The notes beneath the pieces are model-generated. The model worked only from the letters and a program-made list of their open reading frames with translations. It did no database searches and was not told where the DNA came from. Below, piece by piece: positions 1 to 51,034 of a DNA stretch of 51,034 bases (position 1 is its first letter; the number at the start of each line of letters is the position of its first letter). Position numbers and translations under genes: made by a program. The DNA comes from Spirochaetia bacterium (GTDB lineage Bacteria > Spirochaetota > Spirochaetia > DAHUYW01), in NCBI GenBank assembly GCA_030041455.1, contig JASHNV010000019.1, positions 1 to 51,034 on the forward strand, given 5' to 3'.

Positions 1-2843
1 GGCTCGGCGGGAGGCTGCGTCCCGGCGGGGAGCACCACGAACTCGACGCGCCGGTTCAGCCACCGCGTGCGCTCGTTGAGGGGATCGACGAGCGGATTCA
101 TGCCGCCCCAGAAGCGCGTGACGAGACGCGCGGGGTCGGCGCCGAGCCGCACGAGGGCGTTCCGGACGGCAAGCGCGCGGGACTTCGTGAGCGGAACGAT
201 GATGTTCTCCTCATGCTCGTAGAGGCGCGCCGTGGGCTTGTAGACTTCCATCGAGTAGCCGTCGAGCTCGAGGGTGAACTCGGGATGATCCGCGAGAATC
301 CTCGCGACTTGCCTGAGGACGGCGTAATTGCGCCTGCCTTCCGCCGCGCTTCGCGACGCGAGGCCCGCGCTGTAGGCGCCGAACTGGATATTCGGCTCGA
401 GCAGGCGGATCTTCCCGTCGACGAGGCGCCCGATGACGTCGATCGGCGCCTTTACGACGGCGCTTGCCTCGTTGAAATAGGGATCGAGGACGCTGAGCCT
501 GACCGAGTAGTCGAGCGTCGCGGCGCTCTGCGGAGCGGGCGCGGGCGAAGGCAGCGAGCCCTGCCAGGTGCCGGACTGGGTCGGGTTGCCGTCGGCGGAG
601 ATCGTCTTCACGACGTTCCCCCTCGGAGCGAGCACGTCGGCCGTCCAGCTTGCGATGGTGCCGCTCGGCGAGGTCGCCTGAATCGTAACGCTTGCCGTGC
701 CCGTGACGCCTGCGTCGGAGAGAGCGAAGGCGCCCGGTGTGACGGCGAGCGTGACCTCGGGCTGGACGGTGTCGATCACGAACTGGTTCGACACCGTCTG
801 ACCGGAGAGGGTGCCTACCGTGGCCGACAGGCGAAGCGTGTAGGTACCGTCGGGGGCGTTGACGCCGGACTGGCCCCGCGGCCCGGTCGCGCCGTTCCAT
901 TGGAATTGCGAGGGCAGCGCGCCCGTCCCGGGATAGTCCGCGATCGAGGTGCCCGTCGAATCGAGCACCGCGATGTCCCACGTGGAGACACGGTCGGCGA
1001 CGGTGGAGGTGATGGTGGCGTCCAGGGTCCTATGGCCGGGCGCTGCCTTCGGCGAGAATCCGGCCGGGACCTGGATCGAGGCCGCTATCGGGCTCGTGAG
1101 GAGCGTGATGGCGACCGGCTCGGCGGTCGTCTCGTTGCCCGCCTTGTCCTCGAAGGTTAAGTTCAGCTTGTAGACGCCGTCACGCGCCGATGCGATCTGC
1201 GGAGTGTTCTTGTCGAGGGTCACCGACGTGACGCTCATCGGCTGCTGCGCGGAGAGGAGGGTCTGGCCGCTCGCGTCGGAAATGGTGCCGGTCCACGTGA
1301 CGGGCTTGTCGGAGGTGATGGAGATCACCTCGGTGTTGTTCGCGTCGTCGGTCTTCGGCGTGAAGATCGGCGCGCTCACCGCGATGCTCACCTTCGGCGG
1401 AACGGTGTCGATCGCGAAGGGCGCGGAAGCCGACGCGCTCAGCCCGTCGGCCGTCGTGACCGTGTACTTCGCCGTATACGCGCCGTCGGGAACGACCGCT
1501 CCCGAGCTGTCCTTGCCGTCATAGGAGACCTGGGCCGGGGGGGGAGCGGCTCCCTTGAGCTCCCGCACGATCGTGCCCGAGGAGCTGTAGACCGCGAGGT
1601 CCCAGCTGTCGACCGGAACCGGGACGGTCGGGGTCACGGTGAGCGTCGCGGTCGTGGTCGGCTTGGCGCTCGCCGCCGTCGGAGAGAAGACGTCGTTGTT
1701 GAGCGCGATCGAGACCGCGGGCGGCGCCGTATTGACGACGAGAGGCGCCGTGGCGCTCTCCTGGTCCCCGTTATCGAAAACCGCGCTGAACTTCGCCGTG
1801 TAGGCGGCGTTCGGCAGCGCATTGCCGGAGGAATCCTTGCCATCGAAGGGAAGCTTCGGCGGGAAGGGTCCCTTGCCCCCGACGTCCCGTGCCGTCGCAC
1901 CCTTCGGGTCGAGCAGGGCGAGATCCCACGAGACGACCGGCTCGTTGGTCGAGGCGGTGATCGTGGCGGTCGTGGTGTCCTTGATGCCGTCCCCGTTCGG
2001 CGAAATGTAGGGGTTGTCGAGGGAGAGCGTGACGGCGGTTTTCACGGTGTTCAGCGCGATGTTCGCGATGCCGTAGTTCTGCGATTGGTTCCCTGCGGGG
2101 TCGGTGCTCGAGACGTGATAGCCGTAGAGGCCGTCGGGGAGTTGATTCCCGCCGTCGTCCTTGCCGTCCCATCCGAAGCTCTGGGGAGCGGAGTTTTGCC
2201 ACGTGTAGGTCCGCACGACCTTGTCGGTGGAGTCCGTGAACGTCCCCGTCCACAGCGGCTCGGGCGTGCCGTTCTGCTGGCTCACCTGGAAGGTGGCAAG
2301 CGTGCCCTGGATCGACGGATTGAAAATGAGCCCGTTGGGCGCCGACAGGGTCACCACGGGAGGCTTCGTGACGACGAAGAAGTCGCCGAGAGGGGTGGTC
2401 ACCTTTTGGCCTTTCGTGTCGATCACGTAGAGCGTCGGCTTGTAGTCCCCGTCGGGAACCACGTTGCCCTTGTCGTCCTTGCCGTCCCACGTCAAGGTCT
2501 TCGTCAGCGTGTAGGTCTTGTAGCCGCCGAAGAGACTCGCGAAGAATCCGACCGTGGACGGCTCCTTCTCCGAGACCGTCCGAACCACGGCGCCGCTTGA
2601 GTCCTCGACCGTGAGGCCGTACTCCGGGACGTACCCGGAATCGCCCTTCGTGGGGATTTGGACCGTAAACGAGAGGGTGACGCTGCTCTTCGCTCCTCCG
2701 CTCAAGGGGTTGAAGTACTGGGAGCCCAACGGCTGGACCTGAACCTGGGTCTTCTCCGGGGTGCCGCCGGCGAACACCGAAGCGAGGCACACGAAGGCAA
2801 GGAGACCTGTCATTAGGAGACTCTTCTTCACTAGACTACGCAT
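1..2843 (-). CDS. Envelope protein with FlgD-like Ig repeats and C-terminal OmpA domain (3' end cut by window)
   Basis: The start ATG is at 2843, with GGAGGG seven bases upstream. No stop is reached, so the C-terminus lies beyond the left edge. Residues 1-25 form a signal peptide ending near VFA. The body is about six repeats of roughly 95-130 residues, most carrying a motif like 'DGKDSSGN..PDG.Y', typical of FlgD/CHU-type Ig-like domains. The end matches an OmpA peptidoglycan-binding domain: 'LDGYS', then a segment with 'LTKSRALAVRNAL' and 'NRRVEFVV'. Role by family: a periplasm or outer-membrane structural protein that reaches peptidoglycan. It is not a lipoprotein, because no lipobox Cys is present. 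It has its own promoter and is separated from the BMC operon by about 150 bp. Exact function is unknown. Confidence 0.8.
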   Translation of the reverse strand, partial: MRSLVKKSLLMTGLLAFVCLASVFAGGTPEKTQVQVQPLGSQYFNPLSGGAKSSVTLSFTVQIPTKGDSGYVPEYGLTVEDSSGAVVRTVSEKEPSTVGFFASLFGGYKTYTLTKTLTWDGKDDKGNVVPDGDYKPTLYVIDTKGQKVTTPLGDFFVVTKPPVVTLSAPNGLIFNPSIQGTLATFQVSQQNGTPEPLWTGTFTDSTDKVVRTYTWQNSAPQSFGWDGKDDGGNQLPDGLYGYHVSSTDPAGNQSQNYGIANIALNTVKTAVTLSLDNPYISPNGDGIKDTTTATITASTNEPVVSWDLALLDPKGATARDVGGKGPFPPKLPFDGKDSSGNALPNAAYTAKFSAVFDNGDQESATAPLVVNTAPPAVSIALNNDVFSPTAASAKPTTTATLTVTPTVPVPVDSWDLAVYSSSGTIVRELKGAAPPPAQVSYDGKDSSGAVVPDGAYTAKYTVTTADGLSASASAPFAIDTVPPKVSIAVSAPIFTPKTDDANNTEVISITSDKPVTWTGTISDASGQTLLSAQQPMSVTSVTLDKNTPQIASARDGVYKLNLTFEDKAGNETTAEPVAITLLTSPIAASIQVPAGFSPKAAPGHRTLDATITSTVADRVSTWDIAVLDSTGTSIADYPGTGALPSQFQWNGATGPRGQSGVNAPDGTYTLRLSATVGTLSGQTVSNQFVIDTVQPEVTLAVTPGAFALSDAGVTGTASVTIQATSPSGTIASWTADVLAPRGNVVKTISADGNPTQSGTWQGSLPSPAPAPQSAATLDYSVRLSVLDPYFNEASAVVKAPIDVIGRLVDGKIRLLEPNIQFGAYSAGLASRSAAEGRRNYAVLRQVARILADHPEFTLELDGYSMEVYKPTARLYEHEENIIVPLTKSRALAVRNALVRLGADPARLVTRFWGGMNPLVDPLNERTRWLNRRVEFVVLPAGTQPPAE

Positions 2844-2860
2844 TGGGCCCTCCACCCGGA

Positions 2861-2889
2861 ATTATAACGGCATAGGGGTGGTGCATCAA
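2861..2889 (-). promoter_or_regulatory. Sigma70-type promoter for the OmpA/FlgD-repeat gene
   Basis: Minus-strand TTGATG (2884-2889), 17 bp, then TATAAT (2861-2866). The expected start is about 10 nt before the ATG at 2843, almost directly at the GGAGGG ribosome site, so the 5' leader would be very short. Confidence 0.6.
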
Positions 2890-2991
2890 TCTCTCTTATG
2901 AAGAAAAAATCGAGCGCCCCGTCGAGAACTACAAGCCCACGGCGAGGTCTCCGGGTTACAAACATCGTGGCTCGGTGACGGGGGGTACACC

Positions 2992-4185
2992 CTAGAGGTC
3001 TTCCGCGAACGACCTGCCGTGAGGCATCGGTCCGGCCGCGAAGAGCTCGGCGAGGGTCTGCGCGAGGTCGAAGAAGCCGTCGTGAATGCCGAGGCTCCGT
3101 CCCGGGCGCCCCTTTCGCCGGACGAGGAGGGGTACGAGCTCGCGGGTGTGGTCGGAGCCTCGAAAGGTCGGATCGCAGCCGTGGTCCGCGCTCACGACGA
3201 GGAGGTCACCCGGCGCCATGGCTTCCATGAAGCCCGGAAGCCGGGAATCGATTGCGCTCACCGCGCCGAAATATCCGGGCACGTCGCGGCGGTGGCCATA
3301 GATCATGTCGGTGTCGACGAGATTCACGAAGACGAGCTCGCCGCGCGGCGGTCGGGGCCTCCCGAGGAGCTCCGAGACCCGGTCGAGGCAGGCGGGGTTG
3401 CCTGCGTCGTGGAAGCTCTCGTCGATCCCCTGCTCGTTGAAGATGTCCCCGATTTTCCCGACCCCGACGGTGCGCACCCCGGCGGCCTGCAGGTGGTCGA
3501 GAAGGCTCTTCGACGGGAGCCGGATGCTGAAGTCCCTGCGGCCCGAGGTGCGGACGAAGGAGCCCGGCGCGCCGCGAAAGGGCCTCGCGATGACCCGTCC
3601 CACCTGGTAGGGGTCGCACAGCCGGCGGGCGATCAGGCAGATCCGGTAGAGCTCTTCGACGGGAATCACCTCCTCGTGGGCGGCGATCTGAAACACCGAG
3701 TCGCCCGAGGTGTAGGCGATCGGCGAGCCGGTTCTCAGGTGCTCCTCTCCGAGCTCCTCGATGACGACCGTTCCCGAGGCGGCCCGGTTCCCGATGATCT
3801 TCTTCCCGATCTCCGCCTCGAAGGCCGCGACGAGCTCGGCCGGGAAGGAGGGGTAGGCGGGGGGAAAGGTGTGAAAGGCCCGCGCAAGCTCGATGCCCGC
3901 CATCTCCCAGTGACCCGTCGTCGTGTCCTTGCCCGGCGAGCGCTCGACCATCACGCCGTAGCTCGCAAGCGGACGGTCGGCGGCCGGACACCCCGGAAGC
4001 GGATTGCCGAGCAGCTCGGAGGCGTTCCCCAAGCCGAGGCCCGCGAGCGCGGGCCACTTCTCGCCGGGGACCTTTTCGCAGATATGGAGCGCGGTGTTGG
4101 CGCCCACGTCGCCGTAGCGCTCGGCGTCCGGAGCGTACCCGATACCGAAGCTGTCGATGACCAAGACCGTCGCTCGCACGCTCAT
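2992..4185 (-). CDS. deoB: Phosphopentomutase, last gene of the BMC operon
   Basis: 397 residues, the usual DeoB length. It interconverts (deoxy)ribose-1-phosphate and (deoxy)ribose-5-phosphate and belongs to the alkaline-phosphatase-like metalloenzymes. Visible motifs are the first metal Asp in 'VLVIDSFGIG' (D11), the phosphorylated-Thr segment 'GKDTTTGHWE' near residues 85-94 (T88 aligns with the catalytic Thr of the Bacillus enzyme), 'DTDMIYGHRRD' and 'SADHGCDPTFRGSDHTRE' with metal-binding Asp and His. The start at 4185 was chosen because the family begins directly at the metal motif; an upstream extension in the same frame is not conserved. It lies 20 nt after deoC, so it is co-transcribed. 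It has no N-terminal encapsulation helix, so it may feed the compartment from outside. It links nucleoside phosphorolysis to the DeoC step. Confidence 0.93.
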   Translation of the reverse strand: MSVRATVLVIDSFGIGYAPDAERYGDVGANTALHICEKVPGEKWPALAGLGLGNASELLGNPLPGCPAADRPLASYGVMVERSPGKDTTTGHWEMAGIELARAFHTFPPAYPSFPAELVAAFEAEIGKKIIGNRAASGTVVIEELGEEHLRTGSPIAYTSGDSVFQIAAHEEVIPVEELYRICLIARRLCDPYQVGRVIARPFRGAPGSFVRTSGRRDFSIRLPSKSLLDHLQAAGVRTVGVGKIGDIFNEQGIDESFHDAGNPACLDRVSELLGRPRPPRGELVFVNLVDTDMIYGHRRDVPGYFGAVSAIDSRLPGFMEAMAPGDLLVVSADHGCDPTFRGSDHTRELVPLLVRRKGRPGRSLGIHDGFFDLAQTLAELFAAGPMPHGRSFAEDL

Positions 4186-4205
4186 CCCCCGGCATTCATG
4201 TGCCG

Positions 4206-4955
4206 TCAGTACGCGGCTTCGCTCGCGCCGCCGGTGACGATCTTCACGCCGGCGCTCGTCCCGAGACGCGTCGCGCCCGCCTCGATCATGGCGACGGCGT
4301 CCTCGAAGCTTCGAATGCCCCCGGAAGCCTTCACGCCGAGACGAGGCCCGACGGTTCTCCTCATGAGCGCCACGTCGTGGACGTTGGCCCCGTGGGTCGA
4401 GAACCCGGTCGAGGTCTTCACGAAATCCGCTCCGGCGTTTTTCGCGACCTGGCAGGCGAGGATCTTCTCCTCGTCGGAGAGGAGCGCCGTCTCGAGAATG
4501 ACCTTCAAGGCCACGTTGCCGGCGCAGGCGCGCGAGACCGAGCGGATGTCGCTCTCGACGAGCTTCCAATCCCCGGACTTCGCCGCGCCGATGTTCATGA
4601 CCATGTCGATCTCCCGGGCTCCGTCCTCGATCGCGTGGCGCGCCTCGAGGTTTTTCGCGCGCGCGGACATCGCGCCGAGCGGGAACCCCACGACCGAAGC
4701 GACCTTCACCGCGCTTCCCTGCAGCGCGCGCGCGCAGCAGGCGACCCGGCCGCTGTTCACGCAGACCGAGAAGAAGCCGTACGCGACGGCCTCCTCGCAG
4801 AGCTTCGCAAGCTGCCCGTCCGTCGCCTCCGGCTTGAGCAGGGTGTGATCTATATACGGGGCGATCTCGGCGGGAGTGAAGACCCGCTTCGGCTCCGCCG
4901 AGAGGCGCCGCATGACTTCGCGCGTGATTGTCTCTACGAGCTCGCTTTCCGCCAT
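4206..4955 (-). CDS. deoC: Deoxyribose-5-phosphate aldolase with N-terminal encapsulation helix
   Basis: 249 residues. It cleaves 2-deoxyribose-5-phosphate to acetaldehyde and glyceraldehyde-3-phosphate. The class I aldolase residues are present: Schiff-base Lys180 in 'FVKTSTG', Lys209 in 'GVKASGGIR' and Asp117 in 'EIDMVMNIG'. The catalytic TIM barrel begins around residue 30 ('[12 protein letters not shown]'). The first ~20 residues ('[16 protein letters not shown]') are an amphipathic helix followed by a short linker, resembling the encapsulation peptides that target enzymes into BMC lumens. The gene sits 7 nt after rpiB and 20 nt before deoB. It is the likely signature lumen enzyme, and trapping toxic, volatile acetaldehyde is the expected reason for the shell. 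Confidence 0.95.
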
Positions 4956-4962
4956 GTTCTTC

Positions 4963-5460
4963 TCACTCCGTTCGCATTCCGCCTGAATGTTCGATAGCCA
5001 TCATCTTGTTGACGCGGCTCCAATGCCTTCCCCCCGCGAAACGGGTCTCAAGCCACACCTTCGCCATCTCGCAGAGCTCCGCGGGAGGATGGAGGGGACC
5101 GCCGAGCGTGAGCACGTTCGCGTTGTTGTGCTCGCGCGAGTTGACGACCGTCCTGAGATCGTAGCAGAGCGCCGCCCTGATGCCGCGCACCTTGTTGCAC
5201 GCCATGCTCGATCCGATGCCCGCGCCGTCGATCATGATTCCCCGGTCGCAGGCGCCCGTCGCCACCCTTCGCGCCACCCGAAGCGCGAAGTCCGGGTAGT
5301 CGACGCTTTCTTTTCCCGAAGGCCCGACGTCCTCGACCGCGTAGCCGAGGGCGCCGAGGTAGCTCTTCAGCAGCTCCTTCGCTTCGAAGCCCCCGTGGTC
5401 CGACCCTATCGCCACCGTGCGGACGTTGTCCCGTGCGTTGATCTCAGCTGCGCTGTCCAT
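4963..5460 (-). CDS. rpiB: RpiB/LacAB-family sugar-phosphate isomerase, active-site Cys replaced by Asp
   Basis: 165 residues, RpiB family (ribose-5-P to ribulose-5-P). The N-terminal '[10 protein letters not shown]' and the anion-hole loop 'GAGIGSS' are present, as is the His of '[10 protein letters not shown]' (H111). The catalytic Cys of E. coli RpiB ('ICGTGIG') is Asp78 here ('IDGAGIG'); a new Cys appears ten residues later (C88). Asp could act as the proton-shuttling base, or the substrate may differ. There is no obvious encapsulation helix. Pairing with DeoC is the hallmark of SPU-type BMC loci. Coupling to DeoB suggests it removes ribose-5-P made from ribonucleosides. The family is certain; the exact reaction is not. 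Confidence 0.85.
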
Positions 5461-5480
5461 TTCGTGAGTCCTCCGCCGCT

Positions 5481-5750
5481 TCAGTCCCGCGACACCGCGT
5501 CGACGATCCCCACCACCATGGTCCTCGCCGGAGCGAGGCTATCGCCGAGAATCAGCCTCGCCGAGTTGCCCTCGTCGCAGACGAGGACGAGATCGCCCCG
5601 GCCCGCCTGGACCGAGTCGAGCGCGACGAGCCGCTTTCCCACCGGCCTCCCCTCGGGATCCACCGGTTGAACGGTGAGGAGCTTCAGCCCCGCGAGCTTC
5701 TCGTGTTTCATCGTCGACACCACGGTACCGACGACCCGTCCGAGCACCAT
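5481..5750 (-). CDS. BMC-P (EutN/CcmL-type) shell vertex protein, copy 4
   Basis: 89 residues starting 'MVLGRVVGTVVST', the typical first strand of the EutN/CcmL fold. Conserved features are 'KLLTVQPVD', 'VALDSVQAGRGDLVLV' and the C-terminal 'VGIVDAV'. Pentamers of this family cap the vertices of the polyhedral shell. The start at 5750 was chosen from the conserved N-terminus; a longer Arg/Ser-rich extension in frame is not family-like. Its start is 1 nt from the stop of the preceding BMC-P gene, so the two are probably translationally coupled. Confidence 0.9.
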   Translation of the reverse strand: MVLGRVVGTVVSTMKHEKLAGLKLLTVQPVDPEGRPVGKRLVALDSVQAGRGDLVLVCDEGNSARLILGDSLAPARTMVVGIVDAVSRD

Positions 5751-5751
5751 C

Positions 5752-6030
5752 TCAATCCTCCGAGTCCTCCGAGTCCGCCGCGTCGACGATGCCGAGAAGG
5801 GTCGCGTCGGACGGATTGAACCAGTCGGCAAGCGCGAGGGCGGCCTCCCTGCCCTGCTCGAAGAGAACGAGGTCCCCGACGCCCGCCTGGACGGTGTCGC
5901 ATGCGACGAGGGGCCGACCCGTCGCCTTCGAGCGCTCGTCGAGGGGCTGAACGACCATGAGCTTTATTCCGAAGAAGCCGGGGTCCTTGCGCTCGCAGAC
6001 CACCGTTCCGATCACCCTCCCGAGCTGCAT
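5752..6030 (-). CDS. BMC-P (EutN/CcmL-type) shell vertex protein, copy 3
   Basis: 92 residues, 'MQLGRVIGTVVCERKD...' with 'KLMVVQPLD', 'VACDTVQAGVGDLVLF' and 'LLGIVDAAD'. Same fold and role as its neighbour (shell vertex pentamer). It ends in a short acidic tail (ADSEDSED) that the other copies lack. It lies 10 nt after the aldehyde dehydrogenase gene. Sequence differences from the other three copies are large enough that they are unlikely to be recent duplicates. Confidence 0.9.
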   Translation of the reverse strand: MQLGRVIGTVVCERKDPGFFGIKLMVVQPLDERSKATGRPLVACDTVQAGVGDLVLFEQGREAALALADWFNPSDATLLGIVDAADSEDSED

Positions 6031-6040
6031 GGCGTTTCCT

Positions 6041-7468
6041 CTACACGATCCTGAAATAGCCGACGAGCGAGCACCGGCGCTCCCGCGTGAAGGTGCGCGG
6101 CCGGGTGAAGCCCTCGCCCGTCGGGCTCGCGATGGTGAACGAGGTGTAGCCCGCGCCTCCCGCAGCCATGCCGTTGAAGTTGGAGCCGTTCTTGACGAAC
6201 AGCGAGCAGTTCATGACCTTCGCCATGCGCGAAAGGTTCTCGATGTTCTTGGAGTGCATGGAGGCGGTGTGCCGGAAGCCGTGCTCGCAGCGTACCGCGA
6301 AATCGATCGCCTCCTCCGCGGTCCGGAAGCGCGTGATCGGGATGACGGGCATGAGCTGCTCGGTCCAGACGAGCGGATGCGCGCTTTCCACCTCGCAGAG
6401 GAGGATCTTCGTGGAAGCGGGAACCGAGAGGCCGACGGTCTTCTCCGCGATGTAGCTCGCGTCCTTGCCGACGTAGCTCTTGTTGGCCGCCCCCTCGTGC
6501 CCCGGCCTCCCGGGATCTAGGATGATCTGGGGAGTGATCCTCGCTATCTGCTCGCCCGAGAGCTCGAAAGCTCCCCGCTTGATCATCTCGGACTTCAGGG
6601 CGTCGGCGATGGAGCCGACCGCGAGGATCTCCTTCTCGTCGATGCAGATGATGTTGTTGTCGAGCCCCGCGCCGCTCACGATGTCCTCGGCCGCCTTCGC
6701 GATGTCCGCGGTCTCGTCCACCACCACGGGAGGATTCCCGGGGCCGGCGACGATCGCCTTCTTCGGCCGCTTGAGCGCCTCGCGCACGATGTCGGGCCCG
6801 CCGGTCACGGTAAGGAGCGCGATGTCGGGGTGGTCCATGAGCGCCTGGGCCGAGGGAATCGTCGGCTCCGCGATCGCGGTGAGCGCGTTCTCGGGACCCC
6901 CGGCTTCGATAATGGCGGCATTCAGGAGACCGACCGTCAGGGCCGATACGCCCTTCGCCTTCGGGTGGACGTTGAATACCACGGTGTTTCCCGCCGCGAT
7001 CATGCCGATCGCGTTGCAGATGATGGTCGACGTAGGGTTCGTGCTCGGCGTGATCGCGCCGATGACTCCGTAGGGAGCCCGCTCGGTGAGCATGAGCCCG
7101 TGGTCGTCGGTGTAGGCCTCGGGCTTGAGATCCTCCACCCCCGGCGTCATCTCCGCCGCGAGCCTGTTCTTGAAGACCTTGTGCTCCGCCCTGCCGAGCC
7201 CCGTCTCCTCCGCGGCGAGCGCCGAGATCCGCTCGTTGTTCGCGAGGGCCGCCTCCCGCATGCGCCGGATCATGAGGGCGCGGGTCTCGAGGCTCGTCTC
7301 GGAAAGCTTCTTGAAGGCGGTTCGCGCCGCGCCGATCGCGGCCTCGATGTCGGCGAAGACCCCCGTGAGCTTCGATCTCGGGACGGACGGCTCCGGTCGG
7401 CCGTCGAGCTTTTTCAGAACCTCCGCCACCACGAGGCGGACCGCGCGCTCGTCGATCTCCATGGTCAC
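6041..7468 (-). CDS. CoA-acylating aldehyde dehydrogenase of the BMC lumen (PduP/EutE family)
   Basis: 475 residues. It oxidises an aldehyde with NAD+ and CoA to acyl-CoA; here acetaldehyde from DeoC would give acetyl-CoA. Family marks are 'ITPSTNPTST', 'GGPDIVREAL', 'AGPGNPPVVVD' and the catalytic Cys275 in 'NNIICIDEKE'. Residues 4-22 ('EIDERAVRLVVAEVLKKL') form an amphipathic helix followed by a Pro-rich linker, a classic encapsulation peptide. The start is GTG at 7468: AAGGAG lies five bases upstream, and the GTG overlaps the TGA of the preceding BMC-T gene. ATG at 7462 is the alternative. No PduL/Pta or alcohol dehydrogenase accompanies it. Confidence 0.93.
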   Translation of the reverse strand: MTMEIDERAVRLVVAEVLKKLDGRPEPSVPRSKLTGVFADIEAAIGAARTAFKKLSETSLETRALMIRRMREAALANNERISALAAEETGLGRAEHKVFKNRLAAEMTPGVEDLKPEAYTDDHGLMLTERAPYGVIGAITPSTNPTSTIICNAIGMIAAGNTVVFNVHPKAKGVSALTVGLLNAAIIEAGGPENALTAIAEPTIPSAQALMDHPDIALLTVTGGPDIVREALKRPKKAIVAGPGNPPVVVDETADIAKAAEDIVSGAGLDNNIICIDEKEILAVGSIADALKSEMIKRGAFELSGEQIARITPQIILDPGRPGHEGAANKSYVGKDASYIAEKTVGLSVPASTKILLCEVESAHPLVWTEQLMPVIPITRFRTAEEAIDFAVRCEHGFRHTASMHSKNIENLSRMAKVMNCSLFVKNGSNFNGMAAGGAGYTSFTIASPTGEGFTRPRTFTRERRCSLVGYFRIV

Positions 7469-8049
7469 CTAGTCTCCTTGTCCGGCGTGGCTCGGTAGAA
7501 CGGCCTGATGTCGGGATGCGGCCGCGGGATGACGACGGAGCGGACGAGCCTGCCTCTCGCCTCGACCGCCGAGACGGCGGCCGCCATGCTCGCCTCGACG
7601 TCCTCGAGGCGGCCGACGATCTTGAGCGCGGAGCGCCCGCCGAGATGGCTGTCGATGCGGAGCTCGACGAGACGGACCTCGGCGCGCTTCGCCGCGCGGT
7701 CGGCCGCCTCGATCCCCGCGGTGATCGAGGACGACTCGACGATGCCGAGCGCGTCCCACTCGCCCTCCTGCGGGTCGCCCGTCATCGCGGGCATGACCTG
7801 CGCATGCAGGTTCGCGATGCAGAGCTCGTCGACGACACCGGTGGCCCCGGCGAGCCTTCCGGCGACAAGCGACGCCTCGACGGAGGCGACGTCGCCGGTG
7901 ATGAAGATCACGAGGCGCGCCGGCGTGATCGTCCTCACGTCGACGATCTCGACGGGCGCCGCCTTCACCATGGCATCGAGCGCCTCGATGCCCTTCGCGG
8001 TATCCGAGAACTCCTGGACTCCGAGTATCTCCACGTTTGTCGCTCTCAC
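7465..8049 (-). CDS. BMC-T shell protein, tandem BMC domains (PduT-like architecture)
   Basis: 194 residues with two fused BMC (PF00936-type) domains. Residues ~5-90 hold 'VEILGVQEFSDTAKGIEALDAMVKAA' in sections and 'VDVRTITPARLVIFITGD'. Residues ~100-190 hold 'DALGIVESSSITAGIEAADRA', 'LRIDSHLGGRSALKIVGR' and 'VVIPRPHPDI'. Such proteins form pseudohexameric trimers in the shell facets. The single Cys does not sit in an evident Fe-S pore motif. The start is GTG at 8049, with GAAGG upstream, chosen because the BMC fold begins there; longer in-frame sequence is Arg/Ser-rich and overlaps the neighbour. It overlaps the aldehyde dehydrogenase start by 4 nt. Confidence 0.88.
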   Translation of the reverse strand: MRATNVEILGVQEFSDTAKGIEALDAMVKAAPVEIVDVRTITPARLVIFITGDVASVEASLVAGRLAGATGVVDELCIANLHAQVMPAMTGDPQEGEWDALGIVESSSITAGIEAADRAAKRAEVRLVELRIDSHLGGRSALKIVGRLEDVEASMAAAVSAVEARGRLVRSVVIPRPHPDIRPFYRATPDKETR

Positions 8050-8059
8050 GGTCGGGCCT

Positions 8060-8347
8060 TCACTTCCGGAACACGATGGAGCCGTTCTCCTCGACGAGAT
8101 CGACGATCCCGACGATGACGGCGTCCACCGGCTTCTTGTCGGTGAGCCGGGTTTGGCGCGCGGAGCTCCCCTGCGAGACGAGCACGACCTCGCCGACCCC
8201 GGCGCCCATCGTGTCGACCGCCACGAGGAAGTCGTCGAGCGGCCGCCCGTCGAGCCCGCAGAGGTCGACGAGGAGGTACCTCGGCGCGTCCATCGAGTCG
8301 TTCCGCTCGGTCCCCACGACGGTGCCGGCAACCTGCGCGAGGATCAC
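8060..8347 (-). CDS. BMC-P (EutN/CcmL-type) shell vertex protein, copy 2
   Basis: 95 residues starting 'MILAQVAGTVVGTERND', with 'YLLVDLCGLDGRPL', 'VAVDTMGAGVGEVVLVSQGSSAR' and 'AVIVGIVDLVEENG', all typical of EutN/CcmL pentamers. The start codon is GTG at 8347 and overlaps the TGA of the preceding BMC-P gene (GTGA), implying translational coupling. It is followed after 10 nt by the tandem BMC-T gene. Confidence 0.9.
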   Translation of the reverse strand: MILAQVAGTVVGTERNDSMDAPRYLLVDLCGLDGRPLDDFLVAVDTMGAGVGEVVLVSQGSSARQTRLTDKKPVDAVIVGIVDLVEENGSIVFRK

Positions 8348-8649
8348 CTCGACGCTCCATCCTTGCGGTAGACGGTCTCGCCCCTGCAGTCGACGAGATC
8401 CACGATTCCGATGATCGCCGCGTCGCTCGGCTTGCCCTCGGTGAGGGAAGTCATGCGCGAGCTCGAGCCCGAGACGCAGAGGACGATCTCCCCGGCGCCC
8501 GCTCCCACCGCGTCCATCGCCACGAGGTAGTCGCTCCTGCCCCGCATGGTTGCGCCGTCCACCTTCTCGAGAAGGAGGAGCTTGATCCCCTCCATCCGCG
8601 GCTCCTTGCGAGTCGAGACGACGGAGCCGACCACCCGCGCGAGAAGCAT
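8344..8649 (-). CDS. BMC-P (EutN/CcmL-type) shell vertex protein, copy 1
   Basis: 101 residues starting 'MLLARVVGSVVSTRKEPRM', with 'KLLLLEKVDG', 'VAMDAVGAGAGEIVLCVSGSSSR' and 'AIIGIVDLVD'. It is most like copy 2, with a shared 'GSSSR/GSSAR' loop and 'IVDLV' end, so these two may be an old tandem duplication. The start ATG at 8649 lies 8 nt after the BMC-H stop. A longer upstream frame exists but runs through the BMC-H gene and is not family-like. Confidence 0.9.
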   Translation of the reverse strand: MLLARVVGSVVSTRKEPRMEGIKLLLLEKVDGATMRGRSDYLVAMDAVGAGAGEIVLCVSGSSSRMTSLTEGKPSDAAIIGIVDLVDCRGETVYRKDGASR

Positions 8650-8657
8650 ACCGCGCC

Positions 8658-8969
8658 TTACTTGCCGCCGCGCAGGCCGAGCGGCAGCGCCTCGTCGACG
8701 CTCGCGTGCGGCCGCGGAATGATGTGGATCGAGATCACCTCGCCGACCTTCTCCGCCGCCTTGCCGCCCGCGTCGAGCGCCGCACGCACCGCGGCGACGT
8801 CCCCCCGCACGATCGCGGTGACATATCCGCCGCCAGTCTTCTCGTAGCCCTTCAGGTCGACCTTCGCCGCCTTCACCATCGCGTCGGAGGCTTCGACCAT
8901 CGCGGCGAAGCCCCTGCACTCGATCATGCCGAGCGCCGTACCGGTAACACTGTCGCTTTTTTCCGCCAT
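8658..8969 (-). CDS. BMC-H hexameric shell protein (PduA/EutM type)
   Basis: 103 residues with one BMC domain: '[26 protein letters not shown]', read in parts, then the pore loop '[14 protein letters not shown]' and the closing '[18 protein letters not shown]'. Hexamers tile the shell facets, and the GGG pore segment gives a small central pore as in PduA-like proteins. The ribosome site decides the start: GGAGAGG directly abuts an ATG at 8975, but lies at ideal distance (6 nt) from ATG 8969, so MAEKSDS is preferred. This is the only BMC-H in the window, so it is probably the main facet component. Confidence 0.93.
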
Positions 8970-8999
8970 ATCCATCCTCTCCGTAACGGCTCTTCGCCG

Positions 9000-9638
9000 C
9001 TATTCCTTTTTTCCGACGGCTTCCCTGCCAGAAATGGCGAGAAGCCGCGACTCCACGATCTCCTTGCTCACGAGAACCTCCGCCTCGTCGCCCGCGATGT
9101 AGACCCGGCCGAAGCTGCCGAACCCCACGACGTTGACGATGTTGATGCGCGAAGCCTTTTCCGCCTCGTTGGCGGCATAGTACGCGTAGCCCGCCGGCTG
9201 CATCTCGAGCACGTAGAGCGTGTCGCCGCGCAGGACCATGTTCCCGTAACGAACCTTGTTGATCATCTGCGCGTGGTGGTCCGAGATGTTCTTGATGAGC
9301 TGGCTCGTGAGGACGACCGGCTTCATCCGGTCCTCCTCCGCCATGCCGAGCGCCGTCATGACCGCCGAGCCCGCCTGGCGGGCGTAGCCTTGGCTGTCGG
9401 AGTGGACCTCGAGGAGGCCGAAGAGGCGCTCGACGATCTGGATTCCCGGCTTCACGTCGGTGGCTTTCAGCGCGACGTCGGTCAAGCGGTTGATCTCGAT
9501 CCCCGGCGATATCTCGACGATCGTGCACGCCTGCCCGGCGACCGGAAAGTATCCCTTCGAGACGGTCGCAAGGTAGGAGGCCATCTGCAGCTGGAGCGAG
9601 TCGATGAAGCTGTAGGTGCGAAGCTCCACGTTGTTCAT
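9000..9638 (-). CDS. BMC-T shell protein of the CsoS1D/double-trimer type
   Basis: 212 residues beginning 'MNNVELRTYSFIDSLQLQMASYLATV', read in parts. Two BMC domains follow: 'EISPGIEINRLTDVALKATDVKPGIQIVERLFGLLEVH' in the first and 'LYVLEMQPAGYAYYAANEAEKA' plus 'VVGFGSFGRVYIAGDEAEV' in the second. This resembles the CsoS1D/CcmP-like class, whose stacked trimers form large gated pores. The start at 9638 has GGAG eight bases upstream; a 23-residue Arg/Pro-rich in-frame extension is not family-like. It is the first structural gene after the regulator, separated from it by 103 nt in which no clear promoter was seen. Confidence 0.87.
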   Translation of the reverse strand: MNNVELRTYSFIDSLQLQMASYLATVSKGYFPVAGQACTIVEISPGIEINRLTDVALKATDVKPGIQIVERLFGLLEVHSDSQGYARQAGSAVMTALGMAEEDRMKPVVLTSQLIKNISDHHAQMINKVRYGNMVLRGDTLYVLEMQPAGYAYYAANEAEKASRINIVNVVGFGSFGRVYIAGDEAEVLVSKEIVESRLLAISGREAVGKKE

Positions 9639-9741
9639 CGTCGTGCTCCGATCGACCGGACCGGGGCGCCGAGGCGCGTCCCGACCGCGTCCGTATCCCC
9701 GCGGCACCCGTTTGCCAAAGGTGCGCTCCCTTCGATTTCGC

Positions 9742-10743
9742 TCATGCGGCCTCCTTTGCCTCGAGCTTGAGAAGCGACCGGGCGGTGCGCTCGTCGGTCA
9801 CGAGCACGTCGACGAGGTCGCCCCGGATCGCTCCGGCGATGGCGGCCACCTTCGCGGCGCCGCCTGCAACCGCGACGACGGTCTTCTTCCCGCTCTTCAG
9901 GCTCTCGAGCGGAATCCCGACGACGCGGTCATGGATCGCGTCGTCGATGAGGTCCCCCCGCGAGTCGAAAAATCTGCTGAGGATGTCCCCCACCGCCTTC
10001 TTCCTGACGATGCGGGCAAGATCGCCCTCGCTCAGGTAGCCCATCCGGAAGAGCGAGGCGGACCTCGACACCTCGCCGATCGAGAGGAGCACGACGTCGG
10101 CGCCAGACCCCATCTGGAGCGTCTCGCCGATCCACGGCTCCGAGCGGAAGGACTCGGCCCGTTCCTTGCTCTGCGTAATGGCGGGCGCCCAGATGTTGTA
10201 AAAGGGGGCGCCCATCTTCTCGGCGATCTTCATGCCCACGATATAGGGGTTCATCGCGACGTCGGTCATAAGGTTCCCGATAAGGGAGACGACCTTGACC
10301 TTCGGCTTCTTGGGCGTCATGGGCTCGAAGTAGTCGGCAAGATACGCCGTCGTGTTCCCCCAGCCGAGCCCGAGCGTGCACTCGCCGCTCCGGCCGAGCA
10401 GTCGCTCGAGGTAGCCCGCTCCTGCCATCGCGAAGGCTCGTCGCATGCCCACGTCCTCCTTCCGCCAGGGAACGACGACCGCGTCGCGGAGACCGAATGC
10501 GCTCCGTAGCCGCTCTTCGACGCTTAGGAGGTTGTTGTGCGGATGCCGGACGTCGAACTTGATGATCTCGAGATCGCGCGCCCGGTCGAGCAGCCTCTGC
10601 ACCTTTTGGCGGGAGAGATACGTCGATTCGGCGATCTCCTGCTGGGTCAGTTTTCCCTTGTAGTATAGCCAGGCGATCCGGGTGATGAGATCGTCGCTTG
10701 AGTCCGCGAGGATCGAGTCAGCATTTGCTCGATTGCTGAGCAT
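9742..10743 (-). CDS. SorC-family transcriptional regulator of the BMC operon (Bacillus DeoR-like)
   Basis: 333 residues. The N-terminal helix-turn-helix spans about residues 20-60 ('ITRIAWLYYKGKLTQQEIAE', 'LSRQKVQRLLDRA'). The C-terminal sugar-phosphate-binding domain includes 'TLGLGWGNTTAYLADYF', 'SLIGNLMTDVAMNP' and 'AVAGGAAKVAAIAGAIRGDLVDVLVTDE'. Bacillus subtilis DeoR belongs to this family and responds to deoxyribose-5-phosphate, the DeoC substrate, so dR5P is a likely effector (inference). It is the first gene of the operon. A strong promoter and a palindromic operator overlap its start codon, which suggests autoregulation of the whole operon. The predicted transcription start falls on or next to the ATG, and no ribosome site is visible. 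Confidence 0.88.
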   Translation of the reverse strand: MLSNRANADSILADSSDDLITRIAWLYYKGKLTQQEIAESTYLSRQKVQRLLDRARDLEIIKFDVRHPHNNLLSVEERLRSAFGLRDAVVVPWRKEDVGMRRAFAMAGAGYLERLLGRSGECTLGLGWGNTTAYLADYFEPMTPKKPKVKVVSLIGNLMTDVAMNPYIVGMKIAEKMGAPFYNIWAPAITQSKERAESFRSEPWIGETLQMGSGADVVLLSIGEVSRSASLFRMGYLSEGDLARIVRKKAVGDILSRFFDSRGDLIDDAIHDRVVGIPLESLKSGKKTVVAVAGGAAKVAAIAGAIRGDLVDVLVTDERTARSLLKLEAKEAA

Positions 10744-10750
10744 ATGCTCA
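10718..10750 (-). promoter_or_regulatory. Tandem SorC-type operator overlapping the BMC operon promoter and start codon
   Basis: A perfect 14-bp palindrome, TGAGCATATGCTCA, occupies 10737-10750, touching the last base of the -10 box and containing the start ATG. A second copy with 11 of 14 matches lies at 10718-10731, 19 bp away. This placement would block initiation, as expected for autorepression. Confidence 0.6.
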
Positions 10751-10778
10751 GTATCTCACCGTGTGGCGCGATTGTCAA
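10750..10778 (-). promoter_or_regulatory. Main promoter of the BMC operon
   Basis: Minus strand TTGACA (10773-10778), exactly 17 bp, then GATACT (10750-10755). The -35 is consensus; the -10 matches four of six. The expected +1 lies near 10743, the A of the regulator's ATG, so the transcript may be leaderless. Confidence 0.65.
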
Positions 10779-11330
10779 CCGCTTTTTTGGACGGCTCCGG
10801 CCCGGATGCCGACGATCCCAGGCGCGCCTGCGGGTCTCGCCGTGTCCCGTACGAAAGAACCGGCGGCGGAGGGTCATCGCGCCTCTCGCGGCCCGCCAAA
10901 ATCGGCCACGGGAGGATCGTGTGCGAGCCGGCTTCCGCGCGACGCGGAAGCAATGCGGTTGGCAGGAGGGCGTGGCGGCTTGCCTTGTCGAGCCCCTCAG
11001 GTCGGTCGAACCTCGACTCGCGCCCCAAGTTAGCCGGACGCCGGAACCAAGTTCCTCGACCTCGCGTTATTCAGTCGGGTCGCGGACCGGCCGAGTCGGA
11101 CCTTGTTCCGTTGGATTATCAAGCGTCGCGCGACGCGCTCGGAAGAGATCGCGATCTGGCCCTTTTCTTTCGAACGGCGGTGAGATTGTGTTCTTCGAAT
11201 AGCGCCATCGGGCAACAATACTCGTGCGAGATCGCTTGACGACGACGAAAGAGAACGCGGCACGGGATCTCGTGGGATCTCTTCGGATTTACGCGTGACA
11301 ATTCGGCGAAAGGCTCAAGGAGCATTTCGC
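10779..11330. other. Non-coding stretch between BMC operon promoter and toxin remnant
   Basis: About 550 bp in which no reading frame on either strand resembles a known protein or has convincing start signals. A perfect 14-bp GC-rich palindrome (GCGTCGCGCGACGC) sits at 11123-11136. The stretch probably marks the decayed boundary of the accessory region. Confidence 0.4.
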
Positions 11331-11757
11331 TTATCTCGAAAGCGATTCCGCCACTTCCGGCTCTCCGATTCTCGTTCCGTCTTGGAGATCCTCGGAGTAG
11401 ACCGTCGCGCATCGCTCGCGAAGAGCCGCCGCAATGATGAGCGAGTCCCACGAGGAGATCGACAAGGTGTCCTCAATTTCCCATGCGTTTTCAATGAGCC
11501 CCGAGTCGATGGGAGTCGGACGAAGGACCCGAAGGGCTCGAGTTGCGCATCGTGCCTCGTCGCGAGAGAGTCCCGGGGACAGCTTGCGGGTCGCGGCGAG
11601 ATAGAACTCCTCGAGAACCCGGCAGCTGAGCCGTCCTCGCCGGGATGAGATCGCGCGATTGACGAGACTTGCCGCTATGCGGTGCTTATCGGGATGGCGA
11701 GAGTCGCGCGCGTATGAGGAGAATATTGGTGTCCAAGAAGAACCTAGTATCGGTCAT
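11331..11757 (-). pseudogene. Frameshifted PIN-domain (VapC-like) toxin gene
   Basis: From ATG 11757 the frame reads 'MTDTRFFLDTNILL', the usual PIN N-terminus with its first metal Asp. It then falls out of frame. With one extra base (around 11715) ignored, it continues 'YARDSRHPDKHRIAASLVN...' and ends 'SWDSLIIAAALRERC' 'VYSEDLQDG', both standard PIN-domain segments, up to TAA at 11331. The restored product is 141 residues, normal for VapC ribonucleases. The uninterrupted frame yields only a short peptide, so the toxin should be inactive unless frameshifting occurs. Its start overlaps the upstream antitoxin gene by 14 nt, the usual VapBC layout. Confidence 0.75.
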
Positions 11758-11905
11758 GGAGCGCGTCGCGATCGGGGTACGCGGAGCCGTCGGAGATATC
11801 GGCGGGCCCCTCGCCCATGAACTCTCGGAAAGCTGACTCCCGGGTCCCTTCCCGCTTCATGAGCTCTTCGATGAGCTCCGCCAGTGCTTGAAGAAACACT
11901 TTCAT
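11744..11905 (-). CDS. Small antitoxin partner of the broken PIN toxin
   Basis: 53 residues, 'MKVFLQALAELIEELMKREG...' ending 'YPDRDALHDRY'. The composition is a charged helix followed by a tail. It resembles no antitoxin family strongly, but its size and its 14-nt overlap with the PIN gene fit a VapB-type partner. The ribosome site is weak (GGAAC). With the toxin frameshifted, it may be a relic or may now act only as a DNA-binding protein. Confidence 0.5.
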   Translation of the reverse strand: MKVFLQALAELIEELMKREGTRESAFREFMGEGPADISDGSAYPDRDALHDRY

Positions 11906-11917
11906 CTTGTTCCAACT

Positions 11918-12331
11918 TTACACAGTCACCTCAGGATACGATTCAACATAACTCTCGTCACTGCAGCCAAAGTAGGAAACAGTCCGCTTTTCCAAGTCCA
12001 CCTCGTAGCGAACCACACCTGCTTGCCAGGTAGCAAGAAGAAATTCCGGGAAGGTGCTGTTTCCCGCTTGATCGCTGCGTAGCGCCGCGAGCAACGCGTC
12101 CCGATTGAATGCTGGAATATCGACCATTCCTGTTACCAAAGGTGTACCTTGCTGCACAACCGGTCCGCTATTCGTAAAGTAGGTACTCTGTAGTGATGGT
12201 AAGTGCCAAAGATTTCGCTTCACACCGGCCTGTCGCAGCACTTCCGCGAGGTAGGGGAATCCGCCTACTTTTGGGCGGATAGTCATTGCTTGCTTCTGAG
12301 CGGATATAAGCACCTCAATCGCTTTACTCAT
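11918..12331 (-). CDS. DUF1398 family protein (YbcV-like)
   Basis: 137 residues. The C-terminal 'VVRYEVDLEKRTVSYFGC' plus 'YVESYPEV' is the recognisable DUF1398 signature (small proteins sometimes linked to phages, function unknown). Start ATG 12331 is preferred because GGGAG lies eight bases upstream; a 26-residue longer frame lacks such a site. The base composition is much lower in GC than the BMC and sugar operons, suggesting recent acquisition. It ends 12 nt before the small antitoxin gene on the same strand, but a functional link is not evident. Confidence 0.65.
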   Translation of the reverse strand: MSKAIEVLISAQKQAMTIRPKVGGFPYLAEVLRQAGVKRNLWHLPSLQSTYFTNSGPVVQQGTPLVTGMVDIPAFNRDALLAALRSDQAGNSTFPEFLLATWQAGVVRYEVDLEKRTVSYFGCSDESYVESYPEVTV

Positions 12332-12502
12332 AGACAATTCTCCCAAGTATGGCGCCGATGTCTTGATCGGTGACTTACGATTCAGCTTAACGACAAACAT
12401 ATACCACAACCTACTCTCCGAATAGCCGGACGTTATCGCAGAAGGAGCGCCTTCCTGAGTGGACGAAACGCCTGATTATCGGAAGTAACGACGCCGTCAT
12501 GC

Positions 12503-12525
12503 TATGCAGACAGATCCAAAGACCG
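12503..12525. repeat. 23-bp dispersed repeat, copy A
   Basis: TATGCAGACAGATCCAAAGA followed by CCG; it matches 20 of 23 bases of 24144-24166. Both copies lie about 170-180 bp upstream of the start of a minus-strand accessory gene (DUF1398 here, the MazF antitoxin there). Confidence 0.4.
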
Positions 12526-12599
12526 CTCCCTGTGAATGTGAACCAAGCATGACACCATGATCCCATGACATCTATCCGACCCGACGGACCACGTCTTTG

Positions 12600-13007
12600 C
12601 TATTTTGTTGCAACCAGCCATCGGAAATCACGATAGCTTTCGATTCGAATTGATCGAAAAGGATCAAGAACCAACAGATCGTTGTCTCCCGACACGAGGA
12701 ATGCCGCTTTCCCTTTTGTGGCAATTTCGAGAAGGTAGTCGTCATCGGGATCTCGGCAAACCCGGATTTGACGCTTCGGTTTGATGAGCTTTGTGTTACC
12801 GCGGATAAAACGGCGGAATATCGCAACGCGGCGAGTTCCTACAAGCTTTCTGATTTTCTGTCGGGAAAGGACATTCTCAATTTCTACAATTTGCCGTTCG
12901 TCTGTGACGATCTCCACTCTTCTTTCCTGTAAGAAAGAGAGTAAATCGGCGGCCTCTTTCCCGAAAAGGAAACTGATCCAAAGATTCGTATCAATGACGA
13001 CGCGCAC
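12600..13007 (-). CDS. PIN-domain toxin, COG1569 type
   Basis: 135 residues. 'MRVVIDTNLWISFLFG' carries the first metal Asp (D6), 'VCRDPDDDYLLEIA' the central acidic cluster and 'LVSGDNDLLVL' the third. This is the standard layout of the 'putative toxin component near putative toxin/ORF' (COG1569) PIN RNases. The frame is intact. Its start overlaps the end of the upstream antitoxin gene by 17 nt, which implies coupled translation. GC content is lower than in the flanking metabolic operons. Confidence 0.8.
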   Translation of the reverse strand: MRVVIDTNLWISFLFGKEAADLLSFLQERRVEIVTDERQIVEIENVLSRQKIRKLVGTRRVAIFRRFIRGNTKLIKPKRQIRVCRDPDDDYLLEIATKGKAAFLVSGDNDLLVLDPFRSIRIESYRDFRWLVATK

Positions 13008-13236
13008 GTGCTTTTCTGACTGCTTTGACCTCGGCCGTGATCTCCGCCATTGTTATCGGAGAGTCCTTGAGCTCCTGTTGGACGCGCCGCATTTCTTCGA
13101 AAAGCGTCTGGTCGTCGAGATAGCGCGCGAGAGTCTCCTTGTCCTTCCGGGGAAGACCATCGACCAGTTTTTTGATCTGCGTCAATTCCAGGTCAAGCTG
13201 TACTGTCAAGTATCTATCCGCTCCTCCATGAATCAT
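12991..13236 (-). CDS. Antitoxin of the COG1569 PIN toxin
   Basis: 81 residues if started at ATG 13236, with a helical, charged core 'KKLVDGLPRKDKETLARYLDDQTLFEEM' read in parts. It immediately precedes and overlaps the PIN gene, the typical antitoxin position. A perfect -10 box TATAAT lies at 13243-13248, only a few bases before that ATG. An internal GGAGGAG (13221-13227) could instead serve a TTG start at 13209, giving 72 residues. The choice is open, and a leaderless transcript is possible. Confidence 0.65.
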   Translation of the reverse strand: MIHGGADRYLTVQLDLELTQIKKLVDGLPRKDKETLARYLDDQTLFEEMRRVQQELKDSPITMAEITAEVKAVRKARARRH

Positions 13237-13261
13237 ATTCGGATTATACCAAAAGCAGGTA

Positions 13262-13640
13262 CCGCGCGAATTGCTTTCGTAGATCCGCCCATTGAGCCTC
13301 CGTCAAGCGTCCCTGAGGCCGCGTTCCCTTCACCGCCGCCCACTGGCCTTCGCCATAAGGGGAGAGGCTCGGCTGTCCTTATCCCACGACCCTCTTCTCG
13401 TAGGATGGGTTCTCGACGCTTGAGACAGTTGTTCGCTCTCGCTGCGGCCCCGAGATTCGCTCGCCCCCCTGACGGGTCGGACCGATTATCTCGGCCTCGA
13501 GGGCTTTTGCCTGAGCTCGCGTCGTCGCAGGTCGCCCTCCGTCGACGTCAGGTAGTGCTACGCAGCCAAACCGGGCAATTGCTGCGACGGGACTTCCACC
13601 CGCTTGGTTGATGCCGTTCCGGGCTGCTCTCCCCCACAAC
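13262..13640 (-). mobile_element. Possible truncated group II intron 5' region
   Basis: Read on the minus strand, the stretch has structured-RNA character typical of group II intron domain I, including AACCAAGCGGGTGGAAGTCC followed by CGTCGCAG and GGCTGCGTAG. No intron-encoded reverse transcriptase follows, so it would be a remnant. No convincing protein-coding frame was found here. The assignment is from remembered sequence style only and is tentative. Confidence 0.25.
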
Positions 13641-13719
13641 ACCTCGTGGACGAATCGTTACCGGGCGATCGCTCCGTAGCTTCCTGCGAGGAGATCCGCG
13701 GCTTCCTCCCGGGTCGAGC

Positions 13720-15027
<1,308 letters not shown>

Positions 15028-15141
15028 GGCGTGGCGTCCCCCTGCGTCGGCAAGTTAAACGGCGAAAAAGCCGGTGCGGTGGGCGCGCTCTACCATATAA
15101 CACCCGCCCCCGGCCCCTCCTTCCTGAATCCTACCAAATAC

Positions 15142-15155
15142 GGGGCACATGTTCA
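15142..15155 (-). promoter_or_regulatory. Candidate second SorC operator between deoA and the Omp85-like gene
   Basis: Minus strand TGAACATGTGCCCC matches 10 of 14 positions of the palindrome at the BMC promoter, including the TGA.CAT.TGC core. It lies about 115 bp upstream of deoA. It is only a candidate, since half-matches arise by chance. Confidence 0.3.
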
Positions 15156-15194
15156 TCGTGTCGGGCCCGTCATGGGCGCGGCCGCTGCCACGAA

Positions 15195-15239
15195 AAGGCC
15201 GGGCGGGCCACGCCGTCGGGCCCGCCCGGCCTTCTTTTT
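15195..15239. terminator. Strong intrinsic terminator inside a divergent intergenic region
   Basis: A perfect 15-bp stem (15195-15209 with 15219-15233), a 9-nt loop and CTTTTT on the plus strand; on the minus strand it is followed by TTTT. No annotated gene ends here: deoA starts leftward and the barrel gene starts rightward. It may end an unannotated small RNA or act as an attenuator. Confidence 0.75.
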
Positions 15240-15315
15240 GGAAGAAAGTTGTTGCGGGGGCTCCTGAAACAAAGTAGTATGTCCCGTTTTCGCCTGGTCA
15301 CGTAAGGAGCGGTCC

Positions 15316-16464
15316 TTGAGAAACGGGCTCGTCAAAACCTCGCTCGCGCTTTTGCTGTGGATGTGCGGCGAGACGGGATGGGGACAGGAGGCTCTCCCCA
15401 ACGGCACGCTGACCCCGGCCAACTTCACTCTCTACACCTACTGGCTTGACGGCCTCGTGCCCTCGGGCGCCGGAGCCGGCCTCCTCTACAACGGATTCAA
15501 GGCCGTGAAGGGGCTCGATACCATCGTCGAGGAGGACGTCGCGGCCGGCTACCAGCTGAGCGACTTCTACCGCAATCCCAATGGAAGCCCCTACACCGGG
15601 CCGAGCGAAAACCCCACCACGTTCGATCAAGCGGAGTTTCTCGACGATTTCGGCATTCGCCAGGGGTTGCTGTGGAATCCGCAGACGAAGCAGAACCTGC
15701 TTGAGGCCTTTCTCTTCTATCGCGCCCATTTCGATCACGATTATCCGACCCAGGGCAATCCCGACGCGCTCATCTTCTCGTCGAGCCTTCCCGACCGGAT
15801 CGAGATCTTCAGCAACGCGGTGCAGGCGGGCTTCGCGTTCAACACCGTCGTCAGAAGCAAAGCCCACCAGACCCGAAACGGCGTGTACGCCGAGGCGTCG
15901 ATTGAATGGGCGCCTAGCTTCTTCTTTAATACCGACGGCGACGCCGATTATTACCGCCTGAACGGAACCTTCCAGGGATTCAAGACAATCTACGTGGCGC
16001 CGTCGGCAAGGGGCAGGAACCGGTTCGGCATCTACCTCGCCGACTCCCTCGAGGTGGACTACGCGGGCGGAAGCTCGATCCCGTTCTACGTGTTCGAGAG
16101 CTTCGGCGGCAGGAATATGCGCTCGGACGTCGACCCGACGATCCGGGGCTTCGAGACCGGGCTGTACGGCGCGGATTTCAAGGTGCTCAACAATTTCGAC
16201 GTTCGCATGACCGGTCCTACCGTCGTCGTGTGGAAGCCCTTCGTTCCCGGCCTCTACACCTTTCTCGACACGGAGTACTACGACGGCTACTTCGACGATC
16301 CCTTCAACACTCCGGGAGGGGTCCTGGCCTCGACCGGCTTCGGCTGCTACTTGAACTTCGACGACCTCGTGAACGGGACGATCTACATCGCTTTCCCCTT
16401 CGAGGGCCAGCGCGTCGACGGCGCGCCGGTCGCGCCGGGCGCCGCGCTCAGCCTCCTGTTCTAA
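15316..16464 (+). CDS. Omp85-superfamily outer-membrane barrel lacking POTRA domains
   Basis: 382 residues, starting with TTG preceded by AAGGAG six bases upstream. The signal peptide runs to about residue 23 ('LLLWMCGETGWG'). The remainder alternates polar and aromatic residues as in beta-barrels. It contains 'TIRGFETGLYG' (like the RGF loop-6 motif of Omp85 proteins) and 'GLYTFLDTEYYDG', and ends in Phe, as outer-membrane barrels do. There is no room for POTRA repeats. It probably sits in the outer membrane as a channel or surface antigen. Its divergent position next to deoA makes a role in nucleoside entry possible but unproven. Its stop overlaps the stop of the convergent kinase gene. Confidence 0.7.
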   Translation: MRNGLVKTSLALLLWMCGETGWGQEALPNGTLTPANFTLYTYWLDGLVPSGAGAGLLYNGFKAVKGLDTIVEEDVAAGYQLSDFYRNPNGSPYTGPSENPTTFDQAEFLDDFGIRQGLLWNPQTKQNLLEAFLFYRAHFDHDYPTQGNPDALIFSSSLPDRIEIFSNAVQAGFAFNTVVRSKAHQTRNGVYAEASIEWAPSFFFNTDGDADYYRLNGTFQGFKTIYVAPSARGRNRFGIYLADSLEVDYAGGSSIPFYVFESFGGRNMRSDVDPTIRGFETGLYGADFKVLNNFDVRMTGPTVVVWKPFVPGLYTFLDTEYYDGYFDDPFNTPGGVLASTGFGCYLNFDDLVNGTIYIAFPFEGQRVDGAPVAPGAALSLLF

Positions 16465-17576
16465 AGCTTCACGGCGCGCTGATTGTCCGCGCAGCAGCGG
16501 CTGAGATAGTTCCGGTCGAGGCCGAGGCGATCGACAATCCGCACGAACTGGCTCTCGGGCAGGAGGTTCTGCTCGGCGAACAGAAACACGAGCGCCTTCT
16601 CGGCGAGCTCGCCCACCTTGAGGGAGTTGAGCTCGACGGAGCCCTCCGGCAGGCGGTCCTGCAGATGCCGGTAGAGCAGGGACTCGCGCGGGTTTCGCTT
16701 GAGCGCCTCCACCTCCCGCGCGAGGGGCTCGGGGTCTCCGAGCGCGCAGCGCTGCCCGAGGGGCTTAAGGACCATGAAGGTGTACTCTTTTCCGGGCAGG
16801 TGATGGTGGCGGTCGCAGCGGGTGCAGTAGTTCGGCTCGCTCGGGTCCTCCTTGATGCGGTCTCCCCCGATGACGATGAGCGGATCGAAGTAGAGGGCGG
16901 GACACTCGACGCCGTCCACGCGGTAGTAGCGGTAGGTGTAGAAGGAGTCGTCGAGGCAGCCGGGGTGCTCGCAGTACGCGGTGAGCGGGAAGACGTCGGT
17001 CGCCGCGTCGAGGAGGAAGCGCGCGGTCGCGTTGAAGATCTCCTTCCGAAAATTGAGGATGAGGGTCGGAAAGACGAAGACGAGGCCGCGCCGTTCGCTC
17101 GCGCCTCCCACGACGTAGGCGAGCCGCTCGTCGTAGAACGACGCCTCGTCGATGATCCAGCATCCGCAGTCGGGCCGCCGCCGCATGAGCTCCTCGAGCT
17201 CGAAGGAGTCGCGAATCGAGGCGATCCGATCCCCGCACCGTTCGAATCCGCCGCGGAAGGCGAGGGCGTCGTCGGGGTAGCCGGGGAAGCGCTTCGCGTC
17301 GAGCGCCGAGCGGACGACGAAGACATTGCGGCGGTCCGCTCCGTCGGTGGCGGTCGTCGGAGCGACCGACCCGTCCTTCCTCCCGGCGACGAGGGAGTCG
17401 CGCCAGACGCGCGCCGAGTACTCGGTCTTGCCCGAGCCCATCGGGCCGATCACGAGGATCCGCCGAGACGGCCGCGTGAAGTCGAAGTGGTTGAACGAGT
17501 GGTGGACGTTGAGCGACGGGAAGCCGAGGCTCTTGAAGAACGCGGATGTGTCCGAGCGGCTGACGTCGTCTAGCAT
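16461..17576 (-). CDS. Thymidine-kinase-like (type II TDK) P-loop protein with long extensions
   Basis: 371 residues, well above the ~190-230 of ordinary type II thymidine kinases. The P-loop 'GPMGSGKT' is at 44-51 and the Walker B/catalytic Glu segment 'WIIDEASF' at ~140-147 (compare DEAQF). A zinc lasso formed by Cys202/Cys207 ('CEHPGC') and Cys251/Cys254 ('CTRC') brackets 'IVIGGD'. The last ~110 residues are helical and of unknown role. By family it phosphorylates thymidine to dTMP in salvage, competing with DeoA for the same substrate. A TATAAT box (17602-17607) and GAGAGGAG precede the start. The changed P-loop and extra length leave substrate specificity open. Confidence 0.7.
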   Translation of the reverse strand: MLDDVSRSDTSAFFKSLGFPSLNVHHSFNHFDFTRPSRRILVIGPMGSGKTEYSARVWRDSLVAGRKDGSVAPTTATDGADRRNVFVVRSALDAKRFPGYPDDALAFRGGFERCGDRIASIRDSFELEELMRRRPDCGCWIIDEASFYDERLAYVVGGASERRGLVFVFPTLILNFRKEIFNATARFLLDAATDVFPLTAYCEHPGCLDDSFYTYRYYRVDGVECPALYFDPLIVIGGDRIKEDPSEPNYCTRCDRHHHLPGKEYTFMVLKPLGQRCALGDPEPLAREVEALKRNPRESLLYRHLQDRLPEGSVELNSLKVGELAEKALVFLFAEQNLLPESQFVRIVDRLGLDRNYLSRCCADNQRAVKL

Positions 17577-17652
17577 CGTGCTCCTCTCTGGCGATTGCCC
17601 GATTATATCCTCGAACCGGGCTTTTTCGCGACCCTATCGGGGGAAAGGCGCA

Positions 17653-17682
17653 TTGACCTCTCCGGTTTCGCCTTGGTATGGT
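17653..17682 (+). promoter_or_regulatory. Promoter for the membrane-Nudix gene
   Basis: TTGACC (17653-17658), 18 bp, TATGGT (17677-17682). The expected transcription start falls at about the A of ATG 17690. Confidence 0.4.
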
Positions 17683-17689
17683 GGTCTCG

Positions 17690-18646
17690 ATGGTACTCCT
17701 GGTCGTCCAGAAGATCGCGGTCGCGCTGCTGCTCCTCGTTCTCGTATTCAATCTAACCCAGCGCAGGCATCTCGCCCACGGGGAGTACAAGCGCTACGCG
17801 ACCCTTTACGCCGCGGGGCTCCTCCTCCTTTTCTACGCGGCGACGATCGGTATCGGGCGGTACGACCTCTCCCCTTCGCTGCTCATCCTCGTGGCGGCGC
17901 TCGAGGGAGCGGTGCTCTACCTCCTCCGGACGAGGATTCTCATTTTCCGCTTTCGCTGCGCCACCTGCGCGGCGAGGCTGCCCCTTGAGCGGGTCCTCTA
18001 CTTCGACTCCAACCAATGCGACAGGTGCGCGCCCTTAAGCGAGGCCGAGCGGGAAAGCGGGCGCCTTGCGGTGATCGACTCGCCGATCGCCTCGGCGGGA
18101 GCCGCCGTGAGCCGGTTACGGACCGGCCCCGTCCCCGAGAAAGCCGCTCCGGCCGTGGCCCGGACGACGGTCGAGATCGATTGGGAGGCCTGGGCACCGA
18201 CGGAAAAGGCGGTACTCTGCTTCGTCGCCGAAGGCGAACGGCTGCTCCTCATCGAAAAGAAGACCGGCCTCGGCTCGGGCAAGGTCAACGCGCCCGGGGG
18301 CCGCGTCGAGCCGGGCGAGAGCCCCGAGGCCGCGGCGATCCGGGAGACCGAGGAGGAGATCGGCGTGACGCCCCGGGACCTCCGCCTGCTCGCCGAGCTC
18401 TCGTTCCAGTTTGTGGACGGCTACTCGCTCTCCTGCCACGTCTTCGTGGCCTCCGGGTACGCCGGGGAGATCCGCGAGACCGCCGAGGCGGCTCCCTTCT
18501 GGTGCGCCCGCTCCGAGATCCCCTACGACCGCATGTGGGCCGACGACAGGCTGTGGCTGCCCGGGGTTCTATCGGGTACCTATACGGTGGGAAGGTTCAT
18601 CCTCGACGGCGACGCGCTCCTCGACAGCGACGTAACGACGAGGTAG
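17690..18646 (+). CDS. Membrane-anchored zinc-ribbon/Nudix hydrolase fusion
   Basis: 318 residues from ATG 17690 (an ATG four codons upstream is possible). Three hydrophobic helices (about residues 5-24, 41-60 and 67-86 in the longer numbering) are followed by a CxxC...CxxC zinc ribbon (C94, C97, C114, C117). A Nudix domain follows with the box 'GGRVEPGESPEAAAIRETEE' at ~207-226. 'KKTGLGSGKVNAPGG' and 'SFQFVDGYSLSCHVF' are like MTH1-type 8-oxo-dGTP diphosphatases. It would hydrolyse a nucleoside diphosphate derivative, such as oxidised purine nucleotides, at the inner membrane. The combination of membrane helices, ribbon and Nudix domain is unusual. It is divergent from the kinase gene. Confidence 0.8.
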   Translation: MVLLVVQKIAVALLLLVLVFNLTQRRHLAHGEYKRYATLYAAGLLLLFYAATIGIGRYDLSPSLLILVAALEGAVLYLLRTRILIFRFRCATCAARLPLERVLYFDSNQCDRCAPLSEAERESGRLAVIDSPIASAGAAVSRLRTGPVPEKAAPAVARTTVEIDWEAWAPTEKAVLCFVAEGERLLLIEKKTGLGSGKVNAPGGRVEPGESPEAAAIRETEEEIGVTPRDLRLLAELSFQFVDGYSLSCHVFVASGYAGEIRETAEAAPFWCARSEIPYDRMWADDRLWLPGVLSGTYTVGRFILDGDALLDSDVTTR

Positions 18647-18776
18647 CGGGCGGAAGCGATCCTCCGGGACCGGCGCGTCGGAGTCCGCTCATCGAGGGGC
18701 GCGTAGGATGATCAGGGAACCGGCGGGAGGCTTGAGCCGCGAGCGCGCAAGCATCCCGGCCGAAGGGAGGCGGGAC

Positions 18777-19964
18777 GTGCGGGCACGGTCCGACCGAGCG
18801 GGCCCGGACAGGGTCGCGGCGACACTCCTTCTCGCTTCCGCGCTCCTCCTTGCCGGCTGCGTCACGTCGCCGGTCGGCCGCAGGCACGGACCGTGGTCGC
18901 CCGCCCCCGCAGGCTCCGAAGAGGAGCAGGCCGTGGCGAAGCTCATGGCGCGCATGAGCCTCGCGCAGCGGATCGGGCAGCACTTCATGGGCTTCATTCC
19001 GCGCTCCGGGCTCGACGACGCCCTCGTGGCCGACGTTCGGAGGGGACTGTACGGCGGCTTCATCCTCTACCCGTGGAACTACCGGAGCTCCGACGACGTA
19101 CGGGCCCTCACTTCGCGGCTGCAGGAGGCGGCCCGGGACGGGAACCCGCCGGTGGGCCTGTTCATCTCCGCCGACCAGGAGGGAGGGCGGGTCGCGGCTT
19201 TTCGCTTCCCGGATCTCGTCCAGCTGCCTTCCCAGTTCGACTGGGGCGAGTACGCGACCCCGGAGCTTGCCCGCTCCATCGGCTTCGTCGTGGGTTCGGA
19301 GCTCGTCAATCTCGGGGTGAACATGAACTTTGCGCCGGTGCTGGACCTCTATCCGAGAGCCGATTCGACGATCATCGGCGACCGCTCCCTAGGGCCCGAT
19401 CCGAAAAAAGTCTCGGCGCTCGGCGCGGCGTACATCGAGGGCGCACAGGCGGCGGGGGTGATCCCGGTCGCCAAGCACTTCCCCGGCCACGGATCGACCA
19501 CGGTCGACTCCCACGGCGCGCTGCCGGTCCTCGACTTCGGCGAGGAGCAGCTCCTCGACCGGGACATCGTGCCGTTTCGCTCGGCGATCGACGCGGGAGT
19601 GGAGGCGATCATGACCGCCCATATCCTCTACCCGAGGATCGACCCGCGGTATCCCGTGACGCTCTCACCCGCCTTCCTCCGCGGAATCCTCCGGAAAAAG
19701 CTGGGGTTCAACGGCCTCATCATCTCCGACGGGCTCGCGATGGGGGCGCTCGCGAAGAACTACGACCTCCGGGTGACCTTGAGGCAGTGCTTCCTCGCGG
19801 GTATCGACATCCTCCTCGTGCACACCCGCTACGAGGTGCCGGAGCTCATCGAGACGACCGAGACGATGGTGCGCTCAGGCGAGATCAGCGAGTCCGCGGT
19901 GAACGAGGGTACCGCGCGCATCCTCGCCTTGAAGTACCGCCACGGACTGCTCGGCGCGCAGTAA
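18777..19964 (+). CDS. GH3-family lipoprotein, NagZ-like beta-N-acetylhexosaminidase
   Basis: 395 residues from GTG 18777, chosen because GGGAGG lies six bases upstream and it yields a compact lipoprotein signal ending 'LLLAGC' (Cys28). ATG 18708 would add a 23-residue Arg-rich leader. The GH3 barrel shows 'SADQEGGRVAAF', 'NMNFAPVLDLYPRAD', the acid/base loop 'KHFPGHGSTTVDSHGALP' and the nucleophile Asp in 'LIISDGLAMGAL'. By family it removes beta-linked N-acetylglucosamine from muropeptides or chito-oligosaccharides. The lipobox places it on a membrane facing the periplasm or outside, unlike cytoplasmic NagZ. It ends convergent with the SDR gene. Confidence 0.87.
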   Translation: MRARSDRAGPDRVAATLLLASALLLAGCVTSPVGRRHGPWSPAPAGSEEEQAVAKLMARMSLAQRIGQHFMGFIPRSGLDDALVADVRRGLYGGFILYPWNYRSSDDVRALTSRLQEAARDGNPPVGLFISADQEGGRVAAFRFPDLVQLPSQFDWGEYATPELARSIGFVVGSELVNLGVNMNFAPVLDLYPRADSTIIGDRSLGPDPKKVSALGAAYIEGAQAAGVIPVAKHFPGHGSTTVDSHGALPVLDFGEEQLLDRDIVPFRSAIDAGVEAIMTAHILYPRIDPRYPVTLSPAFLRGILRKKLGFNGLIISDGLAMGALAKNYDLRVTLRQCFLAGIDILLVHTRYEVPELIETTETMVRSGEISESAVNEGTARILALKYRHGLLGAQ

Positions 19965-20039
19965 CGGGGGCGGGAGGCCGCCTTTACGCGACCAGGCGAG
20001 AAAAGCTCGGGCGTCCGACGAGCAGGCACGGAATCGGGC

Positions 20040-20798
20040 CTACTGAGCCGTGTAGCCGCCATCGACGACTAGGTTGATGCCGGTCACGAGGTCGGCGGCG
20101 GCGCTCGACAGGTACAGCGCCGCCGCCGCGACCTCTTCGGGCTGTCCGAACCGTCCGAGGGGAATCAGGCGCTTCATTGCCTCCCCCCGTTCGCCCGCCC
20201 ACGCTTTCTTTCCGAGCTCGGTCATGATCACCGTCGGCGAGATGGCGTTGACGTTGATGCGGTGGGGCGCCCACTCGAGCGCGAGGACCTGGGTCATGCC
20301 CACGATACCGGCCTTGCTCGCGCAGTAGGCGACGTGCTTGTCGAGGGCGACGACCGACGCCTGGGAGGCGATGTTGACGATCTTTCCGCCGCCTCGCTTG
20401 ATCATCTCGCGGCCGACGCGCTGCGCGAGCATGAAGGGCGCCTTGAGATTAATGGCCATCGTGCGATCCCACCACTCCTCGCTGATGGTCTCCGCCCGCT
20501 CGAGGAGAGCCACTCCGGCGTTGTTTACGAGGATGTCGATCGAGCCGAAGGCCCGGAGGCCTTCGCCCACGAGCCGCTCGACGTCGCTCGTCGTGGTGAG
20601 GTCGCCCTGCAGCGCGACCGCGTTCCCGGCTCCGAGCGCCTCGGCGACGGAGCGCACGGCGTCCTGGAGGTCGACGAGAATCACCTTGGCTCCGCGCTCG
20701 GCGAAGAGGCTGGCGATCGCCTTGCCGATCCCCTGCGCCGCGCCGGTCACGAAGGCCGTCTTTCCGGCCAAACTGAAGAACGTGTCGGACGCCGCCAT
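20040..20798 (-). CDS. Short-chain dehydrogenase/reductase
   Basis: 252 residues, classical SDR. The NAD(P) site is 'VTGAAQGIGKAIA' with Asp in 'VILVDLQD', which favours NAD. 'LVNNAGVALLERAE' follows, and the active site has Ser in 'IASQASVV' and 'YCASK' (Tyr and Lys). The tail 'VTGINLVVDGGYTAQ' is typical of sugar or polyol dehydrogenases and gluconate 5-dehydrogenases. The substrate cannot be told from sequence. GGAAGGAG precedes the ATG at 20798. A promoter with an inverted repeat over its -35 lies upstream, and a ROK regulator gene stands divergently next to it, so ROK control is plausible. Confidence 0.88.
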   Translation of the reverse strand: MAASDTFFSLAGKTAFVTGAAQGIGKAIASLFAERGAKVILVDLQDAVRSVAEALGAGNAVALQGDLTTTSDVERLVGEGLRAFGSIDILVNNAGVALLERAETISEEWWDRTMAINLKAPFMLAQRVGREMIKRGGGKIVNIASQASVVALDKHVAYCASKAGIVGMTQVLALEWAPHRINVNAISPTVIMTELGKKAWAGERGEAMKRLIPLGRFGQPEEVAAAALYLSSAAADLVTGINLVVDGGYTAQ

Positions 20799-20825
20799 GG
20801 CCTTGAGCTCCTTCCCCTCACACCT

Positions 20826-20857
20826 AATCTAAACGCAAAACGGGCTTCTGTCAGCCC
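20826..20857 (-). promoter_or_regulatory. Promoter and operator-like repeat of the SDR gene
   Basis: Minus strand CTGACA (20849-20854), 17 bp, TAGATT (20826-20831). An inverted repeat GGGCT-N6-AGCCC (20842-20857) covers the -35 box. Confidence 0.45.
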
Positions 20858-20888
20858 GCAAGCTTGCCCGGCTTCGCCCTTTCACAGG

Positions 20889-20900
20889 ATGCGTACGCAT
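20889..20900. promoter_or_regulatory. 12-bp palindrome between divergent SDR and ROK genes
   Basis: ATGCGTACGCAT, a perfect palindrome about 95 bp upstream of the SDR start and 320 bp upstream of the ROK gene. No other feature was seen in the rest of this 420-bp gap except an AT-rich stretch at about 21100-21180 before the ROK gene. Confidence 0.3.
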
Positions 20901-21218
20901 GCGACCGGTCGAATTGCGGAGGAAAACGCCGAATCTGGAGTCGATTGCGCGCGATAACGCCAGAGCGGGCCGAGGCACGAGCGGCTCGTTGTTTTCGGCG
21001 GCGTGCCGAGCCAACCTCGGGACGCCTCGTCGCGCGGCTTTTCCCGCGGTAGACCGCCCCGAATGAGCTTGAAATGGGCTTCAACGTGCGTAGGAATCGC
21101 GTAAAATCGGGTTATTGGGTTTATCTAGGACTTAATTACACTGATTATGGATGAATTTGCGACCTATATCGCTTCCCAATGACCGCATTACTTGAATTCG
21201 CGGGCTTCACGCACTATC

Positions 21219-22478
21219 ATGGAGATGCCGAAGCAGGGGAAGATGGCCGTATCGCGAGCCAATAACCACATTGACAATTCTCGCCGCAACAAGCTGCTCA
21301 TCCTCGAGATGGTGCGCGACAAGGGGCCGCTGTCGCGCCGGGAGATCTCGGCAGGCTGCAATCTGAGCATGGCGACGGCGAAACGGCTCGTCGACGAGCT
21401 CCGGACCGACGGCTTCATCCGCGAGGGCTCCCTCATGGCGAAGCCCGGGGTACCGGGCCGCCGGTCGTCGCTGCTCCAGCTCAACGGGAAGCAGGGCTAC
21501 GCGATGGGTTTCAGCGTCGACCGGCAGCATGTCGGCGTGAACATCATCGATCTGGCCGGCCAGTCGCTGTACGAGGGGGCGGTGCCGGTCACCGACTACC
21601 GTCCGGAAGAGGTCATCGAGAGCCTCGCGAGGACGGCGGAAACCCTCCGGGCGGATTTCGACGCGAGGCGCCGCGGACGATTTCTAGGCATCGGCGTCGC
21701 CGTGGCGGGTCTCGTCGACGCCTCGACCGGCCTCGTGCATTTCTGTCCCAACCTCCCGGGATGGGAGAACGTGAGCCTCATGAAACAGCTCGTCGACCGC
21801 CTCGACGCAAAGGTCGTCGTCGACGAGGGGGTCCGTTGCATGGCGATCGCCGAAAAGCGCCTTGGCCTCGGCAGGGACCTCCCCATCTGCCTTTTCGTCT
21901 ACGTCGGAAGCGGCGTGGGCGCGGGAATCATCCTCGATAACAAGGTCTATCGGGGCAAGAACGGGATGTCCGGGGAGTTCGGCCACGTCGTGATCAGGGA
22001 GGACGGACCGATCTGCAATTGCGGCAACCGCGGCTGCCTGGAGGCGCTCGTCTCGACGAGCGGAGTCGTCCAGTCCGTGCAGTCCCTCATATCATCGAAC
22101 GTTTACACGAAGCTCAGGATCCGGGCGGAGGTCGGCCAGCAGGTGACGCTCGAGGATATCGCGCGGGCGGCCGCCGAGGGAGACAAGCTCGCGAACATGG
22201 TCATCCACGAAACCGCCGAGTACATCGGAGCGGGGCTCGTCGCGCTCGTGAACATCTTCGATCCCGGAACGGTCATTCTGGGCGGCGAGGTGATCGAAAA
22301 CCTCGGGGACGTACTCGTGGACGACGTCGCGAAAACCGTCGCACTCCGCGGCATCCACTCCCTCGCGCAGCGCACGACGATCCTCCGCAGCCGCTTCCGG
22401 TTCAACTCGGCCGCGCTCGGCGCGGCGACCCTGCCGGTCGAGGAGTTCTTCGAAACCGGCATGCTCAACATCGGATAG
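21219..22478 (+). CDS. ROK-family transcriptional regulator
   Basis: About 419 residues from ATG 21219; the start is uncertain because no clear ribosome site precedes it, and a TTG at 21192 or an ATG at 21243 are alternatives. The N-terminal winged helix-turn-helix contains 'KGPLSRREISAGCNLSMATAKRLVDEL' read in parts. The ROK fold follows with 'GIGVAVAGLVDASTG', 'GVGAGIILDNKVYRGKNGMSGEFGHV' in parts, and the zinc motif 'CNCGNRGCLEAL'. Such proteins repress sugar-use genes and release DNA on binding a sugar or sugar phosphate. The neighbouring SDR is the obvious candidate target. It is not a kinase-only ROK because the DNA-binding domain is present. Confidence 0.87.
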   Translation: MEMPKQGKMAVSRANNHIDNSRRNKLLILEMVRDKGPLSRREISAGCNLSMATAKRLVDELRTDGFIREGSLMAKPGVPGRRSSLLQLNGKQGYAMGFSVDRQHVGVNIIDLAGQSLYEGAVPVTDYRPEEVIESLARTAETLRADFDARRRGRFLGIGVAVAGLVDASTGLVHFCPNLPGWENVSLMKQLVDRLDAKVVVDEGVRCMAIAEKRLGLGRDLPICLFVYVGSGVGAGIILDNKVYRGKNGMSGEFGHVVIREDGPICNCGNRGCLEALVSTSGVVQSVQSLISSNVYTKLRIRAEVGQQVTLEDIARAAAEGDKLANMVIHETAEYIGAGLVALVNIFDPGTVILGGEVIENLGDVLVDDVAKTVALRGIHSLAQRTTILRSRFRFNSAALGAATLPVEEFFETGMLNIG

Positions 22479-22788
22479 CCATGGTGGCGTGGGCGAGGTT
22501 CTTCCACGGAGCGACCTGCTCGTCCCGTCACCGCTTGCGACGCAATTCACCTTGACAGGGAGCAGGATGCACAATAAGAGACCGAACAAAGGACGATATC
22601 CCGCGAAAACCACGTGTTCGGTCGCCGCCGCCGTGTCCACCGACGAACTCGGGACGGCCTTTCCCGCTCTGACCGAGGCTCGGGTTGGAGTGGGTTACTA
22701 TGTATTTTGGGTGGACGTTACTACGAGAATTGGCGGGGCCGGGGTCCTTCTGTCCGGCCAACCGGCCCGTCACCGCTCCACCGGTCGC

Positions 22789-22844
22789 ATTTTCGTGGTC
22801 TCCGGGCGCCGGGTCCGCCCGGCATGAAAAACCGCCACGAAAAT
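22789..22844. repeat. Nested inverted repeat
   Basis: Outer arms ATTTTCGTGG (22789-22798) and CCACGAAAAT (22835-22844) are perfect. They enclose a GC-rich hairpin, CCGGGCG (22802-22808) with CGCCCGG (22816-22822). It lies just outside the transposase remnant that starts at 22867 and could be an element end or structured RNA. The rest of 22479-22788 shows no convincing gene; a lone TTGACA occurs at 22553-22558. Confidence 0.5.
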
Positions 22845-22866
22845 ACCCGACGCCGCAGTCTCTTCC

Positions 22867-23085
22867 TTACTTGGCGAGGTCGACCTTGTAGCCCAATGAC
22901 TCCAGGCGTTTCGCGAGATGCCGCTTCGATCGTTCCGAGTTGAGCTTGTGGAAATGCTGCGCCCCCATATCGAGAAATTCTGCGTTGTTCGTGATCATGG
23001 GAGAGGCGATCTCCAGAATCGAATGCGCTACCGCCGCCAGCGCCCGCATCTTGCCGCGCCAGCTCGATCGACTTGGATGTGCCTT
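22867..23085 (-). pseudogene. C-terminal remnant of an IS110-like transposase
   Basis: The open frame reads 'SSWRGKMRALAAVAHSILEI', then 'EFLDMGAQHFHKLNSERS' and 'LAKRLESLGYKV'. This matches the closing segment of IS110-family transposases (compare 'RGKKRALVAVAHSIL' and 'LGADYFDRL...RLVKRLEALGY'). Only about 70 residues remain, and the catalytic domains are absent. Confidence 0.55.
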
Positions 23086-23088
23086 TCA

Positions 23089-23362
23089 GCGCTTCCAGCT
23101 CTTCCCGTGCCTGCCGGTAGGCAGCTTCGTCTCTCGAAGCTCCGACTCCAGCTCGCGAATTTTCGCCTTCTCCCGTTTGCCGCTTGCTGGGCAACCGATT
23201 ACCGGAAGCCTGCCTGCTGCCGCAGCTCCCGGTTCTCGATGAGCAATGCGGACTCGTCCACGCCCATGCCGGCAGGTCGCACTTCTTCGAAAGCGTGTTC
23301 GGTACCCTATGACGATTCCTTTTCTTACGCAGCCACGTTACGGATTCGATGAATATCTACCG
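23089..23362. other. Degenerate sequence behind the transposase remnant
   Basis: Short minus-strand fragments such as 'KREKAKIRELESELRETK' and 'DESALLIENRELRQQ' look like coiled-coil pieces of transposases, but they are interrupted and in different frames. No intact gene is present. Confidence 0.35.
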
Positions 23363-23710
23363 CTAAAACATCCCTAGATGATTCCGAAGGGCTCCGAGAA
23401 TCGCTTTCTGGAGATCGGAGTCGGACAACACGCCGATACGCCGCTTCAATCTGTGCTTCGAGAGGGTGCGGATTTGATGCGCCATGACGATCGACTCTCG
23501 TTCGAGCCCGGCCGTCCCCGCGGGCAGGAGCGCTTCGTTTGCATAAATCGTTCGCCCTTCCTTGCGACTCGTGATCGGCACAACGGTAAGCCGGTCCATG
23601 AGCTCGTTGAACTCGTCGGTGCTCATGATAAGAACAGGTCGGTTCCCAGCCTGTTCGGTACCGATGACCGGATCAAGAAACGCGAAGTAGATCTCCCAGC
23701 GCTTGCTCAC
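23363..23710 (-). CDS. MazF/PemK-type mRNA interferase toxin
   Basis: 115 residues. 'RWEIYFAFLDPVIGTEQAGNRPVLIMST' in parts, 'LTVVPITSR' and 'ESIVMAHQIRTLSKHRL' are the conserved strands and catalytic surroundings of the MazF family, which cleave mRNA at short motifs. The start codon is GTG and overlaps the TGA of the antitoxin gene (GTGA), so translation is coupled. The frame is intact and the operon has its own promoter, so this is probably a functional pair. Confidence 0.88.
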   Translation of the reverse strand: MSKRWEIYFAFLDPVIGTEQAGNRPVLIMSTDEFNELMDRLTVVPITSRKEGRTIYANEALLPAGTAGLERESIVMAHQIRTLSKHRLKRRIGVLSDSDLQKAILGALRNHLGMF

Positions 23711-23964
23711 CGATCGTCATCGCCTCCCTCCCAATCGATCGCCTCGAACTCGCGCGAAATCTCTTCCACGTCCGCCCGGAATAGCGGATCGCGAACGGCC
23801 TCGCGCACGCTCGTACGAATCTCTTCGCGCCGGAGCTCGGCGATGCGGGCGCGCACTGCATCCTCGACGAACTCGCTCATGGTATGTGCCTGACCAGCCT
23901 CGACGGCTCGGCGGATGGCGGCGACGATTTCTGTATCGAGCTGATAGGTCACCTTCTGTGCCAT
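23707..23964 (-). CDS. Antitoxin of the MazF pair
   Basis: 85 residues starting 'MAQKVTYQLDTEIVAAIRRAVEAG' read in parts. This is a ribbon-helix-helix-like N-terminus for DNA binding, followed by 'MSEFVEDAVRARIAELRREE' and an acidic tail 'EAIDWEGGDDDR' suited to masking the toxin. Start ATG 23964 has GGGAGG eight bases upstream; a longer in-frame start is less likely. It precedes mazF with a 4-nt overlap. Confidence 0.82.
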   Translation of the reverse strand: MAQKVTYQLDTEIVAAIRRAVEAGQAHTMSEFVEDAVRARIAELRREEIRTSVREAVRDPLFRADVEEISREFEAIDWEGGDDDR

Positions 23965-23983
23965 ATTGATAACCTCCCGGGCA

Positions 23984-24041
23984 GCCGTATGAGCGTACGG
24001 CAATATGGGAGTATTCTACCGAATTCCTCGCCGCGCGGCAA
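23984..24041 (-). promoter_or_regulatory. Promoter and operator of the MazF operon
   Basis: Minus strand TTGCCG (24036-24041), 17 bp, TAGAAT (24013-24018). Downstream, GCCGTA/TACGGC arms (23984-23989 and 23996-24001) form an inverted repeat between promoter and ribosome site, a usual place for antitoxin autorepression. Confidence 0.55.
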
Positions 24042-24143
24042 TAGCGAAAAGGATTGCCAAAACAGGGAAATGCGTAGGTACCGGTTTGGTATCCGGAATT
24101 GACGCGCGATGATCGAAAAGAACGCCGCCGCCGCCATGCATTC

Positions 24144-24166
24144 TATGCAGGAAGATCCAAAAACCG
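24144..24166. repeat. 23-bp dispersed repeat, copy B
   Basis: TATGCAGGAAGATCCAAAAA followed by CCG; 20 of 23 identical to 12503-12525. The surrounding 24042-24542 has no convincing gene; a GAGGGGG ribosome site just before 24543 serves the next gene. Confidence 0.4.
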
Positions 24167-24542
24167 ATGTAACCGTCCCTATAGCATTCGCCCCCAGAAC
24201 CTCTCTCTGCAGACGGATGTCATGCCTATCTCGAAGACATCGGTCGCAAGCTTCCCGGCGACCGTGGGCGTATCAAGTCATGCCCAAGGCGCGGCTTGGG
24301 CCCCGCCCGCGCGAGGTCCGGAAGCTCCGAAATATCTTTCTCTTCCGCTCCCGGGAGATCCGTCAACACACCGAAAAAGGGGCGATTCGCAGCACATGCC
24401 GGCCGCGAGGAGCGCGAGGTCACGGAAGGACCACCGTATCCGTCCCGTGTTATCGTCTCGGATTCCTGTGAGAATTGTCGAGTTCCCGCGGCGCCGGTCG
24501 ACCATACGGTGACCGGCGATTGGCGACGAGGGGGTCTTAACA

Positions 24543-25808
24543 ATGAAAGACCGAACGGCACTGCCTCGATGCGCGATCACTCCCGTTCTGGGAGGCCTCA
24601 TGACCATCACTCCTGTTTCGATCGACATGTATCTTCCCGCGTTCTTGAAGATCGCGCGGGAGCTGGGCACCCGGCCGGGCAATCTGACTCTTACGATATT
24701 CGGCTATTTCGTGGGTCTCGCGATCGGCCAGATCTTCTACGGACCGCTCCTTGACCGGTACGGCTGGAAAAGGCCGCTGCGCTGGGGGGCGCTCGCGTAC
24801 CTGTTTTCATCCCTTGGGTGCGCATTCGCGCCGTCCCTCGACGCCCTCGTCGCGTTCCGGTTCTTTCAGGCCCTCGGGGGCGGGGTTGCGGGAGTCGTCG
24901 CCGTCGCGTTGGTTCGCGATCTCTTCGCGCGCCAGGAAGCCGCCGGAATGCTCTCGCTCTTGACGGTGATCCTCGGGGCTTCGCCTCTTCTCGCGCCGAG
25001 TCTTGGAAACGTCGTCTTGTCAGTCCTCGGTTGGCGGGGCATCTTCCTTGTCCAGATGGTATTTGCCGCGATCGTGATCACCTTCGGCCTCACGGTCCTG
25101 CCTGGGGGCTCAAAGCCCGACAGAGAGGTACCGCTCAGGCCAAGGTCGATCGTGAAAACGTACGCCGCTATCGCGGCGACTCCCGGCTTTCTTCGATACG
25201 CGCTCGCGGGCTGCCTTTCTTTCGCCCCCGTCTTCATCTTGGTGGCGGGATCGCCCGACCTCTTCATGCGGTACTTCCACGTCGATCCGCAAAGCTACGC
25301 CATGATCTTCGGCCTGTTGTCGTTGGGGTGGGTCGGCAGCAATCAGCTGAACGCCCTGCTCGTGAGGCGGTTCGACAGCGACGGCCTGCTCGTGATCGGA
25401 CTGACCTGCCAAGCCGCGGTCGCCGTGACCTTTCTGATCGGGGCACTCGGGAGCTGGTGCGGGCTCGTCACCTCGATCGTGCTGTTCTTTTTCTCGCTGT
25501 CCTTCGTGGGGCTCGCCTTGCCGAACGCTTCGGCCGGAGCCCTTTCCCGCGTCGAAGCCCGCGGCGGAAGCGCCGCCGCCCTTTTGGGCGTTCTCCAGAC
25601 CGGCATTGCGGCAACGGTGACGGCGATTCTCGGAGGTTTTCCCGCCAAAAACCTCGTCCTCGTTGCCGCGGCACTGGCGATAAGCGCGCTTCTCGCTCGA
25701 GCGATGCTGCTCCAGGGCGCGAAAAGGAGAGGCGCCGGATCGGAACGGAATTGGGATGACCGGCGAGACGGCCTACCGATCCGATACGGTCGGGAAACGA
25801 TCGGCTGA
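24543..25808 (+). CDS. Bcr/CflA-type MFS multidrug exporter
   Basis: 421 residues with about 12 hydrophobic segments. The N-terminal 'TITPVSIDMYLPAFLKIA' and 'GQIFYGPLLDRYGWKRPL' are the Bcr/CflA motifs (Asp in helix 1, then motif A). 'GGGVAGVVAVALVRDLF' and 'LLTVILGASPLLAPSLG' follow. Drug/H+ antiport at the inner membrane is the family role; the substrate is unknown. The C-terminal ~25 residues are hydrophilic. It is 12 nt upstream of the first YCII gene, so it is probably the first gene of the YCII/hydrolase/sigma-factor operon. Confidence 0.88.
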   Translation: MKDRTALPRCAITPVLGGLMTITPVSIDMYLPAFLKIARELGTRPGNLTLTIFGYFVGLAIGQIFYGPLLDRYGWKRPLRWGALAYLFSSLGCAFAPSLDALVAFRFFQALGGGVAGVVAVALVRDLFARQEAAGMLSLLTVILGASPLLAPSLGNVVLSVLGWRGIFLVQMVFAAIVITFGLTVLPGGSKPDREVPLRPRSIVKTYAAIAATPGFLRYALAGCLSFAPVFILVAGSPDLFMRYFHVDPQSYAMIFGLLSLGWVGSNQLNALLVRRFDSDGLLVIGLTCQAAVAVTFLIGALGSWCGLVTSIVLFFFSLSFVGLALPNASAGALSRVEARGGSAAALLGVLQTGIAATVTAILGGFPAKNLVLVAAALAISALLARAMLLQGAKRRGAGSERNWDDRRDGLPIRYGRETIG

Positions 25809-25820
25809 AGGAGGAATACC

Positions 25821-26138
25821 ATGAAGTGTCCTGTCCCGTTCTGCGCGGAAGAGACGGAGGCCGCTCGTTCCGGTAGCGATCGCCGCGATGGAGAGCTCAC
25901 GAGAGACAGGAATCCGCTCTCCCCACGGAAGCTCGAATCCGCGCATGAGGCGACCACCGTCCGCGTCCGGCAGGCTTCGCGCTCCGGCGGCCCTTTCGCC
26001 GAGACGAAGGAACGCGCCGCCCGCATCGTTGTCCCGGAGGCAGCCGACATCGACGAGGCGCGTTCGATCGCCTCGCGAAGTCACCTGGCGCGAATCGGGA
26101 GCATCGCAGTTCGTCCGATATTGGAGGAGACGCTATGA
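25821..26138 (+). CDS. Diverged YCII (DGPF-type) protein
   Basis: 105 residues, behind a very good ribosome site (AAGGAGG, six bases). The C-terminal half keeps the family pattern: 'ATTVRVRQ', 'GGPFAETKERAAR' (from DGPFAETKE) and 'IDEARSIASRS...IGSIAVRPI'. The N-terminal half no longer resembles the usual 'MKYLCLI' ferredoxin-like strand. It may be a decaying paralog of the next gene, whose ATG overlaps its stop (ATGA). Function is unknown; YCII proteins commonly accompany ECF42 sigma factors. Confidence 0.6.
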   Translation: MKCPVPFCAEETEAARSGSDRRDGELTRDRNPLSPRKLESAHEATTVRVRQASRSGGPFAETKERAARIVVPEAADIDEARSIASRSHLARIGSIAVRPILEETL

Positions 26139-26476
26139 AGTATTTGCTGTTGATTTGCGGAGAGGAAGGTGTCACGCTCGAGCCGAAAGAGGCCGCCTCC
26201 GTAGAGGCGGGCACCGAACGCTGGGTAGCGGAGATGGACGGAAGGAAAATCCGCCTTCTCGGGCATCAGCTTGAAGGGACCAAGAGCGCCAAGACGGTCC
26301 GAATACGTCGCGGAAAACGCACGGTCGTCGACGGACCGTTTGCGGAGACCAAAGAACAGATCGCGGGCTTCGATATCATCGAATGCGCGGATATGAACGA
26401 GGCGATAGAGGTGGCGTCGAAGCACCCCGTTGCGGGTTTTGGGACCGTGGAGATCCGCCCGTTTTGGAGCGAATAA
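26135..26476 (+). CDS. YCII (DGPF) family protein
   Basis: 113 residues with the full pattern: 'MKYLLLICGEEG', 'KTVRIRRGKRTVVDGPFAETKEQ' in parts, 'GFDIIECADMNEAIEVASKHP' in parts and 'GTVEIRPFW'. The fold is a ferredoxin-like dimer. Its biochemical role is unknown, but DGPF proteins are the standard partners of ECF42 sigma factors. The start overlaps the preceding gene by 4 nt, and the stop TAA shares a base with the next ATG (TAATG), indicating tight coupling. Confidence 0.85.
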   Translation: MKYLLLICGEEGVTLEPKEAASVEAGTERWVAEMDGRKIRLLGHQLEGTKSAKTVRIRRGKRTVVDGPFAETKEQIAGFDIIECADMNEAIEVASKHPVAGFGTVEIRPFWSE

Positions 26477-27312
26477 TGGAGCAGTACGACGACGACCTCG
26501 GCAGATTCGAGGCGGAAGGGGCCGCCCCGCTGCCCCCCGCCGACGATTCGGGTTGGATCGATCACGACAACGCCCGGATTTGGTACGCCTCCTACGGCGC
26601 GGGCAAGCCCGTCATCCTTCTCCACGGCGGCCTCGGGAACAGCCGCAACTGGGGCTACCAGGTGCCGGCGCTTGTCGCGAACCACTACCGTGCCGTGGCC
26701 ATCGACAGCCGAGGCCACGGCCGAAGCACGCGGGATGCGAGGCCCTACTCCTACGAGCTGATGGCGGAAGACGTTCGTGCGGTCATGGACTCGTTGCGCC
26801 TTGAAAGGGCCGCCCTTGTCGGCTGGAGCGACGGGGCATGCACCGCGCTGATCCTCTCGTCGCTCGAACCCTCGCGGATCCAGGGCGTGCTCTACTTCGG
26901 GTGCAACATGGACCCGAGCGGCACGAAAGAGTTCCAGTTCACGCCGGTTATCGGGCGGTGCTTAAACCGGCATAAAAAGGACTACGCGGAGCTCTCCGCC
27001 ACGCCGGACGGCTTTGACGAGTTTGCCGAGGCGGTCGGTCTCATGGAGCGGACCCAGCACAATTGGACGGCAAGCGATCTAGCGCGGCTCAACGTCCCGG
27101 TTACGGTCGTCCAGAGCGAGCACGACGAGTTCATCAAGCGAGAACACGCCGAGTACCTCGCACGGACCATCCCCGGAGCGAGGCTCGTCAACCTCGCGGG
27201 CGTCAGTCATTTCGCCCCGCTCCAGCGCCCCGACCGGTTCAACGCCGTTTTGCTCGAGTTCGCGGGCGGCGTTCTTGGCGGGTTGCATGGACCATCGAGT
27301 CGACCGTCCTGA
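26476..27312 (+). CDS. Alpha/beta-hydrolase
   Basis: 278 residues. The oxyanion segment is 'ILLHGGLGNSRNWG'. The nucleophile elbow is 'VGWSDGA' (Ser118), the acid is Asp217 in 'SEHDEF' and the base is His245 in 'GVSHFAPL'. The triad is complete. 'AIDSRGHGRS' is also typical. The substrate is unknown; esters, lactones or haloalkanes are all possible. The start at 26476 comes from the TAATG overlap with the YCII gene. Its last 26 bases overlap the sigma-factor gene. Confidence 0.85.
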   Translation: MEQYDDDLGRFEAEGAAPLPPADDSGWIDHDNARIWYASYGAGKPVILLHGGLGNSRNWGYQVPALVANHYRAVAIDSRGHGRSTRDARPYSYELMAEDVRAVMDSLRLERAALVGWSDGACTALILSSLEPSRIQGVLYFGCNMDPSGTKEFQFTPVIGRCLNRHKKDYAELSATPDGFDEFAEAVGLMERTQHNWTASDLARLNVPVTVVQSEHDEFIKREHAEYLARTIPGARLVNLAGVSHFAPLQRPDRFNAVLLEFAGGVLGGLHGPSSRPS

Positions 27313-28600
27313 CCCCGACGGGGCAACCCCCCGGCTCGAAACGCGCGAGGCCATCGACGCGCTCTATCGAGACGAGTCGCGCCGCGTCCTCGCGACCCTG
27401 ATTCGCCTCCTGGGGGATTTCGATCTTGCCGAGGAGGCGCTCCACGACGCTTTCACTGCCGCCGTGGCGCAGTGGCCGCGCGAGGGGATTCCGGCCAATC
27501 CTCGCTCTTGGCTCGTATCGACCGGGCGGTTCAAGGCGATCGACCGGATGCGTCGCCGCGCCCGCTTCGATTCGGCCGTGGGCGAAATGAAGGTGCGGCT
27601 CGCCGAGGCGGAGCGGCTCGCCTCCGCGCCCGGAAGGCTCGAGGCGGGTCAGCGCGCGGTCCTCGATGCCGACGGCGTTGAAGACGACCGCCTGCGCCTT
27701 ATCTTCATCTGCTGCCATCCGGCCCTCTCCCCGGAAGCCGAGGTCGCCCTGACGCTCCGAGAGGTCTGCGACCTTACGACCGAAGAGATCGCCCGTGCCT
27801 TCCTCACCTCCCCGACGACGATCGCGCAACGGATCGTGCGAGCGAAGGCGAAGATCCGCGGCGCGAGAATCCCCTACGAGGTTCCCGCGCCATCCGAGCT
27901 GCGCGAGCGCTTGGGCAGAGTCCTCCAGGTGATCTATCTCGTCTTCAGCGAAGGATACTTCGCTTCCTCCGGCGAATCGGTGACGAGAGCCGACCTCTCG
28001 GGCGAGGCCATTCGCCTAGGGCGCCTGCTCTTCGAGCTGCTTCCCGACCCCGAGACGATGGGGCTCCTCGCGCTCATGCTCCTGCACGACTCGCGAAGGC
28101 TCGCCCGCGCTTCCGAGACAGGCGAGGTCATCCTGCTCGAAGAGCAGAACCGATCGCTGTGGAACCAGGATCAGATTCGGGAGGGGTCGTCGCTGGTGAC
28201 CAGGGCCCTCTCATCGCGCTCGATCGGCCCCTACGCGCTGCAGGCCGCCATCGCCGCGGTCCACGCCGAGGCGACGGAGGCCGCCGCGACCGACTGGGCG
28301 GAGATTGTCGGGCTCTACGACGTCCTCAGGCGAATCGATCCGTCGCCGGTTGTGGAGCTGAACCGCGCGGCCGCGATCGCCATGCGCGACGGGCCGGAAG
28401 CCGGGCTCACCCTCATCGACGCCATTCTCCATCGGGGCGAGCTCGGTGAGTATCACCTTGCCCACGCGGCGCGCGCCGAGCTCTTGCGCAGGCTCGGGAG
28501 GACCCGGGAAGCGCGAGCCTCCTTCGAACGCGCCTATGAACTCGCGGAGCAAGAGCCGGAGCGCAAGCTCATCCGCCGCCGTCTCGCCGAGCTTGGGTGA
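27287..28600 (+). CDS. ECF42-type RNA polymerase sigma factor with C-terminal helical extension
   Basis: 437 residues. Sigma region 2 covers 'LIRLLGDFDLAEEALHDAF' and 'ANPRSWLVSTGRFKAIDRMRR'. Region 4 covers 'LTLREVCDLTTEEIARAFLTSPTTIAQRIVRAK' in parts. A ~200-residue TPR-like extension follows, including 'VIYLVFSEGYFAS', 'SIGPYALQAAIAAVHAEA' and 'VVELNRAAAIAMRDGPEAGL'. This architecture and the adjacent YCII genes define the ECF42 group, where no anti-sigma factor is used and the extension controls activity. ATG 27287 gives a 26-nt overlap with the hydrolase gene. It probably drives its own operon. Confidence 0.9.
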   Translation: MDHRVDRPDPDGATPRLETREAIDALYRDESRRVLATLIRLLGDFDLAEEALHDAFTAAVAQWPREGIPANPRSWLVSTGRFKAIDRMRRRARFDSAVGEMKVRLAEAERLASAPGRLEAGQRAVLDADGVEDDRLRLIFICCHPALSPEAEVALTLREVCDLTTEEIARAFLTSPTTIAQRIVRAKAKIRGARIPYEVPAPSELRERLGRVLQVIYLVFSEGYFASSGESVTRADLSGEAIRLGRLLFELLPDPETMGLLALMLLHDSRRLARASETGEVILLEEQNRSLWNQDQIREGSSLVTRALSSRSIGPYALQAAIAAVHAEATEAAATDWAEIVGLYDVLRRIDPSPVVELNRAAAIAMRDGPEAGLTLIDAILHRGELGEYHLAHAARAELLRRLGRTREARASFERAYELAEQEPERKLIRRRLAELG

Positions 28601-28888
28601 TCAAGGCAGGTACGCGGGGCGGCGGGAGTGCCGTCGCCTCATGGGCGTCTGTGACCGGCATGACATCTCGATCCAGGCGGGCTGCGGCTCCAGGCTTTCC
28701 CGCGCGGCATACGCTCCGCGCCATTTTTCACCCCGCGGCGGCGAATCCGAGCGGCGCCTGAACCTTCATCGGGAGATCTCGAATCGCCGGCCTCAGGAGC
28801 GCAGCTTCGGCAGGCGACCGGCCCGGAACGCGGAATCGCCACATGAGGCCGCTCGATTCGGCGTCGTAGCGCGCCTTCGGTCGGCACG
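28601..28888. other. Intergenic stretch without recognised gene
   Basis: 288 bp between convergent genes. No frame resembles a known protein, and no strong hairpin was noted. Confidence 0.4.
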
Positions 28889-29245
28889 CTACGGAGCGAC
28901 AAGCTCCCTGATCGGGCGAACCTCGACCGCCCCGAAGCGCGCCGAAGGGATCTTCGCGGCGACTTGGATCGCTTCGTTGAGATCCCGAACTTCGATCAGG
29001 TAGAAGCCGGTGAACTGCTCCTTCGTCTCGACGTACGGACCGTCGGTGATCGAAACCTCTCCGCCGCGGACGCGCACGGTCGTTGAGGCTTCGCCAGGCT
29101 GAAGCGCGCGAGCGATGACAAGCCGACCGTCGCTTTCGACCTCCCTGTCATAGGCGAGGTGCTCCGCGACGAGATCAGCCTCGTCCTTGTCGGATAGGAC
29201 AATGGGGTTGGTCGAGTCGCTGAAGATCATGCACAGGTATTTCAC
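28889..29245 (-). CDS. YCII (DGPF) family protein, convergent copy
   Basis: 118 residues starting 'VKYLCMIFSDS', with 'STTVRVRGGEVSITDGPYVETKEQ' in parts, 'GFYLIEVRDLNEAIQVAAKIP' in parts and 'GAVEVRPI'. The start codon is GTG at 29245, with GGAGG five bases upstream. The consensus motif is DGPY rather than DGPF. It is the best conserved of the three YCII proteins here and faces the sigma-factor operon tail-to-tail. It may be a further target of the same ECF42 factor. Confidence 0.85.
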   Translation of the reverse strand: MKYLCMIFSDSTNPIVLSDKDEADLVAEHLAYDREVESDGRLVIARALQPGEASTTVRVRGGEVSITDGPYVETKEQFTGFYLIEVRDLNEAIQVAAKIPSARFGAVEVRPIRELVAP

Positions 29246-29429
29246 GAGATCCTCCGGTTCGCGGCCAGGCCGCCGCGAGCAATAGAATAGTCGGTCGGGA
29301 ATGCGAAATTCGACAAAGGAAGCGATGATTTCGCTCGGGCGTGGGATCGTGGGCGAGGCCGCGGCGGAAGAGCGGCCCGGGACTCTAGCTCTAACCCGTG
29401 GCAAGCCGAGCGAAGTTCCTCAGAACCGT

Positions 29430-29475
29430 ACTCGGAAGCTTGATGACTTCCGAGTCTTCCGAGTACACTTCCGAG
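29430..29475 (+). promoter_or_regulatory. Cluster of CTTCCGAG repeats upstream of the AlbA_2 gene
   Basis: ACTCGGAAG (29430-29438) is followed by CTTCCGAGT (29447-29455 and again 29456-29464) and CTTCCGAG (29468-29475), just before ATG 29479. One inverted and three direct copies suggest an operator for the adjacent DNA-binding protein. Confidence 0.45.
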
Positions 29476-29478
29476 CAC

Positions 29479-30141
29479 ATGAAGCTTGCCGATCTCCTCA
29501 GCCGACCCGAAGGAAAGACGGTCGAGTTCAAGCGAGATCTCTCAAGTCCGGAAGGAGTCCTCAAAACCATCATTGCGTTTGCGAACACCGCGGGCGGGAC
29601 GCTGATAGTTGGTGTCGAGGAAAAAAACGGCTCGGTCCGAGGCGTCGCCGAACCGCTCGACGAAGAGGAGCGTTTGGCGAATCTTATAAACGATCAGATT
29701 GCTCCGCAACTCGTCCCGGAGATCGAGATCCTTCCGTGGCGCCGAACGCAAGTGCTGAGTATACAGGTGTACCCGAGCCCCGGACGGCCGTACTATCTCA
29801 GGCGTGAGGGTCCAGATGACGGCGTCTACGTGAGAGTCGGCTCCACGAATCGGCACGCAGACCGCGAAATGATCGAAGAGCTTCGTCGCTTCGTTCGAAG
29901 TGAGAGTTTCGACGAACAACCGATGCCCGGGCTCGACGCGGAAACGCTGGATTTTGGAGCGGCGGCGGAAATGTTCGCATCAGTGCGCCGGCTGAATCGG
30001 CGTGATTTTGAGACCCTCCACCTCGTAACCGATTATCAGGGAGGCAAGGTGCCTACCGTCGGAGGGATGCTCCTCTTTGGTCTGGACCGCGAGCGACACT
30101 TTCCGGACGCCTGGATACAGGCGGGACCGACAAGAGCGTGA
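29479..30141 (+). CDS. AlbA_2 (Schlafen-type) DNA-binding domain protein, N-terminal half of a split gene
   Basis: 220 residues from ATG 29479 (a longer frame starts at 29398 but would run through the repeat cluster). 'LLSRPEGKTVEFKRDLSS', 'TIIAFANTAGGTLIVGVEE', 'RPYYLRREG' and 'VYVRVGSTNRHAD' are the AlbA_2 domain found in RecG-like transcriptional regulators. The frame ends abruptly after 'WIQAGPTRA', where homologs continue '..GTDK....D'. The downstream frame carries the rest. A small deletion of about four codons with a frameshift near 30126 is the simplest explanation. The TGA overlaps a GTG start of the second part (GTGA), so two separate proteins may still be made. Confidence 0.7.
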   Translation: MKLADLLSRPEGKTVEFKRDLSSPEGVLKTIIAFANTAGGTLIVGVEEKNGSVRGVAEPLDEEERLANLINDQIAPQLVPEIEILPWRRTQVLSIQVYPSPGRPYYLRREGPDDGVYVRVGSTNRHADREMIEELRRFVRSESFDEQPMPGLDAETLDFGAAAEMFASVRRLNRRDFETLHLVTDYQGGKVPTVGGMLLFGLDRERHFPDAWIQAGPTRA

Positions 30142-30818
30142 TCGTCGATCATCTTGATATCCACTCCTATTTGGCGAGCGCCATCGAGGAGGTCCTCGCC
30201 TTTGTGGATAAGCACATGGTGCATGGGGTAGACATCGGGGCGGTCCGCGGGAAAGAGCGATGGACGCTACCTCCCGTGGCCATTCGGGAAGCGGTGATCA
30301 ACGCCGTAGCGCATGCCGACTATGCACAACGCGGAGCGCCTCTTCGCGTCTCGATATTCGATGACCGGCTTGAAGTCGAGAATCCCGGATTATTGCCGTT
30401 CGGGCTTACGATCGAGGATCTTCACCAGGGTATCTCGAAGTTGCGTAACCGCGTAATCGGTCGGACTTTTCATGCCCTTGGGCTTATTGAACAATGGGGA
30501 AGCGGCGTGCAACGGATGGTCGGCGCATGTCGCGAAGCGGGGCTTCGCACTCCTCTGTTCGAGGAAATTGCAACCCGGTTTCGCGTCACGCTCTTTTCCG
30601 AGCGCGAAGCCGAGGCTGCCCTTGATGAAACGGACCGCGCTATCGTCGGCGCGCTCTCCGGAGGCCAAGGACTCTTGACGAGCGAGATCGCGACAACGAT
30701 CGGCTTGACTCCGCGAGCGACACGCACGAGGCTCGCTCGCCTTGTGGGAATTGGTCTCCTGCGCGAAGTCGGCTCGGGGCCGCAGGATCCCAATCGGCGG
30801 TATTTCCGGACACGATAA
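30138..30818 (+). CDS. HATPase_c_4-type half of the split AlbA_2 regulator with C-terminal winged helix
   Basis: 226 residues from GTG 30138. It holds 'AIREAVINAVAHADYAQRGAP', 'VSIFDDRLEVENPGLLPFGLT' in parts and 'LGLIEQWGSGVQRM', the GHKL-ATPase-like segment that normally follows the AlbA_2 domain in one chain. A C-terminal winged helix ('LLTSEIATTIGLTPRATRTRLARL' in parts) follows. Reading back in this frame gives 'TDKSVIVDHLDIHSYL', which would join the first half after the lost residues. It is therefore half of a broken gene, possibly still translated by coupling. Confidence 0.7.
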   Translation: MIVDHLDIHSYLASAIEEVLAFVDKHMVHGVDIGAVRGKERWTLPPVAIREAVINAVAHADYAQRGAPLRVSIFDDRLEVENPGLLPFGLTIEDLHQGISKLRNRVIGRTFHALGLIEQWGSGVQRMVGACREAGLRTPLFEEIATRFRVTLFSEREAEAALDETDRAIVGALSGGQGLLTSEIATTIGLTPRATRTRLARLVGIGLLREVGSGPQDPNRRYFRTR

Positions 30819-30894
30819 AGACTTCTTGGCAGGGGTCGGAGGTCGCGACGCGGCAAACGACGGGAACTGCTTATCTCCTTGGCTCAGGTAGACG

Positions 30895-31047
30895 CTATCT
30901 GTGGCGCTCGAGGGGCATGAGCTTGGTGTAAGGGGCCGGCGTGCTGGCCACTGCGGCCGTGACGAGCCGGTAGAAGAGCTTGCCGCAATGGGTCGAGAGC
31001 CGCCGATTGAAGCGGATGGCGAACTCGTCGAGGTAGTCAACGTACGA
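30895..31047 (-). pseudogene. C-terminal remnant of an IS1595-like transposase
   Basis: The frame 'YVDYLDEFAIRFNRRLSTHCGKLFYRLV' in parts, followed by 'PAPYTKL' and a stop, matches the end of ISXO2/IS1595 transposases (compare 'YLDEF.FRFNRR...GKLFYRL'). About 50 residues remain. It lies directly behind the DHA2 exporter gene, in the same direction. Confidence 0.65.
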
Positions 31048-31073
31048 CACCGGAGAACTAAGGTTCCCGTCCG

Positions 31074-32750
31074 TCACGCGACCTCGCCTTTCTTCGGTAG
31101 CTTTGCCGGGGCCGCCTGAACCGGCGCCTTCTTCGCCCGAGCGGACTTCAGGAACAGAAACGGGATCGAGCTCGCGATGCTGACGAGAAGCGTGACGAAA
31201 AACGCGTCGTCGATGGACGAGACGAACGCATGGGCTTGGACATACGAGACGAGGATCTCCTTCGCCCTGCTCGTCGCGTCGCTCGAAGTTCCTCCGATCG
31301 CGACCTGTGCGTATCTCGCGATGCCGGCGACGACGCGACCGTATACGGGCGACGCCTGGCTCATCATTTCCCCGTCGACGGCGAGATGAAAGACCTGACG
31401 GCTCATCAAGATGGAGCTCAAAACCGCCACGCCGAAACTCCCTCCGAGCTGCCGGACGATCTGCATCATCCCTGAGGCCTGCGCCGCCTTTGCCACCGGA
31501 GAAGAGGCCATGATGGTTGTCTGGAGCGGCGTGATCATGAGCCCCATGCCGGCGGCAGCGATGCACACGGTCACGATGATCTCCGAATTGCTTGAGTATT
31601 GGGAAAGAAAAACGAAGCGGTACATGCCGTAGGCGCGCAGCACGATGCCCATGACGGCCGGGATCTTCCCTCCGACGAGGTCGGTGATCCTTCCTGAGAG
31701 CAGATTCGCGGCGATCATGACGAAGCCGTACGGAACGAAGATCAGGCCCGCGGCGGTCGGCGTGTATCCAAGACCGACCTGCAGGTACAACGGAAGGAGG
31801 AAGTCGCTTCCGAAGATGCCCAGGCCGAAGATGAGCACGATGACCATGCCCATCGAGAAGTTGTAGGTCTTGAACAGGGAGAAGTCGATCAAGGGATGAT
31901 CCGTCGTTAACTCGACGGCAAAGAACGCGGCGAAGGCCGCCGCCGAAACTCCAAAGCAGACGATAACGAAGGAAGAACCCCAGCCGTCCGTGTTCCACGC
32001 GGCGTTGCCGTCGGCCAGCGCGAGAAGAATCGAGCCGAGCGCGATAGAGAGCGCGGAGAAACCCGCGATGTCGAACGCATGCTTGTTTGCAAGGGGGTAG
32101 TTTCTGACGACGACGTACACCGCGACGATCGCCAAGATCCCGATCGGCACGTTGATGTCGAAAATGAGCTGCCAGGAGAACCGGTCGATGATCCAACCGC
32201 CGAGCGTCGGGCCGAAGGACGTCGAAGAAAGTGACGGTATGGTGAAGAAGCCTATCGCCAATCCGAGCTTCTCCTTTGGAAACTCCCGCCGAATGATCGC
32301 CCCCCCGAGCGGCCCCATGATGCCGCCTCCGATGCCTTGAACGATACGAAAGAAGACGAGGCTTCCGAGGTTCCAGGAGAGGCCGCAGAGGATGGACCCC
32401 GCGGTGAAGATGACGATGCCCGAAAGCAACAGCCTCTTGTAGCCAAACCGGTCGACAAGCCAGCCGGAGGCCGAGAGCATCACGGCAAACGCCAGGATAT
32501 ACGCGGTGATCACCCACTGCACCGCGTCGGTGGTGGCGCCGAAGGCCACCTCGAGCTTTGCGATGGCCACGTTGACGACGGTGCTGTCGAGAAACGGCAT
32601 CGTTATCCCGACGCTTATAGCGATCATGACCGCCCAAGGGTAGGCACGATGTCCCGGCCGCAGCTGCGGAATGGTCGCGACAAGCCTCTCGCGAGCGCGG
32701 TCGATGGTTTGGATCGCGGCGCTCCGTCCGATGATAGTCACTTCGCTCAT
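31074..32750 (-). CDS. DHA2-family MFS drug exporter (EmrB/QacA type)
   Basis: 558 residues from ATG 32750 (a start 20 codons upstream is possible). About 14 hydrophobic helices follow a 40-residue cytoplasmic leader. 'LDSTVVNVAIAKLE' and 'WVITAYILAFAVMLSASGWLVDRFGYKRLL' in parts are the DHA2 helix-1 and motif-A regions. 'GGGIMGPLGGAIIRREFP' is motif B/C. H+-driven export of drugs or toxic metabolites is the family role. No HlyD/EmrA adaptor or TetR repressor is adjacent. The last helix is followed by a Lys/Ala/Pro-rich tail. Confidence 0.9.
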   Translation of the reverse strand: MSEVTIIGRSAAIQTIDRARERLVATIPQLRPGHRAYPWAVMIAISVGITMPFLDSTVVNVAIAKLEVAFGATTDAVQWVITAYILAFAVMLSASGWLVDRFGYKRLLLSGIVIFTAGSILCGLSWNLGSLVFFRIVQGIGGGIMGPLGGAIIRREFPKEKLGLAIGFFTIPSLSSTSFGPTLGGWIIDRFSWQLIFDINVPIGILAIVAVYVVVRNYPLANKHAFDIAGFSALSIALGSILLALADGNAAWNTDGWGSSFVIVCFGVSAAAFAAFFAVELTTDHPLIDFSLFKTYNFSMGMVIVLIFGLGIFGSDFLLPLYLQVGLGYTPTAAGLIFVPYGFVMIAANLLSGRITDLVGGKIPAVMGIVLRAYGMYRFVFLSQYSSNSEIIVTVCIAAAGMGLMITPLQTTIMASSPVAKAAQASGMMQIVRQLGGSFGVAVLSSILMSRQVFHLAVDGEMMSQASPVYGRVVAGIARYAQVAIGGTSSDATSRAKEILVSYVQAHAFVSSIDDAFFVTLLVSIASSIPFLFLKSARAKKAPVQAAPAKLPKKGEVA

Positions 32751-33230
32751 CTTCTTGCCCCCGTGCTTTGAAGTGCGACGGATGTCGCGGAGAGGACGTC
32801 CGTCTTCCATGCTTGAGTATCAGTCCGGCAGGCGACGAACTCAATCGACAGTTTCAGGCGGATATCGCAAATGCGACACGAGGTCGAATCTGTCGCGGTT
32901 CCGGGGGATCCGCGGAGCTGAAAAACGGGGTTTTCGCTTTCGGAACGCGCTCAGGCGGCCTGCTTGAGAACCCGCGCGGCGAGCTCGGGCCGTGTCGCGG
33001 CGACAGGAAGGCGAACGGGCTGCGTTCTACGGTCGCTTCCGGGGTACCTTTCACCCCGTCGAGGCCCCTACGACAGACGAGAGGAGATCGCCGGGCTTCG
33101 CGAACGGCAGCTTCAACGGAGAATCCGATCGCCGGTCCCGACGATGCCGGGACCTTTCGATGGACGGCCTCGCGTCGCTCGGGAGATCCTTGCCGGTGGA
33201 AGAGCTACGGGAGCGCGGCTTCCTGTCGAA
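32751..33230. other. Long gap without recognised gene
   Basis: About 480 bp. No frame on either strand resembles a known family. A minus-strand frame ends in 'PELAARVLKQAA' at 32950 but is short and opens after a nearby stop, so it may be a gene remnant. Confidence 0.35.
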
Positions 33231-33255
33231 GGGGCCGTCCCAAAGAGACGGCCCC
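33231..33255 (-). terminator. Hairpin downstream of hppA
   Basis: A 9-bp perfect stem, GGGGCCGTC with GACGGCCCC, and a 7-nt loop, 47 bp after the hppA stop. The following bases are not a good U-tract, so termination may be weak or Rho-assisted. Confidence 0.5.
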
Positions 33256-33301
33256 CTCGCAAGCGACGCCCAGAAAGGGATGCAGGTGAGCTCGGAGCGG
33301 T

Positions 33302-35605
33302 CTAGTCCCTCGTCGGCTCCACGGCCCTGCGCTTCTCGGCCGCGAAACCTCCCCATTTCGAGAAGAGGATCGAGCCGGCGACCACGACAACCGACAGCAC
33401 GAGCGTGGTGATCGAGCCGATTCCCATGCGGCCGGAGGAGCGGAGCTCGCTCAGGGCAAGGAACGGTGCGGCGAGGAGCGATACGATGTTGATCACCTTG
33501 ATCATCGAGTTCAGCGCCGGGCCGGCGGTGTCCTTCAGGGGGTCCCCGACGGTGTCGCCCACCACGGAGTTCTTGTGGGGCTCGGAGCCTTTGCCGCCGT
33601 AGTAGCCGTCTTCTATGGTCTTCTTCGCGTTGTCCCAGGCGCCTCCGGAGGTCGCCATGAAGACCGCGAGCATCTGACCGGAGAGGATGACTCCCACCTG
33701 GAAGCCGCCGAGCGCCTCGACGCCGAGCGCGATGCCGACCGCGATCGGGACGAGGATCGAGATGAGCGCGAGGGAGATGAGCTCCCGCTGCGCCGCCGCG
33801 GTGCAGATGCCGACCGCCTGCCGGTAGTCGGGCTGGATCTTCCCTTCCATGAGCCCCGGCAGGTGGAACTGGCGACGGACCTCCTCGACGATGAGTCCGG
33901 CCGCGCGGGCGACCGCGTCGATGAGGAGGCCCGAGAAGAGCCAGGGAATCGCGCCGCCGAGCAGCAAGCCGACGAAGATCTGCGGAATGTCGATGCGGAT
34001 GCCGGTCTCGATCATGGACTTGATCTCGGTCACGCCTTGGCTTATCTGAACGGCGCTTACGCTCGTGAGGAAGGAGCCAAACAGCGACACCGCGGCGATC
34101 ACCGCCGATCCGATCGCGACGCCCTTCGTGATCGCCTTCGTGGTGTTGCCGACGGAGTCGAGGTCCGCGAGGCGCTGCCGTCCGTCGGGGTCGACGTCGT
34201 TGCCGGACATCTCGGCTATGCCGTTCGCGTTGTCCGAGATCGGCCCGAAGGAGTCCATCGCGACGTTGTTGCCGGTCAGCGTGAGCATGCCGATTCCGGT
34301 CATCGCGATCCCGTAGAGGACGTACTGGATCGGCTGGCCCCAATAGATGAAGACCGCCGCCATGATCGCGAGGCAGATGACGCCGATCTGCCAGACCGCG
34401 GTCTCGAAGCCGACCGAGAGGCCCCTGAGGATCATGGTGGCCGAGCTCTGCTTCGCGCTTGCGGCGATGGACTTCACGGGCTTGTAGCGGGTGTCGGTGA
34501 AGTACTTCGTGAGCTCGTCGAGCACGATCGCGAGAATGATGCCGCTTGCGACCGACAGGAAGGAGCGGAACTCGTGCATGTAGAAGAGCGAGACGAGGAA
34601 GAACGCCGCGACGCACAGGACCGCCGAGGAGTAGAAGCCTCGGTTGATCGCGTTCATCGCGTTCTTCTGACGGTTTCCGCTCCCCACGATGTAGGTGCCG
34701 ACGATCGAGGAGAAGACCCCGATGCCCCGCACGATGAGGGGGAAGATGATCCACTTGATATCGCCGGTGATCGTGACGAGGCTCACGCCCAAGATCAGAC
34801 CGGAGACGATGGTCACCTCGTAGGACTGGAAGATGTCCGCCGCCATGCCGGCGCAGTCGCCGACGTTGTCGCCGACGAGGTCGGCCACGACCGCGGCGTT
34901 CCGGGGATCGTCTTCCGGGACGCCGTGCTCGACCTTGCCGACGAGGTCGGCGCCGATGTCGGCCGCCTTCGTGAAGATGCCGCCGCCGACTCGCATGAAG
35001 AGGGCGATCAACGTTCCGCCGAGCCCGAATCCGAGGAGCACGTCGGGAGAGGCGAGGCCGAAGTAGATGAAGAGGATCGTGCCGCCGAACAGGCCGAGGC
35101 CGTCGGTCAGCATTCCCGTGATGGTCCCGGAGCGGTAGGCGGTCTTCAGCGCCTCGCCGAAGCTCCGGCGGGAGGCGGAGGCGACTCGAACGTTTCCCTG
35201 CACCGCCATCCGCATGCCGAGCTGCCCGACGAGGAGGGAGAAGAGCGAGCCCATGACGAACGCGATCGCGCGCCCGAATCCCACGATGAGCTGGATCGAC
35301 CCGCTGTCGTACCCCTTGAAGCGCTCGAGCGCCTGCTGGGTCGGGGGTATGAGGTAGACCGAGAAGAAGAGGACGATCGTGAGAATGACCACGACCGGGG
35401 CGATCGTCCTCAGCTGCTTGCGGAGGTAGGCGTCGGCGCCGACGCGAATCGCGCCCCAGACTTCCTGCATGCGGGGGGTGCCCTTGTCCTGCTTCACGAC
35501 CTGCCCGCGCAGGAAAAGCGCGTAGAGAAGGCCGAGAATCGCGATGCCGAGAACGATCCAGATCGCCGCGAATTCAAAGGGTTGGGCATTCGTTAATTGC
35601 CACAT
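33302..35605 (-). CDS. hppA: Membrane-bound proton-translocating pyrophosphatase, K+-independent type
   Basis: 767 residues, about 16 membrane helices. The catalytic loop 'GADLVGKVEHGVPEDDPRN' and 'ADLVGDNVGDCAGMAAD' bind Mg-pyrophosphate. The second acidic set is 'GNNVAMDSFGPISDNANGIAEMSG' in parts, and the third 'GAWDNAKKTIEDG' and 'GDTVGDPLKDTAGPALN'. In 'GNTTKAITKG' the first variable position is Lys and the later one Thr, the combination reported for K+-independent H+-pumping enzymes (K+-dependent ones have Ala and Gly). It pumps ions on hydrolysing PPi and so conserves energy from biosynthesis. CAGGAGG lies seven bases before the ATG. Confidence 0.96.
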   Translation of the reverse strand: MWQLTNAQPFEFAAIWIVLGIAILGLLYALFLRGQVVKQDKGTPRMQEVWGAIRVGADAYLRKQLRTIAPVVVILTIVLFFSVYLIPPTQQALERFKGYDSGSIQLIVGFGRAIAFVMGSLFSLLVGQLGMRMAVQGNVRVASASRRSFGEALKTAYRSGTITGMLTDGLGLFGGTILFIYFGLASPDVLLGFGLGGTLIALFMRVGGGIFTKAADIGADLVGKVEHGVPEDDPRNAAVVADLVGDNVGDCAGMAADIFQSYEVTIVSGLILGVSLVTITGDIKWIIFPLIVRGIGVFSSIVGTYIVGSGNRQKNAMNAINRGFYSSAVLCVAAFFLVSLFYMHEFRSFLSVASGIILAIVLDELTKYFTDTRYKPVKSIAASAKQSSATMILRGLSVGFETAVWQIGVICLAIMAAVFIYWGQPIQYVLYGIAMTGIGMLTLTGNNVAMDSFGPISDNANGIAEMSGNDVDPDGRQRLADLDSVGNTTKAITKGVAIGSAVIAAVSLFGSFLTSVSAVQISQGVTEIKSMIETGIRIDIPQIFVGLLLGGAIPWLFSGLLIDAVARAAGLIVEEVRRQFHLPGLMEGKIQPDYRQAVGICTAAAQRELISLALISILVPIAVGIALGVEALGGFQVGVILSGQMLAVFMATSGGAWDNAKKTIEDGYYGGKGSEPHKNSVVGDTVGDPLKDTAGPALNSMIKVINIVSLLAAPFLALSELRSSGRMGIGSITTLVLSVVVVAGSILFSKWGGFAAEKRRAVEPTRD

Positions 35606-35735
35606 AACTTCGCCTCCTGACTCAAACGGTAAGCACGCCGGCGATTTTACAAATAGGGAAGGGAGGAAGGGAGCGTCCGAACTATCCCCGACACTAAGCT
35701 ACCTAAAAAAGGGGGGTTTGACAACCGAGGCGCCG

Positions 35736-36437
35736 CTATTCGGCGAGCGACAGCGCGAGCTCGACCATGCGGTCGAAGCCGGTCTCCCGTTCCTTGGACG
35801 TCGTCTCCTCGTGGGTCACGAGGCTGTCGCTCACGGTGAGGAGCGCGAGCGCCTCGACCCCGTGTCGCGCGGCGAGGGTGTAGAGCGCGGAAGTCTCCAT
35901 CTCCACGGCGAGCGTCCCGTAGGAGGCCCAAAGCCGCCAGCTCTCCGGATCGGCCTGGTAGAAGCTGTCGGTCGAGAGGACGCCTCCCGCGTGATAGGCG
36001 AGACCGAGCCGGTCGGCCCGCTCGAGCGCCGCGCGCAGGAGCCGGGCGCTCGCGATCGGCGCGAAGTCGCCCTCGGCGAAGCGGACGCGGTTCATCCGAG
36101 AGTCGGTCGAGGCGCCCACCGCGATCACGACGTCGCGCACCTTCACCTCGGGCTGCAGCGCGCCGCAGCTTCCGATCCGGATCAGGCTCTTCGCGCCGTA
36201 CTCCCGCATGAGCTCGGTGGCGTAGATGGCCATGGAAGGCTGCCCCATGCCCGTTCCCTGGACCGAGAGACGGCGCCCCTTCCAGAAGCCGGTGAATCCG
36301 AGCATGCCGCGGACCTCGTTGTAGCAGACCGCCCGATCGAGGAAGCGCTCCGCGACGAACTTCGCCCGCAGCGGATCGCCCGGAAGGAGAACGGTTTCGG
36401 CGACGGCGCCCTCGGGCGCTCCGATGTGCGTGCTCAT
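35736..36437 (-). CDS. deoD: Nucleoside phosphorylase (DeoD-type purine/uridine family)
   Basis: 233 residues starting '[30 protein letters not shown]' in parts. The phosphate site is 'LPGDPLRAK'. '[20 protein letters not shown]' in parts, '[13 protein letters not shown]' (nucleoside-binding Glu-Met-Glu) and '[19 protein letters not shown]' in parts are DeoD-like, with the Asp in 'TVSDS' that marks purine specificity. It converts purine (deoxy)nucleosides and phosphate to base and (deoxy)ribose-1-phosphate, the other feed for DeoB. The start at 36437 comes from family alignment; no ribosome site is visible. A promoter ends 10 nt before it, so the mRNA may be almost leaderless. Confidence 0.88.
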
Positions 36438-36447
36438 GTCGGGAAGG

Positions 36448-36476
36448 ATCATACCAGGAGACGCCCGCGCGGGCAA
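36448..36476 (-). promoter_or_regulatory. Promoter of the nucleoside phosphorylase gene
   Basis: Minus strand TTGCCC (36471-36476), 17 bp, TATGAT (36448-36453). The -10 ends ten bases before the ATG at 36437, predicting a leader of only a few bases. Confidence 0.5.
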
Positions 36477-36482
36477 GCGCGC

Positions 36483-36512
36483 TTGCACCAAGCGCCGGGA
36501 GCGTGGTATGAG
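36483..36512 (+). promoter_or_regulatory. Divergent promoter of the DUF212 gene
   Basis: TTGCAC (36483-36488), 18 bp, TATGAG (36507-36512). Its -35 is only six bases from the -35 of the opposite promoter. ATG 36518 follows almost at once. Confidence 0.4.
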
Positions 36513-36517
36513 TTCGT

Positions 36518-36976
36518 ATGAAGCTCCCGATCGCGCTCATCGCCGCGGTCGTCACCCAGACGCTCTGCCAACTCTTCAAAGTGGCGCTCTACTCGATTCG
36601 CGACCGGCGCGTGAGCTTCAAGTACTTCCTCTCTTCAGGCGGCATGCCGAGCTCGCATTCCGCGTTCGTGACCGCGCTCTGCGTCGCGCTCGCCATTCAC
36701 AACGGCATCGCCTCGGACGCCTTCGCCGTCGCGGCGGTGTTCGGCTTCATCGTCATCCACGACGCCTACCGCCTGCGCGGAACCGTCGAGAAGCAATCGA
36801 AGGCGCTCAACCTCCTCGCCGAGTCGAGACCCCCCGAGGCGCGGCCGAAGATCGAGCAGCTTCCCGAGATGATCGGGCACACGCTCCCGGAGATAGCGGC
36901 GGGGCTCGGCGCCGGCGGGCTCCTCGGGGGAGCCTTCGCGCTCCTCCTGCAGCGCCTCGTCCCGGGCGTCGCCTGA
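36518..36976 (+). CDS. DUF212 (divergent PAP2) membrane protein
   Basis: 152 residues. It begins '[22 protein letters not shown]' in parts, then the signature '[16 protein letters not shown]', '[13 protein letters not shown]' and '[19 protein letters not shown]' in parts. The family is related to PAP2 phosphatases (the SGGMPSSH motif) and has four hydrophobic segments. The catalytic role is unproven. It is divergent from the nucleoside phosphorylase and ends 14 bp from the convergent hypothetical gene. Confidence 0.88.
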
Positions 36977-36990
36977 CCGGCCAGGCTCCC

Positions 36991-37701
36991 TTAGAACACC
37001 GCGTAGGGGACGAGGCGCTCGATCCGAAACCTGACCGTGACCGTGGTGAGGTACTTGCCCGCGCTCATGATGGTGCTCGGAGCGCCGCGGAGCACCGCTT
37101 CGCCCCTGACCTCCCTCGGCTTGTTGTAGACGCGCGAGCGTAGGTAGCCCCGGATCGCCTCCTTGATGGCGTCGCGGTAGGAAGCGAGCTTCTCGGAGAA
37201 ACCGCGGTAAAAGCTCCCGGAGCCGGTGGCGCTCCAGTCGGGATAGACCTCGCTGTCCCATCCCTGCACCCACGACTCCTGAAAGGGCGCGAGGGTGTAC
37301 ACGATGCGGGCGATGAGGCGGCCGTCCTCGACGCGGGTGTCGAGTACCCTCAAGCGGGGATCCGACCACGGGATCTCGGCGACCGGCTTGAGCGTGAACA
37401 CCTCGCCGACGCCGCGCGCGGCGTCGGGGGGCGTGTAGTCGAAATCGAATCCGTAGATCATCCCGGAGAAGGCGAACCGCGCCTCGCTGAGGATCTGTCG
37501 AACCGCCGCCTCCTTCGACAGCGGATAGACCGTCCCGGGCACCTGAACCATCGGATTGAGCTCGCACCAGAACTGCGCGACGAAATAGCCGCCGCTCAAA
37601 TCCTGAGCGCCGAGCGCCGCGGCGGAGAGGAACAGGCAGGCGAGAAGCGAAGCCCGGGCGGGCAAGACCGGGCGTCCCCTATCGTCTCTGGAAGCGGTCA
37701 C
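36991..37701 (-). CDS. Exported protein of unknown function
   Basis: 236 residues. A signal peptide ends near 'ALGAQD' (residues ~16-33). The mature part has no motif I recognise; it is rich in aromatic residues ('YFVAQFWCELNPMVQVPG', 'GFDFDYTPPDAARG') and has a basic end. It is predicted periplasmic or outer-membrane-associated. Its first 23 bases overlap the end of the rhomboid gene, so the two are co-transcribed. Confidence 0.65.
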   Translation of the reverse strand: MTASRDDRGRPVLPARASLLACLFLSAAALGAQDLSGGYFVAQFWCELNPMVQVPGTVYPLSKEAAVRQILSEARFAFSGMIYGFDFDYTPPDAARGVGEVFTLKPVAEIPWSDPRLRVLDTRVEDGRLIARIVYTLAPFQESWVQGWDSEVYPDWSATGSGSFYRGFSEKLASYRDAIKEAIRGYLRSRVYNKPREVRGEAVLRGAPSTIMSAGKYLTTVTVRFRIERLVPYAVF

Positions 37702-38329
37702 CGATCATCGACCGGATGGGATGCTCGCCGAGCCGGGCGACGAGGTAGAGGTAGGCGACGCCGAAACCGGCGAGGTGCGTGAGGTGGGCCGCGCCGCCGT
37801 TGAAGCTGAAGATCTCGGAGAAGAGCTCGATCAGAACGTAGACGAGGACCAGCGTGGGAGCCCGGAAGGGAATGAGCCCGAGGAGGTAGATTCTCGCCTC
37901 CGGAAAGAAGGAGGCGTAGGCGAGAAGGACCCCGAAGATCGCGCCCGAGGCCCCGAGGAGGACGACGTCGTAGGTCCCGGTGAGCACGTACATGACGAAG
38001 GAGAAAATCCCCGCGCCGAGCCCGGTGACGAGGTAGAAGATCACGAACTCGGTGCTTCCCATGCGCCGCTCGACCTGGAAGCCGAAGAAGAAGAGACCGA
38101 GCATGTTGAACAGGATGTGGGTGATCGCCGGCGCGTGGACGAACATGTACGTGAAGAGCTGCCAGTAGGCGCCGTCGCCGACGACCGCCGCCGGGCTCAG
38201 CGCAAGCAGGAAGCGGGTGTCGGGCGCGAGGTAATTGACGAGGTAGACGAGGACGTTGAGCCCGATGATCGCCATCGTCGCGTTGTAATAGCGATAGGTG
38301 AGCGGCCGCCTCAGGAGCGAGCTTGCCAT
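37679..38329 (-). CDS. Rhomboid-family intramembrane serine protease
   Basis: 216 residues from ATG 38329, chosen because 'MASSLLRRPLTYRYYNA' fits the usual cytoplasmic leader; ATG 38347 is an alternative. Six or so membrane helices are present. The catalytic Ser lies in 'LLGASGAIFGVLLAYA', the His in 'AHLTHLAGFGVAYLY', and 'THILFNMLGLFFFG' is the conserved HxxxN region. It cleaves membrane proteins within the lipid bilayer; its substrate is unknown. It overlaps the following exported-protein gene. Confidence 0.9.
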   Translation of the reverse strand: MASSLLRRPLTYRYYNATMAIIGLNVLVYLVNYLAPDTRFLLALSPAAVVGDGAYWQLFTYMFVHAPAITHILFNMLGLFFFGFQVERRMGSTEFVIFYLVTGLGAGIFSFVMYVLTGTYDVVLLGASGAIFGVLLAYASFFPEARIYLLGLIPFRAPTLVLVYVLIELFSEIFSFNGGAAHLTHLAGFGVAYLYLVARLGEHPIRSMIGDRFQRR

Positions 38330-38389
38330 GGAGGCACAGTACGCCATCGGGGACCGAAAATCAATACGAGTCCGGCGGCTCGAGGCGGA

Positions 38390-39439
38390 CTACGCGAGGA
38401 GCCCGCCGAAGAGCCCGAGAAGAAGGGAGCGCGCCTCCGACTCGGCGAAGCGGAGCTTGATCGCGTCGGTCGCCTCGGCGAGCATGCGCTCGGCGGTCTC
38501 CCGCGCGCCGTCGATGCTTCCGGAGCCCCGGAGAAGCTCGATCGCGCGCTCGACCGAGGGGGAGTCGACGCCCTCCGCCCGGGCGCTTTCGAAGCACGCG
38601 ATGAGCCTGGAGGCGCCCTCCGCGCCTCCCTCGAGATGGATGATCACCGGGAGGCTCTTCTTGCCCTCGACGATGTCGTCGCCGCGCTTTTTCCCCGGAT
38701 TGCCGGAGGTGAGGTTCCGCACGTCGTCGAGGATCTGGAAGGCGACCCCCATCCGCTCGCAGAGCTCCCCGAGCCCCGTCGCGATCTCCGGCGTCCCGCC
38801 GCCCGCGACGACGCCGATGCGCGCGGCGAGGCGTACGAGCGAGCCCGTCTTGAGCCGGCACATCGCGAGGTACTCCGAGCGCGACGGCCGGTAGAGGTGG
38901 TCGCGGTGCCACTGGATGTCGAGCCCCTGGCCGAAATGGAGCCTCCGCATGTCCTCGCCGTAGTAGCGGTGGAAGGTCGCCTTCTCTTCGGCGGAGAAGG
39001 GCGATCGGTCGATGAGGAGGGCGGGAAGAAAGTAGAGGAGGCTCCCGGAGTTGATCGCGGTGTCCTCCCCGTGGCGGACGTGCACGGACGGCCCGCCCCT
39101 GCGCCAGTCCGCCTTGTCCTCGATATCGTCGACGATCAGGGAGCCGTTGTGCGCGAGCTCCACGAGAGGCGCAAGCGGCAGCGCCCGCTCCCCGCCGCCG
39201 ACGAGCTCGCAGCTCAGGAGCATCACCATCGGCCGCCAGCGCTTTCCCCCGCGCTCGATGAGCTCTCGCGCCGGGTCGAGGATCCTCTGCCATGCCTCAA
39301 GCGGGACCCGGGCGGCCTCCTCGCCGAGGCCGCCCGGGCCGAGCGCCCGCTCGATCCATGCCGCGTCGAGGCGGCTCGGAAGGGCGGTCTTCAGCTCCTC
39401 TTCAATTTTTTCCCTGCGCGAAGTAGAGTGGGGCTTCAT
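38390..39439 (-). CDS. Polyprenyl diphosphate synthase with altered second Asp motif
   Basis: 349 residues from ATG 39439 (TTG 39448 possible). The prenyltransferase helix bundle has 'RGGKRWRPMVMLLS', first Asp motif 'IVDDIEDKADWRRG', 'GLDIQWHRD', 'KTGSLVRLAARIG' and second motif 'QILDDVRNLTSG'. The last Asp of the second DDxxD is Asn here. It condenses isopentenyl diphosphate with allylic diphosphates to make precursors of quinones or lipid carriers. Product length is not predictable. It is divergent from rlmE with a 46-bp gap. Confidence 0.88.
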   Translation of the reverse strand: MKPHSTSRREKIEEELKTALPSRLDAAWIERALGPGGLGEEAARVPLEAWQRILDPARELIERGGKRWRPMVMLLSCELVGGGERALPLAPLVELAHNGSLIVDDIEDKADWRRGGPSVHVRHGEDTAINSGSLLYFLPALLIDRSPFSAEEKATFHRYYGEDMRRLHFGQGLDIQWHRDHLYRPSRSEYLAMCRLKTGSLVRLAARIGVVAGGGTPEIATGLGELCERMGVAFQILDDVRNLTSGNPGKKRGDDIVEGKKSLPVIIHLEGGAEGASRLIACFESARAEGVDSPSVERAIELLRGSGSIDGARETAERMLAEATDAIKLRFAESEARSLLLGLFGGLLA

Positions 39440-39485
39440 TCTCCACAAGAATCCACGGCCGGCGAGGCTTGGTCAAGAGAAGCGG

Positions 39486-40094
39486 GTGAACGACGACTAT
39501 TCAAGGGGGCCGGACCACTACGCCGAGCGGGCGAGAAAAGAAGGCTACCCCGCCCGATCGGTCTACAAGCTCATGGAGATGGACGAGAGGCTCGGGCTCC
39601 TGCGGCCCGGCATGCGCGTCCTCGACGTCGGCGCCTCGCCGGGGAGCTGGAGCATGTACGCGCTGAAGCGCGTCCGGCCATCGGGCTCGGTTCTCGCCCT
39701 CGACCTGAAGCCGATGTCCCTCGCGAGTCCCGGCTTCCGCTTCCTCCAGGCGGACGTCCGCGATTTCGGCACGAGGGAGCTCCTTTCCGCCGAGCCCGGC
39801 TTCGATCTCGTCATGAGCGACGCGGCTCCCGACACCACCGGGAGCCGCGCCGTCGACACGGGTCGCTCGGCGACGCTCGCGCGCGCCGTCATCGAGGTCG
39901 CGCGCGCCCTCCTCGGCCGGGGGGGAAGCCTCGTCGTCAAGCTCTTTCAAGGCGGCGATGAACGGGATATCCTGTCCGAGGTACGGGGTTTGTTCGATTC
40001 GACGAAGAGCTTCCGGCCAAAGGCGACGAGGAAGTCCTCGTTCGAGATCTACTGCGTCGGAATCGGCTTTCGCGGTCCGAAGAGGGACGATTAG
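39486..40094 (+). CDS. rlmE: 23S rRNA 2'-O-methyltransferase (FtsJ/RlmE)
   Basis: 202 residues from GTG 39486. It methylates the 2'-O of the U2552-equivalent in 23S rRNA using SAM. The K-D-K-E tetrad is complete: Lys28 ('RSVYKLMEMD'), Asp112 ('LVMSDAAPD'), Lys152 ('LVVKLFQGGD') and Glu187 ('SSFEIYCVG'). The SAM loop is 'LDVGASPGSWSMYAL'. The length and start match the family; a longer frame upstream runs through the divergent gene and is discarded. The lipoprotein gene follows nine bases later. Confidence 0.94.
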   Translation: MNDDYSRGPDHYAERARKEGYPARSVYKLMEMDERLGLLRPGMRVLDVGASPGSWSMYALKRVRPSGSVLALDLKPMSLASPGFRFLQADVRDFGTRELLSAEPGFDLVMSDAAPDTTGSRAVDTGRSATLARAVIEVARALLGRGGSLVVKLFQGGDERDILSEVRGLFDSTKSFRPKATRKSSFEIYCVGIGFRGPKRDD

Positions 40095-40103
40095 ATTACG
40101 AGC

Positions 40104-40928
40104 ATGAGCCTGAAGACCGAAATCGAATCCGGGATGCCCGGGGTGCGCGAGGCCCGGACAGGCGGCCGATGGAGGGTGTCCGGGATCGCCGCGACGCTTC
40201 CCGCGGTGGGCCTGCTCCTCGCCTCCTGCGCCTCGCTGCCCTTCCAATCGGGCGCGCTCAGGATCTCGGGCTTCTCGGCGTCCCTCGGCGGCCCGGCGCC
40301 CGCGGGAAAGGCAGGGGTCCCGGCGGGATCCTCGGGCGGAGGGTCTCACCCGGAGGCGTTCGCTTCGCGGAACCTCACGCCGACCCAGGAAAAGCTTCTT
40401 GAGGGCGCGAGGTACTTCGAAGGCAAAAGCTCCCTGAGCTACAAGGGCCGCTCCTTTACGTACGACTGCTCGGGCACCATCCTCGCGATCTATTACTACG
40501 CCGGCATCGATCTCCAGAAGCGGTTCGGCCGCTACTCAGGAAGCGGCGTCGCGCGGATCTACGCGATCATGCGCGCCGACGGCCTCCTCTACTCGACCTC
40601 CTACCCGGAAGTCGGCGACATCATCTTCTGGGACAACACCTACGACGCGAACGGCAACGGGAAGTGGGACGACGAGCTGACCCACGCCGGGATGGTCGTG
40701 GACGTGACCCCCGACGGCGAGATCACCTTCATTCACGAGAACTACGCGGAGGGCATCGTTCTCGGGAAGATGAACTTGTTCTACCCCGCCGTGGCGACCC
40801 GCGAGGAGGCGGGCGCCCTCGTCGTCGTGAACTCCCCGATGCGAATGCGCGGCCAGCCTCCGGGACCCGGAATATGGGCAGGCCAGCTCTTCAAGGTCTT
40901 CGGCAAGGGCTACGACGTGCCGGACTGA
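40104..40928 (+). CDS. NlpC/P60-like lipoprotein peptidase with an EF-hand-like loop
   Basis: 274 residues. A lipoprotein signal with a long N-terminal part ends 'LLLASC' (Cys42). A Gly/Ala/Ser-rich linker follows to about residue 90. The catalytic domain has Cys122 in 'YDCSGTILAIYYY' and His194 in 'LTHAGMVVDV', consistent with NlpC/P60- or CHAP-type Cys peptidases that cut peptidoglycan stems. Between them, 'DANGNGKWDDE' (residues 181-191) resembles a calcium-binding loop. It is predicted to be membrane-tethered in the periplasm. It follows rlmE by nine bases. Confidence 0.72.
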   Translation: MSLKTEIESGMPGVREARTGGRWRVSGIAATLPAVGLLLASCASLPFQSGALRISGFSASLGGPAPAGKAGVPAGSSGGGSHPEAFASRNLTPTQEKLLEGARYFEGKSSLSYKGRSFTYDCSGTILAIYYYAGIDLQKRFGRYSGSGVARIYAIMRADGLLYSTSYPEVGDIIFWDNTYDANGNGKWDDELTHAGMVVDVTPDGEITFIHENYAEGIVLGKMNLFYPAVATREEAGALVVVNSPMRMRGQPPGPGIWAGQLFKVFGKGYDVPD

Positions 40929-40944
40929 TCGCTCCGCGTGGCGC

Positions 40945-42030
40945 CTATCCGGCCTCGGAGCGCTCGACGGCGGTGAGCGCCGCCCGCATGAAGCCGACCG
41001 CGTAGGCCATCCCCGCGTGCCACGGCGCACCGCACTCGACGAGCGGCGTGTGGTCGGGGATGAGAACGCCCCCGAACTCGTTCGCGTGGAGGATCTTGAG
41101 AATCCTGAGCATGTCGATGTCGCCCTCGTCGATGAACACCTCGTGGTAGCGCGGCATGCGCCCCCGGATGTTGCGGAAGTGGACGTAGGCGAGCCGCTTC
41201 TCGCGGCTGTAGCGCTCCGTCGCTTCGTAGACGTCCCCTTCGCTCATCTCGGCGATCGTCCCGAGACAGAACTCAAGCGCGTTCGCCGGGCTCGGCCTGA
41301 GATCGATGAGCCGCTGGTAGAGCTCGGGCTTGTAGACGAGGCGCGGCATGCTCCGGACTTCGCTCGCGGGCGGATCGTCGGGATGCGCGGCGAGCGTGAC
41401 CCCGGACTCCTCGGCGACCGGAACGAGCTCGGCGAGGAACGAGTCGAGGCGCTGCCAGAGCTCCTCGTGGGTCACCGGCGGCTGACGCCCCCGCGGCGCC
41501 TTCGTGTCGTAGACCATGTTCCAAACCATGCCGAGGGGGAGCGGCGTCTGGTCGACCCCGTCGACCGCCACCGATTCCGCGCCGCCTCGAGCGAAGGGCC
41601 CGCTGATGCGGCCGGCCACTCCCGCGAGACTGAAGTTGTACCCCATGATCGGGATGCCGGCCTTGCCGAGAGCGCGGATGATCTGCTTGAGGCCCTCCAT
41701 CTGCTTGCGCTTTCGGGGTCCGTCCAGCAGGACGTCGTACCAAAACGCGGGATCGAAGTTCTCGATCGCCTCGAGAGCGAGCCCCTCCTTCTCGATGTCC
41801 CGCCGCAGCGCGACGAGCTCTTCGACCGTCCAGAGCGCGTCGGGGTCGCCCGCCACGCCCCAGCCGCCTGAGGTGCTGCCGACCGGCTGGTTGTCGATCG
41901 AGCCGCCGCCGTCGGGCTGGCGGTAGTAGTCGACGAGGTGGGCGACGACGTGGCTGCAGCCGATTTGCCGGGCGAAGCGGTAGGTCGCCTGGTTGAGCAT
42001 GTGGCGGTAGAGTCCGATTCCGAGCTTCAT
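40945..42030 (-). CDS. uxuA: Mannonate dehydratase
   Basis: 361 residues, the usual UxuA length. It dehydrates D-mannonate to 2-keto-3-deoxygluconate in hexuronate breakdown. It is a xylose-isomerase-like TIM barrel with 'GIPIMGYNFSLAGVAG', 'LAAHPDDPPASEVRSMPRLVY' in parts, 'LEFCLGTIAEMSEGDVYE' and 'YVHFRNIRG' carrying the metal-binding His, Cys and Asp/Glu. The final 'VLIPDHTPLVECGAPWHAGMAYAVG' in parts is also characteristic. It is nine bases downstream of the SDR gene, forming a two-gene operon. Confidence 0.93.
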   Translation of the reverse strand: MKLGIGLYRHMLNQATYRFARQIGCSHVVAHLVDYYRQPDGGGSIDNQPVGSTSGGWGVAGDPDALWTVEELVALRRDIEKEGLALEAIENFDPAFWYDVLLDGPRKRKQMEGLKQIIRALGKAGIPIMGYNFSLAGVAGRISGPFARGGAESVAVDGVDQTPLPLGMVWNMVYDTKAPRGRQPPVTHEELWQRLDSFLAELVPVAEESGVTLAAHPDDPPASEVRSMPRLVYKPELYQRLIDLRPSPANALEFCLGTIAEMSEGDVYEATERYSREKRLAYVHFRNIRGRMPRYHEVFIDEGDIDMLRILKILHANEFGGVLIPDHTPLVECGAPWHAGMAYAVGFMRAALTAVERSEAG

Positions 42031-42039
42031 GGCTCCTCC

Positions 42040-42798
42040 TCAAAAGCCGATGCTGGCCCCGCCGTCGACGGGGAGAATCGCGCCGGTGATGAAGCGGGCG
42101 GCGGGCGACGCGAGAAAGACGGCCGCGTAGGCGATCTCCTCCGGCTTGCCGAGCCGCCCCGCCGGCGTCCGGCCGAGCACCTTCCGCAGCCTGTCCGGGT
42201 CGCCGCTGAAGGCGCGGGCGGACATCTCGGTTTCGATCCAGCCGGGCGCGATGCCGTTGACGGTGACCCCGCGCGGGGAGAGCTCGGTGGAAAGCTCTCG
42301 CACGAGGCCCGCGAGCGCCGCTTTGGCGGCCGTGTAGGCCGCCACTTTCGGAATGCCCATGATGGAGGCCATCGACAGGATCATGATGATGCTGCCCCTC
42401 CCGCGCTCCGCCATGCGCCGGCCCGATTCCCGCGAGATGGCGAAGACCGCCTGGAGGTCGGTGAGGAGAAGATCGGCGAAGTCGGCGTCGGTCGTCTCGG
42501 TCGCGTCCTTTTTCAGGTTTATTCCCGCGTTGTTCACGAGAATCCCGATCTCCCCCTGCTCCCGCTCGACGGTCTCGATGAAGGAGGGAATCTCGGGTAG
42601 CCGCGTGAGGTCCATGACGTAGCTCTTCGCCCTCCGTCCGATCCCCGCGCACGCGCGGTCGAGGGGCTCCTTCCTCCGCCCGCAGACGACGACCTCGGCG
42701 CCGGCTCCGGCCATGTGGGCGGCGATCGCGAGACCGATCCCCGAGCCGCCGCCGGTGACGACGGCGCGGCTCCCCGAAAGCGAAAAGACATTCTCCAT
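42040..42798 (-). CDS. SDR oxidoreductase, probable D-mannonate/fructuronate reductase
   Basis: 252 residues from ATG 42798, with GGAGGAG six bases upstream; a much longer in-frame extension runs across the regulator region and is rejected. The NAD(P) site is 'VTGGGSGIGLAIAAH' with 'VVVCGRRKEPLD', whose Arg pair favours NADPH. 'LVNNAGINLKKDATE', Ser in 'ILSMASIM', Tyr and Lys in 'AAYTAAKAAL' and the end 'ILPVDGGASIGF' are classical SDR. Operon pairing with uxuA suggests it reduces fructuronate to mannonate, replacing a UxuB-type enzyme. The function rests on context only. Confidence 0.85.
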   Translation of the reverse strand: MENVFSLSGSRAVVTGGGSGIGLAIAAHMAGAGAEVVVCGRRKEPLDRACAGIGRRAKSYVMDLTRLPEIPSFIETVEREQGEIGILVNNAGINLKKDATETTDADFADLLLTDLQAVFAISRESGRRMAERGRGSIIMILSMASIMGIPKVAAYTAAKAALAGLVRELSTELSPRGVTVNGIAPGWIETEMSARAFSGDPDRLRKVLGRTPAGRLGKPEEIAYAAVFLASPAARFITGAILPVDGGASIGF

Positions 42799-42870
42799 CC
42801 GCAGCTCCTCCGTAAGGCTTCGTCGGGTGGGCTTCAGTGTAGCGCAAGGCGCCGGGAACGCATACACCCG

Positions 42871-42900
42871 TTGATCGCGCGCGGAGCGCGCGGGTATACT
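42871..42900 (+). promoter_or_regulatory. TetR gene promoter with GC palindrome in the spacer
   Basis: TTGATC (42871-42876), 18 bp, TATACT (42895-42900). The spacer contains CGCGC-GCGGA-GCGCG, a plausible operator for autorepression. The ATG at 42932 has GGGAGG seven bases upstream. Confidence 0.5.
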
Positions 42901-42931
42901 CCTTCGTCGGCCCGGGGCGGGAGGTGGCTCA

Positions 42932-43519
42932 ATGGCGCGGCTGAGAGACGAGGCGAAGCGGAGCGCGATCCTCGAGACCTCGAAGATCCTCTTCTCGCGG
43001 AACGGTTTCCACAACACCTCGATCTCGGACATCGTGAAGGAGACCGGCCTTCCGGTCGGGACGATCTACACCTACTTCAAGAGCAAGGACGCGATCGTGC
43101 AGGATATCGTGGAGGAGGGGTGGTCGGATTTTTATTCGCGTCTCGAGCGCGCCCTGAGCCAGCCGATCGGATCCGAAGCCAAGCTGAGGCTCGTGCTCGA
43201 CCGGTTCATTCCGGAGCTGCTCGCCGACCTCGACCTGATCACGATCCTCCTCTCCGAAGCGATCGGCCACACGCACATGGAGGAGAAGATCGAGAGGATC
43301 ACCGATCTCGTTTTCTCCGAGCTCCTTCCGGCCACCGACGACATCGCCTCGCTTCGAGGGATGACCCGCCGGGACCTGCAGTCGCTCCTCGCGGTCTTCC
43401 TGCTCGGGATCTTGAGCGCGGTGAAGCTGTCGAGAGCCACGCCGGTGGGCCTCGGCGCGAGGGACATCCTTTCGGCGGTGCGGAAGACGGTGTCGGGCGC
43501 GCTCGGCGTGGAGCTGTAG
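42932..43519 (+). CDS. TetR-family transcriptional regulator
   Basis: 195 residues. The helix-turn-helix is in residues ~10-55: 'SAILETSKILFSRNGFHNTSISDIVKETGL' in parts, followed by 'VGTIYTYFKSKDAIV'. The C-terminal ligand domain is helical and not assignable to a ligand. It is divergent from the SDR-uxuA operon across 133 bp, so it probably represses that operon and itself. Confidence 0.9.
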   Translation: MARLRDEAKRSAILETSKILFSRNGFHNTSISDIVKETGLPVGTIYTYFKSKDAIVQDIVEEGWSDFYSRLERALSQPIGSEAKLRLVLDRFIPELLADLDLITILLSEAIGHTHMEEKIERITDLVFSELLPATDDIASLRGMTRRDLQSLLAVFLLGILSAVKLSRATPVGLGARDILSAVRKTVSGALGVEL

Positions 43520-43565
43520 GCGCTGCCCGAAGGGCGCGGGCCCAAGAAGGGGGCCGCCCGGATCG

Positions 43566-43594
43566 GGTAGGCCGCCCCGTCAGGGCGGCCTACC
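43566..43594. terminator. Hairpin between convergent TetR and ABC-transporter genes
   Basis: A 12-bp perfect stem, GGTAGGCCGCCC with GGGCGGCCTACC, and a 5-nt loop. It lies between a plus-strand and a minus-strand gene end, so it could serve both. No T-tract follows on either strand. Confidence 0.5.
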
Positions 43595-43616
43595 GCGGCA
43601 TGGGATCCGGCGACGC

Positions 43617-44645
43617 CTACGGCTCGTCGGGATTGTAGTACTGCGAAGCGTTGTCCTTCGTCACGAGCTCCGCGGCGAGAACGATCTCGAGCGGGAGCTT
43701 CTTCTGGTAGAAGCCCGGAAAGGTCTGGTGCATGGCGCCGAGAACGGCGAGGGTCACGGTGTCGGCGCACTGATCCGGCGGATAGGTGACGTCGGCGGTC
43801 GTGGTCGGGTCGGTTCCGTCCATGATCTCCTTGATGACGCGCTTGTCGGCTCCGCCTCCTAGGAAGACCTTGATGTCGCTCCGCCCGGAGTCCTTGTAGG
43901 CGACCTTCGCGCCGATCATCATGTCGTCGTCGGCGGTGTAGACCGCGTCGATGTGGTTGTACTTCTGGAGATAGTTCTGCATGACGTCGTGCGCCTTCTG
44001 CTCGTTCCAGTAGCCGGGCTGGGAGTCGAGGATCTTGATCCCCGGGTACTTCGCCGCGACGGCGCGGATCGCGTTCACCCGGATCGTGTTGATCGGCGTC
44101 GGGATGCCTTCGATGATGACGACGTTCCCCTGGTAGTTGAGCTGCTTACAGACGTACTCCATGCCGGAGGTCGCGTAGGCGTTGTCGTTGTTGTGGAGGT
44201 AGACGTCGTAGACCGGCTTCGTCGTGCCGCGGTCCATGACGACCGTGAAAATTCCGGCGTTGTGGGCCTTCTCGACTTCCGAGGTAATCGATGCGTCCTG
44301 GGGGAAGACCACGAGCGCGTTAATGCCCTTCGTGATCAGGTCGTCGATGTCGTTGGCCTGCTTCGCGACGGTGTCGGCGGTGACGAAGTAGAACGTGATG
44401 TTCGGGTCCTTCGCCTTCCAATCCGCCATCGCCCGCTTCGCCCAGTAGATCGCGCGGGCGATGTAGCCGTGGTCGGCGGACGGCATCGAGTAGCCGATCT
44501 TCACCGCCTGGGTCATCGGGGCCGCCGATATCGCCGGGCCGCCCTGCGACGAGGCGGAAGCCGCCGCGGCGCCCTTCGGCGCGCAGCTCATGACGGCCGC
44601 CGACACCGCGAGAGCGCCGATCAAAACGGTTAGCATCCTTTTCAT
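43617..44645 (-). CDS. Sugar ABC transporter substrate-binding lipoprotein (RbsB type)
   Basis: 342 residues. A lipobox 'SAAVMSC' (Cys21) is followed by an Ala/Ser linker. The periplasmic-binding fold type I spans from 'VKIGYSMPSADHGYIARAIYWAK' in parts through 'DIDDLITKGINALVVFPQD', 'VVMDRGTTKPVYDVYLHNND' and 'AVYTADDDMMIGAKVAYKD' in parts. It captures a pentose, hexose or polyol; the specific sugar is not deducible. AAAGGAGG lies six bases before the ATG. It is the last gene of the epimerase-rbsA-rbsC-rbsB operon, 81 nt after the permease. Confidence 0.92.
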   Translation of the reverse strand: MKRMLTVLIGALAVSAAVMSCAPKGAAAASASSQGGPAISAAPMTQAVKIGYSMPSADHGYIARAIYWAKRAMADWKAKDPNITFYFVTADTVAKQANDIDDLITKGINALVVFPQDASITSEVEKAHNAGIFTVVMDRGTTKPVYDVYLHNNDNAYATSGMEYVCKQLNYQGNVVIIEGIPTPINTIRVNAIRAVAAKYPGIKILDSQPGYWNEQKAHDVMQNYLQKYNHIDAVYTADDDMMIGAKVAYKDSGRSDIKVFLGGGADKRVIKEIMDGTDPTTTADVTYPPDQCADTVTLAVLGAMHQTFPGFYQKKLPLEIVLAAELVTKDNASQYYNPDEP

Positions 44646-44726
44646 GCTAATCCTCCTTTGGAAAAGTCAGATGATTCTAATGATCCAAACGGACCATTCT
44701 CCGGAGCTCAACATCGAGGCGCGCCG

Positions 44727-45716
44727 CTAGGCGCGCTGGCGCTGAATGTAGACGGCGCCGATGATCACGAGTCCCTTCACGGTACCCTGCAGATAGGGCG
44801 ACACGCTGAGCAGGTTCAGCATGTTGTTGATGATCCCGAGCACGATCGCGCCGACGATCGTGCCCCAGATGGAGCCGCGGCCGCCGGTGATCGGCGTACC
44901 CCCGATGATGACCGCCGCGATCGAGTCAAGCTCGTAGCCGACGCCGGTGTTCGAGGTGCTCACCGCGTTGAATCGGGTGGCGAGCAGGATCGCGGAGATG
45001 CTCACGATGACGCCCGTGATCGTGTAGGCGACGAGCTTGACCCTGTTCACGTTGATGGCGGCGAAGAGCGCGACCCGCGAGTTCGATCCGACCGCCGACA
45101 GGTAGCGACCGTAGCGCGTGCGGTTGAGGATGATGTCCATGACGGCCGCGAGCAGGAGCATCACCCAGACCGGCACGGGGAAGATGAGGATGTTGGCGAG
45201 CCCTATCGCCGCGAAGGTCTGGCTCTGCGACGTGATCTCGCCCGCGTCGCCGATGAAAAGCGCGAGGGAGCGGAACACCGCCATGGTCCCGAGGGTCACG
45301 ATGAACGGCGCGAGCTTCCCGCGGGTCACGAGGAATCCGTTGAACAGCCCCGAGACGAAACCGATCGCGAGGGTGGCTCCGATCCCGACGACGAGCGCGA
45401 GTCCCTCCCCGCCGTTGCCGCTCATGACGGCGTTGAGGAGGATAAGCCCCACGGTCGAGTTGAACGCGACAAGGGAGCCCACCGAGAGGTCGATGCCCGC
45501 GGTGATGATCACGAAAGCCTGGCCGAGGCCGATCATGGCGGTGTAGGAGACCTGGGTCAGGATGTTGACGAGATTCCCCGGCCTGAGAAAGAAGGGGCTC
45601 AGCGCGGCCGATATCGCGAACAGCACGATGAGCGCGATGAACGACGAGTATTTCTGGTAGTCGAACCGCTTCAGCAGCGCCGAGACGCCGGTTCCGCCGG
45701 CCGTCGCGCCCTCCAT
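44727..45716 (-). CDS. Sugar ABC transporter permease (RbsC type)
   Basis: 329 residues with about 8-10 membrane helices. 'GQAFVIITAGIDLSVGSLVAF' and 'GLFNGFLVTRGKLAPFIVTLGTM' in parts are the conserved RbsC segments. 'YELDSIAAVIIGGTPITGGRGS' in parts is the coupling region near the C-terminus. It forms the membrane channel for the sugar bound by the adjacent lipoprotein. Its ATG is directly adjacent to the stop of the ATPase gene (no gap), so translation is coupled. Confidence 0.93.
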   Translation of the reverse strand: MEGATAGGTGVSALLKRFDYQKYSSFIALIVLFAISAALSPFFLRPGNLVNILTQVSYTAMIGLGQAFVIITAGIDLSVGSLVAFNSTVGLILLNAVMSGNGGEGLALVVGIGATLAIGFVSGLFNGFLVTRGKLAPFIVTLGTMAVFRSLALFIGDAGEITSQSQTFAAIGLANILIFPVPVWVMLLLAAVMDIILNRTRYGRYLSAVGSNSRVALFAAINVNRVKLVAYTITGVIVSISAILLATRFNAVSTSNTGVGYELDSIAAVIIGGTPITGGRGSIWGTIVGAIVLGIINNMLNLLSVSPYLQGTVKGLVIIGAVYIQRQRA

Positions 45717-47225
45717 CTACCTGACCCCTTCCCCGGCACCGGTCGCGAGAAACATGATCTCCTCCTCGTTGATGCCGGCTCCCTCGAGCGTGCCCATGGC
45801 CCTGCCCTCCTTCATGACGATGACGCGGTTGCACATGCCGATGATCTCCTCCTGCTCGGAGGAGATGAGAATACAGGCGAGGCCCTCCCTCGCGAGGGCG
45901 CTCAAGAGCCGATAGATCTCCTGCTTCGCCGAGACGTCGACGCCCCTCGTCGGTTCGTCGGCGATGAGGACGCTCGGCCCCGGATCGATCGTCTTCGCGA
46001 GGGAGACCTTCTGCTGGTTGCCTCCGCTCAGGAACTCGAGGCGCGTTTCCAAGCTCCGCGCTTTTATGCTGAAGCGCTTCATGTGGCCGAGCGTCGCCTC
46101 GCGCTCGGCGCGCCGGTCGATGAGGTCGAGGATCGACCGGCAGTAGGACTCGAGCGACACGAGGGTGGCGTTCTGCACCACCGAAAAGCTCGTGAGGATG
46201 CCGGTGCCCTGGCGGTCCTCCGAAAGGTAGTTGATGCTGCTCCTCACCGCGTCGCGCGGATTCGCGATTCTCGCCGGCTTCCCGTGCAGGAGGATCTCTC
46301 CGGAGGTGCGCTTGCGGATCCCCATGATGGTCTCGGCGACCTCGGTCCGCCCGGCCCCCACGAGGCCGGCGAGACCGAGGATCTCGCCCCGCCTCACCTG
46401 AAAGCTGATGTCCTCGATGAGCCCAGGGACCGTGAGGCCCCTGACCTCGATCACCACCTCCGCCTCGGGCGGGTTCTTTTCGGGGAAGACCTGGCTGAGC
46501 TCGCGGCCGACCATCCGCTGCGCCATTTCCGTGATCGTGATGTCGGCGATCGGCCTCGTGTCCACGAGCTCGCCGTCGCGCAGGATCATGACGCGGTCGC
46601 AGATGGCCTTCACCTCTTTCAGCTTGTGTGAGATGTAGATGATCGTCGTGCCCGAGGCCTTCAGCCGCCGCATCAACTTGAAGAGGATGTCGATCTCGTA
46701 GGGCGTGAGCACCGTGGTCGGCTCGTCCATGATGAGGAGCTTCGCCTCGAGCGAGACGGCCTTGCAGATCTCCACCATCTGCTTCTGCGCCGTGCTGAGA
46801 TTCTCGATCTTCTCCTCCGGCGGGATCTCGACGCCGAGCTCGGCGAGGAGCTCGGTCGTACGCCGCTTCATGGCGCGGGTGTCGAGGAGCCCGCCGCGGG
46901 CGCGCAACTCGGAGCCGAGGAAGACGTTGTCGTAGACGGTGAGCTCCTTGATGAGATTGAACTCCTGGGGAATCAGGCTGATGCCTAGGCGCTTCGCGTC
47001 GAGCGGCTCGTTGATGACGACCGGCTTGCCCTCGAAGAAAAGGCTCCCGGAGCTCGGCGTGTAGACCCCGCTCAGGATTTTCATGAGGGTCGACTTGCCC
47101 GCGCCGTTCTCGCCGATGATCCCGAGAATCTCCCCGCTCAAGATCTCGATGGTGACGTTCGCGAGGACGGGAACCGAGGAGAACTCCTTCCCGATGCCGA
47201 CCGTCGACAGGAGGACGCCGCTCAT
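45717..47225 (-). CDS. Sugar ABC transporter ATPase, duplicated (RbsA/XylG type)
   Basis: 502 residues, two ABC modules. In the first, Walker A is 'GENGAGKSTLMK', the signature is degenerate ('NLSTAQKQMVEI') and Walker B is 'LLIMDEPT'. The second has a non-canonical P-loop ('GLVGAGRTE'), normal for this family, with 'LSGGNQQKVSLAKTI' and 'VLIADEPTRGVDVSAK'. It powers sugar uptake. Start ATG 47225 overlaps the epimerase stop by 4 nt (ATGA); a longer frame upstream lies inside the epimerase gene and is discarded. Confidence 0.94.
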   Translation of the reverse strand: MSGVLLSTVGIGKEFSSVPVLANVTIEILSGEILGIIGENGAGKSTLMKILSGVYTPSSGSLFFEGKPVVINEPLDAKRLGISLIPQEFNLIKELTVYDNVFLGSELRARGGLLDTRAMKRRTTELLAELGVEIPPEEKIENLSTAQKQMVEICKAVSLEAKLLIMDEPTTVLTPYEIDILFKLMRRLKASGTTIIYISHKLKEVKAICDRVMILRDGELVDTRPIADITITEMAQRMVGRELSQVFPEKNPPEAEVVIEVRGLTVPGLIEDISFQVRRGEILGLAGLVGAGRTEVAETIMGIRKRTSGEILLHGKPARIANPRDAVRSSINYLSEDRQGTGILTSFSVVQNATLVSLESYCRSILDLIDRRAEREATLGHMKRFSIKARSLETRLEFLSGGNQQKVSLAKTIDPGPSVLIADEPTRGVDVSAKQEIYRLLSALAREGLACILISSEQEEIIGMCNRVIVMKEGRAMGTLEGAGINEEEIMFLATGAGEGVR

Positions 47226-48508
47226 GCGCTCTCCGCCTTCTCCCGTTCCGCGAGAATGCGATCGAGCTTTTGCTTCGACTGGATCATGGCGCGCACGGAG
47301 TGGTAGTTGATCTTCCAGGAGTGCGACATGTGCGTCCAAATGGGGACTCCCTCCCGCGTGAGAAGCGGCCAGAGCTCGCCGACCTCGAAATTGATGCCCT
47401 TGGTGAACAGGAAGGTGTGGACGGCCTCGTAGGCGTTCAGGTACTTCTCGCCCCGAAAACGGAGATAGGCGTCGAGCAGTCCGATCATCGCCTCGCACTG
47501 CTGCCAGAACTCCTTTTCGAGGTCGTGTGCCGGGCCCTCGTGGGGGCCTTCCACATAGAGCCCGCCGTGCCGCGGGTCGATCCCGTAGCGCACGGCATGG
47601 TCGATCATCGCGACGATCTTGGGGCGATAGCCCTCCAAATCCGTTCCCAACACGTCGAAGGCGTGCATGAGGAGCCACGCGAGCTCGATGTTATGGCCGT
47701 AGCTCGTGTTGTCTTCGGCGTGCGGCTTCAGCCCGTCCTGCTTGAAACGGTCCCAGCCCCAGACGATGTCGAACTTGATCTGCGGCGCCTGCCTCCAATC
47801 GGGGGTAACCTGAGGAATACCGGTCGCGAACCGGGGATGAATGAGGCGCGTCATGAGAATCGCGATGTCTTCGAGGAGCTTGCGGCGATGGAGCTCGCTT
47901 CGCGTACATTCGAAGAGCGTCGTGAAGGCCTCCATGATGTGCATATGGACGTCGAGCGTTTTTCGATCGCCGCCCCGGCTTCCCGGCCCGCCGAGCTCCC
48001 AGGAGCGGTCGAACATCTCGAAGTAGCCGCCGTACAGCGTGTCGGTACAGTGCTTCTGCACGAGGTCGAAGACCTTCTCGGCGTACTCGCGGCTCGCGCC
48101 GTCCCCGGTCGCGAGACTGTACTCGCTGAGCGCGTAGATCGCGAAGCACTGCCCGTAGAGGATCTTGTCGGGCTTTGTCACTTCGCCTCTGCGATTGGTC
48201 ATCCAGAAGAAGCCGCCGTGATGCTTGTCCCACATTCGCTCGACCAGGTAGGCGATCGCGTGGTCGGCGAGCTCCTTCATCACCGAACCGTACCCTGCGC
48301 GGAACGCGCTCGAGAAGGTGTAGAGGAGCCGAGCCTGGGCGATGAGGCTCTTCTCGTCCTCGCCCGAGTCCCGGCCGTACCGATCGAAGTGGGTGACGAA
48401 GCCCCCGAAGCGCCTGTCCGGGCTTCGCTCGATCCAGAAAGGAAGGAGCTTGCCGGTGAGGAAACTCTCGACCTCATCGCGACAGCGCCGAACGGCGGAC
48501 TTTTGCAC
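47222..48508 (-). CDS. AGE-family epimerase (N-acylglucosamine/cellobiose 2-epimerase type)
   Basis: 428 residues from GTG 48508, with GAGGG six bases upstream; a frame 17 codons longer lacks a site. The (alpha/alpha)6-barrel family is recognised from 'GGFVTHFDRYGR', 'LIAQARLLYTFSSAFRAG', 'HGGFFWMTNRRGEV', 'YGQCFAIYALSEY', 'HMHIMEAFTTLFE' and 'EDNTSYGHNIELAWLL'. These enzymes epimerise C2 of free sugars such as N-acetylglucosamine, cellobiose or mannobiose. Leading a sugar ABC operon, it probably acts on the imported sugar. The substrate is not fixed by sequence; the length fits the cellobiose 2-epimerase branch. Confidence 0.88.
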   Translation of the reverse strand: MQKSAVRRCRDEVESFLTGKLLPFWIERSPDRRFGGFVTHFDRYGRDSGEDEKSLIAQARLLYTFSSAFRAGYGSVMKELADHAIAYLVERMWDKHHGGFFWMTNRRGEVTKPDKILYGQCFAIYALSEYSLATGDGASREYAEKVFDLVQKHCTDTLYGGYFEMFDRSWELGGPGSRGGDRKTLDVHMHIMEAFTTLFECTRSELHRRKLLEDIAILMTRLIHPRFATGIPQVTPDWRQAPQIKFDIVWGWDRFKQDGLKPHAEDNTSYGHNIELAWLLMHAFDVLGTDLEGYRPKIVAMIDHAVRYGIDPRHGGLYVEGPHEGPAHDLEKEFWQQCEAMIGLLDAYLRFRGEKYLNAYEAVHTFLFTKGINFEVGELWPLLTREGVPIWTHMSHSWKINYHSVRAMIQSKQKLDRILAEREKAESA

Positions 48509-48561
48509 GTTGAGCCCTCGTGTTCGGATTGAGCTCGTGCCAGCACCGGAAACCGACAAAG

Positions 48562-48591
48562 ATTATACCGGCTGGTTCCTGGAATTGTCAA
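48562..48591 (-). promoter_or_regulatory. Promoter of the epimerase-ABC operon with consensus boxes
   Basis: Minus strand TTGACA (48586-48591), 18 bp, TATAAT (48562-48567): both hexamers match the sigma70 consensus. The predicted leader is about 47 nt. Imperfect inverted sequences (CCAGCCGG and CCGGTGCTGG) flank the -10 and could be an operator. Confidence 0.75.
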
Positions 48592-48627
48592 ATTTTCCCG
48601 CCCGTCGTGTCGTTCCGTCGCGCGAAG

Positions 48628-48709
48628 CCCCCCCCCCGACGCTCGGGCCGCCGTCCGATCCGAGACGTCCCGACCGGGGTACCCTCCGGCGGACGCGCGA
48701 TCGCGCGTC
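48628..48709. repeat. Poly-C tract and 18-bp GC palindrome upstream of the epimerase promoter
   Basis: A run of ten C at 48628-48637 and the perfect palindrome GACGCGCGATCGCGCGTC at 48692-48709, which can fold with a GATC loop directly after the stop of the isomerase/epimerase gene. The palindrome may help end that transcript; no T-tract is present. Confidence 0.35.
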
Positions 48710-48714
48710 GCGGA

Positions 48715-49707
48715 TTAGCTGTTCGCGAGCGGTTTGTCGAACTCGACCCTCGACGGGGAAAAATCGATCTTCCTCACGAAATCGCAGGACTCTTTCGCGC
48801 CGAACTCGCGGTCCATGCCGTTGTCCTCCCATTCGACGGAGAGGGGCCCTGAGTAGCCGCTTGCGTTCAGCTCGCGGACGATCTCCTCGAAGTTCACCCC
48901 GCCGTGGCCGAGGGAGCGGAAGTTCCAGCCCCGGCGCAGGTCGCCGAAGGGCAGGTGCGAGCCGAGGATCCCCGAGCGGCCGTCGCGAACGACCGCGACG
49001 TCCTTCATGTGAACGTGGAAAATCCGGTCCGGGAAATCCCGTATCATGAGCTTGGGATCCATCCCCTGCCAGAGCAGGTGGCTCGGATCGAAGTTGAAGC
49101 CGAGGGTCGGCCGGCCTTTGAACTCGCCGAGGAGCCTGCCGGCGGTGTAGAGGTCGAAGGCAATCTCGGTGGGGTGGACCTCGAGAGCGAATTTGACCTT
49201 CTGCCGGTCGAATTCGTCGAGAATGGGTCCCCAGAGCTCGACGATGCGCTTGAAGCCGGCGTCCACCATCTCGCCGGTCGTCTGCGGGAAGGAGTACCAC
49301 ATCTTCCAGATCGGGGAGCCCATGAAGCAGGTGACGACGGAGCAGCCCATTCGCGCGGCCGCCTGTGCGGTGTACTTCATCTCCTCAACCGCCCATGCGC
49401 GGAGCTCCTCGGGCTTGCCCGCGTACTGCTTCGGCGCGAAACCGTCGAGCCGCGGGTCCCAATCGTCGCCGACGCATTGCCCGACGAGATGGTTGCCGAT
49501 CGTCCAGCACTGCAGGTTGTATCTCTTGAGAATTTCTTTTTTTCGTTGAACGTAGGAGGGGTCGGTCGCGGCCTTGCGCACGTCGAGATGGTCGCCCCAG
49601 CAGGCGATCTCCACGCCGTCGTAGCCCCAGCCTGCGGCCTTGCGGCAGAGCTCCTCGAAGGGAAGGTCGGCCCACTGGCCGGTGAAAAGGGTAACGGGTC
49701 TGCTCAC
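48715..49707 (-). CDS. Sugar phosphate isomerase/epimerase-like TIM barrel protein
   Basis: 330 residues from GTG 49707, with GGAGGAG seven bases upstream. It is a xylose-isomerase-like TIM barrel (AP_endonuc_2 superfamily, as in IolE and IolI). Metal-binding positions are visible in 'FALEVHPTEIAF' (Glu, His), 'GFNFDPSHLLWQG' (Asp, His) and 'IFHVHMKDVAVV' (His, His), plus 'LSVEWEDNGMD' (Glu). It isomerises or epimerises a sugar or inositol derivative. It follows the Gfo/Idh/MocA gene by 16 nt, a common pairing in inositol and rare-sugar breakdown. Confidence 0.87.
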   Translation of the reverse strand: MSRPVTLFTGQWADLPFEELCRKAAGWGYDGVEIACWGDHLDVRKAATDPSYVQRKKEILKRYNLQCWTIGNHLVGQCVGDDWDPRLDGFAPKQYAGKPEELRAWAVEEMKYTAQAAARMGCSVVTCFMGSPIWKMWYSFPQTTGEMVDAGFKRIVELWGPILDEFDRQKVKFALEVHPTEIAFDLYTAGRLLGEFKGRPTLGFNFDPSHLLWQGMDPKLMIRDFPDRIFHVHMKDVAVVRDGRSGILGSHLPFGDLRRGWNFRSLGHGGVNFEEIVRELNASGYSGPLSVEWEDNGMDREFGAKESCDFVRKIDFSPSRVEFDKPLANS

Positions 49708-49722
49708 TGTGATCCTCCTCCG

Positions 49723-50898
49723 TCAGTCGACGCCGACCCACGTGCCTCCCTTCCGGGAGCTCTCGACGCACTTCTCGATGAACTTTACGCCCGAGGCTCC
49801 GGCGTCGAGCCCGGGAAAGTCCCGCTCTTCGGGGCCGAGCGGCTGTCCCGCCCGCTTCTTCGCGAGCGCGTCGCAAAAGCTTCTATAAACATTCGAAAAG
49901 GCCTCGAAATAGCCCTCGGGATGGCCGCCGGGAATGCGCGAGGTACCGGCCGCGTCCGGATAGAGCCGATCCCGGCCGCGCGACAGCTGCTCCACCGGCT
50001 TGTCGAGATAGGAAACCTTGAGGTAGTTCGGATCCTGCTGCGCCCACTCGATCGCGCCCTTCGAGCCGAACACCCGAACGCGGAGGTCGTTGTCGTTTCC
50101 GATCGCGATCTGCGACACCCAGTAGAGGCCCTTCGCGCCGCTTGCGTAGTTGACCATCACCGTCGCGTTGTCGTCGAGGCGCCGACCCTTCACGAACGTG
50201 TCGAGCCGGGCGCAGAGCGAGGCGATCGAGAGGCCGGTGATGTAGGAGACGATGTTCTCGGCGTGAGTTCCGATGTCTCCGACCGAGTTCGCGATGCCGG
50301 TCTGCTCCGGATCGGTCCGCCAGGCGGCCTGCTTCTGCCCGGTTGTCTCGAGCGCAGTCGCGAGCCAGTCCTGCGCGTACTCGGCGGTCACGAACCGAAT
50401 CTCTCCGATGTCGCCGTTCCGCACCATGGCGCGCGCCTGCTTGACCATCGGGTACCCTGTATAGGTATAGGTCACGCAAAAGAGCAGGTTCTTGGCGGCC
50501 GCGAGGGCCTTCAGCTCCTCCGCCTGTTTCGAGGTGAGCACCAACGGCTTGTCGCAGACGACGTTGATGCCGTTCTCGAGAAAGACCTTCGCGACCGGAA
50601 AATGAAGGTTGTTGGGAGTCACGATGACGACGAAGTCGATCTTATCGTCCCGCCTCGCTTCCGACGCCGCCATCTCGGCGTAGCCGCCGTAGAGCCGATC
50701 CGCCGAGAGGCCGAGGCTCCGGCCCGTGGCGAGGCTCTTGCTCGGATCCCGCGAGAAGCTTCCGGCGACGAGCGTCGCCTTCGCGTCGAAGGCGAGCGCC
50801 TTGCGATGAACGTCGCCGATGAAAGCGCCCGCCCCGCCGCCGACCATCCCGCAGGTGAGGCGGCTTGAGGCGTCGGAATCCTTGCTGGCCTCTATCAT
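49723..50898 (-). CDS. Gfo/Idh/MocA-family NAD(P)-dependent oxidoreductase
   Basis: 391 residues. The Rossmann start is '[18 protein letters not shown]'. '[34 protein letters not shown]' in parts has the catalytic Lys of the (E/C/D)KP motif, and '[19 protein letters not shown]' in parts provides the Asp and His of the second domain. It oxidises or reduces a sugar, glycoside or inositol. It is the first gene of a two-gene operon with the TIM-barrel epimerase. The ATG at 50898 follows a purine-rich GGAGGAAGAGG stretch. Confidence 0.9.
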
Positions 50899-50963
50899 GA
50901 TCCTCTTCCTCCCTCCCGTAGAACTCCGTGCCGTTTCGCGAATCGAGCGGAACCGAGTGGAGA

Positions 50964-50993
50964 AGTATATTCCTCCTGATCCCGGACGCGCAA
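50964..50993 (-). promoter_or_regulatory. Promoter of the Gfo/Idh/MocA operon
   Basis: Minus strand TTGCGC (50988-50993), 18 bp, TATACT (50964-50969), about 65 bp before the start codon. Confidence 0.5.
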
Positions 50994-51034
50994 GCGAATT
51001 GAAAACGCGGTCTCCTCTCCTGCCCGAACGGCTT

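What the first reader, a model, noticed from the sequence alone, without database searches (positions are those of the whole stretch)
5206..5247. RpiB-like isomerase with the catalytic Cys replaced by Asp
The E. coli motif 'ICGTGIG' is 'IDGAGIG' here (Asp78), while the His in 'REHNNANVL' is kept and a new Cys88 appears. Either Asp serves as catalytic base or the enzyme uses another substrate within the BMC pathway.
Basis: partly seen in the sequence, partly recalled or inferred. Interest (0 to 1): 0.6.

Follow-up and report, generated by a model that had tools for sequence, protein, structure and literature searches.

The report
DeoC-partner RpiB with rebuilt active site
The sugar-phosphate "isomerase" that bacteria package with the DNA-sugar-cleaving enzyme DeoC in protein microcompartments has, in all 132 distinct sequences examined, lost the catalytic cysteine and threonine of ordinary RpiB and carries a fixed aspartate and serine instead, so it probably does a different job, perhaps opening the deoxyribose-5-phosphate ring for DeoC.

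Summary
In window gene 4963-5460 (-), the codon for the E. coli RpiB Cys66 position is GAC (Asp78). Across 132 distinct relatives from several phyla, Asp is fixed here together with three pocket changes: Thr/Ser68 to Ala (sometimes Ile/Val/Leu), Ser84 (the position of the M. tuberculosis base Glu75) and usually Asn107. None of 83 ordinary Cys- or Glu-type relatives has Asp78. Ring-opening and phosphate-binding residues are kept. Cys88 is not a replacement: most relatives have Ala there.

The Asp type tracks DeoC (119 loci; 19 fusions; otherwise same strand, median gap 4 bp) and genomes with microcompartment shell genes (42/42 in Acidobacteriota). No ordinary relative in fetched DNA lies beside either. 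Of 50 genomes with an Asp type, 46 keep another ribose-5-phosphate isomerase.

My reading: a distinct RpiB-fold subfamily with a rebuilt C1-C2 end of the pocket. The job I favour is opening the 2-deoxyribose-5-phosphate ring for DeoC (about 0.4). The main rival is an ordinary isomerase using Asp as base (about 0.3). No catalytic step is shown here. The published annotation, an isomerase of ribose-5-phosphate, should be treated as unproven.

The parts
4963..5460 (-). RpiB-like protein, 165 aa, Asp-type subfamily (gene with stop codon)
   Evidence: PF02502, 168.8 bits; AlphaFold model pLDDT 90.7, TM 0.85-0.95 to C. thermocellum RpiB 3he8
5227..5229 (-). Asp78 codon GAC, at the position of E. coli catalytic Cys66
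   Evidence: 132/132 Asp type vs 0/83 others
5221..5223 (-). Ala80, at the position of E. coli Thr68 (hydroxyl that shuttles H between O2 and O1)
   Evidence: A/I/V/L (one E) in the Asp type; T or S in 83/83 others; role from PMC4783025 and PMC3755991
5209..5211 (-). Ser84, at the position of the M. tuberculosis-type Glu base
   Evidence: S in 131/132 vs 1/83
5140..5142 (-). Asn107, pocket position from the partner subunit, four residues before the ring-opening His (LacA Met92)
   Evidence: N in 121/132 vs 0/83; pocket membership of LacA Met92 from PMC3755991
5128..5130 (-). His111 (E. coli His99), proposed proton donor to ring O4
   Evidence: invariant in the Asp type; role from PMC4783025
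5014..5028 (-). Arg145-His146-xx-Arg149, phosphate-binding and O1-side residues
   Evidence: 98% or more conserved in the Asp type
4206..4955 (-). DeoC, deoxyribose-phosphate aldolase, with N-terminal encapsulation-peptide-like helix
   Evidence: TIGR00126 276 bits, over cut-off; catalytic D/K/K present; helix read from sequence, inference
2992..4194 (-). DeoB, phosphopentomutase
   Evidence: TIGR01696 and NF003766 over cut-off
5481..5753 (-). BMC-P (EutN/CcmL) shell protein
   Evidence: PF03319
5752..6030 (-). BMC-P (EutN/CcmL) shell protein
   Evidence: PF03319
6041..7468 (-). CoA-acylating aldehyde dehydrogenase (EutE/PduP type), with encapsulation-peptide-like N-terminus
   Evidence: NF011927 625 bits, over cut-off; N-terminus read from sequence
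7465..8079 (-). BMC-T shell protein (two BMC domains)
   Evidence: PF00936, two stretches
8060..8347 (-). BMC-P shell protein
   Evidence: homologous to window EutN proteins and to EutN genes at related loci
8344..8616 (-). BMC-P shell protein
   Evidence: homologous to window EutN proteins and to EutN genes at related loci
8658..8975 (-). BMC-H shell protein
   Evidence: best NCBIfam EutM, 121 bits, just under cut-off
9000..9638 (-). BMC-T shell protein, CcmP-like
   Evidence: NF053796 276 bits, under cut-off 340
9742..10743 (-). SorC-family regulator nearest to Bacillus DeoR (deoxyribonucleoside regulator)
   Evidence: best PDB hit 8r7y Deoxyribonucleoside regulator; NF053881 195 bits, under cut-off

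Best explanation
The gene belongs to a distinct RpiB-fold subfamily that is the partner of DeoC in microcompartments that burn 2-deoxyribose-5-phosphate. SHOWN: the subfamily always has Asp at the Cys66 position, almost always with a small aliphatic residue at Thr68 and Ser at the Glu75 position, usually with Asn107. It keeps the residues for phosphate binding and furanose ring opening, and it lies directly beside DeoC on the same strand or is fused to it. INFERRED: the protein binds the furanose form of 2-deoxyribose-5-phosphate by its phosphate, as RpiB binds ribose-5-phosphate. Asp78 accepts the proton of the anomeric O1-H while His111 of the neighbouring subunit protonates ring O4. The ring opens and the aldehyde is released to DeoC, which can use only the open form. 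Enolisation is not part of the reaction because the sugar has no 2-OH, which would explain why the Thr hydroxyl that serves O2 is gone. It would work like the sialic acid 'openase' YhcH that feeds the aldolase NanA, on an RpiB scaffold.
For: 1) Signature D78 132/132 vs 0/83, S84 131/132 vs 1/83, N107 121/132 vs 0/83, T/S80 lost; all map to the C1-C2 end of the pocket by the published roles of Cys66, Thr68, Glu75 and LacA Met92 (PMC4783025, PMC3755991). D21, H22, D54, H111, R145, H146 and R149 are kept. 2) Partner: DeoC at 119 loci, 19 fusions, 100/100 same strand, median gap 4 bp, DeoC catalytic residues intact 119/119; 0 of about 84 Cys/Glu types next to DeoC or shell genes in fetched DNA. 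3) Co-encapsulation: encapsulation-peptide-like N-terminal pattern in 73/132 Asp type vs 2/82 others (rough regex); BMC genes in 42/42 Asp-type Acidobacteriota genomes vs 48/157 of the rest, p = 4e-18; Spirochaetota 13/16 vs 4/231, p = 9e-16. 4) It does not replace a housekeeping isomerase: 46 of 50 genomes with full counts have RpiA or another PF02502 protein; RpiA in 6/10 genomes whose only PF02502 is the Asp type vs 2/40 otherwise, p = 3e-4. 5) Locus context is deoxynucleoside catabolism: DeoB, DeoR-like regulator, and PYNP and DeoD elsewhere in the window. 6) Precedent: YhcH opens sialic acid for NanA (PMC8141875). DERA acts on the aldehyde, and dR5P is 99.8% furanose (PMC5975929).
Against: PMC5975929 argues that ring opening of dR5P should not limit DERA, citing 40-100 per second spontaneous opening for R5P; E. 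coli DeoC needs no helper (general knowledge). The need would have to come from high enzyme concentrations inside the shell, which is not tested. Asp plus Ser84 could equally rebuild the base-plus-hydroxyl pair of an isomerase. Asp sits where a base for C-H abstraction sits, and carboxylates are the usual base in other aldose-ketose isomerases (general knowledge). Four of 50 genomes (G025, G169, G251, G262) showed no other ribose-5-phosphate isomerase. Three Acidobacteriota loci have the Asp type with no DeoC within about 10 kb (L256, L259, L260). The 132/132 figure comes from a profile built from this subfamily, so retrieval was not unbiased; the shell-gene search is the independent check, and it found no Cys-type RpiB in a shell locus.
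Confidence: 0.4

Rival explanations
1. It is still an aldose-ketose isomerase of ribose-5-phosphate (or a near relative), with Asp78 as the C2/C1 base and Ser84 as the hydroxyl partner: a third solution beside Cys+Thr (E. coli) and Glu+Ser (M. tuberculosis). It handles ribose-5-phosphate from ribonucleosides entering the same compartment or pathway.
For: Every type has exactly one base and one hydroxyl in the loop (C/T, E84/S80, D78/S84). Nucleoside phosphorylases and DeoB supply both ribose-5-P and dR5P. The protein scores over the broad NCBIfam model for ribose-5-phosphate isomerase B, NF004051. M. tuberculosis shows that the base can move (PMC4783025).
Against: Nothing recognised in the locus uses ribulose-5-P. 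It is bound to DeoC, even by fusion, with no known link to ribose-5-P use. It just misses the RpiB equivalog cut-off (135.7 vs 138.65 bits). Nearly all these genomes keep another Rpi. Cys-to-Ser in Leishmania and Cys-to-Ala in T. cruzi RpiB are inactive (PMC4783025).
Confidence: 0.3
2. A non-catalytic or scaffold protein: it keeps the sugar-phosphate site but only binds substrate, holds DeoC oligomers together or helps cargo assembly.
For: Loss of the catalytic Cys and Thr; fusions to DeoC; encapsulation-peptide-like N-termini on many members.
Against: Near-perfect conservation of D78, S84, H111, H146 and the phosphate ligands over several phyla is typical of an active enzyme, not a scaffold.
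Confidence: 0.15
3. An isomerase or epimerase of another small sugar phosphate made or used beside DeoC, for example conversion of glyceraldehyde-3-phosphate or of a tetrose/pentose phosphate not yet recognised in SPU metabolism.
For: The family is versatile: galactose-6-P (LacAB) and D-erythrulose-4-P (DerI model NF051858) relatives exist.
Against: The phosphate-binding and O3/O4 end is unchanged from pentose-phosphate RpiB; a three-carbon substrate would not be expected to span it. TIM is reported in SPU loci for triose phosphates (PMC4207490).
Confidence: 0.15

Closest known systems
E. coli / C. thermocellum RpiB (Cys type, ribose-5-phosphate isomerase B)
   Same: Fold (TM up to 0.96), 39-49% identity in structural alignment, phosphate, ring-opening and dimer-site residues
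   Different: Catalytic Cys66 is Asp, Thr68 is Ala, residue 72 is Ser84, Leu95 is Asn107; partner gene is DeoC
M. tuberculosis RpiB (Glu75 type)
   Same: A carboxylate replaces the Cys as presumed base
   Different: There the base is at window position 84 and position 78 is Gly (motif GGSGNGE); here the carboxylate is at 78 and 84 is Ser. The window genome has a separate GGSGNGE-type copy (L001)
LacA subunit of galactose-6-phosphate isomerase LacAB
   Same: Asp at the Cys position (Lactococcus LacA, loop residues D-Y-P)
   Different: LacA lacks the His of the DH motif (DL instead) and supplies only His96/Asn97 and arginines to LacB's active site (PMC3755991); here one protein keeps both halves
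SPU (sugar phosphate utilisation) bacterial microcompartments
   Same: DeoC + pfam02502 protein + acylating aldehyde dehydrogenase + shell genes (PMC8217296, PMC4207490)
   Different: Those papers call the pfam02502 member an RpiB that isomerises ribose-5-phosphate; in the passages read, the missing catalytic residues are not mentioned
YhcH, anomerase ('openase') for N-acetylneuraminate aldolase NanA
   Same: Proposed logic: a ring-opening enzyme encoded with an aldolase that uses only the open sugar (PMC8141875)
   Different: Unrelated metalloprotein family (DUF386); a functional analogue only, and the activity here is not shown

Membership tests
RpiB/LacA/LacB superfamily (PF02502, TIGR00689) | Profile match and fold | tested here: met
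   PF02502 168.8 bits vs 24.7; TIGR00689 152.4 vs 88.3; TM 0.85-0.96 to RpiB structures
Canonical RpiB (ribose-5-phosphate isomerase B) | Catalytic Cys at E. coli position 66 | tested here: not met
   Asp in the window and in 132/132 subfamily members
Canonical RpiB (ribose-5-phosphate isomerase B) | Thr/Ser at position 68 | tested here: not met
   Ala80; never T/S in the Asp type, 83/83 T/S in others
Canonical RpiB (ribose-5-phosphate isomerase B) | His99 ring-opening residue and phosphate-binding His/Arg residues | tested here: met
   H22, H111, R145, H146, R149 conserved
Canonical RpiB (ribose-5-phosphate isomerase B) | NCBIfam equivalog cut-off TIGR01120 | tested here: not met
   135.7 vs 138.65 bits, a near miss
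Canonical RpiB (ribose-5-phosphate isomerase B) | Ribose-5-P to ribulose-5-P activity | not testable with these tools
   needs enzyme assay
Actinobacterial/Glu75 RpiB (TIGR02133) | GGSGNGE loop with Glu base | tested here: not met
   Loop is DGAGIGS; TIGR02133 128.6 vs 168.2 bits
LacA / LacB | Equivalog cut-offs and heteromeric partner gene | tested here: not met
   71-99 bits vs cut-offs 164-325; no second PF02502 gene in the locus (only one PF02502 match on the window contig)
SPU microcompartment locus | DeoC, pfam02502 protein, AldDH and shell genes together | tested here: met
Sugar anomerase/openase (functional class) | Accelerates ring opening and stimulates the aldolase | not testable with these tools
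   needs NMR exchange and coupled assays

The most novel reading that the evidence does not exclude
A widespread RpiB-fold enzyme whose catalytic end has been rebuilt (Asp78/Ala80/Ser84/Asn107) to open the 2-deoxyribose-5-phosphate ring and hand the aldehyde to DeoC inside microcompartments. It would be a dedicated 'openase' feeding an encapsulated aldolase, so that the defining 'isomerase' of SPU microcompartments is not an isomerase.
Probability: 0.35. Interest if true: 0.8.

Novelty: new variant of a known kind. Interest (0 to 1): 0.6.

Why it matters
SPU loci are among the most widespread microcompartments (more than 280 loci in 26 phyla, PMC8217296), and their function is inferred from two signature enzymes. 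If one of the two is not a ribose-5-phosphate isomerase, the pathway model changes: the compartment would be dedicated to deoxyribose from DNA. It would also give a rare case of a sugar-phosphate isomerase fold turned to ring opening for an aldolase, and a four-residue signature that allows reannotation of many 'RpiB' proteins. Even if it is an isomerase, it is a third active-site solution in a textbook family. Either way, assays on one small soluble protein would decide.

Tried and rejected
Cys88 as substitute nucleophile: rejected, Ala in most relatives. Sequencing error or pseudogene: rejected, the signature is conserved in 132 sequences. 'Asp common in ordinary RpiB': rejected, 0/83. Asp type independent of microcompartments: I first thought so because many Acidobacteriota/Planctomycetota loci lack shell genes within 10 kb, but 18 of 20 such genomes carry BMC genes elsewhere; only G852 (an RpiB-DeoC fusion with DeoB and PYNP) and G399 (Asp type at a contig edge) lack them. 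Multiple independent origins: trees without the signature columns place 101 of 106 Asp rows in one fork with a single Cys row inside; in the smaller tree an AU test does not reject one clade (p 0.47). The trees are weakly resolved, so single origin is likely, not shown. Searches for papers describing the Asp variant, or experiments on SPU RpiB, found none in the library; the library lacks most subscription journals. Only a monomer could be modelled, without coordinates returned, so the geometry of Asp78 to substrate O1 was not examined.

Full report
OBSERVATION. Gene 4963-5460 on the minus strand encodes 165 aa of the PF02502 (LacAB_rpiB) family. Its closest solved relatives are ordinary ribose-5-phosphate isomerases B. 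In ungapped alignment its Asp78 (GAC, 5227-5229) stands where they have the catalytic Cys. The histidine of 'REHNNANVL' (His111 = E. coli His99) is present. An AlphaFold model (pLDDT 90.7) matches RpiB structures with TM 0.85-0.96, so the fold is not in doubt.

THE CHANGE IS A SET OF FOUR. Relatives were collected from genome contigs and from genomes of Spirochaetota and of the phyla of the Chloroflexota, Planctomycetota, Verrucomicrobia, Holophagae and Firmicutes loci. Comparing 132 distinct Asp-type with 83 other sequences: D78 132/132 vs 0/83; S84 131/132 vs 1/83; N107 121/132 vs 0/83; position 80 is Ala in 120/132 (Ile/Val/Leu and one Glu in nearly all the rest) and is Thr or Ser in 83/83 others. 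The others are Cys+Thr/Ser or Gly+Ser+Glu, the M. tuberculosis arrangement. Published work assigns Cys66 as the base at C2, Thr68 as the carrier of the proton between O2 and O1, Glu75 as the replacement base in M. tuberculosis, His99 as the donor to ring O4, and the Arg/His residues to the phosphate and O1 side (PMC4783025). In LacAB, Cys65, Thr67 and Met92 line the pocket, Cys65 and Thr67 at O1/O2 (PMC3755991). So the changes cluster at the C1-C2 end, while D21, H22, D54, H111, R145, H146 and R149 are kept.

CONTEXT. In the window the gene lies in an SPU-type microcompartment locus: DeoR-like regulator, CcmP-like BMC-T, BMC-H, two BMC-P, BMC-T, acylating aldehyde dehydrogenase, two BMC-P, the RpiB-like gene, DeoC, DeoB. 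Pyrimidine-nucleoside phosphorylase (13720-15027) and DeoD (35736-36491) lie further along. Across relatives the Asp type has DeoC beside it at 119 loci, 19 as one fused protein, the rest on the same strand with a median gap of 4 bp. The DeoC partners have intact catalytic Asp/Lys/Lys in 119/119. No Cys- or Glu-type relative in the fetched DNA was beside DeoC or shell genes. Flanks were mostly 1.5 kb, up to 8 kb for those.

LINK TO MICROCOMPARTMENTS. In Spirochaetota (247 genomes) the SPU BMC-T protein was found in 17 genomes and the Asp type in 16, with 13 shared (Fisher p 9e-16). The four BMC-T genomes without it have no RpiB of any type near the shell genes in the stretches fetched, three of which are short contigs. 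In Acidobacteriota (199 genomes) 42 of 42 Asp-type genomes carry BMC genes against 48 of 157 others (p 4e-18), although there the shell genes are often not near the RpiB-DeoC pair. Many Asp-type proteins have an encapsulation-peptide-like N-terminal pattern (73/132 vs 2/82; a rough regular expression), and 27 have a 'TPLARD'-like N-terminal segment absent from the others.

NOT THE HOUSEKEEPING ENZYME. Among 50 Asp-type genomes with full counts, 46 have RpiA or another PF02502 protein. RpiA is present in 6 of 10 genomes whose only PF02502 protein is the Asp type and in 2 of 40 of the rest (p 3e-4). The Asp type therefore does not seem to relieve the cell of its need for a ribose-5-phosphate isomerase. 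The four exceptions include one genome rated 99% complete (G169). The window's own genome has a GGSGNGE-type RpiB elsewhere (L001).

ANCESTRY. With the signature columns removed, 101 of 106 Asp-type rows fall in one fork with one Cys row inside. In a smaller tree a single clade is not rejected (AU p 0.47). Few columns and weak support mean that one origin is likely but not shown.

MECHANISM. Shown: the signature, the retained ring-opening and phosphate residues, the partnership with DeoC and shells. Inferred: the substrate is 2-deoxyribose-5-phosphate, which matches ribose-5-phosphate everywhere except at C2, where the pocket has been rebuilt. An aldose-ketose shift is not possible without a 2-OH, but the first half of the RpiB reaction, ring opening, is. 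Asp78 near O1 and His111 at O4 would be a base-acid pair for it, as in mutarotases. DERA uses the aldehyde, while 99.8% of dR5P is furanose (PMC5975929). YhcH is a proven case of an anomerase feeding an aldolase (PMC8141875). Against this, the same DERA paper expects ring opening of dR5P not to be limiting. The rival, an isomerase with Asp as base and Ser84 as hydroxyl, is chemically conservative and cannot be excluded. I put ring opening at about 0.4 and the isomerase at 0.3.

NOVELTY. The BMC surveys describe the SPU pfam02502 protein as an RpiB isomerising ribose-5-phosphate (PMC4207490, PMC8217296). I found no paper noting that its catalytic residues are missing, but the library searched is limited. 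The family is known and the variant is new as far as I can tell.

Noticed in passing
L275 (G852, genome of the Verrucomicrobia phylum search), RpiB-DeoC fusion: An RpiB-DeoC fusion next to DeoB and pyrimidine-nucleoside phosphorylase in a genome with no detectable BMC gene; loop residues D-E-S and Arg145 replaced by Leu. A possible shell-free user of the same pair.
   Followed up: partly
L054, L057, L058 (Spirochaetota): Three Asp-type proteins with Asp instead of Asn after the ring-opening His (H111-D112), placed apart from the main fork in the smaller tree with weak support.
   Followed up: partly
L256, L264, L272 and 27 Asp-type proteins in all: N-terminal segment with a 'TPLARD'-like motif in front of the RpiB domain; no Pfam match in the one tested (L256). 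It may be a cargo-associated domain.
   Followed up: partly
Acidobacteriota and Planctomycetota loci L262, L264-L274: SPU signature enzymes (Asp-type RpiB + DeoC) lie with no shell gene within about 10 kb although the genomes tested carry BMC genes elsewhere; locus-based BMC surveys could miss them.
   Followed up: partly
L003 (G000:C88:4999-5406): A third PF02502 gene in the window's genome: Cys type with 'CDPN' and 'AAKSNNANII' instead of the DH and RxHN motifs, grouping with a Rhizobium RpiB/LacA/LacB-family protein that lies next to a triose-phosphate isomerase gene.
   Followed up: partly
window 3-2855 (-): Long open-ended protein of about 950 aa with repeated 'DGKDxxGxxxPDGxY' segments and what looks like a C-terminal OmpA-like stretch, running off the window's left end, next to DeoB.
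   Followed up: no
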